A stretch of 64,000 bases of DNA from Pseudomonadota bacterium (lineage in GTDB: Bacteria > Myxococcota_A > UBA796 > GCA-2862545): NCBI GenBank assembly GCA_023954855.1, contig JAGSGY010000021.1, positions 1-64,000 on the forward strand, given 5' to 3'. Both the position numbers and the translations under genes were made by a program. Positions 1-64,000 of this stretch are shown here, piece by piece. Every line of letters starts with the position of its first letter. The stretch's first letter is position 1. The notes below the pieces were generated by a model. The model made no database searches, had not been told where the DNA came from, and was given only the letters and a program-made list of their open reading frames with translations.

Positions 1-823
1 GAGAGCCCAGCCTTCCACCGCTAGACCTCCATCCCCGCCAGCTGGGAGTGATGTCCTCCCGCACCCGAAAGCCAGCCAAGGTGGCCTCGACCCCCGCCCG
101 GGTCAGCTCGGGCTCAGGCCCCACCGGCACGAGCACCGCCAGCTCCCGAAGCAGCACCACCGCCCCAGGAGGCTCGGGCTCACAGCCGTCAAAGAAGGCG
201 TGTGCCGACGGCCAGTCCCGCCCATGCACTTTGACCTCGAGCGTGCGATTGGCCTCAGAGTCGCCAACAAACACGCTGAGGACCGACACCTCGTCGTGAG
301 GCAGCACCGGCAGGCACCCCGCACTCGAGGCGAGGGCCCTCGCGAAGTGGGGGTCCCCTCCCAGGCGCTCGCGTGTGCGGTCGGGGCTGTGATCGCCCTC
401 GCCGAAGCTCAGCACGCGGTCAAGTCCATCGACCAGTAGGCGGAAGCGCTGGCCGTGCACGGTCACGTCTGCCTCTTCGATGTCCCCCGCCTCTTGGCCC
501 GACAGCGCCGCACGGAACATCGGCCCGAAGGTACAGCACCAGTTGCAGCTACCGGTGATCACGGCGGCCCTCGCGTCGTCATCGGTGCCGCCAGCGTACC
601 CGCTCATGCTCGCGAAGACGGGAGTGGCGCCGAGTCGCCCTCCCCACACCTGGAAGAACAAGCTGACACTCGTGTAGCTGCCGCGATCGTCGACCCGATT
701 CACATAGCCCTGGATGGTGAGTCCCTCGACGCCCGTGTGCACGACATCGCCGTCAATGGTGGAGCCATCAAAGTGGCTCGCAATGTTCTCGACGAAGAGG
801 GCGGTCAACGTATCGGTGCTCAT
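1..823 (-). CDS. Unrecognised protein, cut by the left window edge
   Basis: An uninterrupted minus-strand frame runs from an ATG at 823 to the window edge, 274 codons with no stop, so the C-terminus is missing. It begins MSTDTLTALF and has no signal peptide or membrane segment. It is acidic and contains a CNWCC cluster around residue 99. The overall look, short alternating strands with tryptophans and an acidic surface, resembles cytosolic DUF6348-type proteins, but I cannot confirm a family. The frame is supported by length and by typical GC-rich codon use. Its upstream region (824-1110) contains the TGGGGCACA repeat cluster, so it is the gene most likely to be affected by those sites. Function unknown. 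Confidence 0.6.
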   Translation of the reverse strand, partial: MSTDTLTALFVENIASHFDGSTIDGDVVHTGVEGLTIQGYVNRVDDRGSYTSVSLFFQVWGGRLGATPVFASMSGYAGGTDDDARAAVITGSCNWCCTFGPMFRAALSGQEAGDIEEADVTVHGQRFRLLVDGLDRVLSFGEGDHSPDRTRERLGGDPHFARALASSAGCLPVLPHDEVSVLSVFVGDSEANRTLEVKVHGRDWPSAHAFFDGCEPEPPGAVVLLRELAVLVPVGPEPELTRAGVEATLAGFRVREDITPSWRGWRSSGGRLGS

Positions 824-869
824 AGGCGAACTCTACTACGACGTCCGTGGCCGCGCCCGTGCACCCACC

Positions 870-1110
870 TGGGGCACATTTGTGCCCCAAGCCGAGCCCT
901 TGGGGCACAAATGTGCCCCAAGTCATGTGCCCCAACGGAGATCTGACGCCGATTTGGGCGCACAGCCGACCGCCGCCACCTCGCCCGCCGCCCATCCTAC
1001 CGCGATACGGCCCATTTGTGCCCCACGCCATGTGCCCCAAAGAGATGGGCACCCCGGAGCACGGTCCTATGCGGTTCTACGGTCGATTCTTGGGGCACAT
1101 ATGGGGCACA
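870..1110. repeat. Cluster of nine TGGGGCACA/TGTGCCCCA repeats
   Basis: The 9-mer TGGGGCACA or its complement TGTGCCCCA occurs at 870, 881, 901, 912, 926, 1017, 1031, 1091 and 1102. The pairs 870/881 and 901/912 form perfect inverted repeats with 2-base spacers (TT and AA); 1091/1102 is a direct repeat. The stretch lies between the start of the minus-strand gene at 823 and the tRNA terminator, and contains no convincing gene. It could be an array of regulator-binding sites or a small mobile palindromic repeat. Confidence 0.8.
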
Positions 1111-1144
1111 TGAGCCCTCGAAATACGCCCAACTAGACCCGAAA

Positions 1145-1178
1145 ACAAGAAATCCCCGAGAACTTTCGCTCTCGGGGA
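1145..1178 (-). terminator. Intrinsic terminator of the tRNA operon
   Basis: Arms 1153-1160 (TCCCCGAG) and 1171-1178 (CTCGGGGA) form a perfect 8-bp stem with a 10-base loop. Read on the minus strand, the stem is followed by a T-rich tract (ATTTCTTGTTTTC), the usual shape of a rho-independent terminator, 32 bases after tRNA-Glu. Confidence 0.8.
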
Positions 1179-1209
1179 CTCTCGTTAGAACCTACGATTT
1201 CGTAAGAAG

Positions 1210-1284
1210 TGACCCCAACGGGATTCGAACCCGTGTTGCTGGGATGAAAACCCAGTGTCCTGGACCTGACTAGACGATGGGGTC
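1210..1284 (-). tRNA. tRNA-Glu (TTC)
   Basis: A full cloverleaf can be drawn on the minus strand: acceptor arms GACCCCA and TGGGGTC, a D-arm with the GTCTAG start typical of tRNA-Glu, an anticodon loop TTTTCAT with anticodon TTC, and a T-loop GGTTCGAATCC. CCA is not encoded. It lies 4 bases downstream of tRNA-Lys and is probably co-transcribed with it. Confidence 0.95.
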
Positions 1285-1288
1285 TAAA

Positions 1289-1364
<76 letters not shown>

Positions 1365-1374
1365 AGCCGCCGCA

Positions 1375-1403
1375 GGTTTAACCGCGGCCGCGCGAGGCGT
1401 CAA
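1375..1403 (-). promoter_or_regulatory. Probable promoter of the tRNA-Lys/Glu pair
   Basis: On the minus strand a -35-like TTGACG (1398-1403) is separated by 17 bases from a -10-like TAAACC (1375-1380). The first tRNA base is 11 bases further on, a normal distance for a short tRNA leader. The -35 is good, the -10 is weak. Confidence 0.5.
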
Positions 1404-1441
1404 CGGTAAGGAACAGGTAGGCCGACGGGTTAACGACGCAC

Positions 1442-3106
1442 ATGCGTTACATCCCCGAAAACCCGCTGATCGTACAGGGCGATCACACTGTGCTGATCGA
1501 GACGATGAGCCCGAACTACGAGGAGGCTCGCGACGCCCTTCTCGCGTTCGCAGAGCTGGTGAAGTCTCCCGAGTACGTCCACACGTGGCGGATCACCGCG
1601 CTCTCCCTGTGGAACGCGGCGGCATCGGGGCACACCGCGGATGAGGTCATCGAGACGCTGACCCGCCTCGCGAAGTACCCGGTGCCAGAGCACATCCCGA
1701 CCTCGATTCGGGACAAGATGAGCCGCTACGGCACACTCCGACTCACACGCGACGGCGAGTGGCTACGCCTCGAAGCGGATGACGCTCACCGCATGACCGA
1801 GATCCGGCACATGAAGGCGGTGAAGGAGTTGCTCCCGGCATCGCTCGACGACGTCTCGAGTCGCGTCAGCCCCCGCCATCGCGGAGAGCTCAAGCAGCTC
1901 CTCACGAGCTTCGGTCACCCCGTGCAGGACCTGGCCGGCTACGAGGATGGCGATCCGCTCGAGATGAGCTTGTCCCCCACCCTCTCTTCGGGAGAGCCCT
2001 GGAGCCTGCGCGGCTACCAGGTCGAGGCGGTGGACGCCTTCTCGGAGGGTGCAGGCGGCGGAAGCGGCGTGGTCGTCCTGCCCTGTGGTGCGGGCAAGAC
2101 GTTGGTCGGCATCGCCGCGATGGCCCGCCTGGGCATGCGCACGCTGATCCTCTGTACTGGCCACACGGCCCTGCTTCAGTGGAAGCGCCACGTCATCGAG
2201 CACACCACGCTCACCGAGGACCAGGTCGGGGAGTACACGGGCACGACCAAGCAGCTGCGCGAGGTCACGCTCACGACCTACCAGCTGCTCACCTGGCGCC
2301 CCTCGAAGGGGGCGACCCCAGCCCACTTCCGGCTGTTTCACGAGGCCAACTGGGGACTGGTGATCTACGACGAAGTGCACCTGCTTCCGGCACCGATCTT
2401 CCGCGAGACGGCCTACCTCCAGGCCCGTAGAAGGTTGGGACTCACGGCGACACTCGTGCGCGAAGATGGACGCGAAGCCGATGTCTTCTCGCTCGTCGGG
2501 CCGAAGCGCTTTGACGTGCCGTGGAAGCAGCTCGAGCACCAGGGCTGGATCGCAGCGGCCACCTGCATCGAGATTCGGGTGCCGTTCTCAGACGCCGACC
2601 GAGGTCGTTATGTCACCGCCTCGGCCCGCTCCCAGTCGCGCATGGCCTCGAGCAATCCCCGAAAGGGAAAGGTCGTCGCCGACCTGCTCGAGCGGCACCA
2701 AGACGACCATGTGGTGATCTTGGGCACCTACCTCGACCAGCTGAACTGGCTGTCCCGCCAGTACGACTTCCCGATCATCACCGGCAAGACGCCGATGGCC
2801 GAGCGCGACGCGCTGTTCTCGCAGTATCGAAGCGGCGCCATTCGCGTGATCGGACTCTCACGCGTGGGCAACTTCGCCGTCGACCTTCCCGCCGCCTCGG
2901 TGGCGATTCAGATCTCGGGCACCTTCGGCAGCCGACAAGAAGAAGCGCAGCGCCTCGGACGGGTGCTGCGGCCCAAGAAAGACGACAACACGGCCATCTT
3001 CTACACGCTGGTCACCGCAGACTCCCGCGAGGTCGAGTACGCCGAGCGCCGCCAGCGTTTTCTCGCTGAGCAAGGCTACCCCTACCGCATCGAGCTCTCC
3101 TCATGA
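1442..3106 (+). CDS. XPB-type superfamily 2 DNA helicase
   Basis: A 554-residue DNA-dependent ATPase/helicase of the bacterial XPB group. The N-terminus (PLIVQGDHTVLIE, then a HTWRITALSLWNA segment) is the XPB-specific damage-recognition-like domain. The helicase core follows: motif I LPCGAGKT near residue 215, motif II DEVH near 305, motif III LGLTATL near 330, and motif VI QRLGRVLRP near 510. The arginine-rich loop and thumb regions of XPB proteins fall between. The ATG at 1442 keeps the conserved N-terminal block; no strong ribosome site is visible. The gene overlaps the next by 4 bases (ATGA), so the two products are probably made together. Bacterial XPB is linked to DNA opening in repair or transcription, but its role here is inferred. 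Confidence 0.93.
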   Translation: MRYIPENPLIVQGDHTVLIETMSPNYEEARDALLAFAELVKSPEYVHTWRITALSLWNAAASGHTADEVIETLTRLAKYPVPEHIPTSIRDKMSRYGTLRLTRDGEWLRLEADDAHRMTEIRHMKAVKELLPASLDDVSSRVSPRHRGELKQLLTSFGHPVQDLAGYEDGDPLEMSLSPTLSSGEPWSLRGYQVEAVDAFSEGAGGGSGVVVLPCGAGKTLVGIAAMARLGMRTLILCTGHTALLQWKRHVIEHTTLTEDQVGEYTGTTKQLREVTLTTYQLLTWRPSKGATPAHFRLFHEANWGLVIYDEVHLLPAPIFRETAYLQARRRLGLTATLVREDGREADVFSLVGPKRFDVPWKQLEHQGWIAAATCIEIRVPFSDADRGRYVTASARSQSRMASSNPRKGKVVADLLERHQDDHVVILGTYLDQLNWLSRQYDFPIITGKTPMAERDALFSQYRSGAIRVIGLSRVGNFAVDLPAASVAIQISGTFGSRQEEAQRLGRVLRPKKDDNTAIFYTLVTADSREVEYAERRQRFLAEQGYPYRIELSS

Positions 3107-4569
3107 CCGCACGCGCCGTGTCCGTGCTCGAGGTCGAGCGTGAGGGCCTGTGGCCACTGCTCGATGCAGTCGCACCCGAGACGATGTTCGCCGAGACCCT
3201 CTCGCCGACCCGCCGGGTCGTGACCCTCGACTTCGACAAGAGCCTGGATGCCCTCAGGGCATCGGGCATTCGCGTGCTCGTGCGCTACGCGAGACGGTCT
3301 GCCACCGAAGTCGCCGAGGCCCGCGACCACCTCGCACACGTCATCGAGGGACTGCCTCGGGAGGCGCGGGAGGTCTTGTTCCGGGCCCAAGCGCACAGTC
3401 GAGACGGAGTGGTGATCGGCTCCCACGTCTGGGACCCGCTTGAACAAGCCGAAGCGGTGCGAATTCTCCACGGAGCCGAGCTCATCCGAGCGGTCCCCGG
3501 AACCGACGAGCCGATGCACGGCCGCTACCGCCTGCACGAGGACCTTCCCCCGCCGCCAGAGCCGGAGTACGACTTCGACGAAGCCGTGATGGAGCTCACC
3601 GACGACTTAAGCCAGGCGCGCCCGAGCCCAGTGGACATGCTTCACGACCTCGCCGCCCTCGCCGCCGCGCTGTCCCATCACCGCCCCCGCCGAACCCACA
3701 AGGGCACCCTGGACACCTCCTCGGTGAAGAAGCTGGGTCGCCGCCTCGCAGCCGCCGAGCTCTCCAGCGGAGCCCTCGACGAGCGGTGGTCCCGCGCACT
3801 GCGGGCCCTCGAAGCCCTGGGCGCTGTACGCATGGAGCCGATCTCGCGGGAGCTTTTCCTCGAGCCCGGCCTCGGATCCACGCTCGAGGGCAATACGGCC
3901 GACGCACTGGACCGCCTCGTGCATCGTTTGGTGGACCCTGACCTACAGGCCGCCCTCCCCGCCGTTCGTGCCGCGCTGAGGGCAGCCGAAGACGGCGCTC
4001 TCGACGAGATGATTTTCCTCGAAGAGGTCGAAGCACAGCACCGCGACGTGATCTTCGCGCCCTGGCGTCGCGACGGGCAACTCGTCTATCCCGAGCCCGC
4101 TGGAGACCGCCTGCCCTGGACCGAGGAGGCGTTCAACGCAGTCGAAGGGCGCATGATTCACGAGCTCCTGCGCCTGATGGACCGACTCGGCTTGATTCGC
4201 CGGGCGCCCGGTGTCTTCGCAGCCACCGCTGCAGGAAAGGTCTGGGCCACGGGTGCCGACCCACAAGCCCCCCCGATCTGGCTCGGCTCAGATCTGGAGG
4301 CCCTCGTGCCACCCGCGTCGATCACGCCCTGGGAGCGCTACCAACTCGAGCGCTTCGGCCGATGCCTCTCCCGCGACGTCGTCGACCGCTACAGCCTCGA
4401 GCGCGAGAGTCTCGAGGCCTGGCTTGCGACACACGAGCTCAGCGAGGCGATGGGCCTACTACAGCGGCGCAGCGCTGCGGTGCCGCTCTCGGTCCGTGAA
4501 ACGCTGACGGAGTGGGCACGAAACGCCACGCAGTTCGTGCTCACCCGAGGCGTGTTGCTCACGCAGTGA
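3103..4569 (+). CDS. Helicase-associated (XPB partner) protein
   Basis: A 488-residue protein translated from an ATG that overlaps the XPB stop codon. The last 90 residues (from about 395, LEALVPPASITPWERYQLERF, then SRDVVDRYSLERESLEAW and RRSAAVPLSVRETL) match the pattern of the helicase-associated 'Helicase_C_3' domain that sits beside XPB genes in many bacteria. The middle is helical and rich in Arg, Glu and Leu, probably winged-helix-like; no nuclease motif is visible. Context and the C-terminal domain suggest a partner or regulator of the XPB helicase. Its 3' end overlaps convergent purA by 11 bases. Confidence 0.75.
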   Translation: MTARAVSVLEVEREGLWPLLDAVAPETMFAETLSPTRRVVTLDFDKSLDALRASGIRVLVRYARRSATEVAEARDHLAHVIEGLPREAREVLFRAQAHSRDGVVIGSHVWDPLEQAEAVRILHGAELIRAVPGTDEPMHGRYRLHEDLPPPPEPEYDFDEAVMELTDDLSQARPSPVDMLHDLAALAAALSHHRPRRTHKGTLDTSSVKKLGRRLAAAELSSGALDERWSRALRALEALGAVRMEPISRELFLEPGLGSTLEGNTADALDRLVHRLVDPDLQAALPAVRAALRAAEDGALDEMIFLEEVEAQHRDVIFAPWRRDGQLVYPEPAGDRLPWTEEAFNAVEGRMIHELLRLMDRLGLIRRAPGVFAATAAGKVWATGADPQAPPIWLGSDLEALVPPASITPWERYQLERFGRCLSRDVVDRYSLERESLEAWLATHELSEAMGLLQRRSAAVPLSVRETLTEWARNATQFVLTRGVLLTQ

Positions 4570-5836
4570 ACAGGTCGCCGCGAACCAGGGTCTCGGTCCG
4601 TGCGGGACCGACGCTGACCACGTCGACGGGCACGCCCATCAGGTCCTGAAGACGCGCCACGTAGTCGAGCGCAGCCTGCGGGAGCTCGCTGAAGTCAGCC
4701 ACCTTGGTGATGTCCTCGGTCCAGCCGGGCATCTCTTCGTAGATGGGCACAGCGTTCTCGAGCTTGTCGGGGAAGTCCTCGTCGTAGCCCTCGTAGCCGA
4801 CACAGATCGGAATCGTGGGTAGACCCGACAGCACATCGAGCTTCGTGAGGGCAACGCGGGTGAGTCCGTTGACGCGGGCGGCCTGGCGAACAAGCGGCGC
4901 ATCGAACCAACCCACCCGACGGGGACGTCCCGTGGTGGCACCGTATTCGTGTCCAGCAGCGCGGAGGCGGTCCTCCATGTCGCCGTCGACCTCGGACGGG
5001 AACGGTCCACTACCCACTCGCGTGGTGTAGGCCTTCACGATGCCGACGACTTCGTCGATGTCGGTGGGCCCCACGCCCGAGCCCGCGCAGGCGGAGCCGG
5101 CGACGGTGTTGCTCGAGGTGACGTAGGGGTAGGTGCCGTGGTCCACATCGAGGAAGGTGCCCTGGGCGCCCTCGAAGAGGATGGATCCGCCGCTACGCTT
5201 GACGCGATGCAGTAGGCCGGCGGCGTCGCCGAGGTACTTGGCGAGGCGCTCTCCGTACCCGAGGTATTCCTCGAGGATGTCCTCGAGAACGAGGGCCTCA
5301 CCGCCGTGCCATTCGACGATCATGCGGTTCTTGTCGGGAAGAACCGACTCGAGCTTGGTGCGAAGCACGTCGGGCTGGACGAGGTCGCCAAGGCGGATAC
5401 CGCGACGGCCCACCTTGTCCTCGTAGGTCGGGCCGATACCGCGACCGGTGGTGCCGATCTTCTCGTTCCCGAGACGGCGCTCGCGGAGGATGTCCAGCGA
5501 ACGGTGGTACGGCATGATGACGTCGGCGAGGCGGGACAGGACGAGCTGCCCATCGCGAAGCGCCTTACCGCCAGCAGCGAGCTGCTCCATCTCTTGGATC
5601 AGGACCTTGGGGTCCACGACCACACCGTTGCCGACCACGCAGACGCAGTCTTGGCGAAGAACGCCCGAGGGCAACAGGTGAAGAATGACGGTCTCGCCAT
5701 TCACGACAAGGGTATGACCGGCGTTGTTTCCGCCTTGGAAGCGGACAACCGCATCCGCCTTCCGGGAGAGGACATCTACGATCTTCCCCTTCCCTTCATC
5801 TCCCCACTGCGTACCGACCACGACGACGTTGGGCAT
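4559..5836 (-). CDS. purA: Adenylosuccinate synthetase
   Basis: A 425-residue enzyme that joins IMP and aspartate, using GTP, to form adenylosuccinate in AMP synthesis. The start VVVVGTQWGDEGKGKIVD is the signature P-loop-like motif. Other clear motifs are GGNNAGHTLVV, the GRGIGPTYEDK segment, EGAQGTFLDVDHGTYPYVTSS, and the C-terminal GRPRRVGWFDAPLVR and LTKLDVLSG. Length matches the family. I placed the start at the ATG at 5836, preceded by GGGGGAGCT; the frame remains open upstream into xerC, but that sequence is unrelated to PurA. It is the last gene of the long minus-strand series. Confidence 0.98.
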   Translation of the reverse strand: MPNVVVVGTQWGDEGKGKIVDVLSRKADAVVRFQGGNNAGHTLVVNGETVILHLLPSGVLRQDCVCVVGNGVVVDPKVLIQEMEQLAAGGKALRDGQLVLSRLADVIMPYHRSLDILRERRLGNEKIGTTGRGIGPTYEDKVGRRGIRLGDLVQPDVLRTKLESVLPDKNRMIVEWHGGEALVLEDILEEYLGYGERLAKYLGDAAGLLHRVKRSGGSILFEGAQGTFLDVDHGTYPYVTSSNTVAGSACAGSGVGPTDIDEVVGIVKAYTTRVGSGPFPSEVDGDMEDRLRAAGHEYGATTGRPRRVGWFDAPLVRQAARVNGLTRVALTKLDVLSGLPTIPICVGYEGYDEDFPDKLENAVPIYEEMPGWTEDITKVADFSELPQAALDYVARLQDLMGVPVDVVSVGPARTETLVRGDLFTA

Positions 5837-5954
5837 AGCTCCCCCACGGGGCCCTTTTCGGGCAATTAGGTGCTCCGAAGCAGATGACTCCGGCCAGAAG
5901 CGCGGGCGATGTAACTCGGTGCGGTACCGAGGGATTCGCAGCGGTACCGGGGAC

Positions 5955-6827
5955 TCAGTCGTCCTTGGCGTGCGGATGAGCGTCTCGATACACCCGAAGT
6001 AGGGCATCTACGCTGACATGCGTGTACCGTTGGGTGGTCGAGAGGCTCGAGTGGCCCAGCATCTCTTGAATGGCCCGGAGGTCGGCTCCAGAGTCGAGGA
6101 GGTGGGTCGCAAAACTATGCCGCAGGGCATGAGGATGAACCCGCGGAACCCCGCTTAGTTCGCCGGCTTTTCGCACAATATCGTACAGGCTCCGAGTCGA
6201 GATTCTCGTACCCTTTCGGTTCCTGAAAACGGCCGGTTCGGCGTGATCTGTCGTCGCAAGATAGTCACGGAGCGCTTGCAGGGCTGGAACGCCCAGCGGG
6301 ACGTGTCGCTCCTTGCCTCCTTTGCCCTGTCGAACGCGAACAATGCCCCCGTCGAAGTCGACATCGCCCCGATCGAGAGCCGCGGCCTCAGAGACGCGAA
6401 GCCCAGAGCTGTAGAGGAGCTCGACCACCGCGCGATCTCGGAGGGACTGCTCGCTCGCCGGCGCCCCTTGGTCACAGACCTTCGAGGCCTCCTCGACGGA
6501 CAAGAAGCGAGGCAGGCGCCGTCCCACCTTTGGCGGGCGTAGGCCATCGGCGGGGTCTGCTTCGACGTGCCCGCGACGGAGTGCCCACTTGTAGAAGGTC
6601 TTGATGGCAGAGACATGCCGCGCGAGCGTCGACGGGGCGCGGCCACGTCCGACGGCGAAGAGAAAGGCGCGAAGGTCGTTGCGTGTGGCGGACCCGAAGT
6701 CCTTTTCCTGCTCGAGAAGATGCCCTTCCAGCCGGGACAGCGTTCCCTGGTAGGCGCGCATCGTATGCGTGGATGCGCCGCGCTCAGCACGGAGTGTGTC
6801 GTAGAAACGAGGGAGGAGTGAAGGCAA
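5955..6827 (-). CDS. xerC: Tyrosine recombinase XerC
   Basis: A 290-residue site-specific recombinase that resolves chromosome dimers. The N-terminal SAM-like DNA-binding domain (RAERGASTHTMRAYQGTLSR) is followed by a catalytic domain with the expected residues: Arg in SSGLRVSEAA, Lys in GKGGKERHVP, His-x-x-Arg in HALRHSFATHLL, His in LGHSSLSTTQ, and the nucleophile Tyr in RYTHVS. The start is a TTG at 6827; the first internal ATG would remove the N-terminal domain. The gene lies 2 bases after the Smg-like gene. The product could be XerC or XerD; the single copy near dprA favours XerC. Confidence 0.92.
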   Translation of the reverse strand: MPSLLPRFYDTLRAERGASTHTMRAYQGTLSRLEGHLLEQEKDFGSATRNDLRAFLFAVGRGRAPSTLARHVSAIKTFYKWALRRGHVEADPADGLRPPKVGRRLPRFLSVEEASKVCDQGAPASEQSLRDRAVVELLYSSGLRVSEAAALDRGDVDFDGGIVRVRQGKGGKERHVPLGVPALQALRDYLATTDHAEPAVFRNRKGTRISTRSLYDIVRKAGELSGVPRVHPHALRHSFATHLLDSGADLRAIQEMLGHSSLSTTQRYTHVSVDALLRVYRDAHPHAKDD

Positions 6828-6829
6828 GG

Positions 6830-7078
6830 TCAGCCGAAGAGGAGCGCCCAGTCTTGGGCGAGGGGGCTTGTATTGTCCTCCATCTCGGGGTCATCCCACA
6901 AGTGGGCGGCGACGAGGCGCCTCACCTCGTCACGCGCGATTCGACCCGAAGGGCTCGCCATCTCTGAGAGGGCGAGGGCGAGCTGATCGGCCTCAGCGGA
7001 CTCGACGTGGCCGAGATCCACCACCAGGCTGAGAAGCCGGGCCGCAGCTCCTGTGAGTCGCGTGCGTCTTGGTTGCAT
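6830..7078 (-). CDS. Small Smg/DUF494-like protein
   Basis: An 82-residue, acidic, helical protein encoded directly after the dprA stop codon. It ends DWALLFG. Size and position just after dprA suggest a member or remnant of the Smg (DUF494) family, which commonly neighbours dprA, but the similarity I can see is slight. No membrane segment or catalytic motif. Role unknown. Confidence 0.6.
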   Translation of the reverse strand: MQPRRTRLTGAAARLLSLVVDLGHVESAEADQLALALSEMASPSGRIARDEVRRLVAAHLWDDPEMEDNTSPLAQDWALLFG

Positions 7079-8089
7079 CTATGCCCTCCCGCCGGGGCCG
7101 TAACGCTGACCGGGAAGGCGAACCACCTCACCCGAGAGCTCACGCATGGAGAGATCTGCCAGGAGCGAGGCACCTGAGCGACCTACGACCCGCGCCACCT
7201 CGCCGACCGTGTGCCCCTCGAAGAGCAACTCGAGCCACCGCTCGCGTTGAGGCCTGGAGGTCGAGAAGCGCGCGGCTACCCACTCGTCGACGTCCTCGAG
7301 CGGCTCGGCGCCCTCGGCGAGCAGACGCAGGCAGCCGCGACTGGCCGGGTCTCCGAGACGGCCCGGAACCACCACCACGTCACGCGCGAGCTCAGCGGCC
7401 CGCGTCGCCGTGATCAGCGCCCCCGACTTGAGCGGAGCCTCGACCACAACGACCGCCTCAACAAGCCCGGCCACCCACTGATTGCGAATGGGGAACTGCC
7501 AGGGACGCGGCTCGGTGGCCGATGGGAGGGCCGAGACAATGGCTCCGCCACGGGCGACGATTTCCTGGCGTAGACGCTTGTGTCGAGCGGGCGCGGTGTG
7601 CTCGAGTCCGTGGGCCACCACCGCGGCAGTACGCCCCGCAAGAGCGGCACCCCAGTGCGCTTGTCCATCAATGCCACGCGCGAGCCCAGACACGACCGTC
7701 ACCCCCGCCTTTGCGAGCGCCTGGCCGAGGTGGCGCGCCACGGCCGTGCCGTAGGAGGTGCTGTTCCTCGTGCCCACAACGGCCACAGCTGGGGCTTGAA
7801 GGGCCTCGACATCACCGTCGACCTCGAGCACGGCCGGAGCACTCGGAACCGCCGCCAGGGCCCTGGGATAGCGCGGGTCGGCGAGCGTGAGCACAGACCA
7901 CGGCACCTCCACAGCCGGCGTCTCGAGCCACCGCCGTGCCCGCTCGGGCTTGAGCCCCAGCTCGAGCAGGGCCGCGAGTCCACCTCGCTGAAGCTCGGAG
8001 AAGCCACCAACTCGGTGCGCCGCGAGCGCAAGGTCCACCCCTCTTCCATGCAGTCGGGCACCCGCCCACCACCGTTCAACGACACCCAT
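7079..8089 (-). CDS. dprA: DNA-processing protein DprA
   Basis: A 336-residue protein of the DprA/Smf family, which binds single-stranded DNA and loads RecA during natural transformation. The Rossmann-like core is clear: VAVVGTRNSTSYG, then SGLARGIDGQAHWGAA, FPIRNQWVAGL, and SGALITATRAAELARDVVVVPG. A short C-terminal winged-helix-like region follows (about 285-336). I chose the ATG at 8089, 4 bases after a G-rich Shine-Dalgarno; a TTG lies 12 bases upstream. It is followed without a gap by the Smg-like gene and then xerC. Confidence 0.95.
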   Translation of the reverse strand: MGVVERWWAGARLHGRGVDLALAAHRVGGFSELQRGGLAALLELGLKPERARRWLETPAVEVPWSVLTLADPRYPRALAAVPSAPAVLEVDGDVEALQAPAVAVVGTRNSTSYGTAVARHLGQALAKAGVTVVSGLARGIDGQAHWGAALAGRTAAVVAHGLEHTAPARHKRLRQEIVARGGAIVSALPSATEPRPWQFPIRNQWVAGLVEAVVVVEAPLKSGALITATRAAELARDVVVVPGRLGDPASRGCLRLLAEGAEPLEDVDEWVAARFSTSRPQRERWLELLFEGHTVGEVARVVGRSGASLLADLSMRELSGEVVRLPGQRYGPGGRA

Positions 8090-8215
8090 CAAGCCCCCCA
8101 ATGAGGGTCGCCCAGCACGGGGCGCCTCATCACGAAGCTACGTATCGAATCGGAAGAGCCTCCGAGTGGGGTCGGCGGGCAGATTTCCGCCTACCGACCA
8201 AACGAAGCCTACAAC

Positions 8216-8842
8216 CTACTCTTCGGGGTTGATTTCGCGCACACGGGCTCGGGTGACCTCATCACTCGGCGCCTGCCGAACGCGAAGAAGAAGCGCTGAC
8301 GCCTCGGCCTCGCTGTCCAAGCCGCCGATTCCGACGCGCACCTCGCGCTCCCCGGAGACCAGTCGCTCATCAATGCGCACGTCTTCGAGACCGGCACCAG
8401 CCAGGCGGTCGGCCAGCTCGATGGCCTTGTGGGCCGAGAGGTCGTCGATGACCACGGCCCAACCATCCGGCAGCGGGGTGGCCGAACCGACCCCCTCCCC
8501 TTCGGTGAGCACCTGGGTAGAAGGCTGCTTGACCTGGCCATAGGGCGGGGCGACAGGAATGACGTCGGAGCTCGCGAGCGCCGTCGGGAAGGTCAGCCGC
8601 GACAGTCCTCCGTCTGGCTCACCGGCGGCATCGACGCGCGCCAAGAGCTCAACCAGTTCGGTGTTCGCCGTCTGGTCCAGCCAGCCGGGATCATCGACGA
8701 AGGTCACCTCCCGCGAGGCCGTAGCGGCACCCGCGGCAAAGGCTGCAGTCAATAGGCAGACGCCAATGATGCCACCTGCACGCAGGTGGTTCCGAGAGAT
8801 CCAAAGGTCTCTGGCTTGGCGCCGACGGGCAAGCTCACCCAT
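8216..8842 (-). CDS. Membrane-anchored SPOR-domain protein
   Basis: A 208-residue protein. A cytoplasmic basic N-terminus (ELARRRQARDLWISRNHLR) precedes one membrane helix at about residues 24-43 (GGIIGVCLLTAAFAAGAA). After a proline-containing linker, the last 75 residues (DGWAVVIDDLSAHKAIELADRL, then VRVGIGGLDSEAEASALLLRV) have the beta-alpha-beta pattern of a SPOR domain, which binds denuded peptidoglycan at division sites. The start at 8842 overlaps the DUF503 gene by 8 bases and avoids an upstream stretch that belongs to that gene. Confidence 0.75.
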   Translation of the reverse strand: MGELARRRQARDLWISRNHLRAGGIIGVCLLTAAFAAGAATASREVTFVDDPGWLDQTANTELVELLARVDAAGEPDGGLSRLTFPTALASSDVIPVAPPYGQVKQPSTQVLTEGEGVGSATPLPDGWAVVIDDLSAHKAIELADRLAGAGLEDVRIDERLVSGEREVRVGIGGLDSEAEASALLLRVRQAPSDEVTRARVREINPEE

Positions 8843-9173
8843 CGTCGTTCTCCTCTGTCCACCACCCGGTCGCAGGATGCCACCGCTGCACGTCCACGTC
8901 GAGGCCCTGTGCCAGAACCTCGGCATCGGTACGCACAAAATGGGAGACGCGATCGAGGATTTGCCCGATATGACGGGCATCATTTCCGATTACAGACACG
9001 GCGAGCACCTGTTGTTGCGGACGCTCGGTTTCACCAACCAGTGCTGCCGAGCAATCGAAGCGATGGCGCACCCGATCCACGAGAGAACCGACGGCGCGCC
9101 GTCGGTCCTTAAGCGTTCGAGCTCCGGGGATGTACAACTCGGCGGTAAGTACGCCGACGAACACCCGACTCAT
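8835..9173 (-). CDS. DUF503 family protein
   Basis: A 112-residue protein with the DUF503 pattern: VGVLTAELYIPGARTLKDRRR, a basic SLVDRVRHRF segment, and VSVIGNDARHIGQILDRVSHFV. Members are small, and their genes lie beside infB/rbfA in many bacteria, which suggests a link to translation or ribosome biogenesis; the function is not established. Its ATG overlaps the infB stop by one base (TGATG), so the two are translationally coupled. Confidence 0.9.
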   Translation of the reverse strand: MSRVFVGVLTAELYIPGARTLKDRRRAVGSLVDRVRHRFDCSAALVGETERPQQQVLAVSVIGNDARHIGQILDRVSHFVRTDAEVLAQGLDVDVQRWHPATGWWTEENDDG

Positions 9174-11770
9174 CAGACGCGAGCAATCTCTTCGAGGCCG
9201 TAGGCTTCGATGATGTCACCAATCTCGACTTCGTTGAAGCCGTCGAGACCGATGCCGCACTCGTACTCCTTGCGGACCTCGCGGACGTCGTCCTTGAAGC
9301 GCTTGAGCGTAGAGACCTTGCCTTCCCAAATCTGCTTACCGTCACGCTTGACGATGGCGATGTGGTTGCGGCCGATGACACCGTCGAGCACGTACGAACC
9401 AGCGATACGGCCGAGACGGCTGATATCGAAGGTGGCACGAACCTCGGCACTGCCGCGGAAGACCTTCTCGTACTCGGGCTCGAGCATGCCGAGCATGCGG
9501 GCACGAATGGCGTCGAGCGCGGAGTAGATGACCTTGTAGAAGTTGGCTTCCACACCCTGGCCATCCGCAGCCTTGCGAGCCTTGGCGTCAAACTTCACGT
9601 TGAAGCCGACCAGCATCAGGTCATCGGTGGACGCCAAGGTCACATCCGACTCAGTGATGTTGCCCACACCGGCGTGGATGATGCGGACTTCCGCCCCGTC
9701 CACGTCGATGGCTTCGATGGCGCTGCGCAGCGCTTCGAGCGAGCCTTGGACGTCTGCCTTGAGAATGAGCGCGAGAGACTCGTTCTTCTCGGCGCGGCCG
9801 GCGGCGAAGAGGTCATCGGCCGTCTGACGACGAACCTTGGCCATCTCGGCATCGCGCTTGGCCTGCGCACGGTGATCGGCGAGCGTACGTGCATCCTTCT
9901 CGGAGTTGACCTGGGTCAGCGAGTCGCCCGTCTCGGGGAGACCGGAGAGGCCGAAGATCTCGATGGGCATCGAGGGCCCCGCGGACTTCAGGCTCTTGCC
10001 CTTGTGGTCCATCATGTTGCGGACCTTGCCGAACACCGAACCGATGACGACGTGCTCGCCCTTCTTGATCGTGCCCTTCTGGATGAGCACCGTGGCCACG
10101 GGACCGCGACCGCGTTCCATCTTGGCCTCGATGACCGTACCGACAGCGCGAAGGTCCGGGTTGGCCTTGAGCTCGAGGAACTCGGCCTGCAGGTTGATCT
10201 GCTCGAGGAGTCCGTCGATGCCGGTGCGCTTGAGCGCAGAGACATTGGCGAACAGCGTCTCGCCGCCCCACTCTTCGGGAATCAGCTCGTACTCGGACAG
10301 CTGCGTCTTGACCTGGTCCGGGTTCACGCCAGGACGGTCACACTTGTTGACCGCGACGATGATCGGAACGCCAGCCGCCTTCGCGTGGGCGATGGCCTCG
10401 GCAGTCTGCGGCTGAACACCATCATCGGCAGCGACCACGAGGATCACGATGTCCGTCAGGTTCGCACCACGGGCACGCATGGCCGTGAAGGCGGCGTGAC
10501 CGGGGGTGTCGATGAAGGTGATCGGCGAGCCATCCTGCTCGACCTGGTAGGCGCCAATGTGCTGGGTAATGCCACCGGCCTCGCCCGCCGCGACGCGCGC
10601 ATTGCGAATCGCATCGAGGAGCGTGGTTTTACCGTGGTCGACGTGGCCCATGATGGTGACGACAGGCGGACGCCAGACAGCGTTCTCGTCCTCTTCGCCC
10701 TCGGGCTCGCCTTCGAGCACCAGCTCCTCGCGGAAGCCGATGTTCTCGACGCCGTACTCAAACTCCGCCGCCACGAACTGGGCAGTCTCGAAGTCGAGCA
10801 TCTCGTTGACCGTGGCCATCGTGCCGAGTTCCATCAGCTGCTTGATGACGATACCGGCCTTGACGCCGAGCTCGTGGGCAAGCTGCTTGACCGAGATCAC
10901 GTTGTCGATCTTGACCTTACGCTTCTGCGCCTTGGGCGTCGGCGACGGCATCGACATGCCGCTGCTCTTGCGACCGCGACGACGGCCAGCCTTACGACGG
11001 AACGCGTCCCACGGGCTCTCGGCACGCGTGCGACCTCGGCCACCACGGCCAGCGCGGTCCGAGCCACCAGCGGGGTCCGCTAGGCGACGTCGACGTGCAG
11101 GCGTCGGCGCGGGGGCCTGACGAGCGGCCGCCTGCTGGCGGTCCACCACGCTGCGATACGCATCGGGGTTCGTCGGGTCGTAGCCCGGCGGCGGCGCGAT
11201 GACGGCAGAGCCAAGGCCCTGGAAGCGCGGGCCGTCAGGGCGACCACCCTTCGGAGTAGCCGCCTCGGCGGCAACGGGCTCCGGCGCGGGGGTCTCCGCG
11301 GCGGGTGCGGGCTCGGGCTTGGCCTCAGCAACCGGCTCGGGGGCGGGCTCGGGCGTAGGCTCGGGAGCGACCTCAACGGGAGCGGCTTCGACCGGCGCTT
11401 CGGCGACGGGCTCAGGAGTCGGCTCGGGAGTCGGCTCGGGAGCCGCCTCGACCACCGGCTCAGGCGTAGGCTCGGGCGTCGGCTCTGGTGCGGCCTCGAC
11501 CACCGGCTCCGGCGTCGGAGCGGGTGTGGGTTCCGGAGCGGGCGGAGGCGTCGGAGCAGCCGCGGTCTGGACCACAGGCGGCTCGACTTCAACCGATGTA
11601 CGTCGAGCAGGAGCCGCCTTTTCCTCCGTGCGGCGGCGGCGCACAACCCTGCGGTTCACCCGCTTGGTGGTGACGCCGGCTTCGTCGCGGCGGGGCGCCT
11701 CTCCAGTATCCGTGCGACGCGCAGGGCGGTCGCTCGTGGAGAGTCGCTCGATGAAGTCCTTCTTCGACAT
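9173..11770 (-). CDS. infB: Translation initiation factor IF-2
   Basis: An 865-residue GTPase that delivers initiator tRNA to the 30S subunit. The N-terminal 280 residues are low complexity: basic, then a long Pro-Glu-Ala-Pro-rich tract (about 55-180) and an Arg/Gly-rich stretch. A conserved IF-2 N-domain ([20 protein letters not shown]) follows. The G domain shows G1 [10 protein letters not shown]2 GGITQHIG, G3 DTPGHAAF, G4 NKCDRP and G5 SALKRTG. C-terminal beta-barrel domains are complete. The ATG at 11770 is preceded by AGAAAGGA at a good distance. Located in the nusA-ylxR-infB order typical of bacteria. Confidence 0.97.
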
Positions 11771-11897
11771 GGAATTCCTTTCTGGGTCCTTCCGCCACAG
11801 GCGCAGCAAGCGCCAGCCCGTCAGTGACGGGAAATCTGTAGGGACACGTCGCGGCGGCGGCGTTCCGCGAGGTCATCGCCCTTACAGAGGGGTGCCC

Positions 11898-12458
11898 CTA
11901 ACCCAAGTCGGCGAGACGGCGCAACTGACGGCGAAGATGGACACCGGCTCGTGACGACGTCACGCCGACGGCGGCGCGGGGTCCGCGTCCGATTCTGGGA
12001 CCCAGCTCGTCTGTCGAAAGCGGAAGCGTCACGAACGCGACCCGTTCTTCGGCGGCCTCGCGAAGCTTGGCCACCGTGCGATCCGCCGCATCCGAAGCCA
12101 CGATTACGCTGTGAATCATGCCCTTCTGAAGGGCCGATTCAAGCTGTTGGGCACCGCCGATGACCGCCCCCGCTGCCTGAGCCATGGACAAACCATCGAG
12201 CGCGGCGGCGACCACGAGCTTCTGAACGGATTCCGAAAGTCCTTCAACGACGACTGGGCCACCCAGGCGCAAGGCACCCGGTCGTTTCTCGACGCGTGAA
12301 AGACAGGAAGCCTTCGCGTGTACCCAGGCGCCTCGCCCGGGCAGCTTTCCACGCAGGTCAACGATCGCCCGTCCATCTGGAGAACGCACAAGGCGGATCA
12401 GGTCGTCTCCGTCCCGATCCGCCTCTTCGCGACAAGCCACACAGGTGCGACGAGCCAA
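11898..12458 (-). CDS. YlxR (DUF448) fused to an L7Ae/YlxQ-like domain
   Basis: A 186-residue protein. The first 75 residues are a YlxR domain (RRTCVACREE, then GRGAWVHAKASCLSRVEKR), a basic RNA-binding or nucleoid-associated module. Residues about 85-186 (AAALDGLSMAQAAGAVIGGAQQ, then VIVASDAADRTVAKLREAA) have the alpha-beta pattern of the L7Ae/YlxQ ribosomal-protein family. In Bacillus these are two adjacent genes, so this is a fusion. The start is TTG at 12458, 6 bases after the nusA stop; no in-frame ATG gives a complete YlxR domain. Confidence 0.88.
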   Translation of the reverse strand: MARRTCVACREEADRDGDDLIRLVRSPDGRAIVDLRGKLPGRGAWVHAKASCLSRVEKRPGALRLGGPVVVEGLSESVQKLVVAAALDGLSMAQAAGAVIGGAQQLESALQKGMIHSVIVASDAADRTVAKLREAAEERVAFVTLPLSTDELGPRIGRGPRAAVGVTSSRAGVHLRRQLRRLADLG

Positions 12459-12464
12459 TGTCAG

Positions 12465-13856
12465 CTAGGCCTCGACAGCGTCGGTGTCGTCGCTGGCGTC
12501 GTCGCTCGAGTCCTCGTCGGCACTCGCCTGCTCGGGAGCAGCCTCCTCGGGAGCGGACTCCTCGGGAGCGGCCGCCTCAACCTCGGGGCCGGCCTGACGG
12601 CGCTGGGCCTCTTCCATGATGAGCTGGGTGACGACCTCGTCGGCTGCGTCGACGATCGTCTGTGCAGCGGCTTCGTCCACGCCGAGGATACCCGCCACTT
12701 CGGCGGCCTCGGAGTCGGCGAGCTCCTGCGCGGACTGGAAGCCACTGCGCACGAGAAGGTCGACCTGCTCATCGGAGAGTGCCGAGGCACGGGCCAGCTC
12801 GGAACGAGCCGACTCGAGCTTCTCGTCGTGACGCTGCTCCGACTCGATGTCGATGCGCCAGCCCGTCAGCTGAGCGGCGAGGCGAACGTTCTGGCCGCGA
12901 CGGCCGATGGCCTTGGCAAGCTGGTCGTCGGGAACGACGAGCTCCATGGTGTGGGCGGCCTCGTCGATGTAGACGCGGCTGACCTGGGCGGGTGCGATCG
13001 CGTAGACCACGAAGCGGGCCGGATCCGGGTGCCAAGGAATGATGTCGATGGCTTCGCCGCGAAGCTCTGCCACGACCGCCTGGACACGCGAACCCTTGAG
13101 GCCGACGCAAGCGCCGACGGGATCGACATCACTGTCGGTGGACGAGACGGCGATCTTGGCGCGGTGGCCGGGCTCGCGGGCGCAGGCTTCGATGCGAACG
13201 ATGCCCTCGTAGATCTCGGGCACTTCCATCTCGAAGAGCTTCATGAGCAAGCCGGGATGGGTACGCGAGAGGACGACCTGCGGCGAGCGAGTCGCGCGGG
13301 TGATGTCCACCACGTAGGCCTGGATACGGTCGCCGGGACGGTAGGTCTCGGTCATGACCTGCTCGCGACGGGGCAAGATGGCCTCGGCACGGTTGAGGTC
13401 GATGACGATCGAGCCGCGCTCGAAGCGACCGACGATGCCCGTGATGAGCTCGCCCTTGCGGTCCTTGAACTCGTTGAAGGTGAGCTCGCGCTCGGCGTCG
13501 CGCATCTTCTGAATGATGACCTGCTTCGCCGTCTGTGCAGCGATGCGGCCGAGTTCCTCGATGTCCATGACGAGTCCGAGAGAGTCGCCGACCTCGCACT
13601 CGGGGTCGAGCTCGCGGCCCTCTTCGATCAGAATCTCGATGTCGGGATCTTCGACGTCTTCGACGACGGTGCGGAACTCGAAGAGTTCGACCTCTCCGGC
13701 ATCCTCGTTGTACTCGGCTTCGAGGTCCTTGGTCATGCCGTAGCGACGCCGTGCGGCGGCCACCATGGCACTCTCAACGATCTCGACAACCACGTCCCGA
13801 GGAAGGTTCTTCTCTCGGACAATGGCGTCGATGAGGCGTTCGAGGTCACTGATCAT
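12465..13856 (-). CDS. nusA: Transcription termination/antitermination factor NusA
   Basis: A 463-residue RNA polymerase-associated factor. Order of domains: N-terminal polymerase-binding domain ([23 protein letters not shown]), S1 RNA-binding domain around 140-200 ([17 protein letters not shown]), two KH domains ([43 protein letters not shown]), then an acidic C-terminal extension with a helix-hairpin-helix-like repeat and a tail rich in Glu, Ala and Asp. I used the ATG at 13856, 6 bases after AGGAG; a second ATG two codons upstream overlaps that site. It overlaps rimP by 11 bases. Confidence 0.97.
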
Positions 13857-14367
13857 CGTCATCTCCTGACTCGGGCCCAGAGCGAGACGCTCCGATAGCC
13901 GCATACTCGTCGAGGGTCAGAACGAGCCTTGCGTGCTCGATCTCCTCGACTGGGAACTGGTAATCTTTGCCGTCGACCGAGATCTTGACCTCGGTTCCGT
14001 CGATGCCCGCGAGCGCGCCAGTGTAGCGGCGGCGTGGGGGGCCCTCGACGAGGCGAATTTTCGCGGTGTAGCCGCTGAAGCGCTCGAAGTCTTCGAGGCG
14101 CTGGACAGGACGCTCGAGCCCGGGGCTGCTCACTTCAAGGCGGTAGCTTCCCTGGATCGGGTCGGCCTCATCGAGCACGAGCCCGAGGTGGCGACTCACC
14201 TTGGCGCAGTCATCCGCGCCAACGCCGCTCGGCCCGTCGATGGACACGCGCATAGTGCGGCCCCCTGCGCCACCAAGAACCTCGACGGCCACGAGCTCAA
14301 AGCCGAGCTGAGCCACAGTGGGCTCAATCGTGGTGCGGAGATTCTCGCGGAACTCGAGGGGGTGCAT
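13846..14367 (-). CDS. rimP: Ribosome maturation factor RimP
   Basis: A 173-residue 30S maturation factor. Motifs: [22 protein letters not shown], then [24 protein letters not shown], and [23 protein letters not shown], followed by the C-terminal Sm-like barrel. The start is the ATG at 14367, which begins just before the conserved N-terminal helix. No good ribosome-binding site is visible, and an intrinsic-terminator-like hairpin with seven T ends only 11 bases upstream (see 14379-14409). First gene of the rimP-nusA-ylxR-infB series. Confidence 0.93.
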
Positions 14368-14378
14368 GCTGCGGCCAT

Positions 14379-14409
14379 AAAAAAAGGGACCGGCCAGGTG
14401 GCCGCTCCC
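14379..14409 (-). terminator. Intrinsic terminator immediately upstream of rimP
   Basis: On the minus strand, arms 14400-14409 and 14386-14395 form a 10-bp stem with one mismatch and a 4-base loop (ACCT), followed by seven T (14379-14385). It may end transcription from the pal/ybgF genes. Because the rimP start codon is 11 bases further on, it may also be an attenuator in the rimP-nusA leader. Confidence 0.8.
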
Positions 14410-14471
14410 AACGGGGTTGGTTGCGATTGAGCGGTGCTTGTACCCCGGAGCCATGCACCGGTCAAGGCGAG

Positions 14472-15374
14472 CTATTGCGCGAGCAGTTCCTTGGCCTCAC
14501 GGGCGGCTTTGCTCTTCGGATAGATGCGAATCACCTCTTCGTAGAAGAGTTCGGCGTTGGCCGCTTGGTTCTTCTTCGCGAAGGACTCGCCCTGGCGAAG
14601 CATCGCGAGGGCCGCCCACTCGGTATCGGCGTAGCTATCGACGACCGTCTGAAAATGCGTGAGCGCCCGATCCCAGCTGCCCTGATTGAACCAGGTCTCG
14701 GCTACCCGGTAGCGAAGTTCGGGCAGCAACGGGTCCTTCGGATGCGCGTCGAGCGCCTTCTCGAGAAGCACCCGCGCCACGCCATGACGTCCATCGCGCA
14801 TGTGCTCAATCGCCAGGTCCAGCTTGCCCTGTGCATCTTCTGGAGTCGCTTCGGGCTCGGCGACGTCAACGGTGTCGGGCGGCTCGCCTTCGACAGTTCC
14901 GTCACCCGTATCGCCCGTGTCTCCATCGGTCTCGTAGCCAAGCTCAGCGTCCGTCGGTGGCGGCGGAGCTTCGATTCCCAGGAAACTCTCGACCTGTTCC
15001 ATGCGTGACTCGGCATGCAGCATGCGCCGCTCACCGTCCATGGCCGACCCTTCGAGCATCTCTTTGATCTGCGTCAGCTCGAACTGGAGCACCTCGATCT
15101 CACCGCGAAGGCGGCCGACTTCGGCGTTCACCTGCTCGATGTTCTCGAGGCGAGTGACCTCGGTCGCGCCCTGCGCTCGCAGACTCTCTTCGAGCGTGTC
15201 GATGCGCTCCTGCGACTCGCCGAGCTGGGCCTCGAGAATGGCGACACGCGACGAAGCCACCATGACCTGCCGTGAATACTCGGCAGAGGCTCCCTGATTG
15301 CGTGTCAGAAAGCAGCCCGGCAGGCCGAGCAACGCGATGAGCAGCGCGACCGACCTAGTTCCCGACATAGACAT
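14472..15374 (-). CDS. YbgF/CpoB-like lipoprotein with coiled coil and TPRs
   Basis: A 300-residue envelope protein. The N-terminus has a signal sequence with lipobox LPGC at about residue 21. A coiled coil (about 45-135) is followed by a Gly/Asp/Thr-rich linker. The C-terminal 120 residues are tetratricopeptide repeats (GKLDLAIEHMRDGRHGVARVLLEKAL, then YRVAETWFNQGSWDRALTHF, ending YPKSKAAREAKELLAQ), as in CpoB/YbgF of the Tol-Pal system. The lipid anchor differs from the periplasmic E. coli protein. Its start overlaps the end of the Pal-like gene by 20 bases, supporting a joint role in outer-membrane constriction. Confidence 0.85.
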   Translation of the reverse strand: MSMSGTRSVALLIALLGLPGCFLTRNQGASAEYSRQVMVASSRVAILEAQLGESQERIDTLEESLRAQGATEVTRLENIEQVNAEVGRLRGEIEVLQFELTQIKEMLEGSAMDGERRMLHAESRMEQVESFLGIEAPPPPTDAELGYETDGDTGDTGDGTVEGEPPDTVDVAEPEATPEDAQGKLDLAIEHMRDGRHGVARVLLEKALDAHPKDPLLPELRYRVAETWFNQGSWDRALTHFQTVVDSYADTEWAALAMLRQGESFAKKNQAANAELFYEEVIRIYPKSKAAREAKELLAQ

Positions 15375-16095
15375 CCACCCGGCGGTTCTTGCCCCACGCG
15401 GTCTCGTTGTGACCTCTGTCGAGAGGCTTCTCTTCGCCGTAGGACGTCGCCTTCACCCGGCTGCTGGGCACGCCGCCCGCGGTGAGGTGCCGCTCGACAG
15501 CGTGTGCGCGGCGGGTCCCCAGTGCGAGGTTGTAGTCCGTCGTTCCGCGCTCATCGGCGTGACCTTCGAGGCGAATCGGAGCCGACGAGGCGTTGTAGCA
15601 CCCCATGTAGCCATCGAGCGTCTTCTGGGAGTCCGTCGCGAGCGTGGACTGGTCGAAGCCGAAGTAGACCCGCGCGAAGGAGCAGTCGACCGACGACTCC
15701 TCTTCAATGCGTAGGCCAGCGCGGAGCGTGCTCTTGTTGCCGTCGGGGTTCGACACCACGAGATCGTAGGTTCCCACCGCGAGGGACGGCACGGTCACAT
15801 CGAGCGTGTTCGCATCGATCACCGTAGCCTTGGCAAGGCCAGGTCCGATGTTGAGCGTCGCCCCGGACTCGAAGCCAGAGCCGTAGACGGTCGCGGGAAA
15901 GGCGCTTCCCGTCTTGCCGACCGATGGATCGATTGAGACGATGGCCAACGGATTCTCGATCTGCTGCACATCGCCATCGCCGTCATCGGCGTCGTCATCG
16001 TCGGGTGGCTTCTTGCAGTTCGCCGCCATCATCAGTGGCGTCAGCAGCAAGAGTGTGGTGAAACGCAAGGCGCGCGGGGGAGTCGTGAGAGGCAT
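15355..16095 (-). CDS. Pal-like OmpA-domain lipoprotein with an IPT/TIG domain
   Basis: A 246-residue protein. A signal sequence with lipobox-type MAANC (Cys about residue 27) is followed by an Asp-rich linker. Residues about 50-130 (IVSIDPSVGKTGSAFPATVYGSGFESGATL) form an immunoglobulin-like IPT/TIG domain. The C-terminal OmpA/Pal peptidoglycan-binding domain has VYFGFDQSTLATDSQ, LEGHADERGTTDYNLALGTRRA and the final KNRRVDVYV. Pal anchors the outer membrane to the wall; the added IPT domain is unusual for Pal. It is translationally linked to the YbgF-like gene. Confidence 0.88.
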   Translation of the reverse strand: MPLTTPPRALRFTTLLLLTPLMMAANCKKPPDDDDADDGDGDVQQIENPLAIVSIDPSVGKTGSAFPATVYGSGFESGATLNIGPGLAKATVIDANTLDVTVPSLAVGTYDLVVSNPDGNKSTLRAGLRIEEESSVDCSFARVYFGFDQSTLATDSQKTLDGYMGCYNASSAPIRLEGHADERGTTDYNLALGTRRAHAVERHLTAGGVPSSRVKATSYGEEKPLDRGHNETAWGKNRRVDVYVGN

Positions 16096-16130
16096 GGGCG
16101 CTCCATGATAGAGCCGCAGGAGGGGTCTGC

Positions 16131-17376
16131 TTGGGCTTAAGGTCGGACTGGCAGCGTGTCAACGCGCATAAGCACGCCATCGTCCTCGTCGGTGTTGCGC
16201 TCGCCTGCGCAGCCCTCTGCTCGGCGCTGCTTCGAAGCGCCCCGAGCCGCATCGAGGCCGCCCAGATCGTGCCTGTCTTGGTGGTGTGGGGCCTCGTCGC
16301 CACCCTGCCGGCGCTGCGCCGCCCAGACGTCGGGTTGTTGCACATCGCGGTCGCCGCCGCCCTCGTCCGTCTGCCGCTGATAGGCGCTCCTCCCCTCCTC
16401 TCCGACGACGTGTACCGCTATCTCTTCGAGGGGCTGGCCCTGAGGCATGGGCACAACCCATTCCTGGAAGCACCCGCCGCACTCGTCGGCCTCGACGACG
16501 CCCTTCAAGCGCAGGTCAACCACGGTGAGCTGACCAGCATCTACCCCCCCATCGCGCTGCTTTGGTTTCAGCTGCTGTCGCTTGGGGGGACGGTCGTCTG
16601 GGCCCAGGCCCTGACGGCGGCCGTGGACGTGGGAACCGCCGTCCTCATCGGTGTCGCCCTTCGCAAGCGTAGCCGCGCGATGTGGCCCGCCCTCGTCTAC
16701 GCGCTTCACCCTCTTGGAGCCGTAGAGTCCGCTGTCGGCGCGCACATTGATGTCGTGGCCGTTGCCTTCCTGGCCGCAGCCCTCGCGGACCCAGGCGCAC
16801 GTGGCTCTCTCTGGGCTGTACTGGGCGTCGGCACCAAGCTCTTGCCGGGCACCGCCTTGGTCCCAAACCTGCGGACAGGCCTGGCCAGGCACCACGCAGC
16901 GGCGCTGGCACTTGGCGCCTCCGTCTTGGCACTCGCGAGCGTTCAGGTCCTCGATGCCGGACCCGCCCTGTTCGCGAGCTTCAACACCTATGCCGAGCAC
17001 TGGAGCTTCAACGGTCTCGCACAGCCCCTCGTGAAGCCCTGGTTGGAGGAACTCACCCGCCCGACCCTGGTCCTTGTGGGTGTGGCGGTCTCGGTCCTAG
17101 CCACCATTCGCAGCCGCGACGCCGCAGTGGTCGCGCTGACCATCGGGACAGCCTTCCTGATGCTGTCGCCGACGGTGCACCCTTGGTACGCACTGTGGGC
17201 GCTGGTTCCCTCGCTAATCCTGGGGCGATGGGGCTGGTCACTCGCCTCGACGGCCCTGATGGCGTCCTACGCGGTGCTCTGGACACTCGATGTGCAGACA
17301 GGCGCCTGGGAGGAGGGTCGTTGGGTGGCTTGGATCAGCTGGGGTCCCGCTCTGCTCGTGCTCTTCGCCGAGCTCG

Positions 17377-17402
<26 letters not shown>
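16131..17402 (+). CDS. Polytopic glycosyltransferase (mannosyltransferase/GT87-like)
   Basis: A 423-residue membrane protein with about ten hydrophobic helices. A luminal loop after the second or third helix reads LSDDVYRYLFEGLALRHGHNPF, the acidic pattern of polyprenol-phosphate-sugar-dependent transferases (GT-C fold). A second conserved loop is ELTSIYPPIALL. The start is a TTG at 16131, preceded by AGGAGG with 7-base spacing; no ATG or GTG lies before the first helix. It converges with and overlaps the GT2 gene by 26 bases. The substrate is unknown; a role in glycolipid or polysaccharide synthesis is inferred. Confidence 0.8.
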
Positions 17403-18846
<1,444 letters not shown>

Positions 18847-19203
18847 TGAGCTCTCCGTGCGCTTCGTTAACGCTGCATCGGACGCCGCACATCCGCCGGC
18901 GTTACGGCAAGCACATCATGTCACCCTTGACTGCAGGCATTCTTGGACTACGATCAGGGTGCTGTCCGGTGCGTGCTTGGGAGACGCTTGTGGGTCCCCC
19001 TCGTAAGAGTCCTTCGGGATTTGTGCCTCGTCGCGGAGCGCAAGCCCTTCTGAGAGGGAAGCGTAAAACGGCGAAACGAAGCCCACCTTCTGATCAGAAG
19101 GGGGTACCGGCGAAGCCCACACGGCCATGACGGCACCCCTTCCCCCCTCCATCGAGGGGGGAACCCCGCGTCAAATTCGAGGTCCGAGGTCAACGGAGGG
19201 CCG
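18847..19203. other. Intergenic region with two inverted repeats
   Basis: A 357-base stretch between divergent genes with no convincing reading frame. It contains a perfect 16-bp palindrome at 19086-19101 (CCTTCTGATCAGAAGG) and a 10-bp inverted repeat at 19140-19149/19154-19163 (TTCCCCCCTC, 4-base loop). These could be operators or RNA structures. No clear promoter or terminator is seen. Confidence 0.6.
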
Positions 19204-20238
19204 ATGCTACATCTCTTTCTCGCCTTCGCCATTGCGAGCGAGGCCGTCGAGGACCCCGAGCCAATGGTGGAGCTGGAGGCCGTCGAAGAGACGGCACTTC
19301 TCGAAGAGCCCGTCGCAGCGGAGCCCGAACCGGCGACCACGGCGCAAGTCATGTCGGATGCCATCCGTCGGATCCGGCTTGCAGACTACATGGGCGCTCG
19401 CCTGTTGCTCGACGAGGCGGTCTCTCGCGAGGACGTGGATCTCGAAGAGGTGACCTACCTGCGTGGGGTGAGCTGGGAACTCGACCGGGACTACACCACC
19501 GCGCTCGGCCTCTACAACGAAGGCCTCGGAAGCTTTCCCGAAGGTGCGCGGGCTGAGGACTTTGCCTTTCGGCGGGCCGAGGTCATCGGTGGCCTTGGAC
19601 GCCCTGAAGATGCTCTCGATCTGCTGACCCCCTTCACTCGGGACCTCGACGAGCGACCCCAAGCTGATCAGATCAAGATCCGGCTCGTCGAAGCTACCTG
19701 GCTGGCCGAAGCGGGCAAGCGTCGCAAGGCCCTGAAACGCATCGCATCGACCCTAGAGGATGCCGACCCTTCGGACGTGCCCTTCTACCAGGCGAAAGCA
19801 CGTGCCGCGGTGTGCCGACTGTGGGCGGAAGATGCCGATCAGCTCGACCTCGACGTGGCCGAGCGAAAGCAGGTCAAGCGCCTGACCTCGCGCGGTGCGA
19901 CTCTGGTCGCGATCGAGAAGCAGGTCACCACCATCGCGCTCATGGAGGAGCCCGAGTGGGTGCTCGATGGGTTGCTCACCCTGGGGGATAGCTACGCCGC
20001 CGTTGGCCTGGATCTCATCGCCGTCGAGCCACCGAAGAAGCTCGCCCCCGAGGTCCACACGCTGTATCGGCAGGCCGTGGCCCAGAAGTCCGAGGTGGTG
20101 CTGATCAAGGCCCTGAATCACTACCAGAGCGGCATCGACCTCGCTCTTCGGCTCGGATGGCAGTCTCGCCGTGTAGGCGAGCTCGAGACCGCCCGCGATG
20201 CACTCGCCGTGACCATCGAGGGCCTTCCCCTGCCCTGA
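19204..20238 (+). CDS. TPR-type protein of unknown role
   Basis: A 344-residue protein. The first dozen residues (MLHLFLAFAIAS) look like a short signal peptide. An acidic Glu-Pro-Ala segment follows. Residues about 55-330 are helical repeats of tetratricopeptide type (GARLLLDEAVSRE, YTTALGLYNEGLGSFPEG, RRKALKRIASTLE). It is probably periplasmic or membrane-associated and mediates protein interactions. The histidine kinase gene follows after 28 bases in the same direction, so the two may be co-transcribed. Confidence 0.75.
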   Translation: MLHLFLAFAIASEAVEDPEPMVELEAVEETALLEEPVAAEPEPATTAQVMSDAIRRIRLADYMGARLLLDEAVSREDVDLEEVTYLRGVSWELDRDYTTALGLYNEGLGSFPEGARAEDFAFRRAEVIGGLGRPEDALDLLTPFTRDLDERPQADQIKIRLVEATWLAEAGKRRKALKRIASTLEDADPSDVPFYQAKARAAVCRLWAEDADQLDLDVAERKQVKRLTSRGATLVAIEKQVTTIALMEEPEWVLDGLLTLGDSYAAVGLDLIAVEPPKKLAPEVHTLYRQAVAQKSEVVLIKALNHYQSGIDLALRLGWQSRRVGELETARDALAVTIEGLPLP

Positions 20239-20266
20239 CGGCGCTTCGCATTGGTAGAGTGGGTCC

Positions 20267-22243
20267 GTGGGTTCACCAACCGCCATCTCCTCTCGCGTCG
20301 GTCTTCGCAGCGTGCTCGTGCTCGCCATCGCGGGACCCCTCACCGCGGCAGTGGTACTCACCGCGGTGCTGATGCTGCAAGAGAGCCGCGCCCGAGTGAC
20401 CGATCTCGCCGTTGAGCTCGACCGCGAGATTGCGATGAGCGTCGAAGAGCGCCTTCGCGACACGCTAGCGGTCCCCCACGAAGTCAACCGCTCCAATGCG
20501 GCCGCGATTCTGGCGCAGATCCTGCCGACAGACGCCCCCGAGATCCTCGAGCCCCACTTCTTCCGACAGCTGCAGACCTTCCCGACCACGAGCTACGTCC
20601 AGCTGGGGCGCGCGGACGGATGGTTCGTCGGCGTCGAGCGCACGGCTGAGGGGTTCGCTGCCGAGACCACCGAGCCCGATGACAGCGGAAAGGGCGTCTA
20701 CCCACTCGACTTCAGGGGCCAACGTCAGGGGCCACGCACCTCGCTCGTCGACGGATACGACGCCCGCAGTCGACCTTGGTTCCGGGCCGCCGTCGCCTCC
20801 GGAGAGCCTACGTGGAGCCCCATCTACCAGTTCTCGAGCCGAGATCATGTCCGACTCGGCATCACGGCGGTGGAACCCGTCTCCGAGTTCGGAGAGCTCG
20901 TCGGCGTCGTCGGCACCGACATCACCCTGCATCACCTCTCCACACTCCTCGACTCACCGCGCCTGAAGGAAGACGGGCGCGTCTTCGTGATGGAGGCGGA
21001 CGGCACCCTTGTCGCATCGAGTCAGCTTCAACACCCGTTCACCGTCGAGGATGGCACCGCGAAACGCCTGAAGGCAGTGGAAGCTCAGGACCGCTGGACG
21101 CGCGTCGCCGCCTCAACCCTCGACGGCCCCATCATCGAGGACGCCGGCGAGCGGGCCATCGTCCACCGAACATCGCTCACCGACGACCGCGGCCTGGACT
21201 GGACCATCGTCGTGGTGACTCCGGAGGCGCGCTACCTCGCCGCACTCGGCGACCAGACACGCTACGCGGCCGGTCTGAGCCTCCTCGTTCTGCTGTTCGG
21301 GGTCGCCCTCGCGACGGATATGGCTCGACGAATCGGAGGGCCGATCGGAGGCCTCGCCGCCGCCGCGGAAGGTGTTGCGGGCGGGTCGTGGGACGACGAC
21401 ATCCCGGGAGGACGGACCCGAGAGGTCGCCCGCCTCGCAAGAGCATTCACCGCCATGCGCGATCAGCTCCAGAGCAAGGAAGCGGCCCTCAAACAGACCC
21501 TGCGCACCCGCACCGCGGCTCTACATGCCGCCGAGAAGGCCGATCGCGCGAAGAGCGCCTTTCTCGCCAACATGAGCCACGAGCTCCGTACGCCGCTCAA
21601 CGCCATCCTCGGATACGCCGAGATGGTCGAGGAGGAACTCAACGACCCCCACCTCAGCAAGGACCTCGAGTCCATCGTTGCGTCTGGACACCACCTACTG
21701 GGCCTGATCGATCAGGTCTTGGAGCTCTCTCGGCTAGAGGCGGCGGGATTTGTCGCGGACTTCGCCCCCGTCAACGTCAGCGAGCTCATCGACGAGGTCC
21801 TGGTCCTCACCCGCCCGATCGTCGAAGAGAAGCACCGCTTCGCCGTCGAGTCCCATGCAGCTCCCACCCAGCTGACGACCGACGCAAAGCGCGCGCGGCA
21901 GATCCTCGTCCACCTGCTCGAAAATGCCTCCAAGTTCACGACTCCAGGCGACATTCGTCTTGTGGTCAAGCGCGATGGCGCGGGAGTGGCCATGCAAGTC
22001 CACGACACGGGTGGCGGCATAGACCCAGAGGAACTGGAGCGCATCTTCCACGCGTTCACCCAAGCGGACGAGGCGGCGACCCGGACGCATGGAGGCACTG
22101 GCCTAGGCTTGGCCATCTCGCGCAAGACCGCAGAATGCATGGGAGGAAGCCTCACCGCCCAGAGCCAGCTCGGCGAAGGCAGTATCTTCACGCTGTGGCT
22201 GCCGATCATGCCGCCAGCTCCAGGCGATGTGCCCTCGAGTTGA
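20267..22243 (+). CDS. Membrane sensor histidine kinase (Cache-HAMP-HisKA-HATPase)
   Basis: A 658-residue sensor kinase. Helix 1 is at about 15-37 and helix 2 at about 332-352. The periplasmic part between them has a dCache pattern (PLDFRGQRQGPRTSLVDGYDARSRPWFRAA, then GVVGTDITLHHLS). A HAMP linker follows the second helix (ARRIGGPIGGLAAAAEGVAGG), then a short coiled coil. HisKA contains the phospho-acceptor in SHELRTPLNAILGYAEM. The ATPase domain shows N box LLENASKF, G1 DTGGGI, F box FHAFTQ, and G2 GGTGLGLAIS. The start is GTG at 20267. No response regulator is adjacent, so its partner is unknown. Confidence 0.93.
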   Translation: MGSPTAISSRVGLRSVLVLAIAGPLTAAVVLTAVLMLQESRARVTDLAVELDREIAMSVEERLRDTLAVPHEVNRSNAAAILAQILPTDAPEILEPHFFRQLQTFPTTSYVQLGRADGWFVGVERTAEGFAAETTEPDDSGKGVYPLDFRGQRQGPRTSLVDGYDARSRPWFRAAVASGEPTWSPIYQFSSRDHVRLGITAVEPVSEFGELVGVVGTDITLHHLSTLLDSPRLKEDGRVFVMEADGTLVASSQLQHPFTVEDGTAKRLKAVEAQDRWTRVAASTLDGPIIEDAGERAIVHRTSLTDDRGLDWTIVVVTPEARYLAALGDQTRYAAGLSLLVLLFGVALATDMARRIGGPIGGLAAAAEGVAGGSWDDDIPGGRTREVARLARAFTAMRDQLQSKEAALKQTLRTRTAALHAAEKADRAKSAFLANMSHELRTPLNAILGYAEMVEEELNDPHLSKDLESIVASGHHLLGLIDQVLELSRLEAAGFVADFAPVNVSELIDEVLVLTRPIVEEKHRFAVESHAAPTQLTTDAKRARQILVHLLENASKFTTPGDIRLVVKRDGAGVAMQVHDTGGGIDPEELERIFHAFTQADEAATRTHGGTGLGLAISRKTAECMGGSLTAQSQLGEGSIFTLWLPIMPPAPGDVPSS

Positions 22244-22319
22244 GTCACGTCTCGAAGGCTCTCATGTCACGGATGGCTCGATGGTGCGTCCATGCAAGAC
22301 TGACCCCGCGGAGGCCGCC

Positions 22320-22598
22320 ATGAGCTTGATCGAAACCCTCACCAACTTCTTCGGAAAGACACCCGCGGAGACCGAGGGGAGCACCCCCGAGGGGCTGTGT
22401 GCCAACTGCTGGGGGCACTACGAGTACGACGGCAAGATCCGTTCAGTGGCTCGGGACCGGCAGATCGATGTGAATCACCACCTCGAGCGCCGCGCCTTCA
22501 TCGAGGACTTCGTCGTGACCCACGTCGACGGCATTCGCCTGAAGAATGACGGCCTCAGCCGGCAGCTGTGCCCGCAGTGTGGCCGGAGCCCACACTAG
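22320..22598 (+). CDS. Small zinc-ribbon-type protein
   Basis: A 92-residue soluble protein with two Cys-x-x-Cys pairs, LCANCWGHYEYDG near residue 27 and LCPQCGRSPH at the C-terminus, which together could hold a zinc ion. The middle (NHHLERRAFIEDFVVTHVDG) is helix/strand. The ATG at 22320 has GGAGG upstream; the frame is open further upstream, but that overlaps the kinase gene. The 3' end overlaps the convergent hydroxylase gene by 44 bases. Function unknown. Confidence 0.75.
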   Translation: MSLIETLTNFFGKTPAETEGSTPEGLCANCWGHYEYDGKIRSVARDRQIDVNHHLERRAFIEDFVVTHVDGIRLKNDGLSRQLCPQCGRSPH

Positions 22599-23406
22599 CG
22601 GCTGGCCTGGTCGTCACTGGCCTCCGAAACGGAAGCGCGAGCATCCACCCGAGTCCCTGCACCCGGTCGTCCTGGATCTCGGGAAGCCCGATGACCAGCT
22701 CGCTCTCTGGTTGATCGACGTAGCTGCGGAACAGTCGATCCCAGACGGTGAGGTTGAAGCCGAAGTTGCTGTGGGTCTCACGCGGCACCACCGAGTGGTG
22801 GATGCGATGCATGTCTGGCGTCACCAAGAACCAGCGCAGAACCCGGTCGACCGCATGGGGCAGCGCGACGTTGCCGTGATTGAACATCGCGGCCGCGTTG
22901 AGCAGAACCTCGAACAGCACCACCGACACCGCAGGAAGCCCGAGGGCGACCACCAGCGTCAGCTTGTAGAGCATCGACAGAATGATCTCGAGCGGATGAA
23001 AGCGAATGGCCGAGGTCACATCAAAGTCGATGTCGGCGTGGTGCACCTTATGCAGACGCCAGAGCACCGGAATCGCGTGCGACACCCGGTGCTGCGCATA
23101 GATCGCGAGATCAAGCAGCACGACAGAGAGCAGCACCGCCGTCACGCCCGACAGACCGAGCCAGTGGAACACCCCTACGCCCTGGGCCTCAGCCCACAGA
23201 GCGGCGCCCACCGCGGCAATCGGAAACAGCAGGCGCACGGCCAGGTTGTTGACGGCCACAAGCGCGAGGTTTGCACCCCAACGCCTCCACTTCGCCACCC
23301 GCAGCCGACGCGTCGGCGCGACGAGCTCCCACAGGCCCATGATCGCGAACAAGGTGAGGAAGGAGCCGAGCCGCACGACGGGCTCCATGGTGAGAATCCA
23401 CTCCAT
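22555..23406 (-). CDS. Sterol desaturase/fatty acid hydroxylase superfamily protein
   Basis: A 283-residue integral membrane di-iron enzyme with about five hydrophobic helices. Histidine clusters fit the superfamily: YAQHRVSH, LHKVHHADID, FNHGN and MHRIHHS, followed by NFGFNLTVWDRLF. Such enzymes hydroxylate or desaturate lipids; the substrate is unknown. The ATG at 23406 has GAGG upstream and overlaps the ArsR-rhodanese stop by one base, so the two are co-translated and probably co-regulated by sulfur or metal stress. The frame continues upstream, but only through the neighbour's coding sequence. Confidence 0.88.
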   Translation of the reverse strand: MEWILTMEPVVRLGSFLTLFAIMGLWELVAPTRRLRVAKWRRWGANLALVAVNNLAVRLLFPIAAVGAALWAEAQGVGVFHWLGLSGVTAVLLSVVLLDLAIYAQHRVSHAIPVLWRLHKVHHADIDFDVTSAIRFHPLEIILSMLYKLTLVVALGLPAVSVVLFEVLLNAAAMFNHGNVALPHAVDRVLRWFLVTPDMHRIHHSVVPRETHSNFGFNLTVWDRLFRSYVDQPESELVIGLPEIQDDRVQGLGWMLALPFRRPVTTRPAASVGSGHTAGTAAG

Positions 23407-24047
23407 CACGACACCTCGATGGCGAGACCACGGCCACGCCAGTCGCTGACACCGGCATCCAGCCGAGCCGCATCCATGCCCGCGGACTGCAGCAACTTCA
23501 CCGCCTCGGAGGCGAAGGTACACAGGGGGCCCCGGCAATACGCAACGGCCTGAAGGCCTGCGGGGAGTTCGTCGAGACGCTCCGCCAGCTCATCGACTGG
23601 AATGCTCAGCGCGCCGGGAAGATGGCCCGCTGCGAACTCATCGTCCGGACGCACGTCGATCAGCACCGCCTCACCCGCGTCGAGCCGTCGTCGCAGCTCT
23701 TCGATATCGACGGCTTCGCCATCGTGGCGCAATCGGTCGAGCTCGGCGAGGTGCTGCAGACCGACGCCGCGGAGGCCGCAGAACAGCTGCTCGACATCCG
23801 GTCCGGCGACCTTGCACCACAGCTCATTGCCACGCTTCGTGCCCGTCACCAGCTGGGCCGCACGAAGCACCTTGAGGTGATGCGAGGTGTTCGCCACGCT
23901 CTGCTCGGTCAACAGCGCCAGACCCTCGACGGTATGCGGCGCCTGCGTGAGCAACTCGAGCAACTCGAGCCGCACCGGGCTGGCGAGCGCCTTTCCAAGG
24001 CGAGCGAGCTCACCAAACACCTGCGTCTTTCGCTCACGCGACCCCAT
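23406..24047 (-). CDS. ArsR-type repressor fused to a rhodanese domain
   Basis: A 213-residue protein. Residues 1-95 are an ArsR winged helix (ALASPVRLELLELLTQAPHTVEGLALLTEQSVANTSHHLKVLRAA is the recognition region, in pieces). Residues about 115-213 are a rhodanese domain (LIDVRPDDEFAAGHLPGALSIP), with the active-site loop YCRGPLC. Such fusions act as persulfide- or sulfide-responsive repressors in related systems; that is inference here. I chose the ATG at 24047, preceded by GGAGG; an ATG 15 bases upstream would put the ribosome site inside the gene. A 28-bp dyad overlaps its promoter. Confidence 0.9.
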   Translation of the reverse strand: MGSRERKTQVFGELARLGKALASPVRLELLELLTQAPHTVEGLALLTEQSVANTSHHLKVLRAAQLVTGTKRGNELWCKVAGPDVEQLFCGLRGVGLQHLAELDRLRHDGEAVDIEELRRRLDAGEAVLIDVRPDDEFAAGHLPGALSIPVDELAERLDELPAGLQAVAYCRGPLCTFASEAVKLLQSAGMDAARLDAGVSDWRGRGLAIEVS

Positions 24048-24056
24048 GCGGCCTCC

Positions 24057-24084
24057 ATTCAACTAGTCTAACGACTATTTGAAT
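24057..24084 (-). promoter_or_regulatory. Dyad operator at the ArsR-rhodanese promoter
   Basis: A 28-bp imperfect palindrome: 11 of the 12 outer positions of each arm pair (ATTCAA-x-TAGTC against GACTA-x-TTGAAT) around a 4-base centre. On the minus strand a -35-like TTGCAT lies just upstream and a -10-like TAGACT falls within the dyad, 16 bases away. The ATG is 9 bases beyond the dyad. This is the position expected for an autoregulatory ArsR operator. Confidence 0.75.
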
Positions 24085-24142
24085 AGATGCAAAACGCGCC
24101 CGACCCGCGGGCAGCCCCTGTTGGGATCCAAGGAGCCGAGAG

Positions 24143-24973
24143 CTAGATGCCGCGCTCGAGACGACGCTCGGTGAAGTCGGCCGGCACGACGTCTTCCTGG
24201 TCGTAGTGAATCCAGTCGGTCTGCATGACCGTCTCGGACTCGACCTCTCCGCCGCGGACCACGCGCACGGCGATGCGCTTGGCGGTCCAGATGCCGTCGA
24301 CCTCAGTCATCTCGGCGAACTTCATGTACTTGAGCTTGCGGCCCTCTGCGACCCAGTGCTTGGCCTGCACGGGAATGAGCTTCTCTTTGCTGATCCAGTA
24401 GTGCGTCTTCACGTAGCCAGTCTCTTGGGCCACGCGCTCGACCTTCGGCACCGCCTCGAGCAGCCAGCACGCCTCACCGTCCACATCGACAGCCTGCTCG
24501 ACCAAGGTGAAGTTGAAGTCCTCGGTGTCGGACTTGGTCAGGTCGGCGTAGGTCAGATCACTGCCGAGAAAGGCCCCGGACTTCCCAGAGCTCGCAATGC
24601 GGGTCACCCGGCGAAGGCTTGGAAGATACAGCCACTGGTCGTCTGCCTTGGCTCCTTTGTCGTAGTCAATGGACAGCAGCCCGGTGTCGCGGACGTCCTC
24701 GGGCGCCTCGATGATGAACAGTGTCTTGGTGCCGGACTCGAAGCTCATGGCCCGCGTCTGAAGAGTGCGCTCAATAGTGCGCCCATCATCGTCGCGAATC
24801 GTCATCACAATTCGCCCCTTCGAGCGATCGCCACCGTCGCGCGCATCGACTGCCTGGATGATCTCATTCGGGTCCGAACTATCGGGTGATATCGCCGATG
24901 CGGTCACCGGAATCACCGCAATGGATGCGAACAATCCCCACACTCGAAAGAGGGACGTGGACTTCCGGATCAT
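24143..24973 (-). CDS. LolA-like outer-membrane lipoprotein-sorting family protein
   Basis: A 276-residue exported protein. A signal peptide covers about residues 1-27 (ending VTASA). The mature part has the pattern of the uncharacterised LolA/LppX-like 'outer membrane lipoprotein-sorting' group: RDGGDRSKGRIVMTIRD, FIIEAPEDVRDTGLLSIDY, DDQWLYLPSLRRVTRIA, SGAFLGSDLTYADL. These proteins carry lipid-like cargo and their genes often accompany RND/MMPL exporters. One such exporter lies 3 kb upstream on the same strand, separated by an opposite-strand lipoprotein gene. Confidence 0.85.
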   Translation of the reverse strand: MIRKSTSLFRVWGLFASIAVIPVTASAISPDSSDPNEIIQAVDARDGGDRSKGRIVMTIRDDDGRTIERTLQTRAMSFESGTKTLFIIEAPEDVRDTGLLSIDYDKGAKADDQWLYLPSLRRVTRIASSGKSGAFLGSDLTYADLTKSDTEDFNFTLVEQAVDVDGEACWLLEAVPKVERVAQETGYVKTHYWISKEKLIPVQAKHWVAEGRKLKYMKFAEMTEVDGIWTAKRIAVRVVRGGEVESETVMQTDWIHYDQEDVVPADFTERRLERGI

Positions 24974-25059
24974 GCTGTCTCCTGGCTGGTTCTAAACGCG
25001 CGCCTTCCAGCTTAGCGCCATTGCGAACACCTGTGTCCAAATGCCCTTGCCTCAACTCG

Positions 25060-25073
25060 CTGACGCGTGTCAG
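25060..25073. promoter_or_regulatory. 14-bp dyad CTGACGCGTGTCAG
   Basis: A near-perfect palindrome 31 bases before the lipoprotein ATG at 25105. The same element occurs as its exact reverse complement at 35245-35258, and with two changes at 30578-30591, each near the start of a transcription unit. Probably the binding site of one dimeric regulator. Confidence 0.6.
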
Positions 25074-25104
25074 AATTCCATGTCAAAGACCCAATGGGGG
25101 ATCC

Positions 25105-26139
25105 ATGCATCGTTTCGCGTCCGCTATCCAACTGCCATCTTCGCTCCTAGCGGTTGCGCTTCTCGCCAGCTGCAGCACCGAGTCGCAGCCGGGCCACATC
25201 GCCGTTCAGTACGACTTCCAGGGCGTCGAGAGCCCGTCGCGCGTCAGCCTGTACCTGCTGCCGACCTCCGCGGCCGTCGACTGTGACGCCCTCTCCGGCA
25301 ACCCCTTCGACCTCGCGACCGATTCTTCGCGAAGCCTTCCGGTGAGTGGCGATGCCACCTTCACTGACCTCGATGCGGACTCCGAGTGGCTGGTTGTGGG
25401 CGTGGGCGCCCTCGACGGCGCCGAGGTCGCGACCGGCTGCGTCGACGGCATCAAGATCGTCGACAACGAGACCAGCTTCGTGAACCTGACGCTCGAGAAC
25501 ACGCCGGTCGACATCCAGGGCAGCTACATCGCGGTCATGGAGTTCAACGCCGGCCTTCCCGTCGAGGTCATCGGCGCGACGCTTACCTACGATGCCTTCT
25601 ACGATGACTTCGTCGGCTGGCTCTGCACCATCCTCGAAGACTGCACCGACGTGCAAGAGGACGACACCCAGGCCGTCGCTACCGAGCTGCTCACCCTCTA
25701 CTCGTCGCTCGACATCGAGGTCGAGTGGACCTTCGCCCAGAGCGCCGACCTCATCCACGGTGAGATGGAGTGGAAGACCGTCGAGGGCGTCGTTGTCGAC
25801 GAAGCCAAGTGGAACCTGATCGAGGGTTCCTTCTCGGGTGAAATCCCAGGTGCGACCCAGATCCTCTTCACCTCGCCAGACCTTCGCATCAACTCCGAAG
25901 AGCTGACCCTGTTCTTGCTCGAGGAGGTCATGCTCCGCGACACGACCGGCAAGGCGGACATTCTCGACCCCGTCATGCCCGACATGTTGCTGTCCACCGG
26001 CGGCGCGCTCGCCATCGACGACGACTTCACGGGTCAGGCCGACCGCATCAGCGGCGAGATGAACGCCGTGCTCGACTTCCAGAGCCTCGGCTTTGCGCAC
26101 AGCTTCGACATGATCTGGACGGCCCACCGCGGCGAGTAG
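25105..26139 (+). CDS. Lipoprotein of unknown function
   Basis: A 344-residue lipoprotein with a signal sequence and lipobox LLASC (Cys about residue 24). The mature protein is acidic, with many predicted beta strands. Its second half alternates strands in a way that resembles lipid-binding or barrel-like domains, but I recognise no family. The ATG at 25105 follows GGGGG; a dyad shared with two other promoters lies just upstream. It sits between the LolA-like gene and the exporter/barrel genes and converges on the latter at a shared terminator. Confidence 0.75.
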   Translation: MHRFASAIQLPSSLLAVALLASCSTESQPGHIAVQYDFQGVESPSRVSLYLLPTSAAVDCDALSGNPFDLATDSSRSLPVSGDATFTDLDADSEWLVVGVGALDGAEVATGCVDGIKIVDNETSFVNLTLENTPVDIQGSYIAVMEFNAGLPVEVIGATLTYDAFYDDFVGWLCTILEDCTDVQEDDTQAVATELLTLYSSLDIEVEWTFAQSADLIHGEMEWKTVEGVVVDEAKWNLIEGSFSGEIPGATQILFTSPDLRINSEELTLFLLEEVMLRDTTGKADILDPVMPDMLLSTGGALAIDDDFTGQADRISGEMNAVLDFQSLGFAHSFDMIWTAHRGE

Positions 26140-26156
26140 CGCGACCCACAGAAACA

Positions 26157-26188
26157 AGAGGCGCTCCCAGTTGGGGCGCCTCTTCTCG
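26157..26188. terminator. Terminator between convergent genes
   Basis: Arms 26157-26164 (AGAGGCGC) and 26176-26183 (GCGCCTCT) form a perfect 8-bp stem with an 11-base loop. It is followed on the plus strand by a T-rich tract (TCTCGTT) and on the minus strand by a short GTTTC stretch, so it probably serves both directions. Confidence 0.75.
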
Positions 26189-26235
26189 TTGGATCCGTCG
26201 TTCAGGCGGCGGCCGAGCGGACACCGCCTCGCCTG

Positions 26236-28029
26236 CTACCGCAGCGCGAAGTCGTAGCGCAGGCGCAGGTAGCCCTGGCTGTGCTTGTCGAGGCCGGAGA
26301 ACAGTCCAAGGGTCTTTCCGGACTGGTAGGTAATCGCGCCGGCACTGACGTTGACACCCTGACCCAGGTTGTAGCCAGCCTCGGCCCGGCCCATCCAGCC
26401 GAGGTCTGCAGTCCAGCCGAAGGCGGTGAGCGCAAGGTCGATGGTGAGGTCATCGCGCATCATGCGGCTATGCGACCGCAGCGCGTACGAAGCCGGTGCC
26501 TCTGGGAACAACAGGTCGGTCCGGGTATCCCACATGAAGTCCTTGCCGACTTCAGCGAAGAGGTCGGTGCCGGGCAGCCCCGAGACCGCGAGGCCAATCA
26601 TGCCTCCGGTGACGTTCATCTGGGTCGTGTCGATGACCGGGTAGGCCACGGCGGTGTTGCCGATGTTGTAGTTGCGGCCGAAGTCCTGGTGCAGCTCCCA
26701 CTTGAACAAGGCTGCCCCGAGCGGAACGGCACCCGACATGGCCAGCATCTCGTAGCGCCGGTGGTCGAGAATGATGTCGAGCCCAGTCGGCGCGCGAAGG
26801 TTGGCACCGGACACATCCTCGGGCTCAGAGACGACCAGCTCAGTGCCGTACTTGGCGACATAGCCGTCGACCACACCACGCTGCTCGAGCACAGAGGCCG
26901 CGTAGATCGCGAAGTCAAAGCCAGGCCCGCGGTAGCTCCACCGGAGCAAGTACTGCTGGTTGGCCACGTCGAAGGCACGCTGTTCGTGGCGGTAGTCGAG
27001 CTCGGACTGCGCCAAGAACGCGCCGAACTGTCCCGGTGCGCCACCGCTGAAGCTGAACACCGCGGGGAAAGAGCTGTAGGGCCCATTCGGCGGCGTGCGG
27101 AAGCCAAAGTGCGCCTCGTGGACGATCATCGCCTCGATGCGGTGGTACCCGAGGAACATCGTCGCCCGCGTCGAGAGCACTGGCAGCCGCAGGTCGTCGA
27201 GGTCGGCCATGCCGGGGTCTCGCAAGTCGCGAGGGTTCACGACATCGACGTAGCTGATGACGTCGCCCTCACCCCAAGCCGCGATCTGGCGACCGAAGGC
27301 GAGTTCGGTCTTGCCGAGCATGGTGGCGACATAGGCCTCGCGGAGGACCACTTGCGACTCATAGGTGTCGAGCGTCGCCTCGTCGTACTCATCGCGAAGG
27401 TGGCGGTACGCGAGGTCAGCCTCGGCATGCCCTCCCAACACGGTGCGGACCCGGTCGGACTTGTACTCGAGCGACAAGTCAATGCTCTGACGCGCTCGGG
27501 CGAGCGGCTGGGTGTCGAGGCGCTGTACCCAGAGTGCCTGATCGGACCGCGCAAATCCCGTGACGGCCCACTCGCCACCCTTCTTGGTCGTCGGCTCTTC
27601 GGAAGTCGCCTCGCCGGGAGAGGCAATCTCGGGCACCGCGGAGAATCCAGCGCTGTCGCCCTCATCACCCCAGTCATCGACGACGGGCGCAGGGGCAGGC
27701 TCTGGGCTTGGCTTTGGCGCCGGCTTCGCCGCAGGCGCGGGTACCGGCTTGGTCACGACCGGCACCACGGGCGCAGGGGGTGGCTCCGGCGCGGGTTCTG
27801 CCGCGGGTTCTGCCGCGGGCTCGGGAGCGGGCTCCACCGCCGGTGCTTCGGCTTCTGGCGCCTCAGGAGCCGCTGACTCGGCTGGGACTTCAGGCGCCGC
27901 CTCGGGTGACGCAGCGCCATCCTCTGGCGTGGCCGCGGGCGGAGCCTCTGGGGCCTCCTGCGCCACTGCAGGCGCGGCAAACAGCGCAAGCGCTGTCACC
28001 AGCGATCCGAACTTTGCACGGGTCGTCAT
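26236..28029 (-). CDS. Outer-membrane beta-barrel protein (DUF1302-like) with a Pro/Ala/Glu-rich N-terminus
   Basis: A 597-residue secreted protein. The signal peptide (MTTRAKFGSLVTALALFAAPAVAQ) is followed by about 110 residues of Ala, Pro and Glu, then a valine/proline linker. From about residue 155 on, the sequence alternates in short amphipathic strands with aromatic ends (WAVTGFARSDQALWVQRL, ELAFGRQIAAWGEGDVISYVDVVNPRDLRDPG), like DUF1302-type barrels, and ends in YDFALR, a plausible outer-membrane C-terminal signal. The ATG overlaps the exporter stop by 4 bases. Together with the RND protein this suggests a trans-envelope lipid or hydrophobic-compound route. Confidence 0.82.
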   Translation of the reverse strand: MTTRAKFGSLVTALALFAAPAVAQEAPEAPPAATPEDGAASPEAAPEVPAESAAPEAPEAEAPAVEPAPEPAAEPAAEPAPEPPPAPVVPVVTKPVPAPAAKPAPKPSPEPAPAPVVDDWGDEGDSAGFSAVPEIASPGEATSEEPTTKKGGEWAVTGFARSDQALWVQRLDTQPLARARQSIDLSLEYKSDRVRTVLGGHAEADLAYRHLRDEYDEATLDTYESQVVLREAYVATMLGKTELAFGRQIAAWGEGDVISYVDVVNPRDLRDPGMADLDDLRLPVLSTRATMFLGYHRIEAMIVHEAHFGFRTPPNGPYSSFPAVFSFSGGAPGQFGAFLAQSELDYRHEQRAFDVANQQYLLRWSYRGPGFDFAIYAASVLEQRGVVDGYVAKYGTELVVSEPEDVSGANLRAPTGLDIILDHRRYEMLAMSGAVPLGAALFKWELHQDFGRNYNIGNTAVAYPVIDTTQMNVTGGMIGLAVSGLPGTDLFAEVGKDFMWDTRTDLLFPEAPASYALRSHSRMMRDDLTIDLALTAFGWTADLGWMGRAEAGYNLGQGVNVSAGAITYQSGKTLGLFSGLDKHSQGYLRLRYDFALR

Positions 28030-30545
28030 GCTGTCTCCGTTCCGTCGAGTTCCGCGGCGGCAACGTGCTCGAGCACGGCCCCCGTCTCTGTTCCAGGTGC
28101 ATAGGCGGCCCGCAGCAAGGCAGGCGCGAGCACCAGGTCCGCAAACAACGCCCAGCCCACAGCACTCGCCGTCAGCAGAGCAAAGATCTTTGTGCTCACC
28201 ATCACGCCGAGCGCGAGGCTCATGAAGCCGAGGATGAGGACCACGCTGGTGGTCACAATCGCGCGGCCGGCATGCGAGAAGGCATGGGCAATCGCCGCAT
28301 CCGTGCGCCCGTGCATGTGCCTATGGGCGCGAAACTGGTGCATGAAGTGCACGGTGTCATCCACCGCGATGCCGATGACGATCGACGCCACCAAGAGGTT
28401 CTGCACATCGAGGTTGATGCCAAGAAAGCCCATGGACCCGAGCACCATCGCAATGGGCGCGAGGTTGGGAATCATCGCGAGCAAGCCGAGCTTAATCTCG
28501 CCGAGCATCAGCATCATCAGCAGCGTGATGACCATGGCCGCAGCGCCGAAGCTCCGCGTCAAGTCGCCGATGAGCGCGCTCTCGACCGCGTGGTGATTGA
28601 GAACCGAGCCTGTGGGGCGCACGATCGCCATCTCGCCGATGTGCGTGTCGATGCCCTCGTACATGTGCTCGACCAGCGGGCGGTAGGCCCTCGAGTCACG
28701 CCACTTGACGCGGAGGGAGAGCAGGCCCTTCTTGTGGTCGAGGGTCATCACCCGGCGAAGCGCCTCGCGGCTGCCCGTCTCGAAGAGGGTGAAGCTGTCG
28801 ATGACCCCACGCTGGGTGTCCGGCACCATGAAGAACTCGCGCTCCCCACCGTTGAGAGCGCGCCAGCTCTCGCGAACGACGTCGAGGGATCCAGAGGTGT
28901 GGGTGACGATGTGCTCGCCGGTCTCGGGATCGACGTAGTCGAGAAGATGCTGTTCGAGCTTCTCGATGCCGAGCATCAGCTCGCGGTCCCGCACATCCCC
29001 GCCATCGGGGACCTCGATGACCATCGACATGGTGTTGGTGCCGCCGATGTGCGCATCGAGCGCGTCGACCGCGGCCACCACCGGATCGTCAGCGGGGAGG
29101 AAGCCCTTGGAGTCGTGGGTGACGTCGAGGGTGGTGGTGAAGCCAATGGCCGACACCACCATGACCGCCGAGAACGCCAGCACAAGGGTACGGCGTCCCC
29201 GAGAGTCCGACAGAGCACTGCCGAAGCCGGTCACGCGGTCGAGCATGTCGACTTCGCCGGCCTGCTGGGACCCCCCGCCAAGCGGGGCGTGCGCGAAAGA
29301 GAGCACCGCCGGAAGCCACGTCATGGCCTGCACCCAGGCTGCACTCACCCCGAAGGCCGCGAGCAATCCGAGCTCCTGAATCGCAGGAGCACTCGCAAAC
29401 CAGAACGAGAGCAGGCCAACCACGGTGGTTGCGCTCGTGAGCAACACGGGAACGCCCGTTGTCGCGACGGCCTGAACGACGGCGTCCTCGACACTCAGGC
29501 CGTCTCGGCGCGAGTCTCGATAGACGGACTGAATGTGAATGGTTCCGCCGATCCCGACGCAGAGCAGGAAGGGCCAGAGAATCGCCGACACGATGGTCAT
29601 CGGCCGGCCCATGATCACCATGATGCCGAGCGTCCAAGCGACCGCGTGCCCGACGGCACCGAGCGGGCCGAGAACGCCAATCGGGCGACGGAACATCACG
29701 AACATGCAGACGACAAGGACCACACTCACGATCGCGCCCAGCCGCAGGAAGTCCCCTGCCGCCACCATGTTCAGCGTCGTAAACAGCGCCGGCGGCCCGC
29801 CGACCTGAATCGGAAAGTCCTCGCTGTTGTGAGCGTCGACGACTTCCATCAGGGCAACAAAGACCTCGTCGAGGTCCCGCTGTGGCAGCGGCACGCTCTT
29901 GACGACGAGCACCGCATGTTCACCATCGGCGTCGACCACATTGCCGACCCACTTCGAGTCGGCGAGCACCCTCTTCTTAAGGGCGGGAAGCTCTTGTTCG
30001 GTGGGCCAGGTGTCGAGCAGACCGCCGACGTTGAGGGTGCCGTCCAGCCAGACGGTGTCGCGAACGTTGACGAGCGAGGTCACCGTCTCGATGACGCTGC
30101 CGCCCTCCTGCTCACCCCAGCCGAGGTCATCGCCGAAGCCGCCCCAGTCGTCCTCGAGACGCCCTTCTTCGCGAAGTGCCGCACCCATCTCGGGCGCGGC
30201 GGTCTCGACCAACGTGACGTCGATGCGCTCGAGGTCATCGTGCAGCGCCTTCAGCTTGTCGAGGAACCCCATGGAGAAGACGTCGCCATCCACGAGCACC
30301 AGGAAGACCTCGTCGGTGCCGAAGGACTCGTGCAGCGCCTCGAGGGACTCGATCGCCACCGAGCCGGAGGCCAGGAAGTCGCGCTGGCTCGTGTCGACGG
30401 TGAGCCGGGTCGCCACCTGCTGAACCGCCACTCCGGTCGTGAAGAGCGTCAGAAGCAGTACAGGAATGCGGAATCGAAGCACCAGCTTCGCCCAGGCGGC
30501 CAACCACGCACTGCGGGGTGCCTCCTCCAGACTCGAATGACTCAC
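28026..30545 (-). CDS. RND/MMPL-family exporter
   Basis: An 839-residue inner-membrane transporter with two halves, each with one helix, a large periplasmic domain and a five-helix bundle. Helix 1 is near residue 20 (LVLRFRIPVLLLTLFTTGVAV). Core helices carry the RND pattern (FLRLGAIVSVVLVVCMFVMFRR and LLVASIVIGIAVDDTVHFMHQFR), the latter with paired Asp residues typical of proton-driven family members. It resembles the hopanoid/lipid-exporting MMPL group. I prefer the GTG at 30545 with GGAG 8 bases before; a GTG at 30578 has no ribosome site and overlaps the dyad at 30578-30591. It is coupled to the barrel gene. Confidence 0.9.
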   Translation of the reverse strand: MSHSSLEEAPRSAWLAAWAKLVLRFRIPVLLLTLFTTGVAVQQVATRLTVDTSQRDFLASGSVAIESLEALHESFGTDEVFLVLVDGDVFSMGFLDKLKALHDDLERIDVTLVETAAPEMGAALREEGRLEDDWGGFGDDLGWGEQEGGSVIETVTSLVNVRDTVWLDGTLNVGGLLDTWPTEQELPALKKRVLADSKWVGNVVDADGEHAVLVVKSVPLPQRDLDEVFVALMEVVDAHNSEDFPIQVGGPPALFTTLNMVAAGDFLRLGAIVSVVLVVCMFVMFRRPIGVLGPLGAVGHAVAWTLGIMVIMGRPMTIVSAILWPFLLCVGIGGTIHIQSVYRDSRRDGLSVEDAVVQAVATTGVPVLLTSATTVVGLLSFWFASAPAIQELGLLAAFGVSAAWVQAMTWLPAVLSFAHAPLGGGSQQAGEVDMLDRVTGFGSALSDSRGRRTLVLAFSAVMVVSAIGFTTTLDVTHDSKGFLPADDPVVAAVDALDAHIGGTNTMSMVIEVPDGGDVRDRELMLGIEKLEQHLLDYVDPETGEHIVTHTSGSLDVVRESWRALNGGEREFFMVPDTQRGVIDSFTLFETGSREALRRVMTLDHKKGLLSLRVKWRDSRAYRPLVEHMYEGIDTHIGEMAIVRPTGSVLNHHAVESALIGDLTRSFGAAAMVITLLMMLMLGEIKLGLLAMIPNLAPIAMVLGSMGFLGINLDVQNLLVASIVIGIAVDDTVHFMHQFRAHRHMHGRTDAAIAHAFSHAGRAIVTTSVVLILGFMSLALGVMVSTKIFALLTASAVGWALFADLVLAPALLRAAYAPGTETGAVLEHVAAAELDGTETA

Positions 30546-30577
30546 TCGGCGCGCTCCAGTGCGGGTTTCCCATTTCA

Positions 30578-30591
30578 CTGACGCATGTTAG
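30578..30591. promoter_or_regulatory. 14-bp dyad variant CTGACGCATGTTAG
   Basis: Two mismatches from CTGACGCGTGTCAG at 25060. It lies 33 bases upstream of the preferred start of the RND exporter gene, i.e. in its promoter region. Confidence 0.5.
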
Positions 30592-30705
30592 CTAAGTTGC
30601 CATACCGCAGATAGCGGCCATGCGGAATCTCGCGCCAAAAGGGAGTTTCCGCTACAATCGCGCCGGATACAAAGCCGCAATGGGCGGCGCGGGAGTTCTC
30701 CGAGC

Positions 30706-32391
30706 ATGGGCAACAGGGACCAAAACGTCGCGGGACGACGCTACAGAATCCTGAGTGTGATCGGAATCGGCGGCTTTGGTCAGGTCTACCGAGGACGGCT
30801 CGAAGGCCCCGAAGGGTTCTTCAAAGACGTCGCGATCAAGCTGCTCAAGGGCAACGAAATCCCTGACGACACCCTCGAGCGCTTTCGCGACGAAGCGCGA
30901 ATCCTCGGCCTGATCCGAGACCGCGCCATCGTCAGCGTCGATCCACCGACGCAGTTCGCGGGTCGCTGGGCCGTCGTGATGGAGTTCGTCGATGGGGCCT
31001 CGGCCGCCCGCTTGCTCAAGCTCGGCCCCTTTCCGCCCACCGTCGCCCTCGAGATCATCGAGGAAGTGGCCCGCGCGCTCGACAAGATCTACCGCCACCC
31101 CGGCGTCGATGGCGAGCCACTGCACCTGCTTCACCGCGACCTAAAGCCCGGAAACATCCAGATCACGCCCTCCGGCGAGGTCAAGATCCTCGACTTTGGC
31201 ATCGCGCGTGCGGACTTCGACGCTCGGGAAGCCAAGACCACGATGAGCATCGGCGGCACCATGGGGTACATCGCCCCCGAGCGCCTCGAAGCGGTCGAGG
31301 GCCCATCCGGCGACATCTACTCGCTCGGCGTCGTGCTCCATAAGTTCGTCACCCGCAAGCTCCCGAAGAAGCGGCGTCCTTGGGAACCCGGCGTTGAGCA
31401 GCCCGAGACCGATGACCCGCTCGAGATGGTGCTGCACCTCACCGACCGCATGCGCTGCTACGAGTACGAGGAGCGGCCTACGGCCCGTGACCTAATGAAG
31501 GAGTGCCGGGACCTTCGCCGCAAGATGGACGGCCCCTCCTTGCGCGAGTGGGCGGAAGGGACGGTGCCAGAGGTCTCAGTCCTCGAGGACGACGACCTCG
31601 TCGGAAGCTTTCTGACCGAGACCCTGTCGAGTGTGCCGATTGGCCCCACCGAGGACGAGGTCGAGGCCTCCCAGCGCGTGCTCGCGGCCGCCCAAGCCCA
31701 GATGCGTGAGCAGCACGGTGTTGCAGAGCCGCCGAAGGCTGCGCCTGAGAACAACGACAAGAAGATGGCCCTGATCGGAGGCTTTCTGGCGTTTCTCGTG
31801 GTGATCGGTGGCGGCGGAATCGCCTACACCATGATGAGTGGGCCCGACGCCACCCCCGTCGCCGCCGCCCCAGCGCCCGTGCCCGAAACGAAGCCAGCGC
31901 CAGAGCCCGCACCGGAGCCGGATGCGGTGGTCGCCGCCGATCCCGTGGAGGGCGAGCCAGATCCTGAGGCGGAGCCCGCGGCGGAGCCCGTGGTTGAAGC
32001 CGAACCCGTCACTGAAGCGGAGCCTGAGCCCGCCACGGCGCCCGCCCCGGCGCCCGCGCCGCAAGCCATCGCAGTGGCCGAGCCGAAGCCCGCACCGCGC
32101 GTGGCTCCACAGCCCGCACCGGCCCCCGCACCCGTGGCCCCAGCCCCCGCACCCGCCGTCAAGACCTACGACCTGACCTTCAGCTCTGTGCCCATGGGCG
32201 CCGAAATCTTCGTGGATGGAAAGTCCATCGGTCACACCCCGCTGTCGAAGGTGGCCATCGCCGGAGGTAGCCATCAGGTTCGGATGGTTGCCGGCGATCA
32301 ATCCGTCGATGAGACGATTCAGGTCGGCCGCCGTTCTGCCATCCGCTACATGTGGCGCGCCTCAACCGGCGCGTGGGAAGCCGGCTACTAG
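30706..32391 (+). CDS. Membrane Ser/Thr protein kinase with C-terminal PEGA domain
   Basis: A 561-residue eukaryote-like kinase. The kinase domain (about 12-270) has the glycine loop VIGIGGFGQVY, lysine in VAIKLLK, catalytic loop HRDLKPGNIQ, DFG (LDFGIA) and GTMGYIAPE. A membrane helix lies at about 350-370 (ALIGGFLAFLVVIGGGGIAYTM, in part). A long Pro/Ala/Glu linker (about 375-485) spans toward a PEGA domain at the C-terminus (FSSVPMGAEIFVDGKSIGHTPL). The extracytoplasmic PEGA probably contacts envelope material. This architecture is common in myxobacteria. Substrates are unknown. Confidence 0.93.
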   Translation: MGNRDQNVAGRRYRILSVIGIGGFGQVYRGRLEGPEGFFKDVAIKLLKGNEIPDDTLERFRDEARILGLIRDRAIVSVDPPTQFAGRWAVVMEFVDGASAARLLKLGPFPPTVALEIIEEVARALDKIYRHPGVDGEPLHLLHRDLKPGNIQITPSGEVKILDFGIARADFDAREAKTTMSIGGTMGYIAPERLEAVEGPSGDIYSLGVVLHKFVTRKLPKKRRPWEPGVEQPETDDPLEMVLHLTDRMRCYEYEERPTARDLMKECRDLRRKMDGPSLREWAEGTVPEVSVLEDDDLVGSFLTETLSSVPIGPTEDEVEASQRVLAAAQAQMREQHGVAEPPKAAPENNDKKMALIGGFLAFLVVIGGGGIAYTMMSGPDATPVAAAPAPVPETKPAPEPAPEPDAVVAADPVEGEPDPEAEPAAEPVVEAEPVTEAEPEPATAPAPAPAPQAIAVAEPKPAPRVAPQPAPAPAPVAPAPAPAVKTYDLTFSSVPMGAEIFVDGKSIGHTPLSKVAIAGGSHQVRMVAGDQSVDETIQVGRRSAIRYMWRASTGAWEAGY

Positions 32392-32436
32392 GTGCAGAGT
32401 CTGGTAGCCTTGCTCCTGTCCAAGCTCGGAGAAACC

Positions 32437-33318
32437 ATGCGCCTCGCGGTGCTCTCGCTACTGTTCTCAGGCACCGCCTACGCGGCCTGCCCCGACCTCG
32501 AAGCCAGCTTGGTGGCCGCCGAAGCCACGGTGCTCGAGGGCCGATTCGACGACACCGAGACCGCGCTCGCCACGGTCGAGACCGCTCTCGGTTGCGGCGA
32601 GGTCGGCGCAGCCGAGTCCCTCGCGCGCTTCTGGATCACCGAAGGCGCCATGCTCCATCTCGGCGGCGATCCCGAGGGCGCGGTCGACTCGTTTACCGCA
32701 GCGCGACGCGTAGCCCCCGACTACTGGAACGCCGACTTCGGCCCCCAGCTCGCCACAGCGTTTCAAGCCGCCGCTCCCCTCGAGGGTCCCAGCGGCACGA
32801 TTGCCCTGAGCCCAGGGCTCGAGCGCTACCTCGCTCATATCGATGGCGCGCCCGCCAACATCCCCGCTGAGACCACACCCGGGCTTCACTTGATTCAGGT
32901 GGGCCCGCCCGAGGGGCCGACTGAGTTCGCCCAGTTCGTGTATGTGCCTCCCGGCCAAGAGCTGAGCCTGGCCACGGGCATCGTCGAGAAGGCGGCACCC
33001 GCCCCCGAACCCGTGGTCGTCCCCGAGCCGGAGCCGGTGGTCGCTCCCGAGCCGGAACCCGAGCCTCTCCCCGAGGTACCGCCACCGCCGCCGCCGCAGA
33101 AGCCCAAGATCAGCCCGTTCCTGATCGGCGCGGGCGTGGCCGCGGTGGGCTCAGCCATCACCTTTGGCCTGCACCAGTCGCAAAATGCCAAGTACGAAGA
33201 TGCCGAATCGATCGAGGCACTCGACGCGACCAAGAATCGGCAGATCGCCTTCGGCGGCACCGCCATTGGCCTGGCTGGACTGGCGGCCACCGGCGTCGTT
33301 CTCCACGTGGCGTTCTAG
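32437..33318 (+). CDS. Secreted protein with Pro/Glu-rich linker and C-terminal membrane helices
   Basis: A 293-residue protein. The signal peptide MRLAVLSLLFSGTAYAA is cleaved before CPDLEASLVAAE. Residues about 20-125 are helical and may contain a TPR-like pair (EGRFDDTETALATVETALG). A PEPEPV-rich linker follows (about 185-225), then two hydrophobic segments near the C-terminus (FLIGAGVAAVGSAITFGL and IAFGGTAIGLAGLAATGVVLH). The ATG at 32437 has GGAG upstream. It follows the kinase gene in the same direction after 45 bases and resembles the kinase's own linker style, so a shared envelope function is possible. Function unknown. Confidence 0.75.
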   Translation: MRLAVLSLLFSGTAYAACPDLEASLVAAEATVLEGRFDDTETALATVETALGCGEVGAAESLARFWITEGAMLHLGGDPEGAVDSFTAARRVAPDYWNADFGPQLATAFQAAAPLEGPSGTIALSPGLERYLAHIDGAPANIPAETTPGLHLIQVGPPEGPTEFAQFVYVPPGQELSLATGIVEKAAPAPEPVVVPEPEPVVAPEPEPEPLPEVPPPPPPQKPKISPFLIGAGVAAVGSAITFGLHQSQNAKYEDAESIEALDATKNRQIAFGGTAIGLAGLAATGVVLHVAF

Positions 33319-33327
33319 GAGTTCACC

Positions 33328-33741
33328 ATGCGCATACTGCTCCCACTCCCACTCCTGCTTCTGCTTCTGCTCTCTGGCTGCCTGTACAACGAAGATGCGT
33401 ACAACGACCAGCTCAACGAGCTCACAGACCACGACGGCGACGGCGTGATCTTCTCGCGCGACTGCGACGACAGTGACGCGACCCGGTACCCCGGCGCCGA
33501 GGAAATCCCCGCCGACGGCATCGATCAGGATTGCAACGGCGTCGAGGACTGCTACGTCGACCGCGACAACGACACCTTCGGCAAGAACGAGATCGTCGCC
33601 GGCAACGACATGGACTGCACCAACCGCATCGGTGAGGCCGACAACCCGGACGACTGCGACGACTCGGACGACGAGATCTACCCCGGAGCCCCCGACGAGA
33701 AGGGCGACGGTTACGACATGGACTGCGACGACACCCCGTAG
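33328..33741 (+). CDS. Small Asp-rich lipoprotein with MopA-type metal-binding repeats
   Basis: A 137-residue lipoprotein; lipobox LLSGC at about residue 18. The mature part contains repeated DxDxDG and D-C-D-D units (DHDGDGVIFSRDCDDSDATRYPG, ADGIDQDCNGVEDC), the MopA-type 'putative metal-binding motif' widespread in myxobacterial secreted proteins. It probably binds calcium. AGGAG precedes the ATG. It is 9 bases after the previous gene and likely in the same operon. Confidence 0.85.
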   Translation: MRILLPLPLLLLLLLSGCLYNEDAYNDQLNELTDHDGDGVIFSRDCDDSDATRYPGAEEIPADGIDQDCNGVEDCYVDRDNDTFGKNEIVAGNDMDCTNRIGEADNPDDCDDSDDEIYPGAPDEKGDGYDMDCDDTP

Positions 33742-33744
33742 GGT

Positions 33745-35145
33745 CTAGCGCAGCTTCATCACCAAGCTCTTCGGAAGCGGACCAAGCTCGGGCTGCTCGC
33801 CGGGCTCGGTGATGAGAATCAGCCCTCCGTCGACGAGGCTGTGCATCTCGAAAGACCCGGGCTCGATCGCGAGCATGTTGGTCTGCTCGTCGAAGGACCA
33901 AGCGAGCGGAAGCTCCTCGAACTTGCGCGACCAACGCACATCGGCGTCCTCGTCGATGCTCATGAGGAGCACGGTCTCGAGCGATGCCGAGAGCACGGTC
34001 GCGATGCCACCGCCACGGCCATCTGGCGCAAAGTGCGCGAAGCTGTCGACCAGCTCACTCTCGTAGCTGCGTGCGAACTCGACCGTGCCTTCCGCGTCGA
34101 GCTTGGCGACGAAGCCGCGTTGAGCTACCGCCCCACCCTCGAGCTGCGGTGACCACCAGCCCCCCAACAGCAGGCCGCCATCTTCGGTCGGAGCCATGCC
34201 GGTGATGCGGTCGGTGAGGAACCAAGGCGCAGTCGCGTAGCGCGTGTACCATTGCTGCTCGCCGAAGCGTGAGAAGCGGGCGACCCAGCTCTCGACGGTG
34301 GACTGCTCGCACACGGCCTGGTCGTCATGGCAAGAGGTGTCTCGACGGCCGTAGAGGGGGCCACCGACAAAGAATCCGCCATCTTCGGTGGGCTCCAGGA
34401 ACTCGATGACCGGCGCGTAACGGTGGTTCCAAGCGTCGTCGTCATCTTCGTAGGGCGCGAAGTACGGCAGCGTGACCTCATCGCACCAGCGCGCGACCTG
34501 GTCGGTGATGCCGACCTTGCAGATCTTGACAGGGTCCTCGATGCCGCCCACTGCAATCAGCACTGCGTCGCCATCTGGAAGCCCGCTGGCCATCGTCCAC
34601 GGCGTCATCTCGTCCACGCGAGTCCGAATCACACCACCCGTACCGCTCACGCTCTCCATGTAGCTGATGCGAGTCTCATCCACGTCTTCGCGAAGGGAGC
34701 CCTGATACACGGCCAGCGTCTCACCGCGCGGCCCGACCGCGACCACACCTTGAGCAGGCGGAAAGAGTGCATGCTCCGGACTCTCGAAGCGGACATTTCC
34801 CCGCTGGTCGAAGGCCTTGGTCGAGACCACCGGCGCATCCGGTGACGTGATGGCCACAGCAAACCCACCCGCCGGCGTCTTGTCGGTCGAGCCGACGAAG
34901 CCGTTGAACCGGTCGTAGATCAGCCAGTCTTGCTCTGGCGGATTGCCGAGCGTCTCGTCGGTGAGCGCACCATTGTCCTTCCAGAACACAGGGGCAAGGC
35001 CACCGTGACCCGCATCACAAGCCGCCAATGGGAAGAGAAGCAACAACAGCTGAGAGCTACGCAGAACGACCTCCGCGAGCCCATCTGCCTTCCGGTCTGT
35101 CGTCGAGCAGCTTCGTCTGGTGCGCGTGCCGCATAGTCTCTCCAC
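33745..35145 (-). CDS. Large lipoprotein with beta-propeller-like repeats
   Basis: About 466 residues. A lipoprotein-type signal (LRSSQLLLLLFPLAACDAG) lies near the N-terminus. The mature region has repeated strand units ending in GGFFVGG, GGLLLGGWW or GGGIATV, often preceded by EDGG, as in SBBP/Kelch-like propellers. The start is uncertain: GTG at 35145 is used here; a GTG at 35211 and a CTG at 35064, the latter 5 bases after GGAGG, are also possible. None has both a strong codon and a strong ribosome site. A 14-bp dyad lies upstream at 35245-35258. Function unknown. Confidence 0.7.
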   Translation of the reverse strand: MERLCGTRTRRSCSTTDRKADGLAEVVLRSSQLLLLLFPLAACDAGHGGLAPVFWKDNGALTDETLGNPPEQDWLIYDRFNGFVGSTDKTPAGGFAVAITSPDAPVVSTKAFDQRGNVRFESPEHALFPPAQGVVAVGPRGETLAVYQGSLREDVDETRISYMESVSGTGGVIRTRVDEMTPWTMASGLPDGDAVLIAVGGIEDPVKICKVGITDQVARWCDEVTLPYFAPYEDDDDAWNHRYAPVIEFLEPTEDGGFFVGGPLYGRRDTSCHDDQAVCEQSTVESWVARFSRFGEQQWYTRYATAPWFLTDRITGMAPTEDGGLLLGGWWSPQLEGGAVAQRGFVAKLDAEGTVEFARSYESELVDSFAHFAPDGRGGGIATVLSASLETVLLMSIDEDADVRWSRKFEELPLAWSFDEQTNMLAIEPGSFEMHSLVDGGLILITEPGEQPELGPLPKSLVMKLR

Positions 35146-35244
35146 GATTCGGCGAGAATAGCGCAATCCAAGCCCGTTTCGCAGCTCAGCACCCCCCGAA
35201 TGCCCGGTCACTTCGCGATGATCGAGGTGTGAAGCGGTGGTTCA

Positions 35245-35258
35245 CTGACACGCGTCAG
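35245..35258. promoter_or_regulatory. 14-bp dyad CTGACACGCGTCAG
   Basis: Exact reverse complement of the element at 25060-25073. It lies upstream of the minus-strand propeller-like lipoprotein gene, in a 121-base gap downstream of which (on the other side) the 865-residue fusion gene ends. Confidence 0.6.
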
Positions 35259-35333
35259 CATTGGCTCCACTCGCCCCGAATCCGTCAGCGCCGAGTCAGC
35301 GGTGCGCAGCGCCAGAGGCGCCAGCCCTTCCGA

Positions 35334-37931
35334 CTACTCCAACGCCCAGGCTTCGCGAAGGTCCGCAACGCGCGTGTCGTCCGGCGCCTGGACCGCGGCA
35401 GCCTCGAGCACCGCTTCTGCTCGAGACGCATGGCCCTCGGTCCGGAGCCAAAGGGCTCGCTCAATGAGCGCGTCGGGCGCGTGGAGCAACGCCAGCAAGG
35501 ATGGGCTCTGCGCGAGCGCGTCTACGGCCTCCCCTTCGCCGTGCCAATCAAAGGAAGAGGTCCGCCGCGGGCTGAGCAGGTTCGAGTACTCCAGGAAGTC
35601 GTCGGTGCGGTAGAGCGCCGACGTGAGCGCGAACATGCGCGTGAGGGACGCATCCTTGTCGCAATCCGAGCACCACTCGTAAACCCCAGAGGGTTCGAAG
35701 AGCTCCGGCGGGAGCGAGGTCTCCATGACGTGTGACTGCTGGCTGTACTCGAGGATCGGCCAGTCATCGACCAGTGCGACACCCCGGCGCGGCCTTCCGC
35801 CGTACAGGATGGCGAGCTCCCGAGCGGTGGGGGCTCCGACGGCCTCGAGGTCGGTCCTGACCGCCGGACGACCGGCGATGCGCTGGTCCACGTCGTGGAG
35901 TGAGAATGACGCCCCCGTGCTGCCGACGAGCACGAACTCGCGGCCTGACGCGACCAGCAAGGCGCTCTCCGGAAACACTTCCGCGAAGGCCGCGACCATC
36001 TGCCGGACCGATGCGTCGGTGACCTGGTACGCGGGAAGCCACTGTGTGAGCACCCCGCCCTCACTCAACCTCTCCCGTGCGGCCTCATAGAACTCGACCG
36101 AGTAGAGCGCCGAGATCCCCGCATGGCCAATCGGTGGGGGCTCGAGCGTGATCACGTCATAGCGGGTGTCCACCGACTTCAGATGGTGCCGACCATCATT
36201 CACGAACACGGACAGGCGCGGATCACGGAGCACCCCATGATTGGCATGTTCGAAGTAGCTGCCATGCGACAGCACATCCCACGACAAGTCGATCGCGTGG
36301 AGCTCTCGCACCGAGGGGTGAAGCGCAGCCGCAGACAGCGTGTTTCCGACGCCAAAGCAAATGACCGCCACACGCTCCGGCTCGTCCTGCATCAGCAGGG
36401 GAATGTGGGCCATGAGCCGCATGTACCGCTGGGCATGAGGCGACGTGCTCGTCATGGGATGGCCGCCTGTCCAGAGCCGTGCCGGTCCCTCCGGACGACC
36501 GGTGACGACAACGATCTGCTCGACCCCCTCATGCACGGCGAGCACGCCTTCTCGCTCGACGCGATTGGCGGGGAAGCTCGCCCAGAGCAGCTGATCGGGC
36601 GGAAGCCTCGCGAAGCCCAGGACGGCGACGAGGCCGATGGCAGCCCACCGACCCTCGCGCCCTAGAAAGAGCGGCGCCAGACAAGCGAGTGCAGCAAGCG
36701 CCATGACGGTGCGCTGCAGCCCAAGCCCGGGCAGCATCGCAAAACCCACGACGAGGGCCCCGACCACATTGCCAGCTGTGGTGGCGAGGTAGAGAAGCCC
36801 AGCCCTCCGGCCCAGACTCGACGCGCTGTCCTGCGCCATCGCGTTCCCGAGAGGAAAGCTGGCCCCCATGGCCACCGAGGGCAAGAACACGAGCCCAGCT
36901 GCGGTGACCAGGTTGATGCGCTGCACCGGCCACAGCGAGACACCGTCCTGTAGAAACACGGGGATGAGGCCCAGCTGCCTGCGAACGATGTCCTCTGGAT
37001 CGAACGCAGCGAAACAGAGGAGAACAAGGGTGCCCAACGCGAGCTGTGCCCCCGCAAACCACCGGACGGGGTTCCCAAAGCGTCGGGAGAGAGCCCCGGC
37101 GCCCACTGAACCCACCACGAGGCCGACCAACAACACGGTGAGCAAGGCCGAGAACACTGCCCGGTACGGCCCAAGCGCACCCGAAAGAAAGCGAAACCAG
37201 GCCAGCTCCATGCCCATGGCGGCGAAGCCCGCCACGAAGAGTGCCGCGGCGACCAAGGCCGGCTGCTCCCCCACCGCGACCACGCTCACCTCGGCCTCGC
37301 CCTCTGGACGCAGAAGCAGGGCGCCCACTGCGGCGAGGCCATTCAAACTGGCCGCGAACAACAGTGCACCGCGCAGTCCCCAACTCGGGACAAGCCACAG
37401 GTCCGTGGCCAGCGCCCCTACGGCCGCGCCGAGAGTGTTGACTCCGAACAACCAGCCCACCCACCAGCCCGCTTCACGCACATCCACCACTGCGCGAACG
37501 AGCAGCGACAGCGTCGCCCCCATGCACAGCGCACTCGGTCCGAGGAGAGCCGCGACCACCACCGCCCGCATCACCCGGGTCGTCGGGGCCAGCGTGTGCC
37601 ACCCATTCGCAGCCACCGTGTAGGACCCGCCCAGTCCCCCGGCAGCAAGCCACGGCAAGATGAATGCAAGGGCAACGCCGAAAACGCAGATGGCCAGTTC
37701 AGCCATGGCATAGGCGCGAAGAGACGCGGCGGCTCCTCGACGGTCCGCAAAGCCGCCGGCGACCCACGCGCCGAGCCCTAGACCGCCGACGAAGACGCTG
37801 GTGACGAGGGCGGCGGACTGGGCAGTACTCCCAAACGCCAAGGAGACGTGGCGCACCCAGACCACCTGGTCGACAAGCCCGCTCACACCCGAGATGAAGA
37901 ACAGGACCAAGACGGCCAGGCGAGCCCGCAT
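35334..37931 (-). CDS. Membrane transporter-like/spermidine-synthase-like fusion protein
   Basis: An 865-residue protein. The N-terminal half has about 12-14 hydrophobic helices (starting LAVLVLFFISGVSGLVDQVVW), as in the 'fused spermidine synthase/MFS-like' family. From about residue 500 there is a soluble Rossmann-type domain with VAVICFGVGNTLSAAA, the acidic LHAIDLSWDVL, VFVNDGRHHL and YDVITLEPPPIGHAG, matching the aminopropyl-transferase/methyltransferase fold. C-terminal residues (about 760-865) are helical, perhaps TPR-like. Whether it makes polyamines is unproven; the membrane fusion suggests action on a membrane-associated or exported substrate. Confidence 0.85.
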   Translation of the reverse strand: MRARLAVLVLFFISGVSGLVDQVVWVRHVSLAFGSTAQSAALVTSVFVGGLGLGAWVAGGFADRRGAAASLRAYAMAELAICVFGVALAFILPWLAAGGLGGSYTVAANGWHTLAPTTRVMRAVVVAALLGPSALCMGATLSLLVRAVVDVREAGWWVGWLFGVNTLGAAVGALATDLWLVPSWGLRGALLFAASLNGLAAVGALLLRPEGEAEVSVVAVGEQPALVAAALFVAGFAAMGMELAWFRFLSGALGPYRAVFSALLTVLLVGLVVGSVGAGALSRRFGNPVRWFAGAQLALGTLVLLCFAAFDPEDIVRRQLGLIPVFLQDGVSLWPVQRINLVTAAGLVFLPSVAMGASFPLGNAMAQDSASSLGRRAGLLYLATTAGNVVGALVVGFAMLPGLGLQRTVMALAALACLAPLFLGREGRWAAIGLVAVLGFARLPPDQLLWASFPANRVEREGVLAVHEGVEQIVVVTGRPEGPARLWTGGHPMTSTSPHAQRYMRLMAHIPLLMQDEPERVAVICFGVGNTLSAAALHPSVRELHAIDLSWDVLSHGSYFEHANHGVLRDPRLSVFVNDGRHHLKSVDTRYDVITLEPPPIGHAGISALYSVEFYEAARERLSEGGVLTQWLPAYQVTDASVRQMVAAFAEVFPESALLVASGREFVLVGSTGASFSLHDVDQRIAGRPAVRTDLEAVGAPTARELAILYGGRPRRGVALVDDWPILEYSQQSHVMETSLPPELFEPSGVYEWCSDCDKDASLTRMFALTSALYRTDDFLEYSNLLSPRRTSSFDWHGEGEAVDALAQSPSLLALLHAPDALIERALWLRTEGHASRAEAVLEAAAVQAPDDTRVADLREAWALE

Positions 37932-37949
37932 CAGCGGTTCAACGCCGCA

Positions 37950-38771
37950 CTATTGCGCGATGACGGTAATGCTCGCAGTGCCGACGTTGGCATCGGAGTC
38001 CGTGGCGGTCGCCGTCACGGTATGCGTTCCAGCGCTAGGCCGGAACTGAGCCGTGTTCGTGATGGCGCCGTCGATGTCGGACGTCCAAACAATCGAGAGG
38101 CCACCGTCCTCGAAGTCCCGCGCGGATCCCTGAAGCGGAGTTCGCTCGTTTACGTTCACCGTCGTGTTGTCCGCGGGAGAGGTGATCTCCACGAAGGGAG
38201 AGAGTGAGGTCACCTGAATGGTGTCGGTGCCGCTCAGGCCCTGGCTATCCACTGCCGTACAGGTGATCTGGTGGACTCCACCGGTCAGTGAAACCGACAG
38301 CGTCGGCCCCGTGCCAATGGCTCCATCGACGTCACTCGACCAGCGAATGTCGCCGTTGGGAAGGGAGCCGTCTTCGGGGTCACTCGCCACTGCGACGAAG
38401 GCCCAGCCATCGAAGGCATCGGTCGAGGATGCGGCCGGCTCGGTGATCGTGCAGGAAGGCGCCGCGTTTGGATCGGTGTCCGTGTCCGCATCGGTGTCCG
38501 CGTCGGCATCGGTGTCCGCGTCGGCATCGGTGTCGGCGTCGGCGTCGGCATCGGCGTCCGCGTCCGCGTCGGTATCGGCGTCCGCGTCCGTGTCCGCATC
38601 GGCGTCCGTGTCCGCATCGGCGTCCGTGTCCGCATCGGCGTCCGTGTCGGTATCGGTGTCGGTCTCGACTTGAGTGTCGCCGCTATCGGCAAACTCCGCG
38701 AGCTCCGCGTCGGTAATGATCTTGCAGCCCGACAGACTCAGCCCGGCTGCGAGCAAAAGACAGATGCGCAT
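37950..38771 (-). CDS. Lipoprotein with Asp/Thr/Ala low-complexity stalk and Ig-like domains
   Basis: A 273-residue lipoprotein; lipobox SLSGC near residue 16. Residues about 36-102 are almost only Asp, Thr and Ala in a TDADAD-type repeat, probably a flexible, calcium-binding stalk. Two immunoglobulin/PKD-like domains follow (CTITEPAASSTDAFDGWAFVAV; VEITSPADNTTVNVNER). The stop codon is 18 bases from the preceding fusion gene's start, so the two share a strand and could be co-transcribed. Confidence 0.82.
   Translation of the reverse strand: MRICLLLAAGLSLSGCKIITDAELAEFADSGDTQVETDTDTDTDADADTDADADTDADADTDADADTDADADADADADADTDADADTDADADTDADTDTDPNAAPSCTITEPAASSTDAFDGWAFVAVASDPEDGSLPNGDIRWSSDVDGAIGTGPTLSVSLTGGVHQITCTAVDSQGLSGTDTIQVTSLSPFVEITSPADNTTVNVNERTPLQGSARDFEDGGLSIVWTSDIDGAITNTAQFRPSAGTHTVTATATDSDANVGTASITVIAQ
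38462..38670. repeat. Tandem GTCNGC-type hexamer repeat inside the Asp/Ala/Thr stalk
   Basis: About 200 bases made of short units such as GTCCGCATCG and GTCGGCATCG, reading Asp-Ala-Asp-Thr on the minus strand. Such tracts expand and contract by replication slippage, so the stalk length may vary between strains. All units are in frame. Confidence 0.8.
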
Positions 38772-38860
38772 AAGGTCTCCACCGGCAGACTATAGCGTCT
38801 CCCTCACCGACGGCGAAGCGCCAAGGTCCATCGACAGAACAAAGCGCCTTTGGAGTGCAC

Positions 38861-39805
38861 ATGCGTGTGGCGACCTTCAACGTCGAGAACCTGTTCACCC
38901 GCTACCTGTTCGCGCGGGGAGTGGACTCACGTCATGCCGCGACGCACGGCTTCACGACGGAGGATCTTCGGTTTCGCATGGCCGAGCCGAGCGCGAAGCG
39001 GCTGACCGCAGAGACCCTTCTCGCCCTCAACGCCGATGTCGTCGCCCTGCAAGAGGTCGAGAGCCTCGACGTACTGAAGCAGTTTCGGGATCGCTATCTT
39101 GGCGGGCGCGAGGTCTGGCCTCACGCCCTCGTGATCGACGGCAATGACAGCCGCCGAATCGACGTCGGCGTCCTGTCGCGATTTCCGATCGTGCACGCGC
39201 GCAGCTGGCAGCACTTGCGGAGCGAAAGGGGCTTCACCTTTGACCGCGACTGCCTCGAGGTGGACGTGTCCGGCCCCCTCGGTGTCCTGACCCTGTACGT
39301 CAATCACTTCAAGTCGATGCGCGCTCCGAACCGCACCCGCGGCTCCGGCCGAGCACTCACCCGGGCCAGGCGACTCGAGCAAACGGCAGCCGTTCGGAAC
39401 ATCATCACCGAGCGCTTCGGCCCCGATCCGTCCGATGCCCCCTTCATCGTCCTCGGTGACTTCAACGACTTCGTCGCCGACGACCATCAGGGAAGGAGCG
39501 GTATTCGCGACTTCGTGGAGTGGAGCGCGGTGGAGAATGTGCTGAATCGCCTTCCTGAAGACGAGCGCTGGACCCACTTCTTCGCGGGTCGAAGGGGCGG
39601 CCTCGACCCGGCCTACCGTCAGCTCGACTTTCTGATGCCCAGTCGTGGCCTCGCGGCGCGAAACCCGCAGCTTCCTGAGGTGGAGCGGCGCGGTCAGCCG
39701 GGTCGCGCACGACGCTTCTCTGGACAGCGCTTCGAGGGGGTCGGCGAGTCTCGGCCCAAGGCCTCGGATCACTGCCCGATCGTGTTCGAGCTCACGTCGC
39801 TCTAG
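38861..39805 (+). CDS. Endonuclease/exonuclease/phosphatase (EEP) family protein
   Basis: A 314-residue protein without a signal peptide. Conserved EEP features: VATFNVENLF at the N-terminus, DVVALQEVES with the metal-binding Glu, LYVNHFKSM with the catalytic His, VLGDFNDFVADD with Asp-x-Asn, and DHCPIVFEL at the C-terminus. Members cleave DNA, RNA or phosphoesters; the substrate is unknown. The ATG at 38861 is 5 bases after GGAG. Its stop overlaps the next, convergent gene by 4 bases. Confidence 0.9.
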   Translation: MRVATFNVENLFTRYLFARGVDSRHAATHGFTTEDLRFRMAEPSAKRLTAETLLALNADVVALQEVESLDVLKQFRDRYLGGREVWPHALVIDGNDSRRIDVGVLSRFPIVHARSWQHLRSERGFTFDRDCLEVDVSGPLGVLTLYVNHFKSMRAPNRTRGSGRALTRARRLEQTAAVRNIITERFGPDPSDAPFIVLGDFNDFVADDHQGRSGIRDFVEWSAVENVLNRLPEDERWTHFFAGRRGGLDPAYRQLDFLMPSRGLAARNPQLPEVERRGQPGRARRFSGQRFEGVGESRPKASDHCPIVFELTSL

Positions 39806-40125
39806 CCCGGAACCGCCGGCTTCACGTCGCGCACCTCTGCCTCGTCATGGACGAGGCTCACCATGAGCGTGCCCCTCCAAGGTCCATCGCCCTCGGGAAT
39901 CTTCGGGTTCTGGAGCACGACGCCCGCGTCACGCAGCGCCGGAAGCAGTCGAGACAGGTCCTCAGCATCGACCTCCAGCGTCAGCCGCACCGCAAGGTTG
40001 CTCATCCGTCCGCCGTCGAGCACCGAGGCGCCGGCATTGCGGCAGACTTCGATGAGGGTGAACGCCGCGTTTCGCCACGGCATCCGGGTGTGACCGATCA
40101 GCTGAATCCATTGCGCGAAAGGCAT
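39802..40125 (-). CDS. Small hypothetical protein
   Basis: A 107-residue soluble protein beginning MPFAQWIQLIGHTRMPWRN. The middle (SNLAVRLTLEVDAEDLSRLLPALRDAGVVL) alternates strand and helix in a small alpha/beta, possibly ferredoxin-like, pattern. The ATG at 40125 has GAGG 5 bases before. No motif reveals a function. It is not obviously linked to its neighbours. Confidence 0.65.
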   Translation of the reverse strand: MPFAQWIQLIGHTRMPWRNAAFTLIEVCRNAGASVLDGGRMSNLAVRLTLEVDAEDLSRLLPALRDAGVVLQNPKIPEGDGPWRGTLMVSLVHDEAEVRDVKPAVPG

Positions 40126-40173
40126 GTCCACCTCTACCGGAGAGTAGGCCCTCCGAAATGGACGTCAAGCCAC

Positions 40174-40791
40174 CTACTTGGCCTTGATCACCTGGAGGCG
40201 ATCGATGTCGAAGACCGACTGATTGGCGGATCCACTCACCAACAGCACTCGAACCGCCGTGGCGTCCGACGACAGGTCCGAGGGAATCACGGCTTGGCCA
40301 TCGACGGCATGCCAGACGCCGTCGGCCACGTAGCCGTTGAACGAGCCACCCACCTGCCGTTCCCCGCCGGAGTGCTCGACGTAGAGCACCCAGTCCGGCG
40401 ACTTGGTGTCTCCGGAGACGTAGCGGCCCGCGAGGGAAAGCTCGAGCACATCGCCAGCGACAAGCACGGTCTCAAAGCGCTGCCCGATACCGCGGTAGTC
40501 CTCGGTGTCGATCCGCAGCGCCCAGTCGCAGTGGTCGGCCTCGTCGACCAAGGTCAATGAGCTGGCCCCAGTGTTCGACCAGGCACCGCTGCCCTTGACG
40601 AAGGTCTCGAAGGACCCGTCGACCAACAAGCCGCCGTAGGTAGCGTCACAGACCTCGTTGTCGGTATCGGCTGAGTCACCGGAGTCACCGGAGTCCGATG
40701 ATTGGACCCTGTCGCGCGCGCTGTCGTGCACATCGGAGCGAATCAGGCAGCCCGCCAGCACGAGCGTAGCGAAGGGCGCAGCTGTGCGCAT
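40174..40791 (-). CDS. Lipoprotein with carbohydrate-binding-like domain
   Basis: A 205-residue lipoprotein. Signal and lipobox: MRTAAPFATLVLAGC. A Ser/Asp/Gly linker follows, then a beta-rich domain (LLVDGSFETFVKGSGAWSNTG; ALRIDTEDYRGIGQRFETV; VFDIDRLQVI) with the jelly-roll look of carbohydrate-binding modules, in which the initial 'DGSFE' and the C-terminal 'D(I/D)' pattern is typical. The start at 40791 has GAGG upstream; the frame remains open further upstream, but only opposite the divergent YceI gene. Ligand unknown. Confidence 0.78.
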   Translation of the reverse strand: MRTAAPFATLVLAGCLIRSDVHDSARDRVQSSDSGDSGDSADTDNEVCDATYGGLLVDGSFETFVKGSGAWSNTGASSLTLVDEADHCDWALRIDTEDYRGIGQRFETVLVAGDVLELSLAGRYVSGDTKSPDWVLYVEHSGGERQVGGSFNGYVADGVWHAVDGQAVIPSDLSSDATAVRVLLVSGSANQSVFDIDRLQVIKAK

Positions 40792-40987
40792 CGGCCTCAC
40801 CCATCGCGCTGTTCGAGCTGTCCGGGTCACGCTCACTCCTCGGTCCGGCCCCTCTCTCAGTATGCCGGAACTACCGCCCTCTATCCCAGCCCGTGCAAGC
40901 CGTCCGAAGACCCGACCTTCGAATGCAGCGAAAGGCCCGCGCGTCCCGAAGAAGGTACCTTCAACACAAGCCTTGGCCGGAGCCGCA

Positions 40988-41941
40988 ATGTCCGAAATCC
41001 GCGCGATGGTGCTCAGCCTCGTTCTCGCAGGGTGCTCAGGTGCCAACACCGAAGCCCCCGTCGAGCCCGCAGAAGTGGTCTCGGAGGAACCCTCTCGGGC
41101 TGTGCTGGCGACCCCCGCCCCCCTTCCCGCTGCGAACGTGGAGCCCACCCCACTGCCTCCGGCGGAGGTCCTGCCAGAGCCAGTTCCCCCCACGACGCCG
41201 GCTGCCGCGCAACAGGCCCCGTCACCCGCCGCCAAGAAGCCGGACGTCGCGACCGAAGTGGTCGCCGAGCCCGTCGCAGTACAGCCGGAAGTGAAGGAGC
41301 CGGAGGTCGCACAACCAGAGCCCGAGCAGCCCGTTGAGGAACCAGCCGAGCAGCGTGGCCTCACGTCATACGCCGTCGTTCCAGCCGATACCTGGATCTA
41401 CGTAGTCGTCCGCTTTGATCCAGACGCACTCGCGGTGGCTCTCGGACACGACCACATGGTCCGGGCGGTCGGCTATCAATCCACCCTTCGCTGGAACCCC
41501 GAGTCCGCGGAGGACTGCGATGTGTCCTTTGTCATCCCCGTCGCTGATCTGGTCCCAGACCCACCAGGTGGACGCGAACGAGCGGGCCTCGACCCCCTCG
41601 ATGCCGTCGGAAAGAAGGCCCTGGGCAGCATCAAGTCGAACTTTCTTGCCAAGAAGCAGCTTCACGCTGACGCCTACCCTGAGATCCGTTTCCAGAGCAC
41701 TTCTTGCGACGGCGTGAGTGGGCCCGTTCGGGTGAAGGGGGACCTCTCGATGCGCGGCGTCACCAACCCGATCTCGCTTCGGATGGAGGTCGAGGAAGAC
41801 GGCGAGACCTTCCGCGCGACCGGCCGCTTCGAGACTACCCACACGGCCTTCGGCTTCAAGCCGTTCAGCAATATGGCCGGGGCGTTTCGCAACCTCGACA
41901 CGCTCTCCTTCACCGTGGACGTAGCGGCGAAAGCGCGCTGA
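40988..41941 (+). CDS. YceI-family lipoprotein with Pro/Glu-rich linker
   Basis: A 317-residue lipoprotein (lipobox LVLAGC). A long linker rich in Pro, Ala, Val and Glu covers about residues 20-125. The C-terminal domain has the YceI lipocalin-like pattern: YVVVRFDPDALAVALGHDHMV, QLHADAYPEIRFQSTSC, KGDLSMRGVTNPISLRM, ending TLSFTVDVAAKAR. YceI proteins bind polyisoprenoid or other amphiphilic molecules. The ATG at 40988 has GGAG upstream. It converges on the anti-sigma/sigma genes 6 bases away. Confidence 0.9.
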   Translation: MSEIRAMVLSLVLAGCSGANTEAPVEPAEVVSEEPSRAVLATPAPLPAANVEPTPLPPAEVLPEPVPPTTPAAAQQAPSPAAKKPDVATEVVAEPVAVQPEVKEPEVAQPEPEQPVEEPAEQRGLTSYAVVPADTWIYVVVRFDPDALAVALGHDHMVRAVGYQSTLRWNPESAEDCDVSFVIPVADLVPDPPGGRERAGLDPLDAVGKKALGSIKSNFLAKKQLHADAYPEIRFQSTSCDGVSGPVRVKGDLSMRGVTNPISLRMEVEEDGETFRATGRFETTHTAFGFKPFSNMAGAFRNLDTLSFTVDVAAKAR

Positions 41942-41947
41942 GCCAGG

Positions 41948-42166
41948 TCATTCGTCGTCGGCGAGAGCCCGCTCAAGCGCGAGGAGCTGCTCCTCGCAAT
42001 CGGGACAGATGGCTCGATGGTGGGCGAAGAGCGTGCGCTGTTCCGCGGGGAGCTTGCCCTCGATCCATACGGCGAGGGCATCGACGAACGCGTCGCAGTC
42101 CAGCTCTGCGTCTTCGGTTCGAGCGAGCATCTGCCCAAGCATGCGAGGTGCCGTGGGCTCAGACAT
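41948..42166 (-). CDS. Small zinc-finger anti-sigma factor
   Basis: A 72-residue protein with an anti-sigma zinc-finger pattern: AHHRAICPDCEEQLLAL, i.e. His-x3-Cys-x2-Cys. It has no membrane helix, so it would be a soluble anti-sigma factor. Its gene overlaps the sigma factor gene by 8 bases, which supports a matched pair. The start is the ATG at 42166. Confidence 0.8.
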   Translation of the reverse strand: MSEPTAPRMLGQMLARTEDAELDCDAFVDALAVWIEGKLPAEQRTLFAHHRAICPDCEEQLLALERALADDE

Positions 42167-42740
42167 GGGACCCTCCAAGGTCTTCAGGACGAATGCCGCG
42201 TTCGAGAAAGTGGGCCCGCAGTTTCCGACGTGCGTCGTGCAAGGACTTGTAGAGAGCCCCGCGCGTCTTTCCCTGCCGGCGGGCGATCTCCGCGAGTGGC
42301 AGCCCACCGAGCTCCGCGAGCAGTGACTCCCGCTGCGCCGGTGAGAGCACTTCTTGAATGGCGCGACGGAGCAGGGCCTCATCCTCGGCTCGCTCCAATA
42401 GGCCTGGCGCGCTCGGCGCCGAGATCAGCTCGTGACCCATCGCGATGGCCTCGGACAGCTCGACGTGCTCGTACCGCCGCTTGCGCAGGGCCTGCAGCGC
42501 TTCGTTCACGGCAATCGACATCGCCCACGTCTTGAGCTGGCTGCGCCCTCGAAACGAATCGAGACGCGCAACCACCTTGGTCAGGGCGTCCTGAGTGAGG
42601 TCGTCTAGGTCAGCATCCGAGAGCTGCTCACCAAAGCTCTTGCCCAGACCTCTCCGCAAGTAGTCACGCAACTCACCTACGGCCCCGGGCCGGGTCACGG
42701 AGTTCGACAGGGCCAGATGTGTCGCGTCGAGAGAAGCCAT
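42159..42740 (-). CDS. ECF RNA polymerase sigma factor
   Basis: A 193-residue extracytoplasmic-function sigma factor. Region 2 is seen in LDDLTQDALTKVVARLDSF, FRGRSQLKTWAMSIAVNEAL and RKRRYEHVEL; region 4 in LSPAQRESLLAELGGLPLAEIARRQGKTRGALYKSLHDARRKLR. The ATG at 42740 (or GTG at 42743) lacks a clear ribosome site. Coupled to the anti-sigma gene. It is divergent from the glutaredoxin-MsrA-MsrB cluster 117 bases away, so oxidative stress is a possible signal, but this is only context. Confidence 0.88.
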   Translation of the reverse strand: MASLDATHLALSNSVTRPGAVGELRDYLRRGLGKSFGEQLSDADLDDLTQDALTKVVARLDSFRGRSQLKTWAMSIAVNEALQALRKRRYEHVELSEAIAMGHELISAPSAPGLLERAEDEALLRRAIQEVLSPAQRESLLAELGGLPLAEIARRQGKTRGALYKSLHDARRKLRAHFLERGIRPEDLGGSHV

Positions 42741-42857
42741 CACCGCACGCTAGGCCCTGCCCTCCGGGGAGTCAAACACCCTGCCCACAGAGAAATCCGT
42801 GGGTCGAGGTAAGGATCTGACTGCGAGGGCATCAAAGGGACAGACACGGAGTCGAAC

Positions 42858-43127
42858 ATGCCCAAGCTCACCCTCTACCACCTCGATTACTGTCCATTCT
42901 GCGTGCGTGTTCGTTCCGCAGCCGCTCGCCTTGACATCGACCTCGAACTCATCGAGATCAGTGAGCAACCCGACGCCCGGGAGCACCTCCTCACCACCCT
43001 CGGAAGGTCCACCGTGCCCGTGCTCGGCATTGGCGAGGGCATGTCCGAGCGCCTCATGCCGGAAAGCCGAGACATCATCGCTTGGCTAGAGGCGAACGTC
43101 CGCGCCCTCCACGGGTTGGCCGCATGA
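42858..43127 (+). CDS. Glutaredoxin
   Basis: An 89-residue glutaredoxin with dithiol active site CPFC at residues 13-16 (LYHLDYCPFCVRVRSA), the cis-proline motif STVPVL, and a C-terminal segment RDIIAWLEANV. Glutaredoxins reduce disulfides or glutathionylated/selenylsulfide sites. GGAG precedes the ATG. It is 20 bases before the selenocysteine msrA gene. In clostridia a glutaredoxin is known to recycle a selenoprotein MsrA that lacks a resolving cysteine, so the pairing is meaningful. Confidence 0.92.
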   Translation: MPKLTLYHLDYCPFCVRVRSAAARLDIDLELIEISEQPDAREHLLTTLGRSTVPVLGIGEGMSERLMPESRDIIAWLEANVRALHGLAA

Positions 43128-43147
43128 TCCACCACCAAGGAGAAAGC

Positions 43148-43714
43148 ATGACCGACGCGCTACGCACCGCCGTCTTTGCCATGGGTTGATTCTGGGGACC
43201 CGACTCCCGGTTCGGGAGTCTCCCTGGCGTTCACCGAACTCGAGTGGGGTACGCGGGCGGCACCACGTCCCATCCCACCTACCGAAACATGGGCGACCAC
43301 AGCGAGGTCGTCGAGGTGGAGTACGACCCCGAGCAGATCACCTACACCGACTTGCTCGCCGTCTTCCGCGAGGGGCACAACCCCCTGCGCGTCAAGCGTA
43401 CCCAGTACCGGTCCGCGGTGCTCTTCCAGACCGACGAAGAACAGCGACTCGCCCGCGCAGCTCTGGAGCACTGGTCTGAAGGAGTACCCGGCGGCCTGGC
43501 GACTTCGCTCGAACCCCTAGGAACCTTCTGGCCGGCGGAGGACTATCACCAGAAATACCGCCTAAAGCGCGACTCTCCCACCGTAAAGGCGCTGGAGAAG
43601 TCGTTCGGCGGCGACTGGTCACACACCCTCGCTGCGACCAAGCTCAATGCGCATGCAGGGGGCTACCCGGTCGATCTGACCGGACTTGGCACTGCACTAA
43701 CGACCTCGACGTGA
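43148..43714 (+). CDS. msrA: Peptide methionine sulfoxide reductase MsrA, probable selenoprotein (TGA read as selenocysteine)
   Basis: The frame opens at ATG 43148, preceded by AAGGAG, and reads TAVFAMG, then TGA at 43187-43189, then FWGPDSRFGSLPGVHRTRVGYAGGT. In ordinary MsrA the TGA position is the catalytic Cys of GCFWG. The frame stays open to 43714, giving 188 residues with the selenocysteine at position 14. A strong hairpin starts 5 bases after the TGA (see SECIS entry). The protein contains no cysteine, so it lacks a resolving thiol; the adjacent glutaredoxin may do this job. MsrA repairs the S-sulfoxide form of methionine. The sequence downstream is intact, so a random nonsense mutation is less likely. 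The selenocysteine machinery is outside this window. Confidence 0.92.
43195..43224 (+). promoter_or_regulatory. SECIS-like hairpin of msrA
   Basis: Upper stem of 7 perfect pairs, 43202-43208 (GACTCCC) with 43214-43220 (GGGAGTC), and a 5-base loop GGTTC. A lower stem of 4 pairs (GGGA 43195-43198 with TCCC 43221-43224) is separated by a CCC bulge. The loop begins 20 bases after the TGA, within the spacing known for bacterial selenocysteine-insertion elements, and the loop holds the G and U residues such elements usually show. Confidence 0.8.
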
Positions 43715-43737
43715 ACCTCATCAAGACAAGGACACCC

Positions 43738-44184
43738 ATGCTCGACTGGAAGCAAGTGATGTACCGCGCGGTGAAAGGCAACCCAACGCCCCCATCTCGA
43801 CGAGTGGAGCGGACTCTGGAAGAGTGGCGAGCCCGCCTGAGCCCCGAGCGGTTCCGAGTGACCCGCCAAGCGGGGACGGAGAGGCCGTTCAGCTCCGACA
43901 GTTGCGCCCTGTTCGAGGCAGGCATCTACCAGTGTGCCTGCTGCGAGACTCGGCTCTTCGATGCCACAACCAAGTTCGACTCGGGGACGGGTTGGCCATC
44001 ATTCTCAGAGCCGATGGACCTGGCCGCGGTCGCGTACAGAGAAGACCTCGCTCACGGCATGACGCGCATCGAGGCCAGCTGTGCCGTCTGCGACGCGCAC
44101 CTCGGTCACGTGTTCCCGGACGGTCCGGCGCCGAGCCGCTTGCGGTACTGCATCAACGCGGTGGCCCTCCATAAGGAGGCCTGA
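43738..44184 (+). CDS. msrB: Peptide methionine sulfoxide reductase MsrB
   Basis: A 148-residue zinc-containing reductase for the R-sulfoxide form of methionine. Clear motifs: zinc pairs CACC and CAVC, SGTGWPSF, HLGHVF, and the catalytic cysteine in LRYCINAVAL. Here the active site is an ordinary Cys, unlike the neighbouring MsrA. The ATG at 43738 has AAGGA 5 bases before; a GTG at 43711 that overlaps the msrA stop is an alternative. Co-transcription with glutaredoxin and msrA is likely, so the two sulfoxide stereoisomers are repaired together. Confidence 0.95.
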   Translation: MLDWKQVMYRAVKGNPTPPSRRVERTLEEWRARLSPERFRVTRQAGTERPFSSDSCALFEAGIYQCACCETRLFDATTKFDSGTGWPSFSEPMDLAAVAYREDLAHGMTRIEASCAVCDAHLGHVFPDGPAPSRLRYCINAVALHKEA

Positions 44185-44210
44185 GACCGCAGGCGGTGGA
44201 GTCTGCGGTC
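44185..44210 (+). terminator. Hairpin after msrB
   Basis: Arms 44185-44192 (GACCGCAG) and 44203-44210 (CTGCGGTC) form a perfect 8-bp stem with a 10-base loop directly after the msrB stop. There is no T-run, so it may be a weak or rho-assisted terminator, or an RNA-stabilising structure. Confidence 0.5.
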
Positions 44211-44316
44211 ATCCGGTGAACACGGGGTGCACGCGCGGTCAGCACCTGCACGGCACGCGTTCCCATTGGAGGTTCTGTACAGCCCGGGTGGCTCGGGGTA
44301 CACATGAAACCGTTCG

Positions 44317-45468
44317 ATGTCTCTACCCTTCCAGCGCTCGTTGAGTTCGTTGCGCCAGGACTCCCATCGGTCGTCGTTGACCGCGGGTGTCTTGGGGTTG
44401 GTGCTGCTGCTCGCCTGGAGTGCCTGGGCTGGGCTGAGCGAGATCGACATCCACGAGAGCAGTGCGGCCGCTCGCCTCGAGACGCTCTCACCGCTGCACC
44501 GCGTCGAGGCACCCATCGACGGTCGCGTCGTGGAGGTCTTCGTAAAGCTCGGGGATGAGGTCGAGGCGGGACAGCCCCTCGTACAGCTGGAGTCCGAACT
44601 CCAACGCTTGGCCCTCACCGAAAGCCAAGCCCGCCTGCGCGCGCTCCAAGCACAGCTCGGCCCACTACACGTGGAACTCGAGGCGGCCCAGGAGCGCCTC
44701 GGCGGTGAAGAGCAGGCAGGCTCCGGGGCCATCCGCGAAGCGCAGGCACGCCACCGCGCCGCCGAGTCACAGGCCGACATTGCCGAAGAGCGCTCACGAA
44801 CCGTCGAACGACTCGTGCCTGCCGGGGGCGCGACCCGGGCAGACCGGTCGGTGGCTTCAAGCGAGGCCGCGCGAACGCTCTCAGAGGCTGAGGCAGCGAC
44901 CCACGCCATCAAGAGGCTGCGCTGGGAGTCCCTGGTGCAGGCCGCCGACGGTCGTTCGCGCGTTGAGACGATTCGCCGGGAGATCCTCCGGGTCGAGGGC
45001 GAAGTCGAGCTCGCAACGGTCCACGTCGAGCGCCTGCAGAGCGAACTGGACCGCCGAGAAATCGTCGCGCCCGTCGCCGGTCGCATCGCCGAGATCAGCG
45101 CACTCTCGAGCGGCCGCTACGCTTCGGTAGGAACCCACCTGCTGAGCGTGCTGCCGGGCGGAGAGCTCAAGGTCGTCGCCCAGTTCTCCCCCGGGCAGGC
45201 CCTCGGCCGCCTTCACAGCGGTCAGTCCGGGCAGATGCGACTGGATGGCTTTCCCTGGACCCGCTTCGGCACGCTCGACACGCGAGTGATGCGCGTCGCG
45301 GATGAGTCCACCGAGGCGGGTGTTCGCGTCGAACTCGAGCTCACGGATGCGGACGGATTCCCCGCCAAGCTCGAGCATGGTCTGCCCGGAAGAGTCGACA
45401 TTGTCGTCGACCGCATCACCCCCTTCGAGTTGATGCTGCGCGGCGCCGGGCAATGGATGGACGGCTGA
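44317..45468 (+). CDS. HlyD-type membrane-fusion protein of a peptide exporter
   Basis: A 383-residue periplasmic adaptor. One membrane helix near residues 20-40 (SLTAGVLGLVLLLAWSAWAGL) is followed by a lipoyl-like half (RVEAPIDGRVVEVFVKLGDEVEAGQPLVQLES split around a hairpin), a long coiled coil (about 95-240), and the second lipoyl half REIVAPVAGRIAEI, with a beta-barrel domain after it. This is the pattern of the NHLM/bacteriocin-export HlyD family. Its stop codon falls at the start of the C39-ABC gene (overlap or 2-base gap, depending on that gene's start), so the operon is tight. No partner outer-membrane channel is present. Confidence 0.9.
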   Translation: MSLPFQRSLSSLRQDSHRSSLTAGVLGLVLLLAWSAWAGLSEIDIHESSAAARLETLSPLHRVEAPIDGRVVEVFVKLGDEVEAGQPLVQLESELQRLALTESQARLRALQAQLGPLHVELEAAQERLGGEEQAGSGAIREAQARHRAAESQADIAEERSRTVERLVPAGGATRADRSVASSEAARTLSEAEAATHAIKRLRWESLVQAADGRSRVETIRREILRVEGEVELATVHVERLQSELDRREIVAPVAGRIAEISALSSGRYASVGTHLLSVLPGGELKVVAQFSPGQALGRLHSGQSGQMRLDGFPWTRFGTLDTRVMRVADESTEAGVRVELELTDADGFPAKLEHGLPGRVDIVVDRITPFELMLRGAGQWMDG

Positions 45469-45470
45469 CG

Positions 45471-48095
45471 ATGCCGGCTACTCCGCAGCGCGCATTTCTC
45501 ATTCCGGAGGTGGTCCAGACCTCGGCGATGGACTGCGGCCCAGCAGCGCTCAAGGCCCTCCTCGAGGGTTTCGGCGTATCCGCAAGCTATGGCCGCCTGC
45601 GCGAGGCCTGCCAGACTCAGGTCGACGGCACATCGATTGACGCCCTCGAAGACCTAGCGGTCATGCTTGGCCTGGACGCCGAACAAGTCATGGTTCCCCG
45701 AGACCACGTTCTCGCGCCCGGCTCGGAGGTTCTTCCGGCCATCGCCATCGTCAAGCAGCCGACGGGCCTCACACACTTTCTCGTGCTCTGGCGTCGCCAC
45801 GGGCCGTTCGTACAGGTCATGGACCCCGCTCAAGGAAGACGCTGGGTTCGCGCGGAGACGATCGAGGGCCAGCTCTATGTGCACGAGATGCCCGTCCCCG
45901 AGGATGCCTTCAGGGATTACGCCGGCTCAGAGAGCTTTGCCGGCCCCCTGATGCGGCGCCTGGGCGCCCTCGGCGCGTCGCACAGCACTCAACAAGAGTG
46001 GCTGACGGCGTCGGCTGCGGACACCACTTGGGAGACGTTCGCGAGACTCGATGCCGTGGTCCGCATGGTCCAGTCCCTGGTGACGAGTCGGGCCGTCTCC
46101 AAAGGAAGCGAGGCCGTTCATCTGGTGAGCCAGTTCGCGGAGATCGCCAAGACCGACCCGAGCATCATTCCAAGTGAGTACTGGACCGCCTTCGCTCCAG
46201 ACGGCCCCAACGTCCAACTACGAGGCGCAGTCCTCGTTCAAGTCCATGGCGTCGACCGAGCGAAGACCCCGGCCGACCTCCCTCAGGAACTCGCCGCAGC
46301 GCTCGCCGAACCCCCTGCCCGGCCCGGGGCGCTACTGCTGCAGAAGCTTCGACAGGACGGGTTGCTCGCTCCGGCCTTCGTCGCCGTGGCGTTGGCCTCA
46401 AGCGCGCTGGGGGTCCTTGCCGAGGCGCTCGTGTTTCGGAGCGCCATCGAGTTCAGCAGCCTGCTGCGCCTTCCTGAGCAGCGCCTCTGGACAGGCGCCG
46501 CGCTGGGAAGCCTCCTCGTCATCCTCGCCTTCCTTCAGCATCCCGTGAATGCCACCGCACTTCGCATGGGTCGTCAGCTCGAAGGCCGGATGCGCCTGGC
46601 CTTTCTACGCAAGATTCCGCGGCTAGCCGACCGCTACTTCCACAGCCGCCTCACCAGCGACATGGCCCAGCGCGCCCATAGTTTGCACGTGATGCGCGTG
46701 TTGCCCTCGCTAGGGCAGAGCCTGGTGAGCTCGGTGTTCACCCTGCTCGCGACCTGTCTAGGGGTCATCTGGCTCGATCCCCGCAACATCCTCTCGGTCC
46801 TGCTCGTCGCCGCACTCTCGGTCGCCGTTCCTCTGCTGCTCCAGCCCATGCTCAACGAGCGAGACATGCGGGTCCAGACCCTCTTCTCGACGCTGACCCA
46901 GTACTACCTCGACTCCTTGCTGGGCCTGATCCCCTTGCGTGCACACAGCGCGCAGCTCGCGATGCGTCGTGAGCATGAGGGCCACCTGGTCGAGTGGGAG
47001 CACGCATCCATGGGGCTGCTCGGCGTCATGGTCAAGGCCGAAGCCCTGACTGCGGGGCTGGGAGCGATACTCACGGTGTGGTTGCTCTGGGGCTACTTGG
47101 CCGCGGGCGGAGCCATCTCTGGCGCCCTTCTCCTCGTGTATTGGGCGCTGCGGATCCCCGCACTCGGCTCGAGCGTCGCCCGGGCCGCTCGGCAGTACCC
47201 ACAGATGCGCAACGTCGCGCTCCGCCTGATGGAGCCACTGAGCGCCCCAGAAGTGCAGGCTGGCACCGATGCTCCCGAACCTGGCGAGGGTCCCGTCGCC
47301 CTGAGCTTCGAGCGGGTCTCGGTACTCGCAGGCGGGCAGGCGCTGCTCACGGATCTCGACCTGGAGATCGAGCCCGGCAGTCGTGTGGGCATCGTCGGCG
47401 CCTCAGGCGCCGGAAAGTCGACCCTCGTGGGGTTGCTGCTCGGTTGGCATGAGGCGGCGGCGGGCCGCATTCTGGTCGACGGCGAAGTGCTCTCGCCCTC
47501 CCGCCTGGAGACGCTGAGACGAGAGACCGCCTGGGTCGATCCAGCCGTTCAGCTCTGGAACCGCTCCTTGCTTCACAACCTGCGCTACGGCAACGACACG
47601 GGTGTCGCTCCGATCGCGGGGACCCTCGACGAAGCCGAGCTACTGCCGCTGCTAGAGACGCTCCCTGGAGGGCTCTCCACCCCGCTAGGCGAAGGTGGCG
47701 CCCTCGTTTCCGGAGGCGAGGGCCAGCGCGTGCGTCTTGCTCGCGCGATGATGCGACCAAGCCCACGGCTGACGATCTTGGATGAGCCTTTCCGAGGTTT
47801 GGATCGCGCCGCCCGTCAACGCCTGCTCTCCGCCGCGATGAAGCGCTTCCAGGACAGCACCCTACTGCTGGTCACTCACGATGTGTCGCAGACGCAGAAG
47901 CTGGACCGCGTCCTCGTCATTGACGACGGTCGGCTAGTCCAGGACGGCCCTCCCGACGAGTTGCTGGCCCAGACCGACTCGACCTACCGCCGCCTCATGG
48001 AGGCGGACGCCACACTCAAAGATGCGCTCTGGACCGAAGAGGGCTTTCGACGCGTTCGGGTCGTCGGCGGCGCGGTCGAGCAGGGCGCCCCATGA
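45471..48095 (+). CDS. C39 peptidase-containing ABC exporter (NHLM-type, leader-cleaving)
   Basis: An 874-residue exporter. The N-terminal C39 cysteine protease has oxyanion Gln and catalytic Cys in VVQTSAMDCGPAAL, His in GLTHFLVLW and Asp in FVQVMDPAQG, all present. It cleaves the leader from a peptide substrate at a double-glycine-type site. A long insertion follows, then about six membrane helices (about 310-570). The ABC domain has Walker A GASGAGKST, Q-loop region, signature VSGGEGQRVRLARAM, Walker B LTILDEPF and H-loop LVTHD. The ATG at 45471 is 2 bases after the HlyD stop; an ATG at 45453 is possible. It overlaps the next ABC gene by 4 bases. Confidence 0.93.
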   Translation: MPATPQRAFLIPEVVQTSAMDCGPAALKALLEGFGVSASYGRLREACQTQVDGTSIDALEDLAVMLGLDAEQVMVPRDHVLAPGSEVLPAIAIVKQPTGLTHFLVLWRRHGPFVQVMDPAQGRRWVRAETIEGQLYVHEMPVPEDAFRDYAGSESFAGPLMRRLGALGASHSTQQEWLTASAADTTWETFARLDAVVRMVQSLVTSRAVSKGSEAVHLVSQFAEIAKTDPSIIPSEYWTAFAPDGPNVQLRGAVLVQVHGVDRAKTPADLPQELAAALAEPPARPGALLLQKLRQDGLLAPAFVAVALASSALGVLAEALVFRSAIEFSSLLRLPEQRLWTGAALGSLLVILAFLQHPVNATALRMGRQLEGRMRLAFLRKIPRLADRYFHSRLTSDMAQRAHSLHVMRVLPSLGQSLVSSVFTLLATCLGVIWLDPRNILSVLLVAALSVAVPLLLQPMLNERDMRVQTLFSTLTQYYLDSLLGLIPLRAHSAQLAMRREHEGHLVEWEHASMGLLGVMVKAEALTAGLGAILTVWLLWGYLAAGGAISGALLLVYWALRIPALGSSVARAARQYPQMRNVALRLMEPLSAPEVQAGTDAPEPGEGPVALSFERVSVLAGGQALLTDLDLEIEPGSRVGIVGASGAGKSTLVGLLLGWHEAAAGRILVDGEVLSPSRLETLRRETAWVDPAVQLWNRSLLHNLRYGNDTGVAPIAGTLDEAELLPLLETLPGGLSTPLGEGGALVSGGEGQRVRLARAMMRPSPRLTILDEPFRGLDRAARQRLLSAAMKRFQDSTLLLVTHDVSQTQKLDRVLVIDDGRLVQDGPPDELLAQTDSTYRRLMEADATLKDALWTEEGFRRVRVVGGAVEQGAP

Positions 48096-50209
48096 GTGAG
48101 GCACTGCGCAAGATTGCCTGGCCAGGAACTCGATTGGGGGAGGCCCTCAGCGCCCTCGGAAAGGCCGGGAAACTCGACGCGCTGCAGGGGCTCGACAATC
48201 CTTCCCCGGAGTTGCCCACACAGGCGCGCTTTCATTGGGCGTCTGAGGCCGCAACCTCGATGGGAGTGGAGCCCGAGGAACTGCGATGCTCGTTGCGGGA
48301 ACTTGAGACCACCCTCCCGCTACTCGGCCCGGCGTTGGTCCCCCTCTCGCTTCCGGGCGAAGAGACCCGCTTCCTCGCCATTCTCGAGAGCCGAGGAAAG
48401 CTCACGTTCATCGGCCCAGACGGCACCCTGCATCGGCGACCTTCTGCGTCGGTCGCACACGCCCTCAGCGCTCCGATCTACCGGGCGCTTGCGCAGCGAG
48501 GCGTTCCTTCGATGCTCGAGGCGGCCGGAATCCCGGAGCCACGGCAGCACCAGGTGCTTCAGACCCTCGCGAAGGGACGGCATGGTGAGGCGTCCGTCGG
48601 CCCCTTCCTGACCCTCCGACCCCACCCGGCCTCCAGCCTCTCGGTGCTCTCCAAGCATGCCGGACTGCCCCGTCTCGGTGCGCTGGTACTCGCGACACAC
48701 GTGCTCTCCACCCTGGCAGCGCTGTTCGCTTGGTACCTGATTGGACGGGGCGCGCTCTCGGGCCGCTGGGAGACGGGCTGGCTGGTGGCGTGGTCTCTCG
48801 CCCTTCTGTCGGCGGTACCTCTGACCGTCACCGCAAACCACGCCCAGGGCAAGTTTGCGGTTCGTGCGGGACGCTTGATGAAGCAGCGCGTGCTGCACGG
48901 GCTCCTGAACCTCCCCCCCGACGCCACACGCGAGGACGGAACCGGCAAGCACCTGAGTCGAATCCTCGAGTCTTCGGCCATCGAGGCGCTCTTCATTGGG
49001 GGCTCGCTCGCCTCGGTGCTCTCCGTCGTCGACATGGTCACCGCTGCCATGGTCCTGTCGATGGGGGTTGCAAGCCAGGTCGTGCTTGCGGCTCTCGTCG
49101 TCTACGTCGGACTCGCCGCCGCACTCACGCGACGCCTCTATGTTCGGCGGCAGACCTGGACGCGCCAGCGCTTGGCCATGACTCATGACCTCGTAGAGCG
49201 CATGGTGGGTCACCGAACCCGCCTGGCACAACAGGACCCGAGCCGTTGGCATGACGACGAAGACGCCATGCTCGAGTCGTATTTCGAGAAGAGCCAAGAC
49301 CTCGACGCCACCTCCGTTCAGCTCAGCCTCGTGTCTCGAGGGTGGCTTGTGCTTGGCGCCCTCGCCGTGGCACCCGCCTTCATCGCTGGCGCCGACGCCG
49401 CGACCATGGGCGTCACTATCGGAGGCATCCTGCTCGGCTCGCAGGCTCTCGCCGCACTGTCCGGGGGCCTAGGCCAGCTCACCGCGGCTGCGGTGGCCTG
49501 GGAACAGGTCAAGCCCTTGATGGACGCGGCAAACGTAGAGAGCCCAAAGGGCGAGCTCGAGCTGCGACTCGATGCGGCTCCGACCGACTCCACCCGCCCC
49601 ATCCTCTCGGCAAGCGAGCTCTCCTACCGATACGAGGGCCAAGACCGAAGCGCGCTGAAAGCTTGCACTCTCGCCGTCAGCCACGGGGACCGCATCTTGA
49701 TCGAGGGCCCCTCTGGTAGTGGGAAGTCGACACTTGCGATGGTTCTCGGTGGACTGCGCGAGGCAAGTAGTGGCCTGCTCCTCGTGGACGGGCTGGACCT
49801 GAACAGCCTCGGGTCGGACGAGTGGCGGCGAAGGGTCGTCACCGTTCCGCAGTTTCACCAGAACCACGTGTTCTCCGGCACACTCGCTTTCAACGCCCTG
49901 ATGGGCCGCGAGTGGCCTCCCTCGAATGAAGACCTCGCGGAGCTCCACGAGATTTGCATGGAGCTCGGCCTGGGGCCCGTCCTCGAGCGCATGCCAGCAC
50001 AGCTCCATCAGACTGTCGGCGAACAGGGGTGGCAGCTGAGCCACGGGGAGCGGTCCCGGCTGTTCCTCGCCCGCGCTCTGGCGATGAAGACCGCGAGGGT
50101 TTGGATTCTCGACGAGAGCTTCGCCGCGCTCGACCCGATCACGCTCGACCGCTGTGTGCGTGCGGTGGTGCGCCGGGCCCCAGCCCTCGTGGTCATCGCG
50201 CACCCATAA
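48092..50209 (+). CDS. Second ABC exporter subunit, NHLM-type, ending at the H-loop
   Basis: A 705-residue membrane ABC protein. The first ~180 residues are a soluble domain of the NHLM type without the C39 catalytic residues. Five or six membrane helices lie at about 190-465. The nucleotide-binding domain has Walker A GPSGSGKST, signature LSHGERSRLFLARAL (His replaces the second Gly of the usual SGG) and Walker B VWILDESF. The protein stops at VVIAHP, straight after the H-loop His, so the usual C-terminal 30-50 residues are missing. It probably pairs with the C39 exporter as a heterodimer. A hairpin terminator follows 4 bases later. Confidence 0.9.
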   Translation: MSEALRKIAWPGTRLGEALSALGKAGKLDALQGLDNPSPELPTQARFHWASEAATSMGVEPEELRCSLRELETTLPLLGPALVPLSLPGEETRFLAILESRGKLTFIGPDGTLHRRPSASVAHALSAPIYRALAQRGVPSMLEAAGIPEPRQHQVLQTLAKGRHGEASVGPFLTLRPHPASSLSVLSKHAGLPRLGALVLATHVLSTLAALFAWYLIGRGALSGRWETGWLVAWSLALLSAVPLTVTANHAQGKFAVRAGRLMKQRVLHGLLNLPPDATREDGTGKHLSRILESSAIEALFIGGSLASVLSVVDMVTAAMVLSMGVASQVVLAALVVYVGLAAALTRRLYVRRQTWTRQRLAMTHDLVERMVGHRTRLAQQDPSRWHDDEDAMLESYFEKSQDLDATSVQLSLVSRGWLVLGALAVAPAFIAGADAATMGVTIGGILLGSQALAALSGGLGQLTAAAVAWEQVKPLMDAANVESPKGELELRLDAAPTDSTRPILSASELSYRYEGQDRSALKACTLAVSHGDRILIEGPSGSGKSTLAMVLGGLREASSGLLLVDGLDLNSLGSDEWRRRVVTVPQFHQNHVFSGTLAFNALMGREWPPSNEDLAELHEICMELGLGPVLERMPAQLHQTVGEQGWQLSHGERSRLFLARALAMKTARVWILDESFAALDPITLDRCVRAVVRRAPALVVIAHP

Positions 50210-50213
50210 AGAA

Positions 50214-50242
50214 GGCCCGCTCGCTGGCTAGCAAAGCGGGCC
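50214..50242. terminator. Terminator hairpin after the exporter operon
   Basis: Arms 50214-50221 (GGCCCGCT) and 50235-50242 (AGCGGGCC) form a perfect 8-bp stem with a 13-base loop. It lies between the exporter genes and the convergent precursor gene. No T-run on either side, so it is a weaker candidate. Confidence 0.55.
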
Positions 50243-50278
50243 GAGCACTCGGATGGTCGACAATCCGATGCCGTTGAA

Positions 50279-50443
50279 CTACGCGTTGAAGGTGCCCTGA
50301 ACCTCGATGTTGGGCTGGAACCTGGCGTTGACGATACCGCCGAGCATCAAGCCCTTCACGCCGGTGCGTACGCGCAGGCCTTGGACCTTGTCGCCCTCCT
50401 GAGTGGATGCGGGCTTCACAATCTGGGTCTTCTTTGCATTCAT
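50279..50443 (-). CDS. Short precursor-like peptide 1 of the exporter locus
   Basis: A 54-residue peptide starting at ATG 50443 with AGGGAG at 6-base spacing. The N-terminal 20 residues are polar and charged (MNAKKTQIVKPASTQEGDKV). The middle holds GLRVRTGVKG followed by LMLGGIV, with a double glycine that a C39 protease might cut, leaving an 18-residue core. The GLRVRTGVKG segment matches GIAVRTAIKAG of peptide 2 at 51473. Its position beside the peptidase-exporter, its size and the strong ribosome site suggest an exported ribosomal peptide. It is 54 bases downstream of the 262-residue unknown gene and may share its transcript. Confidence 0.75.
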   Translation of the reverse strand: MNAKKTQIVKPASTQEGDKVQGLRVRTGVKGLMLGGIVNARFQPNIEVQGTFNA

Positions 50444-50497
50444 CGTATGCTCCCTATTCAAATCAGAAGCGGTGAATATGGGGTCCACCGCAGGGTG

Positions 50498-51286
50498 TCA
50501 ACCCGATTCGCCTCTTTCAAGCCGCAGGTTCAAGCGCGACAACGCAAGCCAAGCCGCACACGTGGCGTGATGACGCTGGTCAAAGTCGTCACAGGCAGCA
50601 CCGAAATCACCCGCCGCCGTCTGATGCTCGAGCAGACGTCCACTGATTCGATCGAACACTTCCGCCGGCACGCCGTCCAGAGACAAGCCAGCCATAAGGA
50701 TCTCCGCGAGCATATCCCCGTTGGCCGCCGGCGTATCGGCCGCGCGCAACAGCCGTCCCCAAGAAACCGTGAGGCCCGCATGGGGCACCTGCCGCTGCCC
50801 GTAGTCGGTCGCGTAGAAGACCAAGTGGGTGTCGTGGTAAACGGAAGCGACCCAGTCGACCGGCTCGGGCCCAGACGTGAAGTCATCCACATAGCCGCAG
50901 AGTCGCGCCCAGTACGAAAAGGCCGAACGTTGCGGTTCCGGGACCGATTCGATCTGAAGCAGAACCGCGCGGACCAAGGGCTCCATCAACGCCATGAGCT
51001 GCGGCACGGGCCGCCCAAGTATGGGGTAAGCCCAAACCGCCACGAGTAGTGCGGGAGCATCCAGGTGCAGTTCCTCCGCCTCTGCTTGGTGCCTGGCCAC
51101 CGAAAGCAAGCGGTCGCGTTGATCAAGCAACCAGGCCAGATCACGCTGGCTGCCCGCGCCGTCCGGCAAGAGGGTGCGCACAAGCAACCGATCACAGAGG
51201 CTGACGACTGAGTCGCACTCATGATTGGCCAGCCACGCGTCCGCATGGGCGATGGCGCCCTGGATGGCGGCAGATCTCGCTGTCAT
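50498..51286 (-). CDS. Unrecognised helical protein of the peptide locus (possibly DUF6895-like)
   Basis: A 262-residue soluble protein, all helical, with no signal peptide or known catalytic motif. Notable conserved-looking spots are DTHLVFYATDYG (about residue 150) and DDFDQRHHATCAAWLAL near the C-terminus; His and Asp residues of this kind occur in the DUF6895 group, which I only suspect. It resembles an alpha/alpha repeat protein more than a lanthipeptide cyclase, radical SAM or YcaO enzyme. I placed the start at ATG 51286 with GGAG upstream; the frame opens earlier (51454), but a perfect TATAAT lies inside that extension. It could modify, bind or give immunity to the peptides. Confidence 0.7.
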   Translation of the reverse strand: MTARSAAIQGAIAHADAWLANHECDSVVSLCDRLLVRTLLPDGAGSQRDLAWLLDQRDRLLSVARHQAEAEELHLDAPALLVAVWAYPILGRPVPQLMALMEPLVRAVLLQIESVPEPQRSAFSYWARLCGYVDDFTSGPEPVDWVASVYHDTHLVFYATDYGQRQVPHAGLTVSWGRLLRAADTPAANGDMLAEILMAGLSLDGVPAEVFDRISGRLLEHQTAAGDFGAACDDFDQRHHATCAAWLALSRLNLRLERGESG

Positions 51287-51385
51287 GTGTCCACGCTCCA
51301 AATCCATGGCGAGAAGTGTCGCATGTGGCGAGCACGGCGGCTCCTCGACCGACAGGCAGCCATAAACACGAACAGGTTCGACTAA

Positions 51386-51391
51386 ATTATA
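51386..51391 (-). promoter_or_regulatory. Promoter of the 262-residue unknown gene (TATAAT)
   Basis: A perfect -10 hexamer TATAAT on the minus strand, preceded by TTGCT. The -35 region is poor. It lies about 100 bases before the chosen start (51286) in an AT-rich island unlike the rest of the window. It shows that a longer frame to 51454 is not the true N-terminus. Confidence 0.6.
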
Positions 51392-51415
51392 AGCAAAAAT
51401 TTCGCCTAACGCATG

Positions 51416-51433
51416 GAGCGCGTTAACACGCTC
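51416..51433. promoter_or_regulatory. Near-perfect 18-bp palindrome in the divergent peptide-locus region
   Basis: GAGCGCGTTAACACGCTC differs from its own reverse complement at only one symmetrical position pair. It is centred on GTTAAC, between the TATAAT of the minus-strand genes and the plus-strand precursor gene. A likely operator for a dimeric regulator; no regulator gene is nearby. Confidence 0.6.
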
Positions 51434-51472
51434 ATGCCGCGAATGACGCGACACCCTTGAACTGAGGTTCCC

Positions 51473-51598
51473 ATGAAGTCAGCGACCAAGATCGATAAGA
51501 AGAGCACGGGCATCGCGGTGCGTACCGCCATCAAGGCTGGGTACCGCGTCAGGTACGGAAGCTGCGGCATCGCCAGCTCGGGCGGGAAGACGCAGTAG
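51473..51598 (+). CDS. Short precursor-like peptide 2 of the exporter locus
   Basis: A 41-residue peptide on the plus strand starting at ATG 51473, with TGAGG 5 bases before. The basic N-terminus (MKSATKIDKKS) leads to TGIAVRTAIKAGYRVRYG, and the C-terminus is SCGIASSGGKTQ. The GIAVRTAIKAG segment is shared with peptide 1 (GLRVRTGVKG): six identical and four similar positions of ten. It has a single Cys and a Gly-Gly near the end. It is too short for usual gene finders. It converges on the alpha/beta hydrolase gene 8 bases away. Confidence 0.7.
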   Translation: MKSATKIDKKSTGIAVRTAIKAGYRVRYGSCGIASSGGKTQ

Positions 51599-51606
51599 GA
51601 AGGGCG

Positions 51607-52431
51607 CTAGGCGGTGCGAATCGACGTCGTGAACGCAAGCACGGCGTCGCTCACCTCGACGGCGTGCGTCTTCTGGATGTTGTGACCGCCGGCCTCGAAG
51701 CGCTTCAAGGGTGCCCCGAGCGCGTCGGCCAACTCTTCGGCAATCGACACCTCAACCAGAGGGTCGTCCTCGGCGATCAGTACCCTCGCGGGAAGCCCAA
51801 GAGCCGCCACCTCGTCCGCGAACCCGGCCAGTGTCTCGAAGTTGAGCACACCGAGGGCTCTCACCGTGGCGAAACGCTCATGGTCCGGGGTGCTGCTCGG
51901 AAAGCCGGACTTCACGAAGGCGCGGCGCAACACGCCGCCCAACACACGCCGACCCACAGGATTGCAGAACACCCGCGCCATCCAGCGAGGATTCGGTAGG
52001 ACACGTACTCCTCTGTGCGGCCGAAGACCGATACTCGAGAGGAACGCGAGCCCAGCCACGCGCCTGGGAGCGCTCACCGCGGCACCGAGAATGAGGCCTC
52101 CACCCATCGAGTGTCCAACGAGGATGGCTCCCTTCAGCTCGAGGGCTTTGAGCATGTCGACGACGAACTCCGACCGCTCCTCGACGGTCATCCTCCCGCC
52201 CAGCACCTCGTCCGTGCCGCCGAAACCAGGCATGTCGAGACGGACCACCCGGATGTGGGGTTGTTGCCGCCGAAGTGCGGCTTCCAGCCACCGGAAGTCA
52301 CGTACGGAACCGGGCAAGCCGTGAATCATCACCAGCGGCGGGCCCTCCGTGCCCTCGTCCGTGTAGGTCGCAGCGACATCGCGAAGGGTAAGGGTCTTGA
52401 GCTGCGGGTCGTGCGGGCTCGCCGGTGTCAT
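51607..52431 (-). CDS. Alpha/beta hydrolase
   Basis: A 274-residue soluble hydrolase. Features: VMIHGLPGSVRDFRWLEAAL (oxyanion HG), DMPGFGGTDE, nucleophile elbow VGHSMGGG, acid in VLIAEDDPLV and His in GGHNIQKTHAVEV. Closest in pattern to esterase/haloalkane-type hydrolases of the MhpC-like group. The start at 52431 has AGGAGG upstream; the earlier part of the frame is not conserved. It may or may not belong to the peptide locus. Substrate unknown. Confidence 0.88.
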   Translation of the reverse strand: MTPASPHDPQLKTLTLRDVAATYTDEGTEGPPLVMIHGLPGSVRDFRWLEAALRRQQPHIRVVRLDMPGFGGTDEVLGGRMTVEERSEFVVDMLKALELKGAILVGHSMGGGLILGAAVSAPRRVAGLAFLSSIGLRPHRGVRVLPNPRWMARVFCNPVGRRVLGGVLRRAFVKSGFPSSTPDHERFATVRALGVLNFETLAGFADEVAALGLPARVLIAEDDPLVEVSIAEELADALGAPLKRFEAGGHNIQKTHAVEVSDAVLAFTTSIRTA

Positions 52432-52544
52432 GGCCCTCCTGGGTCGACAGCCCTCCTCATAGCGCATCGGTCCGCCACGGAACTGTCGAGACGCCGCGCA
52501 GTCGAACTCCTCAGAGACTCCACACATCTCTTGAGAGGATTGAC

Positions 52545-52769
52545 ATGGGCCGAAGTCGCAAACACCGTCGTCACCGCAAAAAGCGCGAGAAGAAGCCCGC
52601 CGAGCGCATGCTCCGCGTCACTTGGCCAAGCGGTCGGGTCGAGCGCATTCCCGACGACGGGCGCAGCTTCCCCCCGGGGACGATGATCAGCTGGGACGCC
52701 CCCGGTCCGAGCGGAAGTCCGGAGATGCGGTGGTCCGTCGTGGGCGGCGGTTGGCCCTTCGACGACTAA
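52545..52769 (+). CDS. Small basic-then-acidic hypothetical protein
   Basis: A 74-residue protein starting MGRSRKHRRHRKKREKK, a highly basic N-terminus that could bind nucleic acid. The rest (LRVTWPSGRVERIPDDGRSFPPGTMISW, ending GGGWPFDD) is a short beta-rich module. GAGAGGA precedes the ATG by 4-5 bases. No family recognised. Confidence 0.6.
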   Translation: MGRSRKHRRHRKKREKKPAERMLRVTWPSGRVERIPDDGRSFPPGTMISWDAPGPSGSPEMRWSVVGGGWPFDD

Positions 52770-52775
52770 TCCCGC

Positions 52776-53648
52776 TCACGACTCCGAGGACTCGCTTGAC
52801 GTGAGACGCTCACACCACGCCGAGATGCGCTCGGCCGCGGCATCCGGGTGCTTGGCCCAGCTGAAATGGTCTGCGCGCTTGCCGATGGCCTGGGCATCGA
52901 GAGTGACCCTCGTGATCGCAGCCCCCTCCCCCAGCTTGCCGAGCACAGCTTCGACTGCGGCCTCGGGCGCGAATGCATCCTCGGACATCCGCAGCGCGAG
53001 TGTAGCCCCTGGAAAGTGCGCGATGGCCGCGTCGATATCGGTGTCGATCCCGCGAGCGACGTAGCGGTTGTCTCCGGCGAGCGACGCCCAGTCGGACATC
53101 ACCGTGCGCGCCTCACGCCCACCAAAGCCCAGGGTAGCGCCCGGATAGTGGCCGAGCAGAAGGCCGAGGGGCCCGATGACCCGCCGCAGCACGTGAATCG
53201 AGGCCGCCGTGCGCCCGGTATACGCCCCGGTCCAAGCCGTCCCCGTCGCCGCGAGAACCAGGCCGTCGATGGCCTCAGGTCGCTGGCCACAGAGGATCGC
53301 CGCATGATGCCCACCGAGGCTGTGGCCCATCACGACGGACACGGTGGCACCACTCTTGTCGGCAAGCCAGTCGAGAGCCGCCGAAGCGTCCACGAAGATC
53401 ATCTCCCGCCAACCGAAGTCCACGCTACGCGATGGCCGGATCGCGCTCCGCCCATGTCCGCGTTGCTCGACCACGGCCACATCGACTCCACGCGCGGAGA
53501 GCGCCTCGGCGAGGCGCTGGTAGAAGCGCGCTTCGATGCCAAGCGCCGGGAGCAGCAGAACGTGAGCGCGAGCCGGCTGCGTCGACGCCTCGAAGTAGCT
53601 GAGTGGAACGTCGTAGTCGTCGGACGCTCGGACCTTGGTTGCGATCAT
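52776..53648 (-). CDS. Alpha/beta hydrolase
   Basis: A 290-residue soluble hydrolase. Features: LLPALGIEARFYQRLAEAL (oxyanion region with A replacing the common G), VVEQRGHGRS, nucleophile elbow VMGHSLGGH, and a C-terminal KRADHFSWAKHPD with the catalytic His. Closest to the 'alpha/beta hydrolase like' lipase/esterase group. Not in an obvious operon; it converges on the small basic protein gene. Substrate unknown. Confidence 0.87.
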   Translation of the reverse strand: MIATKVRASDDYDVPLSYFEASTQPARAHVLLLPALGIEARFYQRLAEALSARGVDVAVVEQRGHGRSAIRPSRSVDFGWREMIFVDASAALDWLADKSGATVSVVMGHSLGGHHAAILCGQRPEAIDGLVLAATGTAWTGAYTGRTAASIHVLRRVIGPLGLLLGHYPGATLGFGGREARTVMSDWASLAGDNRYVARGIDTDIDAAIAHFPGATLALRMSEDAFAPEAAVEAVLGKLGEGAAITRVTLDAQAIGKRADHFSWAKHPDAAAERISAWCERLTSSESSES

Positions 53649-53810
53649 GAGACCCTCTAGCTCACCGCGCCGACCAGCGGGGCGCCACCCCCAATCCCCC
53701 CATTGCCCCTCGACTTTTGCAATGGGGTGACCTCCGCGAATCGAAGTGCTAGACTCTTCCTACGCTGTGCTTCCTCCGCAGCGAATACAACGCATCCACC
53801 GGGAAGCGAC

Positions 53811-54674
53811 ATGCCATCCAAGTCCAGGCGAACCGAATCGGATACCTCCACGGCACCGACCACGTCCACCAATGCAGGCCCAAATCTGGACCAGCCAAGA
53901 GGCAACGCCGCAGAAGCGTCCTCGCTCGGCACGTCCACAGATGGGCCGGGTCTCGATGGTGCCCTCGGCATGGCCGCCGCCGAGGACAAGGGCCCCAAGG
54001 CCAAGCTGCACGTCTATGTGGACCTCGAGGCTCGCGAGATCAGCATGTGGAGCCCGAAGGAGGCAAAGAAGACGCTCGAGAAGGGCGCGGTCGGCCACAC
54101 CTGGATTGCGTTGGAGTACCCAGACGTCTCGCAGATCCCCACGGACATGCACGCCAAGCACGCCCCCTACCTCAAGGGCGGCGGTAAGTACGCCGACTCG
54201 ATGGGCTTCTGGCCCGGAGACGAGGGCTACAGCAGCAACCCGCTCGATTCCTACGTCTCGGGCCGCGTGAAGCAGCCCGACGACTCCCATCAGGGACGCG
54301 AGAAGGCCTCGGTGAGCTACGACCTGACCCATGACGAAGTCGGGTCCGTCATCGAGTACGCCGAGTCCAAGCGCGGCGCTCAGTACTCGGTGTTCGGATA
54401 CAACTGCACCAGCTTCGCCCAGGAGTCCGTCAAGGCTGCTGGCAAGTCCGCGCCGAGCATGACCACTCTGGGTATCGCCATGCCCAACGCCGCCTACGAA
54501 GGCATCAAGAAGGCACAGAAGAAGGGAACCGAGGGCACGATGGTCGATGACCTCGAGGGCACCGACTTCGATGCGCTGTACGAAGAGCGCTACGGCGAGA
54601 CCGCGGGCCAGAATCCGAATGCCGACCAGACGGTCGAGCAGCGCGAGAAGAGCGGTAACGTGAAGCGTACATGA
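53811..54674 (+). CDS. Papain-like (permuted NlpC/P60- or LRAT-type) protein
   Basis: A 287-residue protein. The N-terminal 75 residues are Ser/Thr/Pro-rich and disordered. The C-terminal part has a His in VGHTWIALEY (about residue 107) and a Cys in GYNCTSFAQESVKAAG (about 204), a His-before-Cys order seen in circularly permuted papain-like folds (LRAT/DUF4105 types). Between them lie GFWPGDEGYSSNPLD and a helix-rich segment. No signal peptide is seen. The stop overlaps the next lipoprotein gene by 4 bases (ATGA), so the two act together. It could be an effector or a wall/lipid hydrolase. Confidence 0.7.
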   Translation: MPSKSRRTESDTSTAPTTSTNAGPNLDQPRGNAAEASSLGTSTDGPGLDGALGMAAAEDKGPKAKLHVYVDLEAREISMWSPKEAKKTLEKGAVGHTWIALEYPDVSQIPTDMHAKHAPYLKGGGKYADSMGFWPGDEGYSSNPLDSYVSGRVKQPDDSHQGREKASVSYDLTHDEVGSVIEYAESKRGAQYSVFGYNCTSFAQESVKAAGKSAPSMTTLGIAMPNAAYEGIKKAQKKGTEGTMVDDLEGTDFDALYEERYGETAGQNPNADQTVEQREKSGNVKRT

Positions 54675-55132
54675 GGCTCGGCCTTCTTCTCCTCGCGTGC
54701 GGGCTCACCACAGGTTGCGGCGGAGGCCAGACTCCTTCTGGCGTGCAGGCGCAGGCCCCCTCCCCCGAGGGTTCGAGCACGACGCAAACGGCACCCGCAG
54801 CAACCCCGGCGGCGTCCGGGGAACCAACTGCCGGAGAGCTCGTGGGCGTGGAATGCAAAGGCACGGTGCTCACCTCGCGAGAGAGCCCACAGAACAAGCG
54901 AGACCCCTCGAAGGGTGGGCACTGGATTGTGGAGCTCGAGGTCGAGGAGTGGTCCGCCTCTGACGCGTCCACCAAGCCCGCTGAACCGGTCCGGCTGATC
55001 GTGCCCCGACCTGTCGCGCTCGCGTTGGCCACGCCCCCTGCCGTAGGCGAGCGCTTCGAGGTCCGAGCAAACCTGGTGGATGGGCCTACGGTCACCGCTC
55101 GCGTCGAGACGCTCAGCCCCCTGGACGGCTGA
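54671..55132 (+). CDS. Small lipoprotein
   Basis: A 153-residue lipoprotein; lipobox LTTGC near residue 16. After a Ser/Thr/Pro linker there is a small beta-rich domain (GHWIVELEVEEW; PAVGERFEVRANLVDGPTVTARVETL). Its ATG overlaps the stop of the papain-like gene, suggesting a pair such as effector and immunity or localisation partner; this is inference. No family recognised. Confidence 0.75.
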   Translation: MRLGLLLLACGLTTGCGGGQTPSGVQAQAPSPEGSSTTQTAPAATPAASGEPTAGELVGVECKGTVLTSRESPQNKRDPSKGGHWIVELEVEEWSASDASTKPAEPVRLIVPRPVALALATPPAVGERFEVRANLVDGPTVTARVETLSPLDG

Positions 55133-55141
55133 GTTCCCGCT

Positions 55142-55726
55142 GTGACCGACCCTTTCGAGCCGCCGCGAGCGCCCGCCGCGAGCGAGGTCGTGGAGTACGT
55201 CGTGGGCTTGACCGTCGAGCAGCAGCCCCGCAGCTTCCTGGACACCGGCGGCAGCTACGTCGTGCCCTCGTTCGAGCCCCGCTGCGTGTGCTGCAACACG
55301 GCGACGGGCGAGACCAAGGCCTACGACCCAGGCGAGTCGAATCAACTGACCGCCAGCTTCGACGTGCCCGTCTGCATCGACTGCTACGACCACGTGGCCG
55401 GCGGGCGATTCTGGTCCGGAATGCTCGCTCTCGCGGGAGGGATTGGCGGAGTGCTCGTGCTTGTCGGGGTGTTCGCATGGGCAGCTGCAGATGCCGGCCC
55501 TGGCGCATTGAGCTTCGGCATCGCCGGCGTCTCGATTGCGGCATCTGGCTACTGGATCGGAACCTGGCGAGCCGTTGTCAGCGCTCGGAACGGCCACCAC
55601 ACGATGTTCGAGGCGTGGGTGCACCCGGGCTTCACCGGAGTTCGAACCACAAACCGCCAGCTCGTCGATGACCTGCTTGCCCACCACCCCGAGACCGGGG
55701 CCATCCAGAGCGAGACGCCGCGCTAG
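55142..55726 (+). CDS. Membrane protein with Cys-x-x-Cys pairs
   Basis: A 194-residue protein starting at GTG 55142. N-terminal soluble part with two Cys-x-x-Cys pairs (RCVCCNTATGE, PVCIDCYDHV), which may bind zinc or undergo redox change. Two membrane helices follow (about 100-122 and 128-148). A C-terminal tail ends the protein. It is 9 bases after the lipoprotein gene, so probably in the same operon. Function unknown. Confidence 0.7.
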   Translation: MTDPFEPPRAPAASEVVEYVVGLTVEQQPRSFLDTGGSYVVPSFEPRCVCCNTATGETKAYDPGESNQLTASFDVPVCIDCYDHVAGGRFWSGMLALAGGIGGVLVLVGVFAWAAADAGPGALSFGIAGVSIAASGYWIGTWRAVVSARNGHHTMFEAWVHPGFTGVRTTNRQLVDDLLAHHPETGAIQSETPR

Positions 55727-55727
55727 G

Positions 55728-56228
55728 TCAGCTGCGTCCTCGAAGTGTGTCGAGGGCGGCTCGTGCGGCAGGATCCGGCCGCCCCTCCCGGCTGGCTTCG
55801 AGAAGATCAGCGGCAAGTTCGGTGAGCCGAAACCGCTCCTTCGCCCCAAGCCGTATGCCTAAGCGTCCTTGCACCCCCTGACGCGTGGTCCAGACCACTC
55901 CCCACGAGAAGAACGCGATGTCGCTCAAGTCCTCCCAGCCAAGCTCGACCTCGCCCAACAGAAGACGATGCTGCGTCACGCGGAGGCTCACCGGTTCCCC
56001 TCCGTTGACGCGCAGGGTGTATGCGCCCACGAGCAACCCGAAGAAGAGACACAACGCCACTGCGACCAAGCCAATCGCGGCTCGAGCCGCCTTCGCACTC
56101 GGGTCGTTCAGGTTCGGCAGGGCCATCTGAGCCAGACCGCAGGACAACGGGAACGCCAGCGTGACGAGCACCGCCGGCAGCAACGTGCGGTTCTGGCGTC
56201 CGGTCACCACATGTTCATCGATAGCCAC
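55728..56228 (-). CDS. Membrane protein with a PH-like domain
   Basis: A 166-residue protein from a GTG at 56228. Two membrane helices (about 15-35 and 48-70) precede a beta-rich C-terminal half (LRVTQHRLLLGEVELGWEDLSDIAFFSWGVVWTTRQG) of the bacterial pleckstrin-homology type. A perfect TATAAT ends 6 bases before the GTG, so the message may be leaderless. It converges on the Cys-x-x-Cys membrane gene with a 1-base gap. Function unknown. Confidence 0.7.
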   Translation of the reverse strand: MAIDEHVVTGRQNRTLLPAVLVTLAFPLSCGLAQMALPNLNDPSAKAARAAIGLVAVALCLFFGLLVGAYTLRVNGGEPVSLRVTQHRLLLGEVELGWEDLSDIAFFSWGVVWTTRQGVQGRLGIRLGAKERFRLTELAADLLEASREGRPDPAARAALDTLRGRS

Positions 56229-56234
56229 CCTGTG

Positions 56235-56240
56235 ATTATA
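56235..56240 (-). promoter_or_regulatory. TATAAT six bases upstream of a GTG start
   Basis: A consensus -10 on the minus strand; with the usual 6-8 base distance, transcription would begin at the GTG of the PH-like gene. No good -35 is seen. This could be a leaderless promoter or a chance match. Confidence 0.45.
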
Positions 56241-56292
56241 CGCCGGGTGACGGGTGGCGCTTGAGGTCCAGCGTCAAGGGACGGCCACGCCC

Positions 56293-56922
56293 TCAGACTC
56301 GGAGGCTCTCTACGTACGCAAGCACGGCGCCGAGGTCGGCAAGATCGACTCCAGTGTCGGGGTGCAGCAGTTGCAGCCCCCCCGGCTCCCGCCGATAGCT
56401 CAACTCGAGCTGGCACAACCGCTCCCGTACGAGTCGCGCACGGGGGTCTCCTTCCTCCCCATGAAGAACGAGCCCCTCCGCAGGGTGTGAGAGCGTGGGA
56501 ACCGCCAGCGTGCGCCTGGATCCGAGCATGCTCGCCAGGGCAGAAGTCGCCATGAATCGCCCACCGGTCAGCCAGGAGGGTGGGTCACCGGCTCCGTAGT
56601 TTTCGTAGAGGTAATGCACGATGTCGGTGCTCTCGAGCAGCGCGACGCCCGTGTTCGGGTCGACGAGGAACGGAAACTGCGCCTTGCCCGACAGCTCCAT
56701 GGCTTCCGGACGAAAGCGCGTGCCGCCCTTTGGGCAAGGCCGCACCTCGACGCTCAATGCGAGGTCGGTCATGGCCTCGCGAACTCGACGACACATGGGG
56801 CAGCCCTCGTACTCATAGAGCACCAGTGCTTGCTCCGGTCGTGGCCCGAGCTGACCACCGGGGGCTGTGGCATGGCCGAAGCGCATCGCGGTTGCTGCGC
56901 GAGACAGAGTGTGAGCGAGCAT
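56293..56922 (-). CDS. Glutaredoxin/GST-N-type protein
   Basis: A 209-residue cytoplasmic protein. The active half has YEYEGCPMCRRVREAMTDL (CPMC in place of CPFC), CPKGGTRFRPEAM, AQFPFLVDPNTG with the cis-proline, and STDIVHYLYENYG. This matches the bacterial GST N-terminal/two-Grx-like family of plastid relatives. The second half repeats the pattern in a degenerate form (LVLHGEEGDPRARLVRERLCQLE). AGGAGG precedes the ATG. Divergent from the LysR gene and probably controlled by it. Confidence 0.88.
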   Translation of the reverse strand: MLAHTLSRAATAMRFGHATAPGGQLGPRPEQALVLYEYEGCPMCRRVREAMTDLALSVEVRPCPKGGTRFRPEAMELSGKAQFPFLVDPNTGVALLESTDIVHYLYENYGAGDPPSWLTGGRFMATSALASMLGSRRTLAVPTLSHPAEGLVLHGEEGDPRARLVRERLCQLELSYRREPGGLQLLHPDTGVDLADLGAVLAYVESLRV

Positions 56923-56964
56923 GGGGACCTCCTGAACCCAACTTGGCCCACCGGACAGATGCTC

Positions 56965-57003
56965 GGAAGCTCATGTATCCTCATGCAACCATGTAGGAGA
57001 ATC
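56965..57003. promoter_or_regulatory. LysR-type operator region
   Basis: Between the divergent glutaredoxin-like and LysR genes there are overlapping ATG-N6-CAT and ATG-N4-CAT half-sites (from 56974), plus repeated CATG. LysR regulators usually bind T-N11-A dyads here. The AGGAG at about 56994 is the LysR ribosome site. Confidence 0.4.
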
Positions 57004-57912
57004 ATGAACATCGCCTCTGTGAACCTCAACCTCCTCGTGTCGCTCGACGCCTTGCTTCGCGAACGGAGCGTGAGTCGAGCCGCCCAGCGCCTCGGGGTGA
57101 CCCAGTCGGCGATGAGCCACACGCTTCGGCAGCTGAGGGACCTCTTCGAAGATCCCCTGCTCGTGCGGGCGGGTCGCCGCATGGTGCCCACCCCTCGCGC
57201 AGATGAGCTCCAGCCACAGCTTCAGGCGGGGTTGGCCTCCCTCGGCGAGGTTCTGGGAAGGCAGGGGCGCTTTGACCCGAGTCGCTTCACCGGCCGCTTC
57301 ACCCTCGCCACCCAAGACGGTGTGCTCGCCGCCATCGGCGCTCACTTGGTACCCAAGCTCCGCCGAGAGGCCCCACGTGCCGAGTTCTCGGTGGTCCCCT
57401 CACCCGACGACCTGGCAGGCGCCCTCGAGAGCGGCGCCATCGACGTCGCGACCGCACCGCCCGTCGACATCCCCGCCGGCTTGGTCTCTGGCGAAGTCGA
57501 CAATGCTACGACCTGGTCGGTGGTCTGTTGCCCCGACCACCCGCTCGACGCGCTCGACCTCGACGCCTACTGCCATCATCCCCATGCGATGGTGAGCGTC
57601 ACCGGCAAGGGACCGGGGATTGTCGACCACATGCTGGCGCCCCATGGCCGCACCCGCTGGGTCTCAGTGCGCGTCCCCTTTCTGCTGGTGCTGCCGCACG
57701 TGATGCAGGGCACGGATCTGCTCGCCACCGTGGTCACCCCTGCCGCGAATCACTTCGAGACCCAAGGGCTACTGCGCAGCTTCCCCTGCCCGATCCCCAT
57801 GCCGAAGGCGGGCATGCAGATCCTGTGGCACGAGCGCTTCGACGCGGACCCTGCCCACCGCTGGTTCCGAGAGCGGGTACTCGACGCGATGCGCCTCGCG
57901 GACGAGCTGTAG
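57004..57912 (+). CDS. LysR-family transcriptional regulator
   Basis: A 302-residue regulator. The N-terminal winged helix is typical: LLVSLDALLRERSVSRAAQRLGVTQSAMSHTLRQLRDLFEDPLLVR. The effector domain follows from about residue 90 (RFTLATQDGVLAAIGAHLVPKL) with the type 2 periplasmic-binding fold. The start ATG 57004 has TAGGAGA upstream; a longer frame is open but antisense to the divergent gene. It probably controls the neighbouring glutaredoxin-like gene. Confidence 0.92.
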   Translation: MNIASVNLNLLVSLDALLRERSVSRAAQRLGVTQSAMSHTLRQLRDLFEDPLLVRAGRRMVPTPRADELQPQLQAGLASLGEVLGRQGRFDPSRFTGRFTLATQDGVLAAIGAHLVPKLRREAPRAEFSVVPSPDDLAGALESGAIDVATAPPVDIPAGLVSGEVDNATTWSVVCCPDHPLDALDLDAYCHHPHAMVSVTGKGPGIVDHMLAPHGRTRWVSVRVPFLLVLPHVMQGTDLLATVVTPAANHFETQGLLRSFPCPIPMPKAGMQILWHERFDADPAHRWFRERVLDAMRLADEL

Positions 57913-57980
57913 ACTCCGGGCTTGATGGCGCCCTTGCCGCACAAGAACGCGGGGTAGACTCGCCGCCAATAGGAGCTCAC

Positions 57981-58757
57981 ATGACCCGCAGCGCACTGCT
58001 CATCCTCGCCCTGTTCAGCCTCGCCGCCTGTGAAAACGACGACGACGACGAAGACGACGACGACGACAGCGCCATCGCCTCCGACAGCGGTGACACCAGC
58101 AGCTCGGGTACCGACGTCGACCTCGATGGCTACGACGCCACCGAAGACTGCGATGACACCGACGCAGATGTGAACCCCGGCGCAACCGAGGTCCCGTACG
58201 ACGGCGTCGACAATGACTGCGATGACACCACGGTCGACGTTCCCTGCGGAGACGGCATCCTCGGGCAGTCCGAGACCTGCGACAGCTGTCCGGCAGACTG
58301 CACTGAGGTGGTGATTGACTTCGACGCGCTGACCGATGGCGATGCGGTCACCACCCAGTTCTCAGGGGTCACCTTCAGCGCCGAGCAAGGCTCGGAAGTC
58401 GGGGTCACGAGCGGAGCGGGCACCTTCAACACCTCGGAGCCGAACTTCATCTGCACGCGGTTCGTGGGAGGCGCGCAGAACTGCGCCGATGACTTCAGCC
58501 TGCAGTTCACCGCCCCGGCATCCAACGTTCGATTCAGCAGCGTAGGCATCGAGGCCGATGGCACCGCAGCGTTCTCGGTCCGTATGCACTTGGTGGCCGG
58601 CGGCACGACCGAGATCACGGTTCTGGGTGCCGGCGAGTCGTTCGTCCCCGTCCTCGTGGACTTGAGCACGCACGGAGCGGTGAACGCGGTGGACATCTTC
58701 GATGTGGTCGATGGGAATGGCGTAGGCTTCGACGACTTCAGCTTCACCACGCAGTAG
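57981..58757 (+). CDS. Lipoprotein with MopA-type repeat and C-terminal jelly-roll-like domain
   Basis: A 258-residue lipoprotein; lipobox LAAC near residue 17, followed by an Asp-run. A MopA-type repeat (DVDLDGYDATEDCDDTDADVNPGA; PYDGVDNDCDD) and a Cys-rich knot (CGDGILGQSETCDSCPADC) come next. Residues about 115-258 form a beta-rich domain ending GVGFDDFSFTT, as in cell-surface PEP-C or DUF642-like domains. AGGAG precedes the ATG. Probably an outer-surface calcium-binding protein. Confidence 0.85.
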   Translation: MTRSALLILALFSLAACENDDDDEDDDDDSAIASDSGDTSSSGTDVDLDGYDATEDCDDTDADVNPGATEVPYDGVDNDCDDTTVDVPCGDGILGQSETCDSCPADCTEVVIDFDALTDGDAVTTQFSGVTFSAEQGSEVGVTSGAGTFNTSEPNFICTRFVGGAQNCADDFSLQFTAPASNVRFSSVGIEADGTAAFSVRMHLVAGGTTEITVLGAGESFVPVLVDLSTHGAVNAVDIFDVVDGNGVGFDDFSFTTQ

Positions 58758-58859
58758 TTTTGGGCCCGAACCCCGGCGATATCAAGGCATCCACGACGAG
58801 CACCCGCGCTCGCCACCCGGACGGATGACGGAGCCCTTCGAGACCTGGCCACGCATTTC

Positions 58860-60806
58860 TTACTCGGTGGCTTCGGTCCGCTCGATGGTGATCGCCTCTG
58901 CACGACGTGCCGCGTTTCCATCCTGACAAGGGATACCGCTGGAGGGTACCGGGTCGGTGATGATGAACTGGACGCGGCGGTTGTTGGCACGGCCCTCGTC
59001 AGTCGTGTTCACGTCAATCGGACAGCTCTCGCCGTAGCCAACCGCGGTGATGCGATCCCCGTCCAACCCGAGGTCTGACATGTACGCCACGACCGCATCG
59101 ACACGACGCTGTGAGAGCGATTGGTTGTAGCGGTTGGAGCCCTTGGAGTCGGTGTGTCCCTGAATCTGGACCGCCTTGATCTCCGGATGTGCGAGCAGGT
59201 TGTTCGCGACCTCGGTCAACAGCGGCTTGGACTGCTCTTGGATGACGGCCTTGCCGAACTCGAAGTGCACCTGATCAAGAATGACCACTTCTTCGGTCGT
59301 CATGGTCACCACGGCGGGCTTCATCGTGACCTCGATGATGATCAGGGACCTCGTGTTGGCCTCAATCGGAACTTCACGCCGCTCGGTTCCGAAGGTCTCG
59401 GCGCTGATCAGAAGCGTCCAGTCGCCGGGAGAGAGCACGAAGATCTCCTCGCCGTCATCACCCAGCAACTCGGGATCACGCTCCTCGGGACCGCGGAAGA
59501 CCACCACGCTGTCGACGATCGCTCCGCCCTCAGCCCGAGTGATGACCTTCACGGCTCCAGGCATCCACTCGAGCTGAACCTCGGACTCCTGTTCCCCTGG
59601 CTCGACGGTCACTGTCAACGACTCGGTCGGTGCAAAGCCGGTCTTCGGGTTCGTGCGCACCTCTAGGGTGTGGGTCTCGCCCGGCGGCAGGTTTCGGCGG
59701 TCAAAGACGCCGTTCTCGTCTGTACGCCCGACAGACTCGCCGTCCAAAAACACCTCGGCGCCAGTGAGAAGCTTGCCGTCGGGATCCTTGACAACGAGAC
59801 GGTGGTTGCCCAGCTCGTCGGGGCAACCGTCGGTGTCGTCGAATTCGTTGACGGTCTCGGGCTCGTCGGGACACGCATCGTCGCGGTCCGCCAGGCCATC
59901 GAGATCGGAGTCTCGCTGGCCATCCTTGCCCCAGGTGAAGCCCGCGCCCGCAAAGAGGCGGAACGTCGCAGCGGAGGCACCGCGCGTGTAAGCCGTCGCA
60001 GCACCGCCGGTCCACCTCAGCCCGTTGTCCATCTTGCCGCGCACGGAGGCAATGACCTCCCCAGGACTCTCGGTGAGCTTGTACTGGTTGGTGCTAAGCG
60101 TCGGCCGCAGAGTGCTCTCGAGCCGAATGCCGAGGCTGTCGGACGGCAGGAATGAGAGTGCTGCGCCAGAGAGCAGCTGTGCACCGCCCTGAAGATTCTC
60201 GAACTCCATGGATGGGTTCGCTTGGAAGCCGACGTTGAGCGAGACCTGAATCGGTCCGTAGCCGTAGCCCACGGCACCGAGCAAACCGCCGCCGAAGCCC
60301 CCGTTACCCAGGAACTTCCCCTCGGCGCCCGTTGGGAGATCCGCGAACGGAATCACGGAGAGGCCGAAGTTTCCCTCGCCCGAAGTGTCGTCCTCGGCCG
60401 CAAGGAGGGTGACCGGAACGTAGAGCCTGGCATCACCCAGTGCTGCACCCTGGCCCCCTTCCGACCCAGAGGATGTCAGAAACAGAGGCATGGAGAGCGC
60501 CACACCCACCCGCTCGTGGACCGCATACTGCCCACCGAGGTTCAATGCGACCACGTTGTCGAGCAGCGTCTCGGTCGTGTAGGTGTCCTCACCGGTCGCA
60601 GTGGCGAGTACCAGCGGACTCTTGGCGTACTCGAACAGTCCGTTTGCGGACCAGGACCCCTTGACTTGGGCCTCAGGTCGCCAGACAGACAGCGGGTCCG
60701 CGACGTCGAGGTCACCCGGTGCGAGCTCGAAGCCGTGAGCGTTGAACCCGTCCTGTGCAGAGGCCGACAACGGAAGCAGTAGTGCGAGAAGGCTGACCAG
60801 ACGCAT
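58860..60806 (-). CDS. OmpA-family outer-membrane protein with Ig-like and TSP3 segments
   Basis: A 648-residue protein with signal peptide (LLALLLPLSASAQ). Residues about 25-280 form a beta-barrel-like transporter-type region. A thrombospondin type-3 segment (DSDLDGLADRDDACPDEPE) lies near 305. A PEGA/Ig-like stretch follows (AEVFLDGESVGRTDENG). The C-terminal OmpA domain (from about 530) has VHFEFGKAVIQEQSKPLL, IQGHTDSKGSNRYNQSLSQRRVDAV and NNRRVQFIITDP, and binds peptidoglycan. Its ATG overlaps the giant repeat gene's stop (TAATG), so the two are coupled and may assemble together on the surface. Confidence 0.9.
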   Translation of the reverse strand: MRLVSLLALLLPLSASAQDGFNAHGFELAPGDLDVADPLSVWRPEAQVKGSWSANGLFEYAKSPLVLATATGEDTYTTETLLDNVVALNLGGQYAVHERVGVALSMPLFLTSSGSEGGQGAALGDARLYVPVTLLAAEDDTSGEGNFGLSVIPFADLPTGAEGKFLGNGGFGGGLLGAVGYGYGPIQVSLNVGFQANPSMEFENLQGGAQLLSGAALSFLPSDSLGIRLESTLRPTLSTNQYKLTESPGEVIASVRGKMDNGLRWTGGAATAYTRGASAATFRLFAGAGFTWGKDGQRDSDLDGLADRDDACPDEPETVNEFDDTDGCPDELGNHRLVVKDPDGKLLTGAEVFLDGESVGRTDENGVFDRRNLPPGETHTLEVRTNPKTGFAPTESLTVTVEPGEQESEVQLEWMPGAVKVITRAEGGAIVDSVVVFRGPEERDPELLGDDGEEIFVLSPGDWTLLISAETFGTERREVPIEANTRSLIIIEVTMKPAVVTMTTEEVVILDQVHFEFGKAVIQEQSKPLLTEVANNLLAHPEIKAVQIQGHTDSKGSNRYNQSLSQRRVDAVVAYMSDLGLDGDRITAVGYGESCPIDVNTTDEGRANNRRVQFIITDPVPSSGIPCQDGNAARRAEAITIERTEATE

Positions 60807-63800
60807 TAGGCCACCTCCTTACGGCGCAGCGCAACGAGTGGGACAAGCACCCACATGAGCCACGGTGCTCCGCCGCCCGTCTGGCAAGCCAGACCGCCCT
60901 GCGCCCATTGCTCGGGCGGTTCCTCTACCGGGAAATCATCTTCCTCTGCCAGCGGGTCCGAGCCACGGTCAACCTCGTCCCCATCAGACACCCCACCGTT
61001 GTCGGTATCGGGGTTGTTGGGGTCCGTCTCGGTCTCGTCGACACTGCCATCCCCATCGCCGTCTTCTTCGCCGTCGGTGAGGCCATCGTCATCGCTGTCG
61101 TCATCGAGCGGGTCGGTGGTGGTGCTGTCGTCCGTGTCAGGCTCACAGATGTCGGTGTCCGTCCCTGTTCCCTGGGGTGCAGATACGCCCGACTCGAGCC
61201 CGTCCTGCAGGCCGTCGTCGTCGGTGTCGACGTCGTTGGGGTCGGTCTCGGACGCATCGACGGCGCCGTCGGCATCGGCGTCCTCATTGCCGTCGATGAT
61301 GCAGTCATCATCACTGTCGTCATCGAGAGGGTCGGTCGTCGTCGTCGGGTCTTCGTCCGGAACGCAGACCGTGGTGTCGGTGTCATTGCCTTGAGGACCC
61401 GTGACGCCGCTCTCGGTACCGTCCTGCACGCCATCGCCATCGCTATCAGCGTTCAGCGGATTCGTGCTGTCGGTCACTTCGTTGCCATCCGTGATGCAGT
61501 CGTTGTCGGTATCGTCGTCGAAAGGATCGGTGCCGAGCTTGCCCTCTTCGAGATCCGAGAGGCCATCACCGTCACTGTCGCGGCAGTCTAGATCGTCCGT
61601 GACGTCCAGCGGGTTGCACTCTCCGAGCAACGGCTCGAACGCGCCGTTGTAGTTGGAGTCCTCAACACCGTCGGCCACGGTGCCCGTGTCGGTATCGGCT
61701 TCGGTCGGGTCGGTAACCGTGCTGGTATCCGCGTCCGGGGTGAACAGGTTGGTGACCGTGTCCGTGCCCTCTGGGACCGCGATGCCCGACTCGGTGCCGT
61801 CCTGGATGTTGTCCCCATCCGTGTCGTTGTCGAGAGGGTTGGTCTCGCCGCTATCGAAGATGCCGTCCTGGTCCGCATCTTCGGTGCCGTCCATGAGGCC
61901 GTCTTCGTCGCTGTCATCGTCGTTGGGGTCCGTCTCCGTAGAGTCGACTGCACCGTCGATGTTGGCATCCTCAACGCCATCGTCGAGACCGTCGCCGTCG
62001 GTGTCGGCGGTGAGCGGGTCCGTGGTGTCGCTCGTGTCCACATCCGCGATGAACACGTTCGCCCCAGTGTCGGTGTCGGTGGTGTTTTCCGGTGTCGCGA
62101 GTCCACTTTCGGTGCCGTCATAGACCGCATCACCATCTGTGTCAGGGTCGTTGGGGTCGAGCTCGGTGCCAATCGCCACGGCGCCATCCGCGTTCAAGTC
62201 CTCCGAGCCATCGAGCAACCCGTCGTCGTCGCTGTCCGCGTCGAGATTGTCCGTGGTTGTGTTCGGATCCGCGTCGACCACGAACACGCCCAGGTCGGTT
62301 GCGCCGTCGAGTTCGGGCTCGGTCAGGCCCGCTTCGGTGCCATCCTGGACCCCATCTCCGTCCGTGTCCGGGTTCAGGTAGTCCAGTCCATTGCCGAGGA
62401 AGTACTCGGTGTAGTCGACGATGCCGTCGTTGTCCGTGTCGAGGCAAGCGCTGATCACGGTGGTGCCGTCGCTCAGCAAAGTGCCGTCGACCTGGCCATC
62501 ACAGTCGCCGTCGGTGCCGTCGCAGGTTTCCTGGGCTCCAGCGCCCGCGAGCGCGTCGCACTCCACGCCCAAACCGTCCGCCAGGCAGACCCAGTTGCCC
62601 GTCGTTGCACATTCACCGATGCCCACGACGCACTCTTCGCCGAGGGTCGGGAAGGTGTTGGTGGGGTTGCCATCACAGTCGTGGTCGAGGTCATCACAGA
62701 GCTCGGTGTCCGGCGCGATCACGGCTGCATCACACTCGACGTCCGTCAGGTCCGTGGTGCAGACCGTCACGCCCGCCGAGAAGCACTCGCCCTGGCCTAG
62801 GACGCAACGCTCTCCGAGGAGAAATCCATTCAACGGATCGCCGTCGCAATCGTGGTCAAGGTCGTCACAGAGTTCGGCGCTAGGAGTGCCTTCGATGGCA
62901 TCGCATTCCAGGGTCATGACGCGGTTGCCGGCAACGCACTCCCAGAGGCCGGTGTTGGCACATTCTCCCTCTCCAGCGGTGCACGAGTCTCCGACCAGGG
63001 TGTCTTCGTCGATCGTTCCATCGCAGTCGTTGTCGAGTCCGTCGCACGGCCAGGAGGTGACCAGTTGGCCGACGTCGATCGTCTGCTGCGCCAATCCGTC
63101 GGGGCAGTCGGGGTTGATGTCGACGTCGAGAGGCTCCGCGACGACCGTGAGCAGGTTCGAGGTGTAGGTCTCTATGACCGTGCGGAGCGTCGTGGAGTCG
63201 ACGCCATTGCCGGCCTCGTTGACGCAGACTTGGGCCGTGTACACATTGTTGTCGCGAGTGTTTCCGTCAAAGGGCGCCGTGCCACGGGGCTCGGCGTCGG
63301 TGATGAGCATGTCGCCGTACTCGAAGGCTACCCAGCGCACGTCTGCGGGAACCAGGCCGATGATGCCAAGCGTCCCGGTACCGCATCCGTTTGCTCCATT
63401 CGTCGTACAGAGCTGCCATCCGTTCGCACCCAAGGTGGTGCTGTCGCCCAGAGTTGGGGAGTTCGATGTGTGAACCCACACGCCGATCACGTCGGGGGAC
63501 GCAGCCGTACTGAACACGGAGGACCCCGTATTGGCCGCAGTGAGGGACGCGGGGTCGGTCTCAGTCGCATCGGAGACCCAGGAGTAGGAGACGCCGTCAT
63601 AGGCAGGCAGCGTGGCCCATCCAGAATCGAGGGTTGGGTCCCCCGAGCTGTCGAAGGCGTGCGAATCGTGCTCGTAGTCGTAGCAGACACGGGTCGTGGA
63701 GCCGACGACGGTGCCGGGACTGACGGTGGAGGTTGTCTCCACGCGGCCTGCTCCTGAGAGGTTGACCCAGGCACGGCTCGTGCTGCTGCTCAGCGTGACC

Positions 63801-64000
63801 GCCGACCCCGAGGCGTCTTGCCCCTGAGCCTCAACCGTAGCGCGACCACCATCCGTCCACTGCATCGGAGACGCGGCAGCGGCACCCGGCACCGCGCGGG
63901 CGATGACGTGGGCAGCGAGGACTTCTCCCGGAGGAATCGTGTAGTCATCATTGACTTGCACACAGTACTCAGCATCGATGTTGGGGTCCCCTGGGGTGGG
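60806..64000 (-). CDS. Giant secreted protein with MopA and thrombospondin type-3 repeats, cut by right window edge
   Basis: At least 1064 residues; the N-terminus lies beyond the window, since the frame continues open past 63961. Residues shown first are a beta-rich domain; then four Cys/Asp repeats of MopA type (CDDLDHDCDGDPLNGF, CDGTDGDCDGQVDG), then about 16 thrombospondin type-3 calcium repeats (DTDGDGVQDGTESG, DPNDPDTDGD). The C-terminus is GLACQTGGGAPWLMWVLVPLVALRRKE, i.e. Cys, Gly-Gly, one membrane helix and Arg-Arg, like the MYXO-CTERM sorting signal. Probably processed and surface-displayed. Coupled to the OmpA-family gene. Confidence 0.9.
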   Translation of the reverse strand, partial: PTPGDPNIDAEYCVQVNDDYTIPPGEVLAAHVIARAVPGAAAASPMQWTDGGRATVEAQGQDASGSAVTLSSSTSRAWVNLSGAGRVETTSTVSPGTVVGSTTRVCYDYEHDSHAFDSSGDPTLDSGWATLPAYDGVSYSWVSDATETDPASLTAANTGSSVFSTAASPDVIGVWVHTSNSPTLGDSTTLGANGWQLCTTNGANGCGTGTLGIIGLVPADVRWVAFEYGDMLITDAEPRGTAPFDGNTRDNNVYTAQVCVNEAGNGVDSTTLRTVIETYTSNLLTVVAEPLDVDINPDCPDGLAQQTIDVGQLVTSWPCDGLDNDCDGTIDEDTLVGDSCTAGEGECANTGLWECVAGNRVMTLECDAIEGTPSAELCDDLDHDCDGDPLNGFLLGERCVLGQGECFSAGVTVCTTDLTDVECDAAVIAPDTELCDDLDHDCDGNPTNTFPTLGEECVVGIGECATTGNWVCLADGLGVECDALAGAGAQETCDGTDGDCDGQVDGTLLSDGTTVISACLDTDNDGIVDYTEYFLGNGLDYLNPDTDGDGVQDGTEAGLTEPELDGATDLGVFVVDADPNTTTDNLDADSDDDGLLDGSEDLNADGAVAIGTELDPNDPDTDGDAVYDGTESGLATPENTTDTDTGANVFIADVDTSDTTDPLTADTDGDGLDDGVEDANIDGAVDSTETDPNDDDSDEDGLMDGTEDADQDGIFDSGETNPLDNDTDGDNIQDGTESGIAVPEGTDTVTNLFTPDADTSTVTDPTEADTDTGTVADGVEDSNYNGAFEPLLGECNPLDVTDDLDCRDSDGDGLSDLEEGKLGTDPFDDDTDNDCITDGNEVTDSTNPLNADSDGDGVQDGTESGVTGPQGNDTDTTVCVPDEDPTTTTDPLDDDSDDDCIIDGNEDADADGAVDASETDPNDVDTDDDGLQDGLESGVSAPQGTGTDTDICEPDTDDSTTTDPLDDDSDDDGLTDGEEDGDGDGSVDETETDPNNPDTDNGGVSDGDEVDRGSDPLAEEDDFPVEEPPEQWAQGGLACQTGGGAPWLMWVLVPLVALRRKEVA

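Follow-up and report, generated by a model that had tools for sequence, protein, structure and literature searches.

Among the listed families of prokaryotic selenoproteins is an MsrA with selenocysteine (Sec) in place of the catalytic cysteine and the motif GUFWG (PMC13188914); the family also appears in a review of the prokaryotic selenoproteome (PMC9312934). MBI4965933.1 is an example accession from this review literature, and nine Sec MsrA sequences are described from the Global Ocean Sampling data (PMC2398784). The passages on the family in these three sources do not name Myxococcota, and the open-licence literature yielded no relevant report on selenoproteins in this phylum, which is weak evidence given that limit. 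Structures are available for the enzyme CoMsrA from Clostridium sp. OhILAs (Alkaliphilus (Clostridium) oremlandii; PDB 4lwj, 4lwk, 4lwl, 4lwm, 4u66 and 7c13). CoMsrA contains Sec and no Cys, is about 20-fold more active with Sec than with Cys, and is reduced by glutaredoxin (Grx) but not by Trx (PMC4479559). Its helical domain is essential (PMC4333827), and its reductant is a host Sec-glutaredoxin according to the title of reference 85 in PMC13188914.

We analysed a window (the whole stretch of DNA under study) of 64,000 nucleotides from a draft assembly of 178 contigs. With a probability of roughly 0.94, we conclude that 43148–43714 on the forward strand is an intact selenoprotein gene, in which SelB- and SECIS-dependent insertion of Sec would give a 1-Sec MsrA that is recycled by an outside thiol, probably of the Grx type. 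With TGA translated as Sec (U), the frame encodes 188 amino acids. Its sole internal stop is the TGA at 43187–43189, which corresponds to residue 14, lies at the catalytic position (G-U-FWG) and aligns with the conserved Cys of homologues. The N-terminal part of the product reads MTDALRTAVFAMG-U-FWGPDSRFG..., and the frame holds no cysteine codon. The match to Pfam PMSR (PF01625; 133.6 bits, cut-off 23.7) spans residues 7–141 and thus both sides of the TGA; TIGR00401 scores 115 bits (cut-off 108.1), and the active-site residues Tyr, Glu, Gln-Tyr, His and Tyr are all kept. A PHROGs search gave a weak unnamed match and nothing more. The ATG is preceded by the ribosome-binding site AAGGAG (43137–43142, + strand, 5 nt 5' of the start). 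The first-pass annotation had described an MsrA frame broken only by TGA at the catalytic position of the GCFWG motif, with MsrA similarity on either side and a ribosome site in front, and all three points hold.

That annotation had also read the TGA as selenocysteine, and a search of the genome for the decoding genes supports this. SelA (506.5 bits), SelB (300.7 bits, 629 aa), SelD (253.1 bits) and tRNA-Sec (61.9 bits, gathering score 47) are all present over curated cut-offs, and the tRNA has a UCA anticodon loop and an 8-bp acceptor stem. Among 58 related genomes, 48 have a SelA that exceeds the cut-off; judged by this gene content, Sec use is the rule in the order and a maintained trait. 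Three AhpC-TSA/thioredoxin-like genes (L147, L148 and L149 on contigs G000:C65, C144 and C95, respectively) carry TGA at the first position of their CxxC motifs (FW-U-TSC, FW-U-PSC and YS-U-PYC) in otherwise open frames, and are probable further selenoproteins of this genome. No TGA was found in its molybdopterin oxidoreductases. The SelD gene (L018, G000:C50) sits in an 859-aa open frame with Cys at the catalytic position; SelD probably forms the C-terminal part of a fusion protein that also has an oxidoreductase domain. The genome also encodes 44 MYXO-CTERM domains over the cut-off, and none reach it in 14 control genomes; by this measure the host is probably a myxobacterium.

Bacterial SECIS elements are stem-loops directly 3' of the TGA with a small apical loop that contains a G (PMC1088965), and this is the arrangement found at 43202–43220 (+). 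Here, 12 nt 3' of the TGA, a 7-bp stem (GACTCCC/GGGAGTC) closes the loop GGTTC, the same hairpin that had been noticed on first reading. The loop contains the conserved G, and G24 is invariant in the alignment of TGA versions. When synonymous codons were drawn for the same peptide according to local codon usage, all seven pairs arose by chance in 0.28% of 20,000 draws; when synonymous codons were re-drawn in 2,000 trials, again for the same peptide, the folding energy was equal or lower in 0.6%. Conservation gives the decisive evidence: at least six of the seven pairs form in register in all 10 distinct TGA versions and in none of the 82 Cys versions (mean 6.4 versus 2.1 pairs), a comparison that has to allow for the GPDxRFG motif, since the TGA proteins have it in common and it fixes part of the stem. 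Even so, the closest Cys proteins with this motif (L054, L056, L062 and L067) form no more than 2 to 5 pairs, and the maximum among the 82 Cys versions of the MsrA loci fetched is 5 of 7. The covariation score is 0.356 against 0.140 for shuffled alignments, with none of 500 shuffles as high, and in the 11-sequence alignment 91.4% of cells pair, compared with 27–56% when the partner strand is slid. Two pairs show compensatory changes on both sides (for example, T-A here and G-C in G020). This covariation indicates selection on the hairpin. A partial gene in G050 has a stem identical to that at 43202–43220.

An open reading frame starting from GTG 43244 is what automatic annotation would give (shortening of the gene had been anticipated), and it could be taken to mean that translation restarts there to yield an N-truncated protein, or that the TGA is read through by a near-cognate tRNA or as some other residue. 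None of the GCFWG motif would be left in the restart product, which could not be an MsrA. As for read-through, the genome has the full Sec machinery, and only TGA versions carry the hairpin. We consider this pair of explanations very improbable, and regard the gene as one that an automatic pipeline would truncate or mark as broken.

The same codon is TGA in 11 further msrA loci from Myxococcota, Planctomycetota, Acidobacteriota and Bacillota. Six are in other Myxococcota genomes (G020, G028, G050, G061, G247 and G363); outside this phylum, TGA was found in a Pirellulaceae MAG, two Halobacteroidaceae MAGs, Bacillus suaedae and an Acidobacteriota MAG. Relatives had been proposed as a check for an unrelated TGA at the site, and what they carry is TGA at the same codon together with the covarying hairpin. 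A search with a DNA signature of Sec-msrA matched 6 of 379 Myxococcota genomes; the partial gene of G050 makes a seventh, and the reversed control pattern had no match in the same set. Sec-MsrA is patchy in Myxococcota.

In the tree (from which a motif filter removed L057, L137 and L139), the TGA versions and two Cys versions from Bacillota form one group with support of 100/99, and MsrAs with Cys from the same order branch apart from it. The pattern fits an old exchange between phyla with occasional switches between Sec and Cys. The two Cys-type members inside the clade could also be taken as a hint that the TGA is a sequencing or assembly error in an ordinary 1-Cys MsrA; a single base change turns TGC or TGT into TGA, and the assembly is a draft. 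However, TGA recurs at this one codon in 11 other loci, each assembled independently, and random error is therefore unlikely; hairpin pairing is, moreover, confined to the TGA versions. We assign very little probability to such an error.

Inactivation of msrA by a nonsense mutation would leave the cell with an MsrA, since the genome has a second, intact msrA of the Cys type (G000:C39:39938-40372). A pseudogene would not be expected to look like this one, in which the remaining frame is open and all catalytic residues are kept. The TGA is conserved across phyla, TAA or TAG was not seen at the catalytic codon in any MsrA compared, and the hairpin covaries in a manner that indicates selection. 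It is thus highly unlikely that the gene is dead.

The gene lies between two others on the same strand. Upstream, 42858–43127 encodes an 89-aa glutaredoxin-like protein with a CPFC motif (PF00462, 48.5 bits; GST_N_3, 50.6 bits), which scores below every curated NCBIfam cut-off and whose gene ends 20 nt 5' of msrA. Downstream, 43738–44184 encodes an all-Cys MsrB with the catalytic motif RYCIN (TIGR00357, 160.6 bits, cut-off 113; PF01641, 154.3 bits); it starts about 23 nt 3' of msrA, with an alternative open GTG start at 43711. The genes may be co-transcribed. An msrB directly 3' of Sec-msrA is also found in G363, which belongs to another family (L137 5584-6030). Further 3' of msrB, the region 44317–50209 (+) encodes an HlyD-like adaptor together with a pair of ABC exporters. 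The first exporter has a C39 peptidase domain, and the set resembles NHLP bacteriocin export. Elsewhere in the window, a 6S RNA is located at 18956–19140 (+; 67.7 bits, gathering score 46.4).

These observations are consistent with the following mechanism. SelA and SelD would make Sec-tRNA-Sec, the hairpin 3' of the TGA would recruit SelB with this tRNA, and Sec would be placed at the catalytic position. The result would be a 1-Sec MsrA without Cys, as in C. oremlandii, whose selenolate would attack methionine-S-sulfoxide with release of methionine. As the protein has no resolving Cys, neither an internal disulfide nor a selenylsulfide could form, and an outside thiol would be needed to reduce the oxidised Sec. 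By analogy with CoMsrA, the adjacent upstream glutaredoxin-like protein is the natural candidate for this role and could be tested directly as a reductant. By a similarity comparison, no such neighbour was found at ten other Sec-msrA loci, several of which are short or at contig ends; since it was found at this locus only, the Grx step is the weaker part of the mechanism. The R form of the sulfoxide would be repaired by the MsrB encoded just downstream. It is possible, albeit rather unlikely, that grx–msrA(Sec)–msrB is a self-contained Myxococcota repair operon, in which a Cys-type GST/Grx-like protein was adapted to regenerate a Cys-free selenoenzyme and msrA spread patchily between phyla together with its own SECIS.

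The AF2 model of the product has a pLDDT of 90.9 and shows helices at residues 143–159 and 161–170, within a shortened C-terminal helical region of about residues 143–185. The seven best PDB fold matches all contain the C. oremlandii Sec-MsrA, with TM scores of 0.84–0.87 as compared with about 0.7 for other MsrAs; the match is to full-length CoMsrA, whose folds rank ahead because the C-terminal helices match too. The nearest PDB entries by sequence are likewise all CoMsrA, over residues 4–172, and the comparison with selenoprotein MsrA that had been suggested at the outset thus singles out the same protein twice.

Since Sec-MsrA is an already listed family, the kind itself is not new, and the gene at 43148–43714, which by its sequence has all testable features, is an additional member. 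The first-pass annotation named clostridia and some algae as known sources of such proteins; to these are added the nine Global Ocean Sampling sequences and several further phyla. The loci described here extend the range of Sec-MsrA to Myxococcota, Planctomycetota, Acidobacteriota and Bacillus, and provide a clean natural comparison between Sec and Cys versions, in which presence or absence of the SECIS hairpin matches the residue.

As in the reviewed family, Sec would replace the catalytic Cys in a GUFWG/H motif. The catalytic domain and its residues are those of the 1-Cys, 2-Cys and 3-Cys MsrAs (PF01625/TIGR00401), which differ in having a Cys codon, neither hairpin nor helical domain, and a separate branch in the tree. 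The closest likeness is to CoMsrA: both proteins have a GUFWG motif (with a predicted Sec in the present one) followed by GPDxxFG, lack any Cys besides, and share the active-site residues and a C-terminal helical domain. They differ in sequence (about 40% identity) and in the length of the helical domain, which is shorter here (188 versus 209 residues in all), and, unlike CoMsrA, the present protein comes from a Myxococcota host in which its gene lies between those for a Cys-type Grx-like protein and MsrB.
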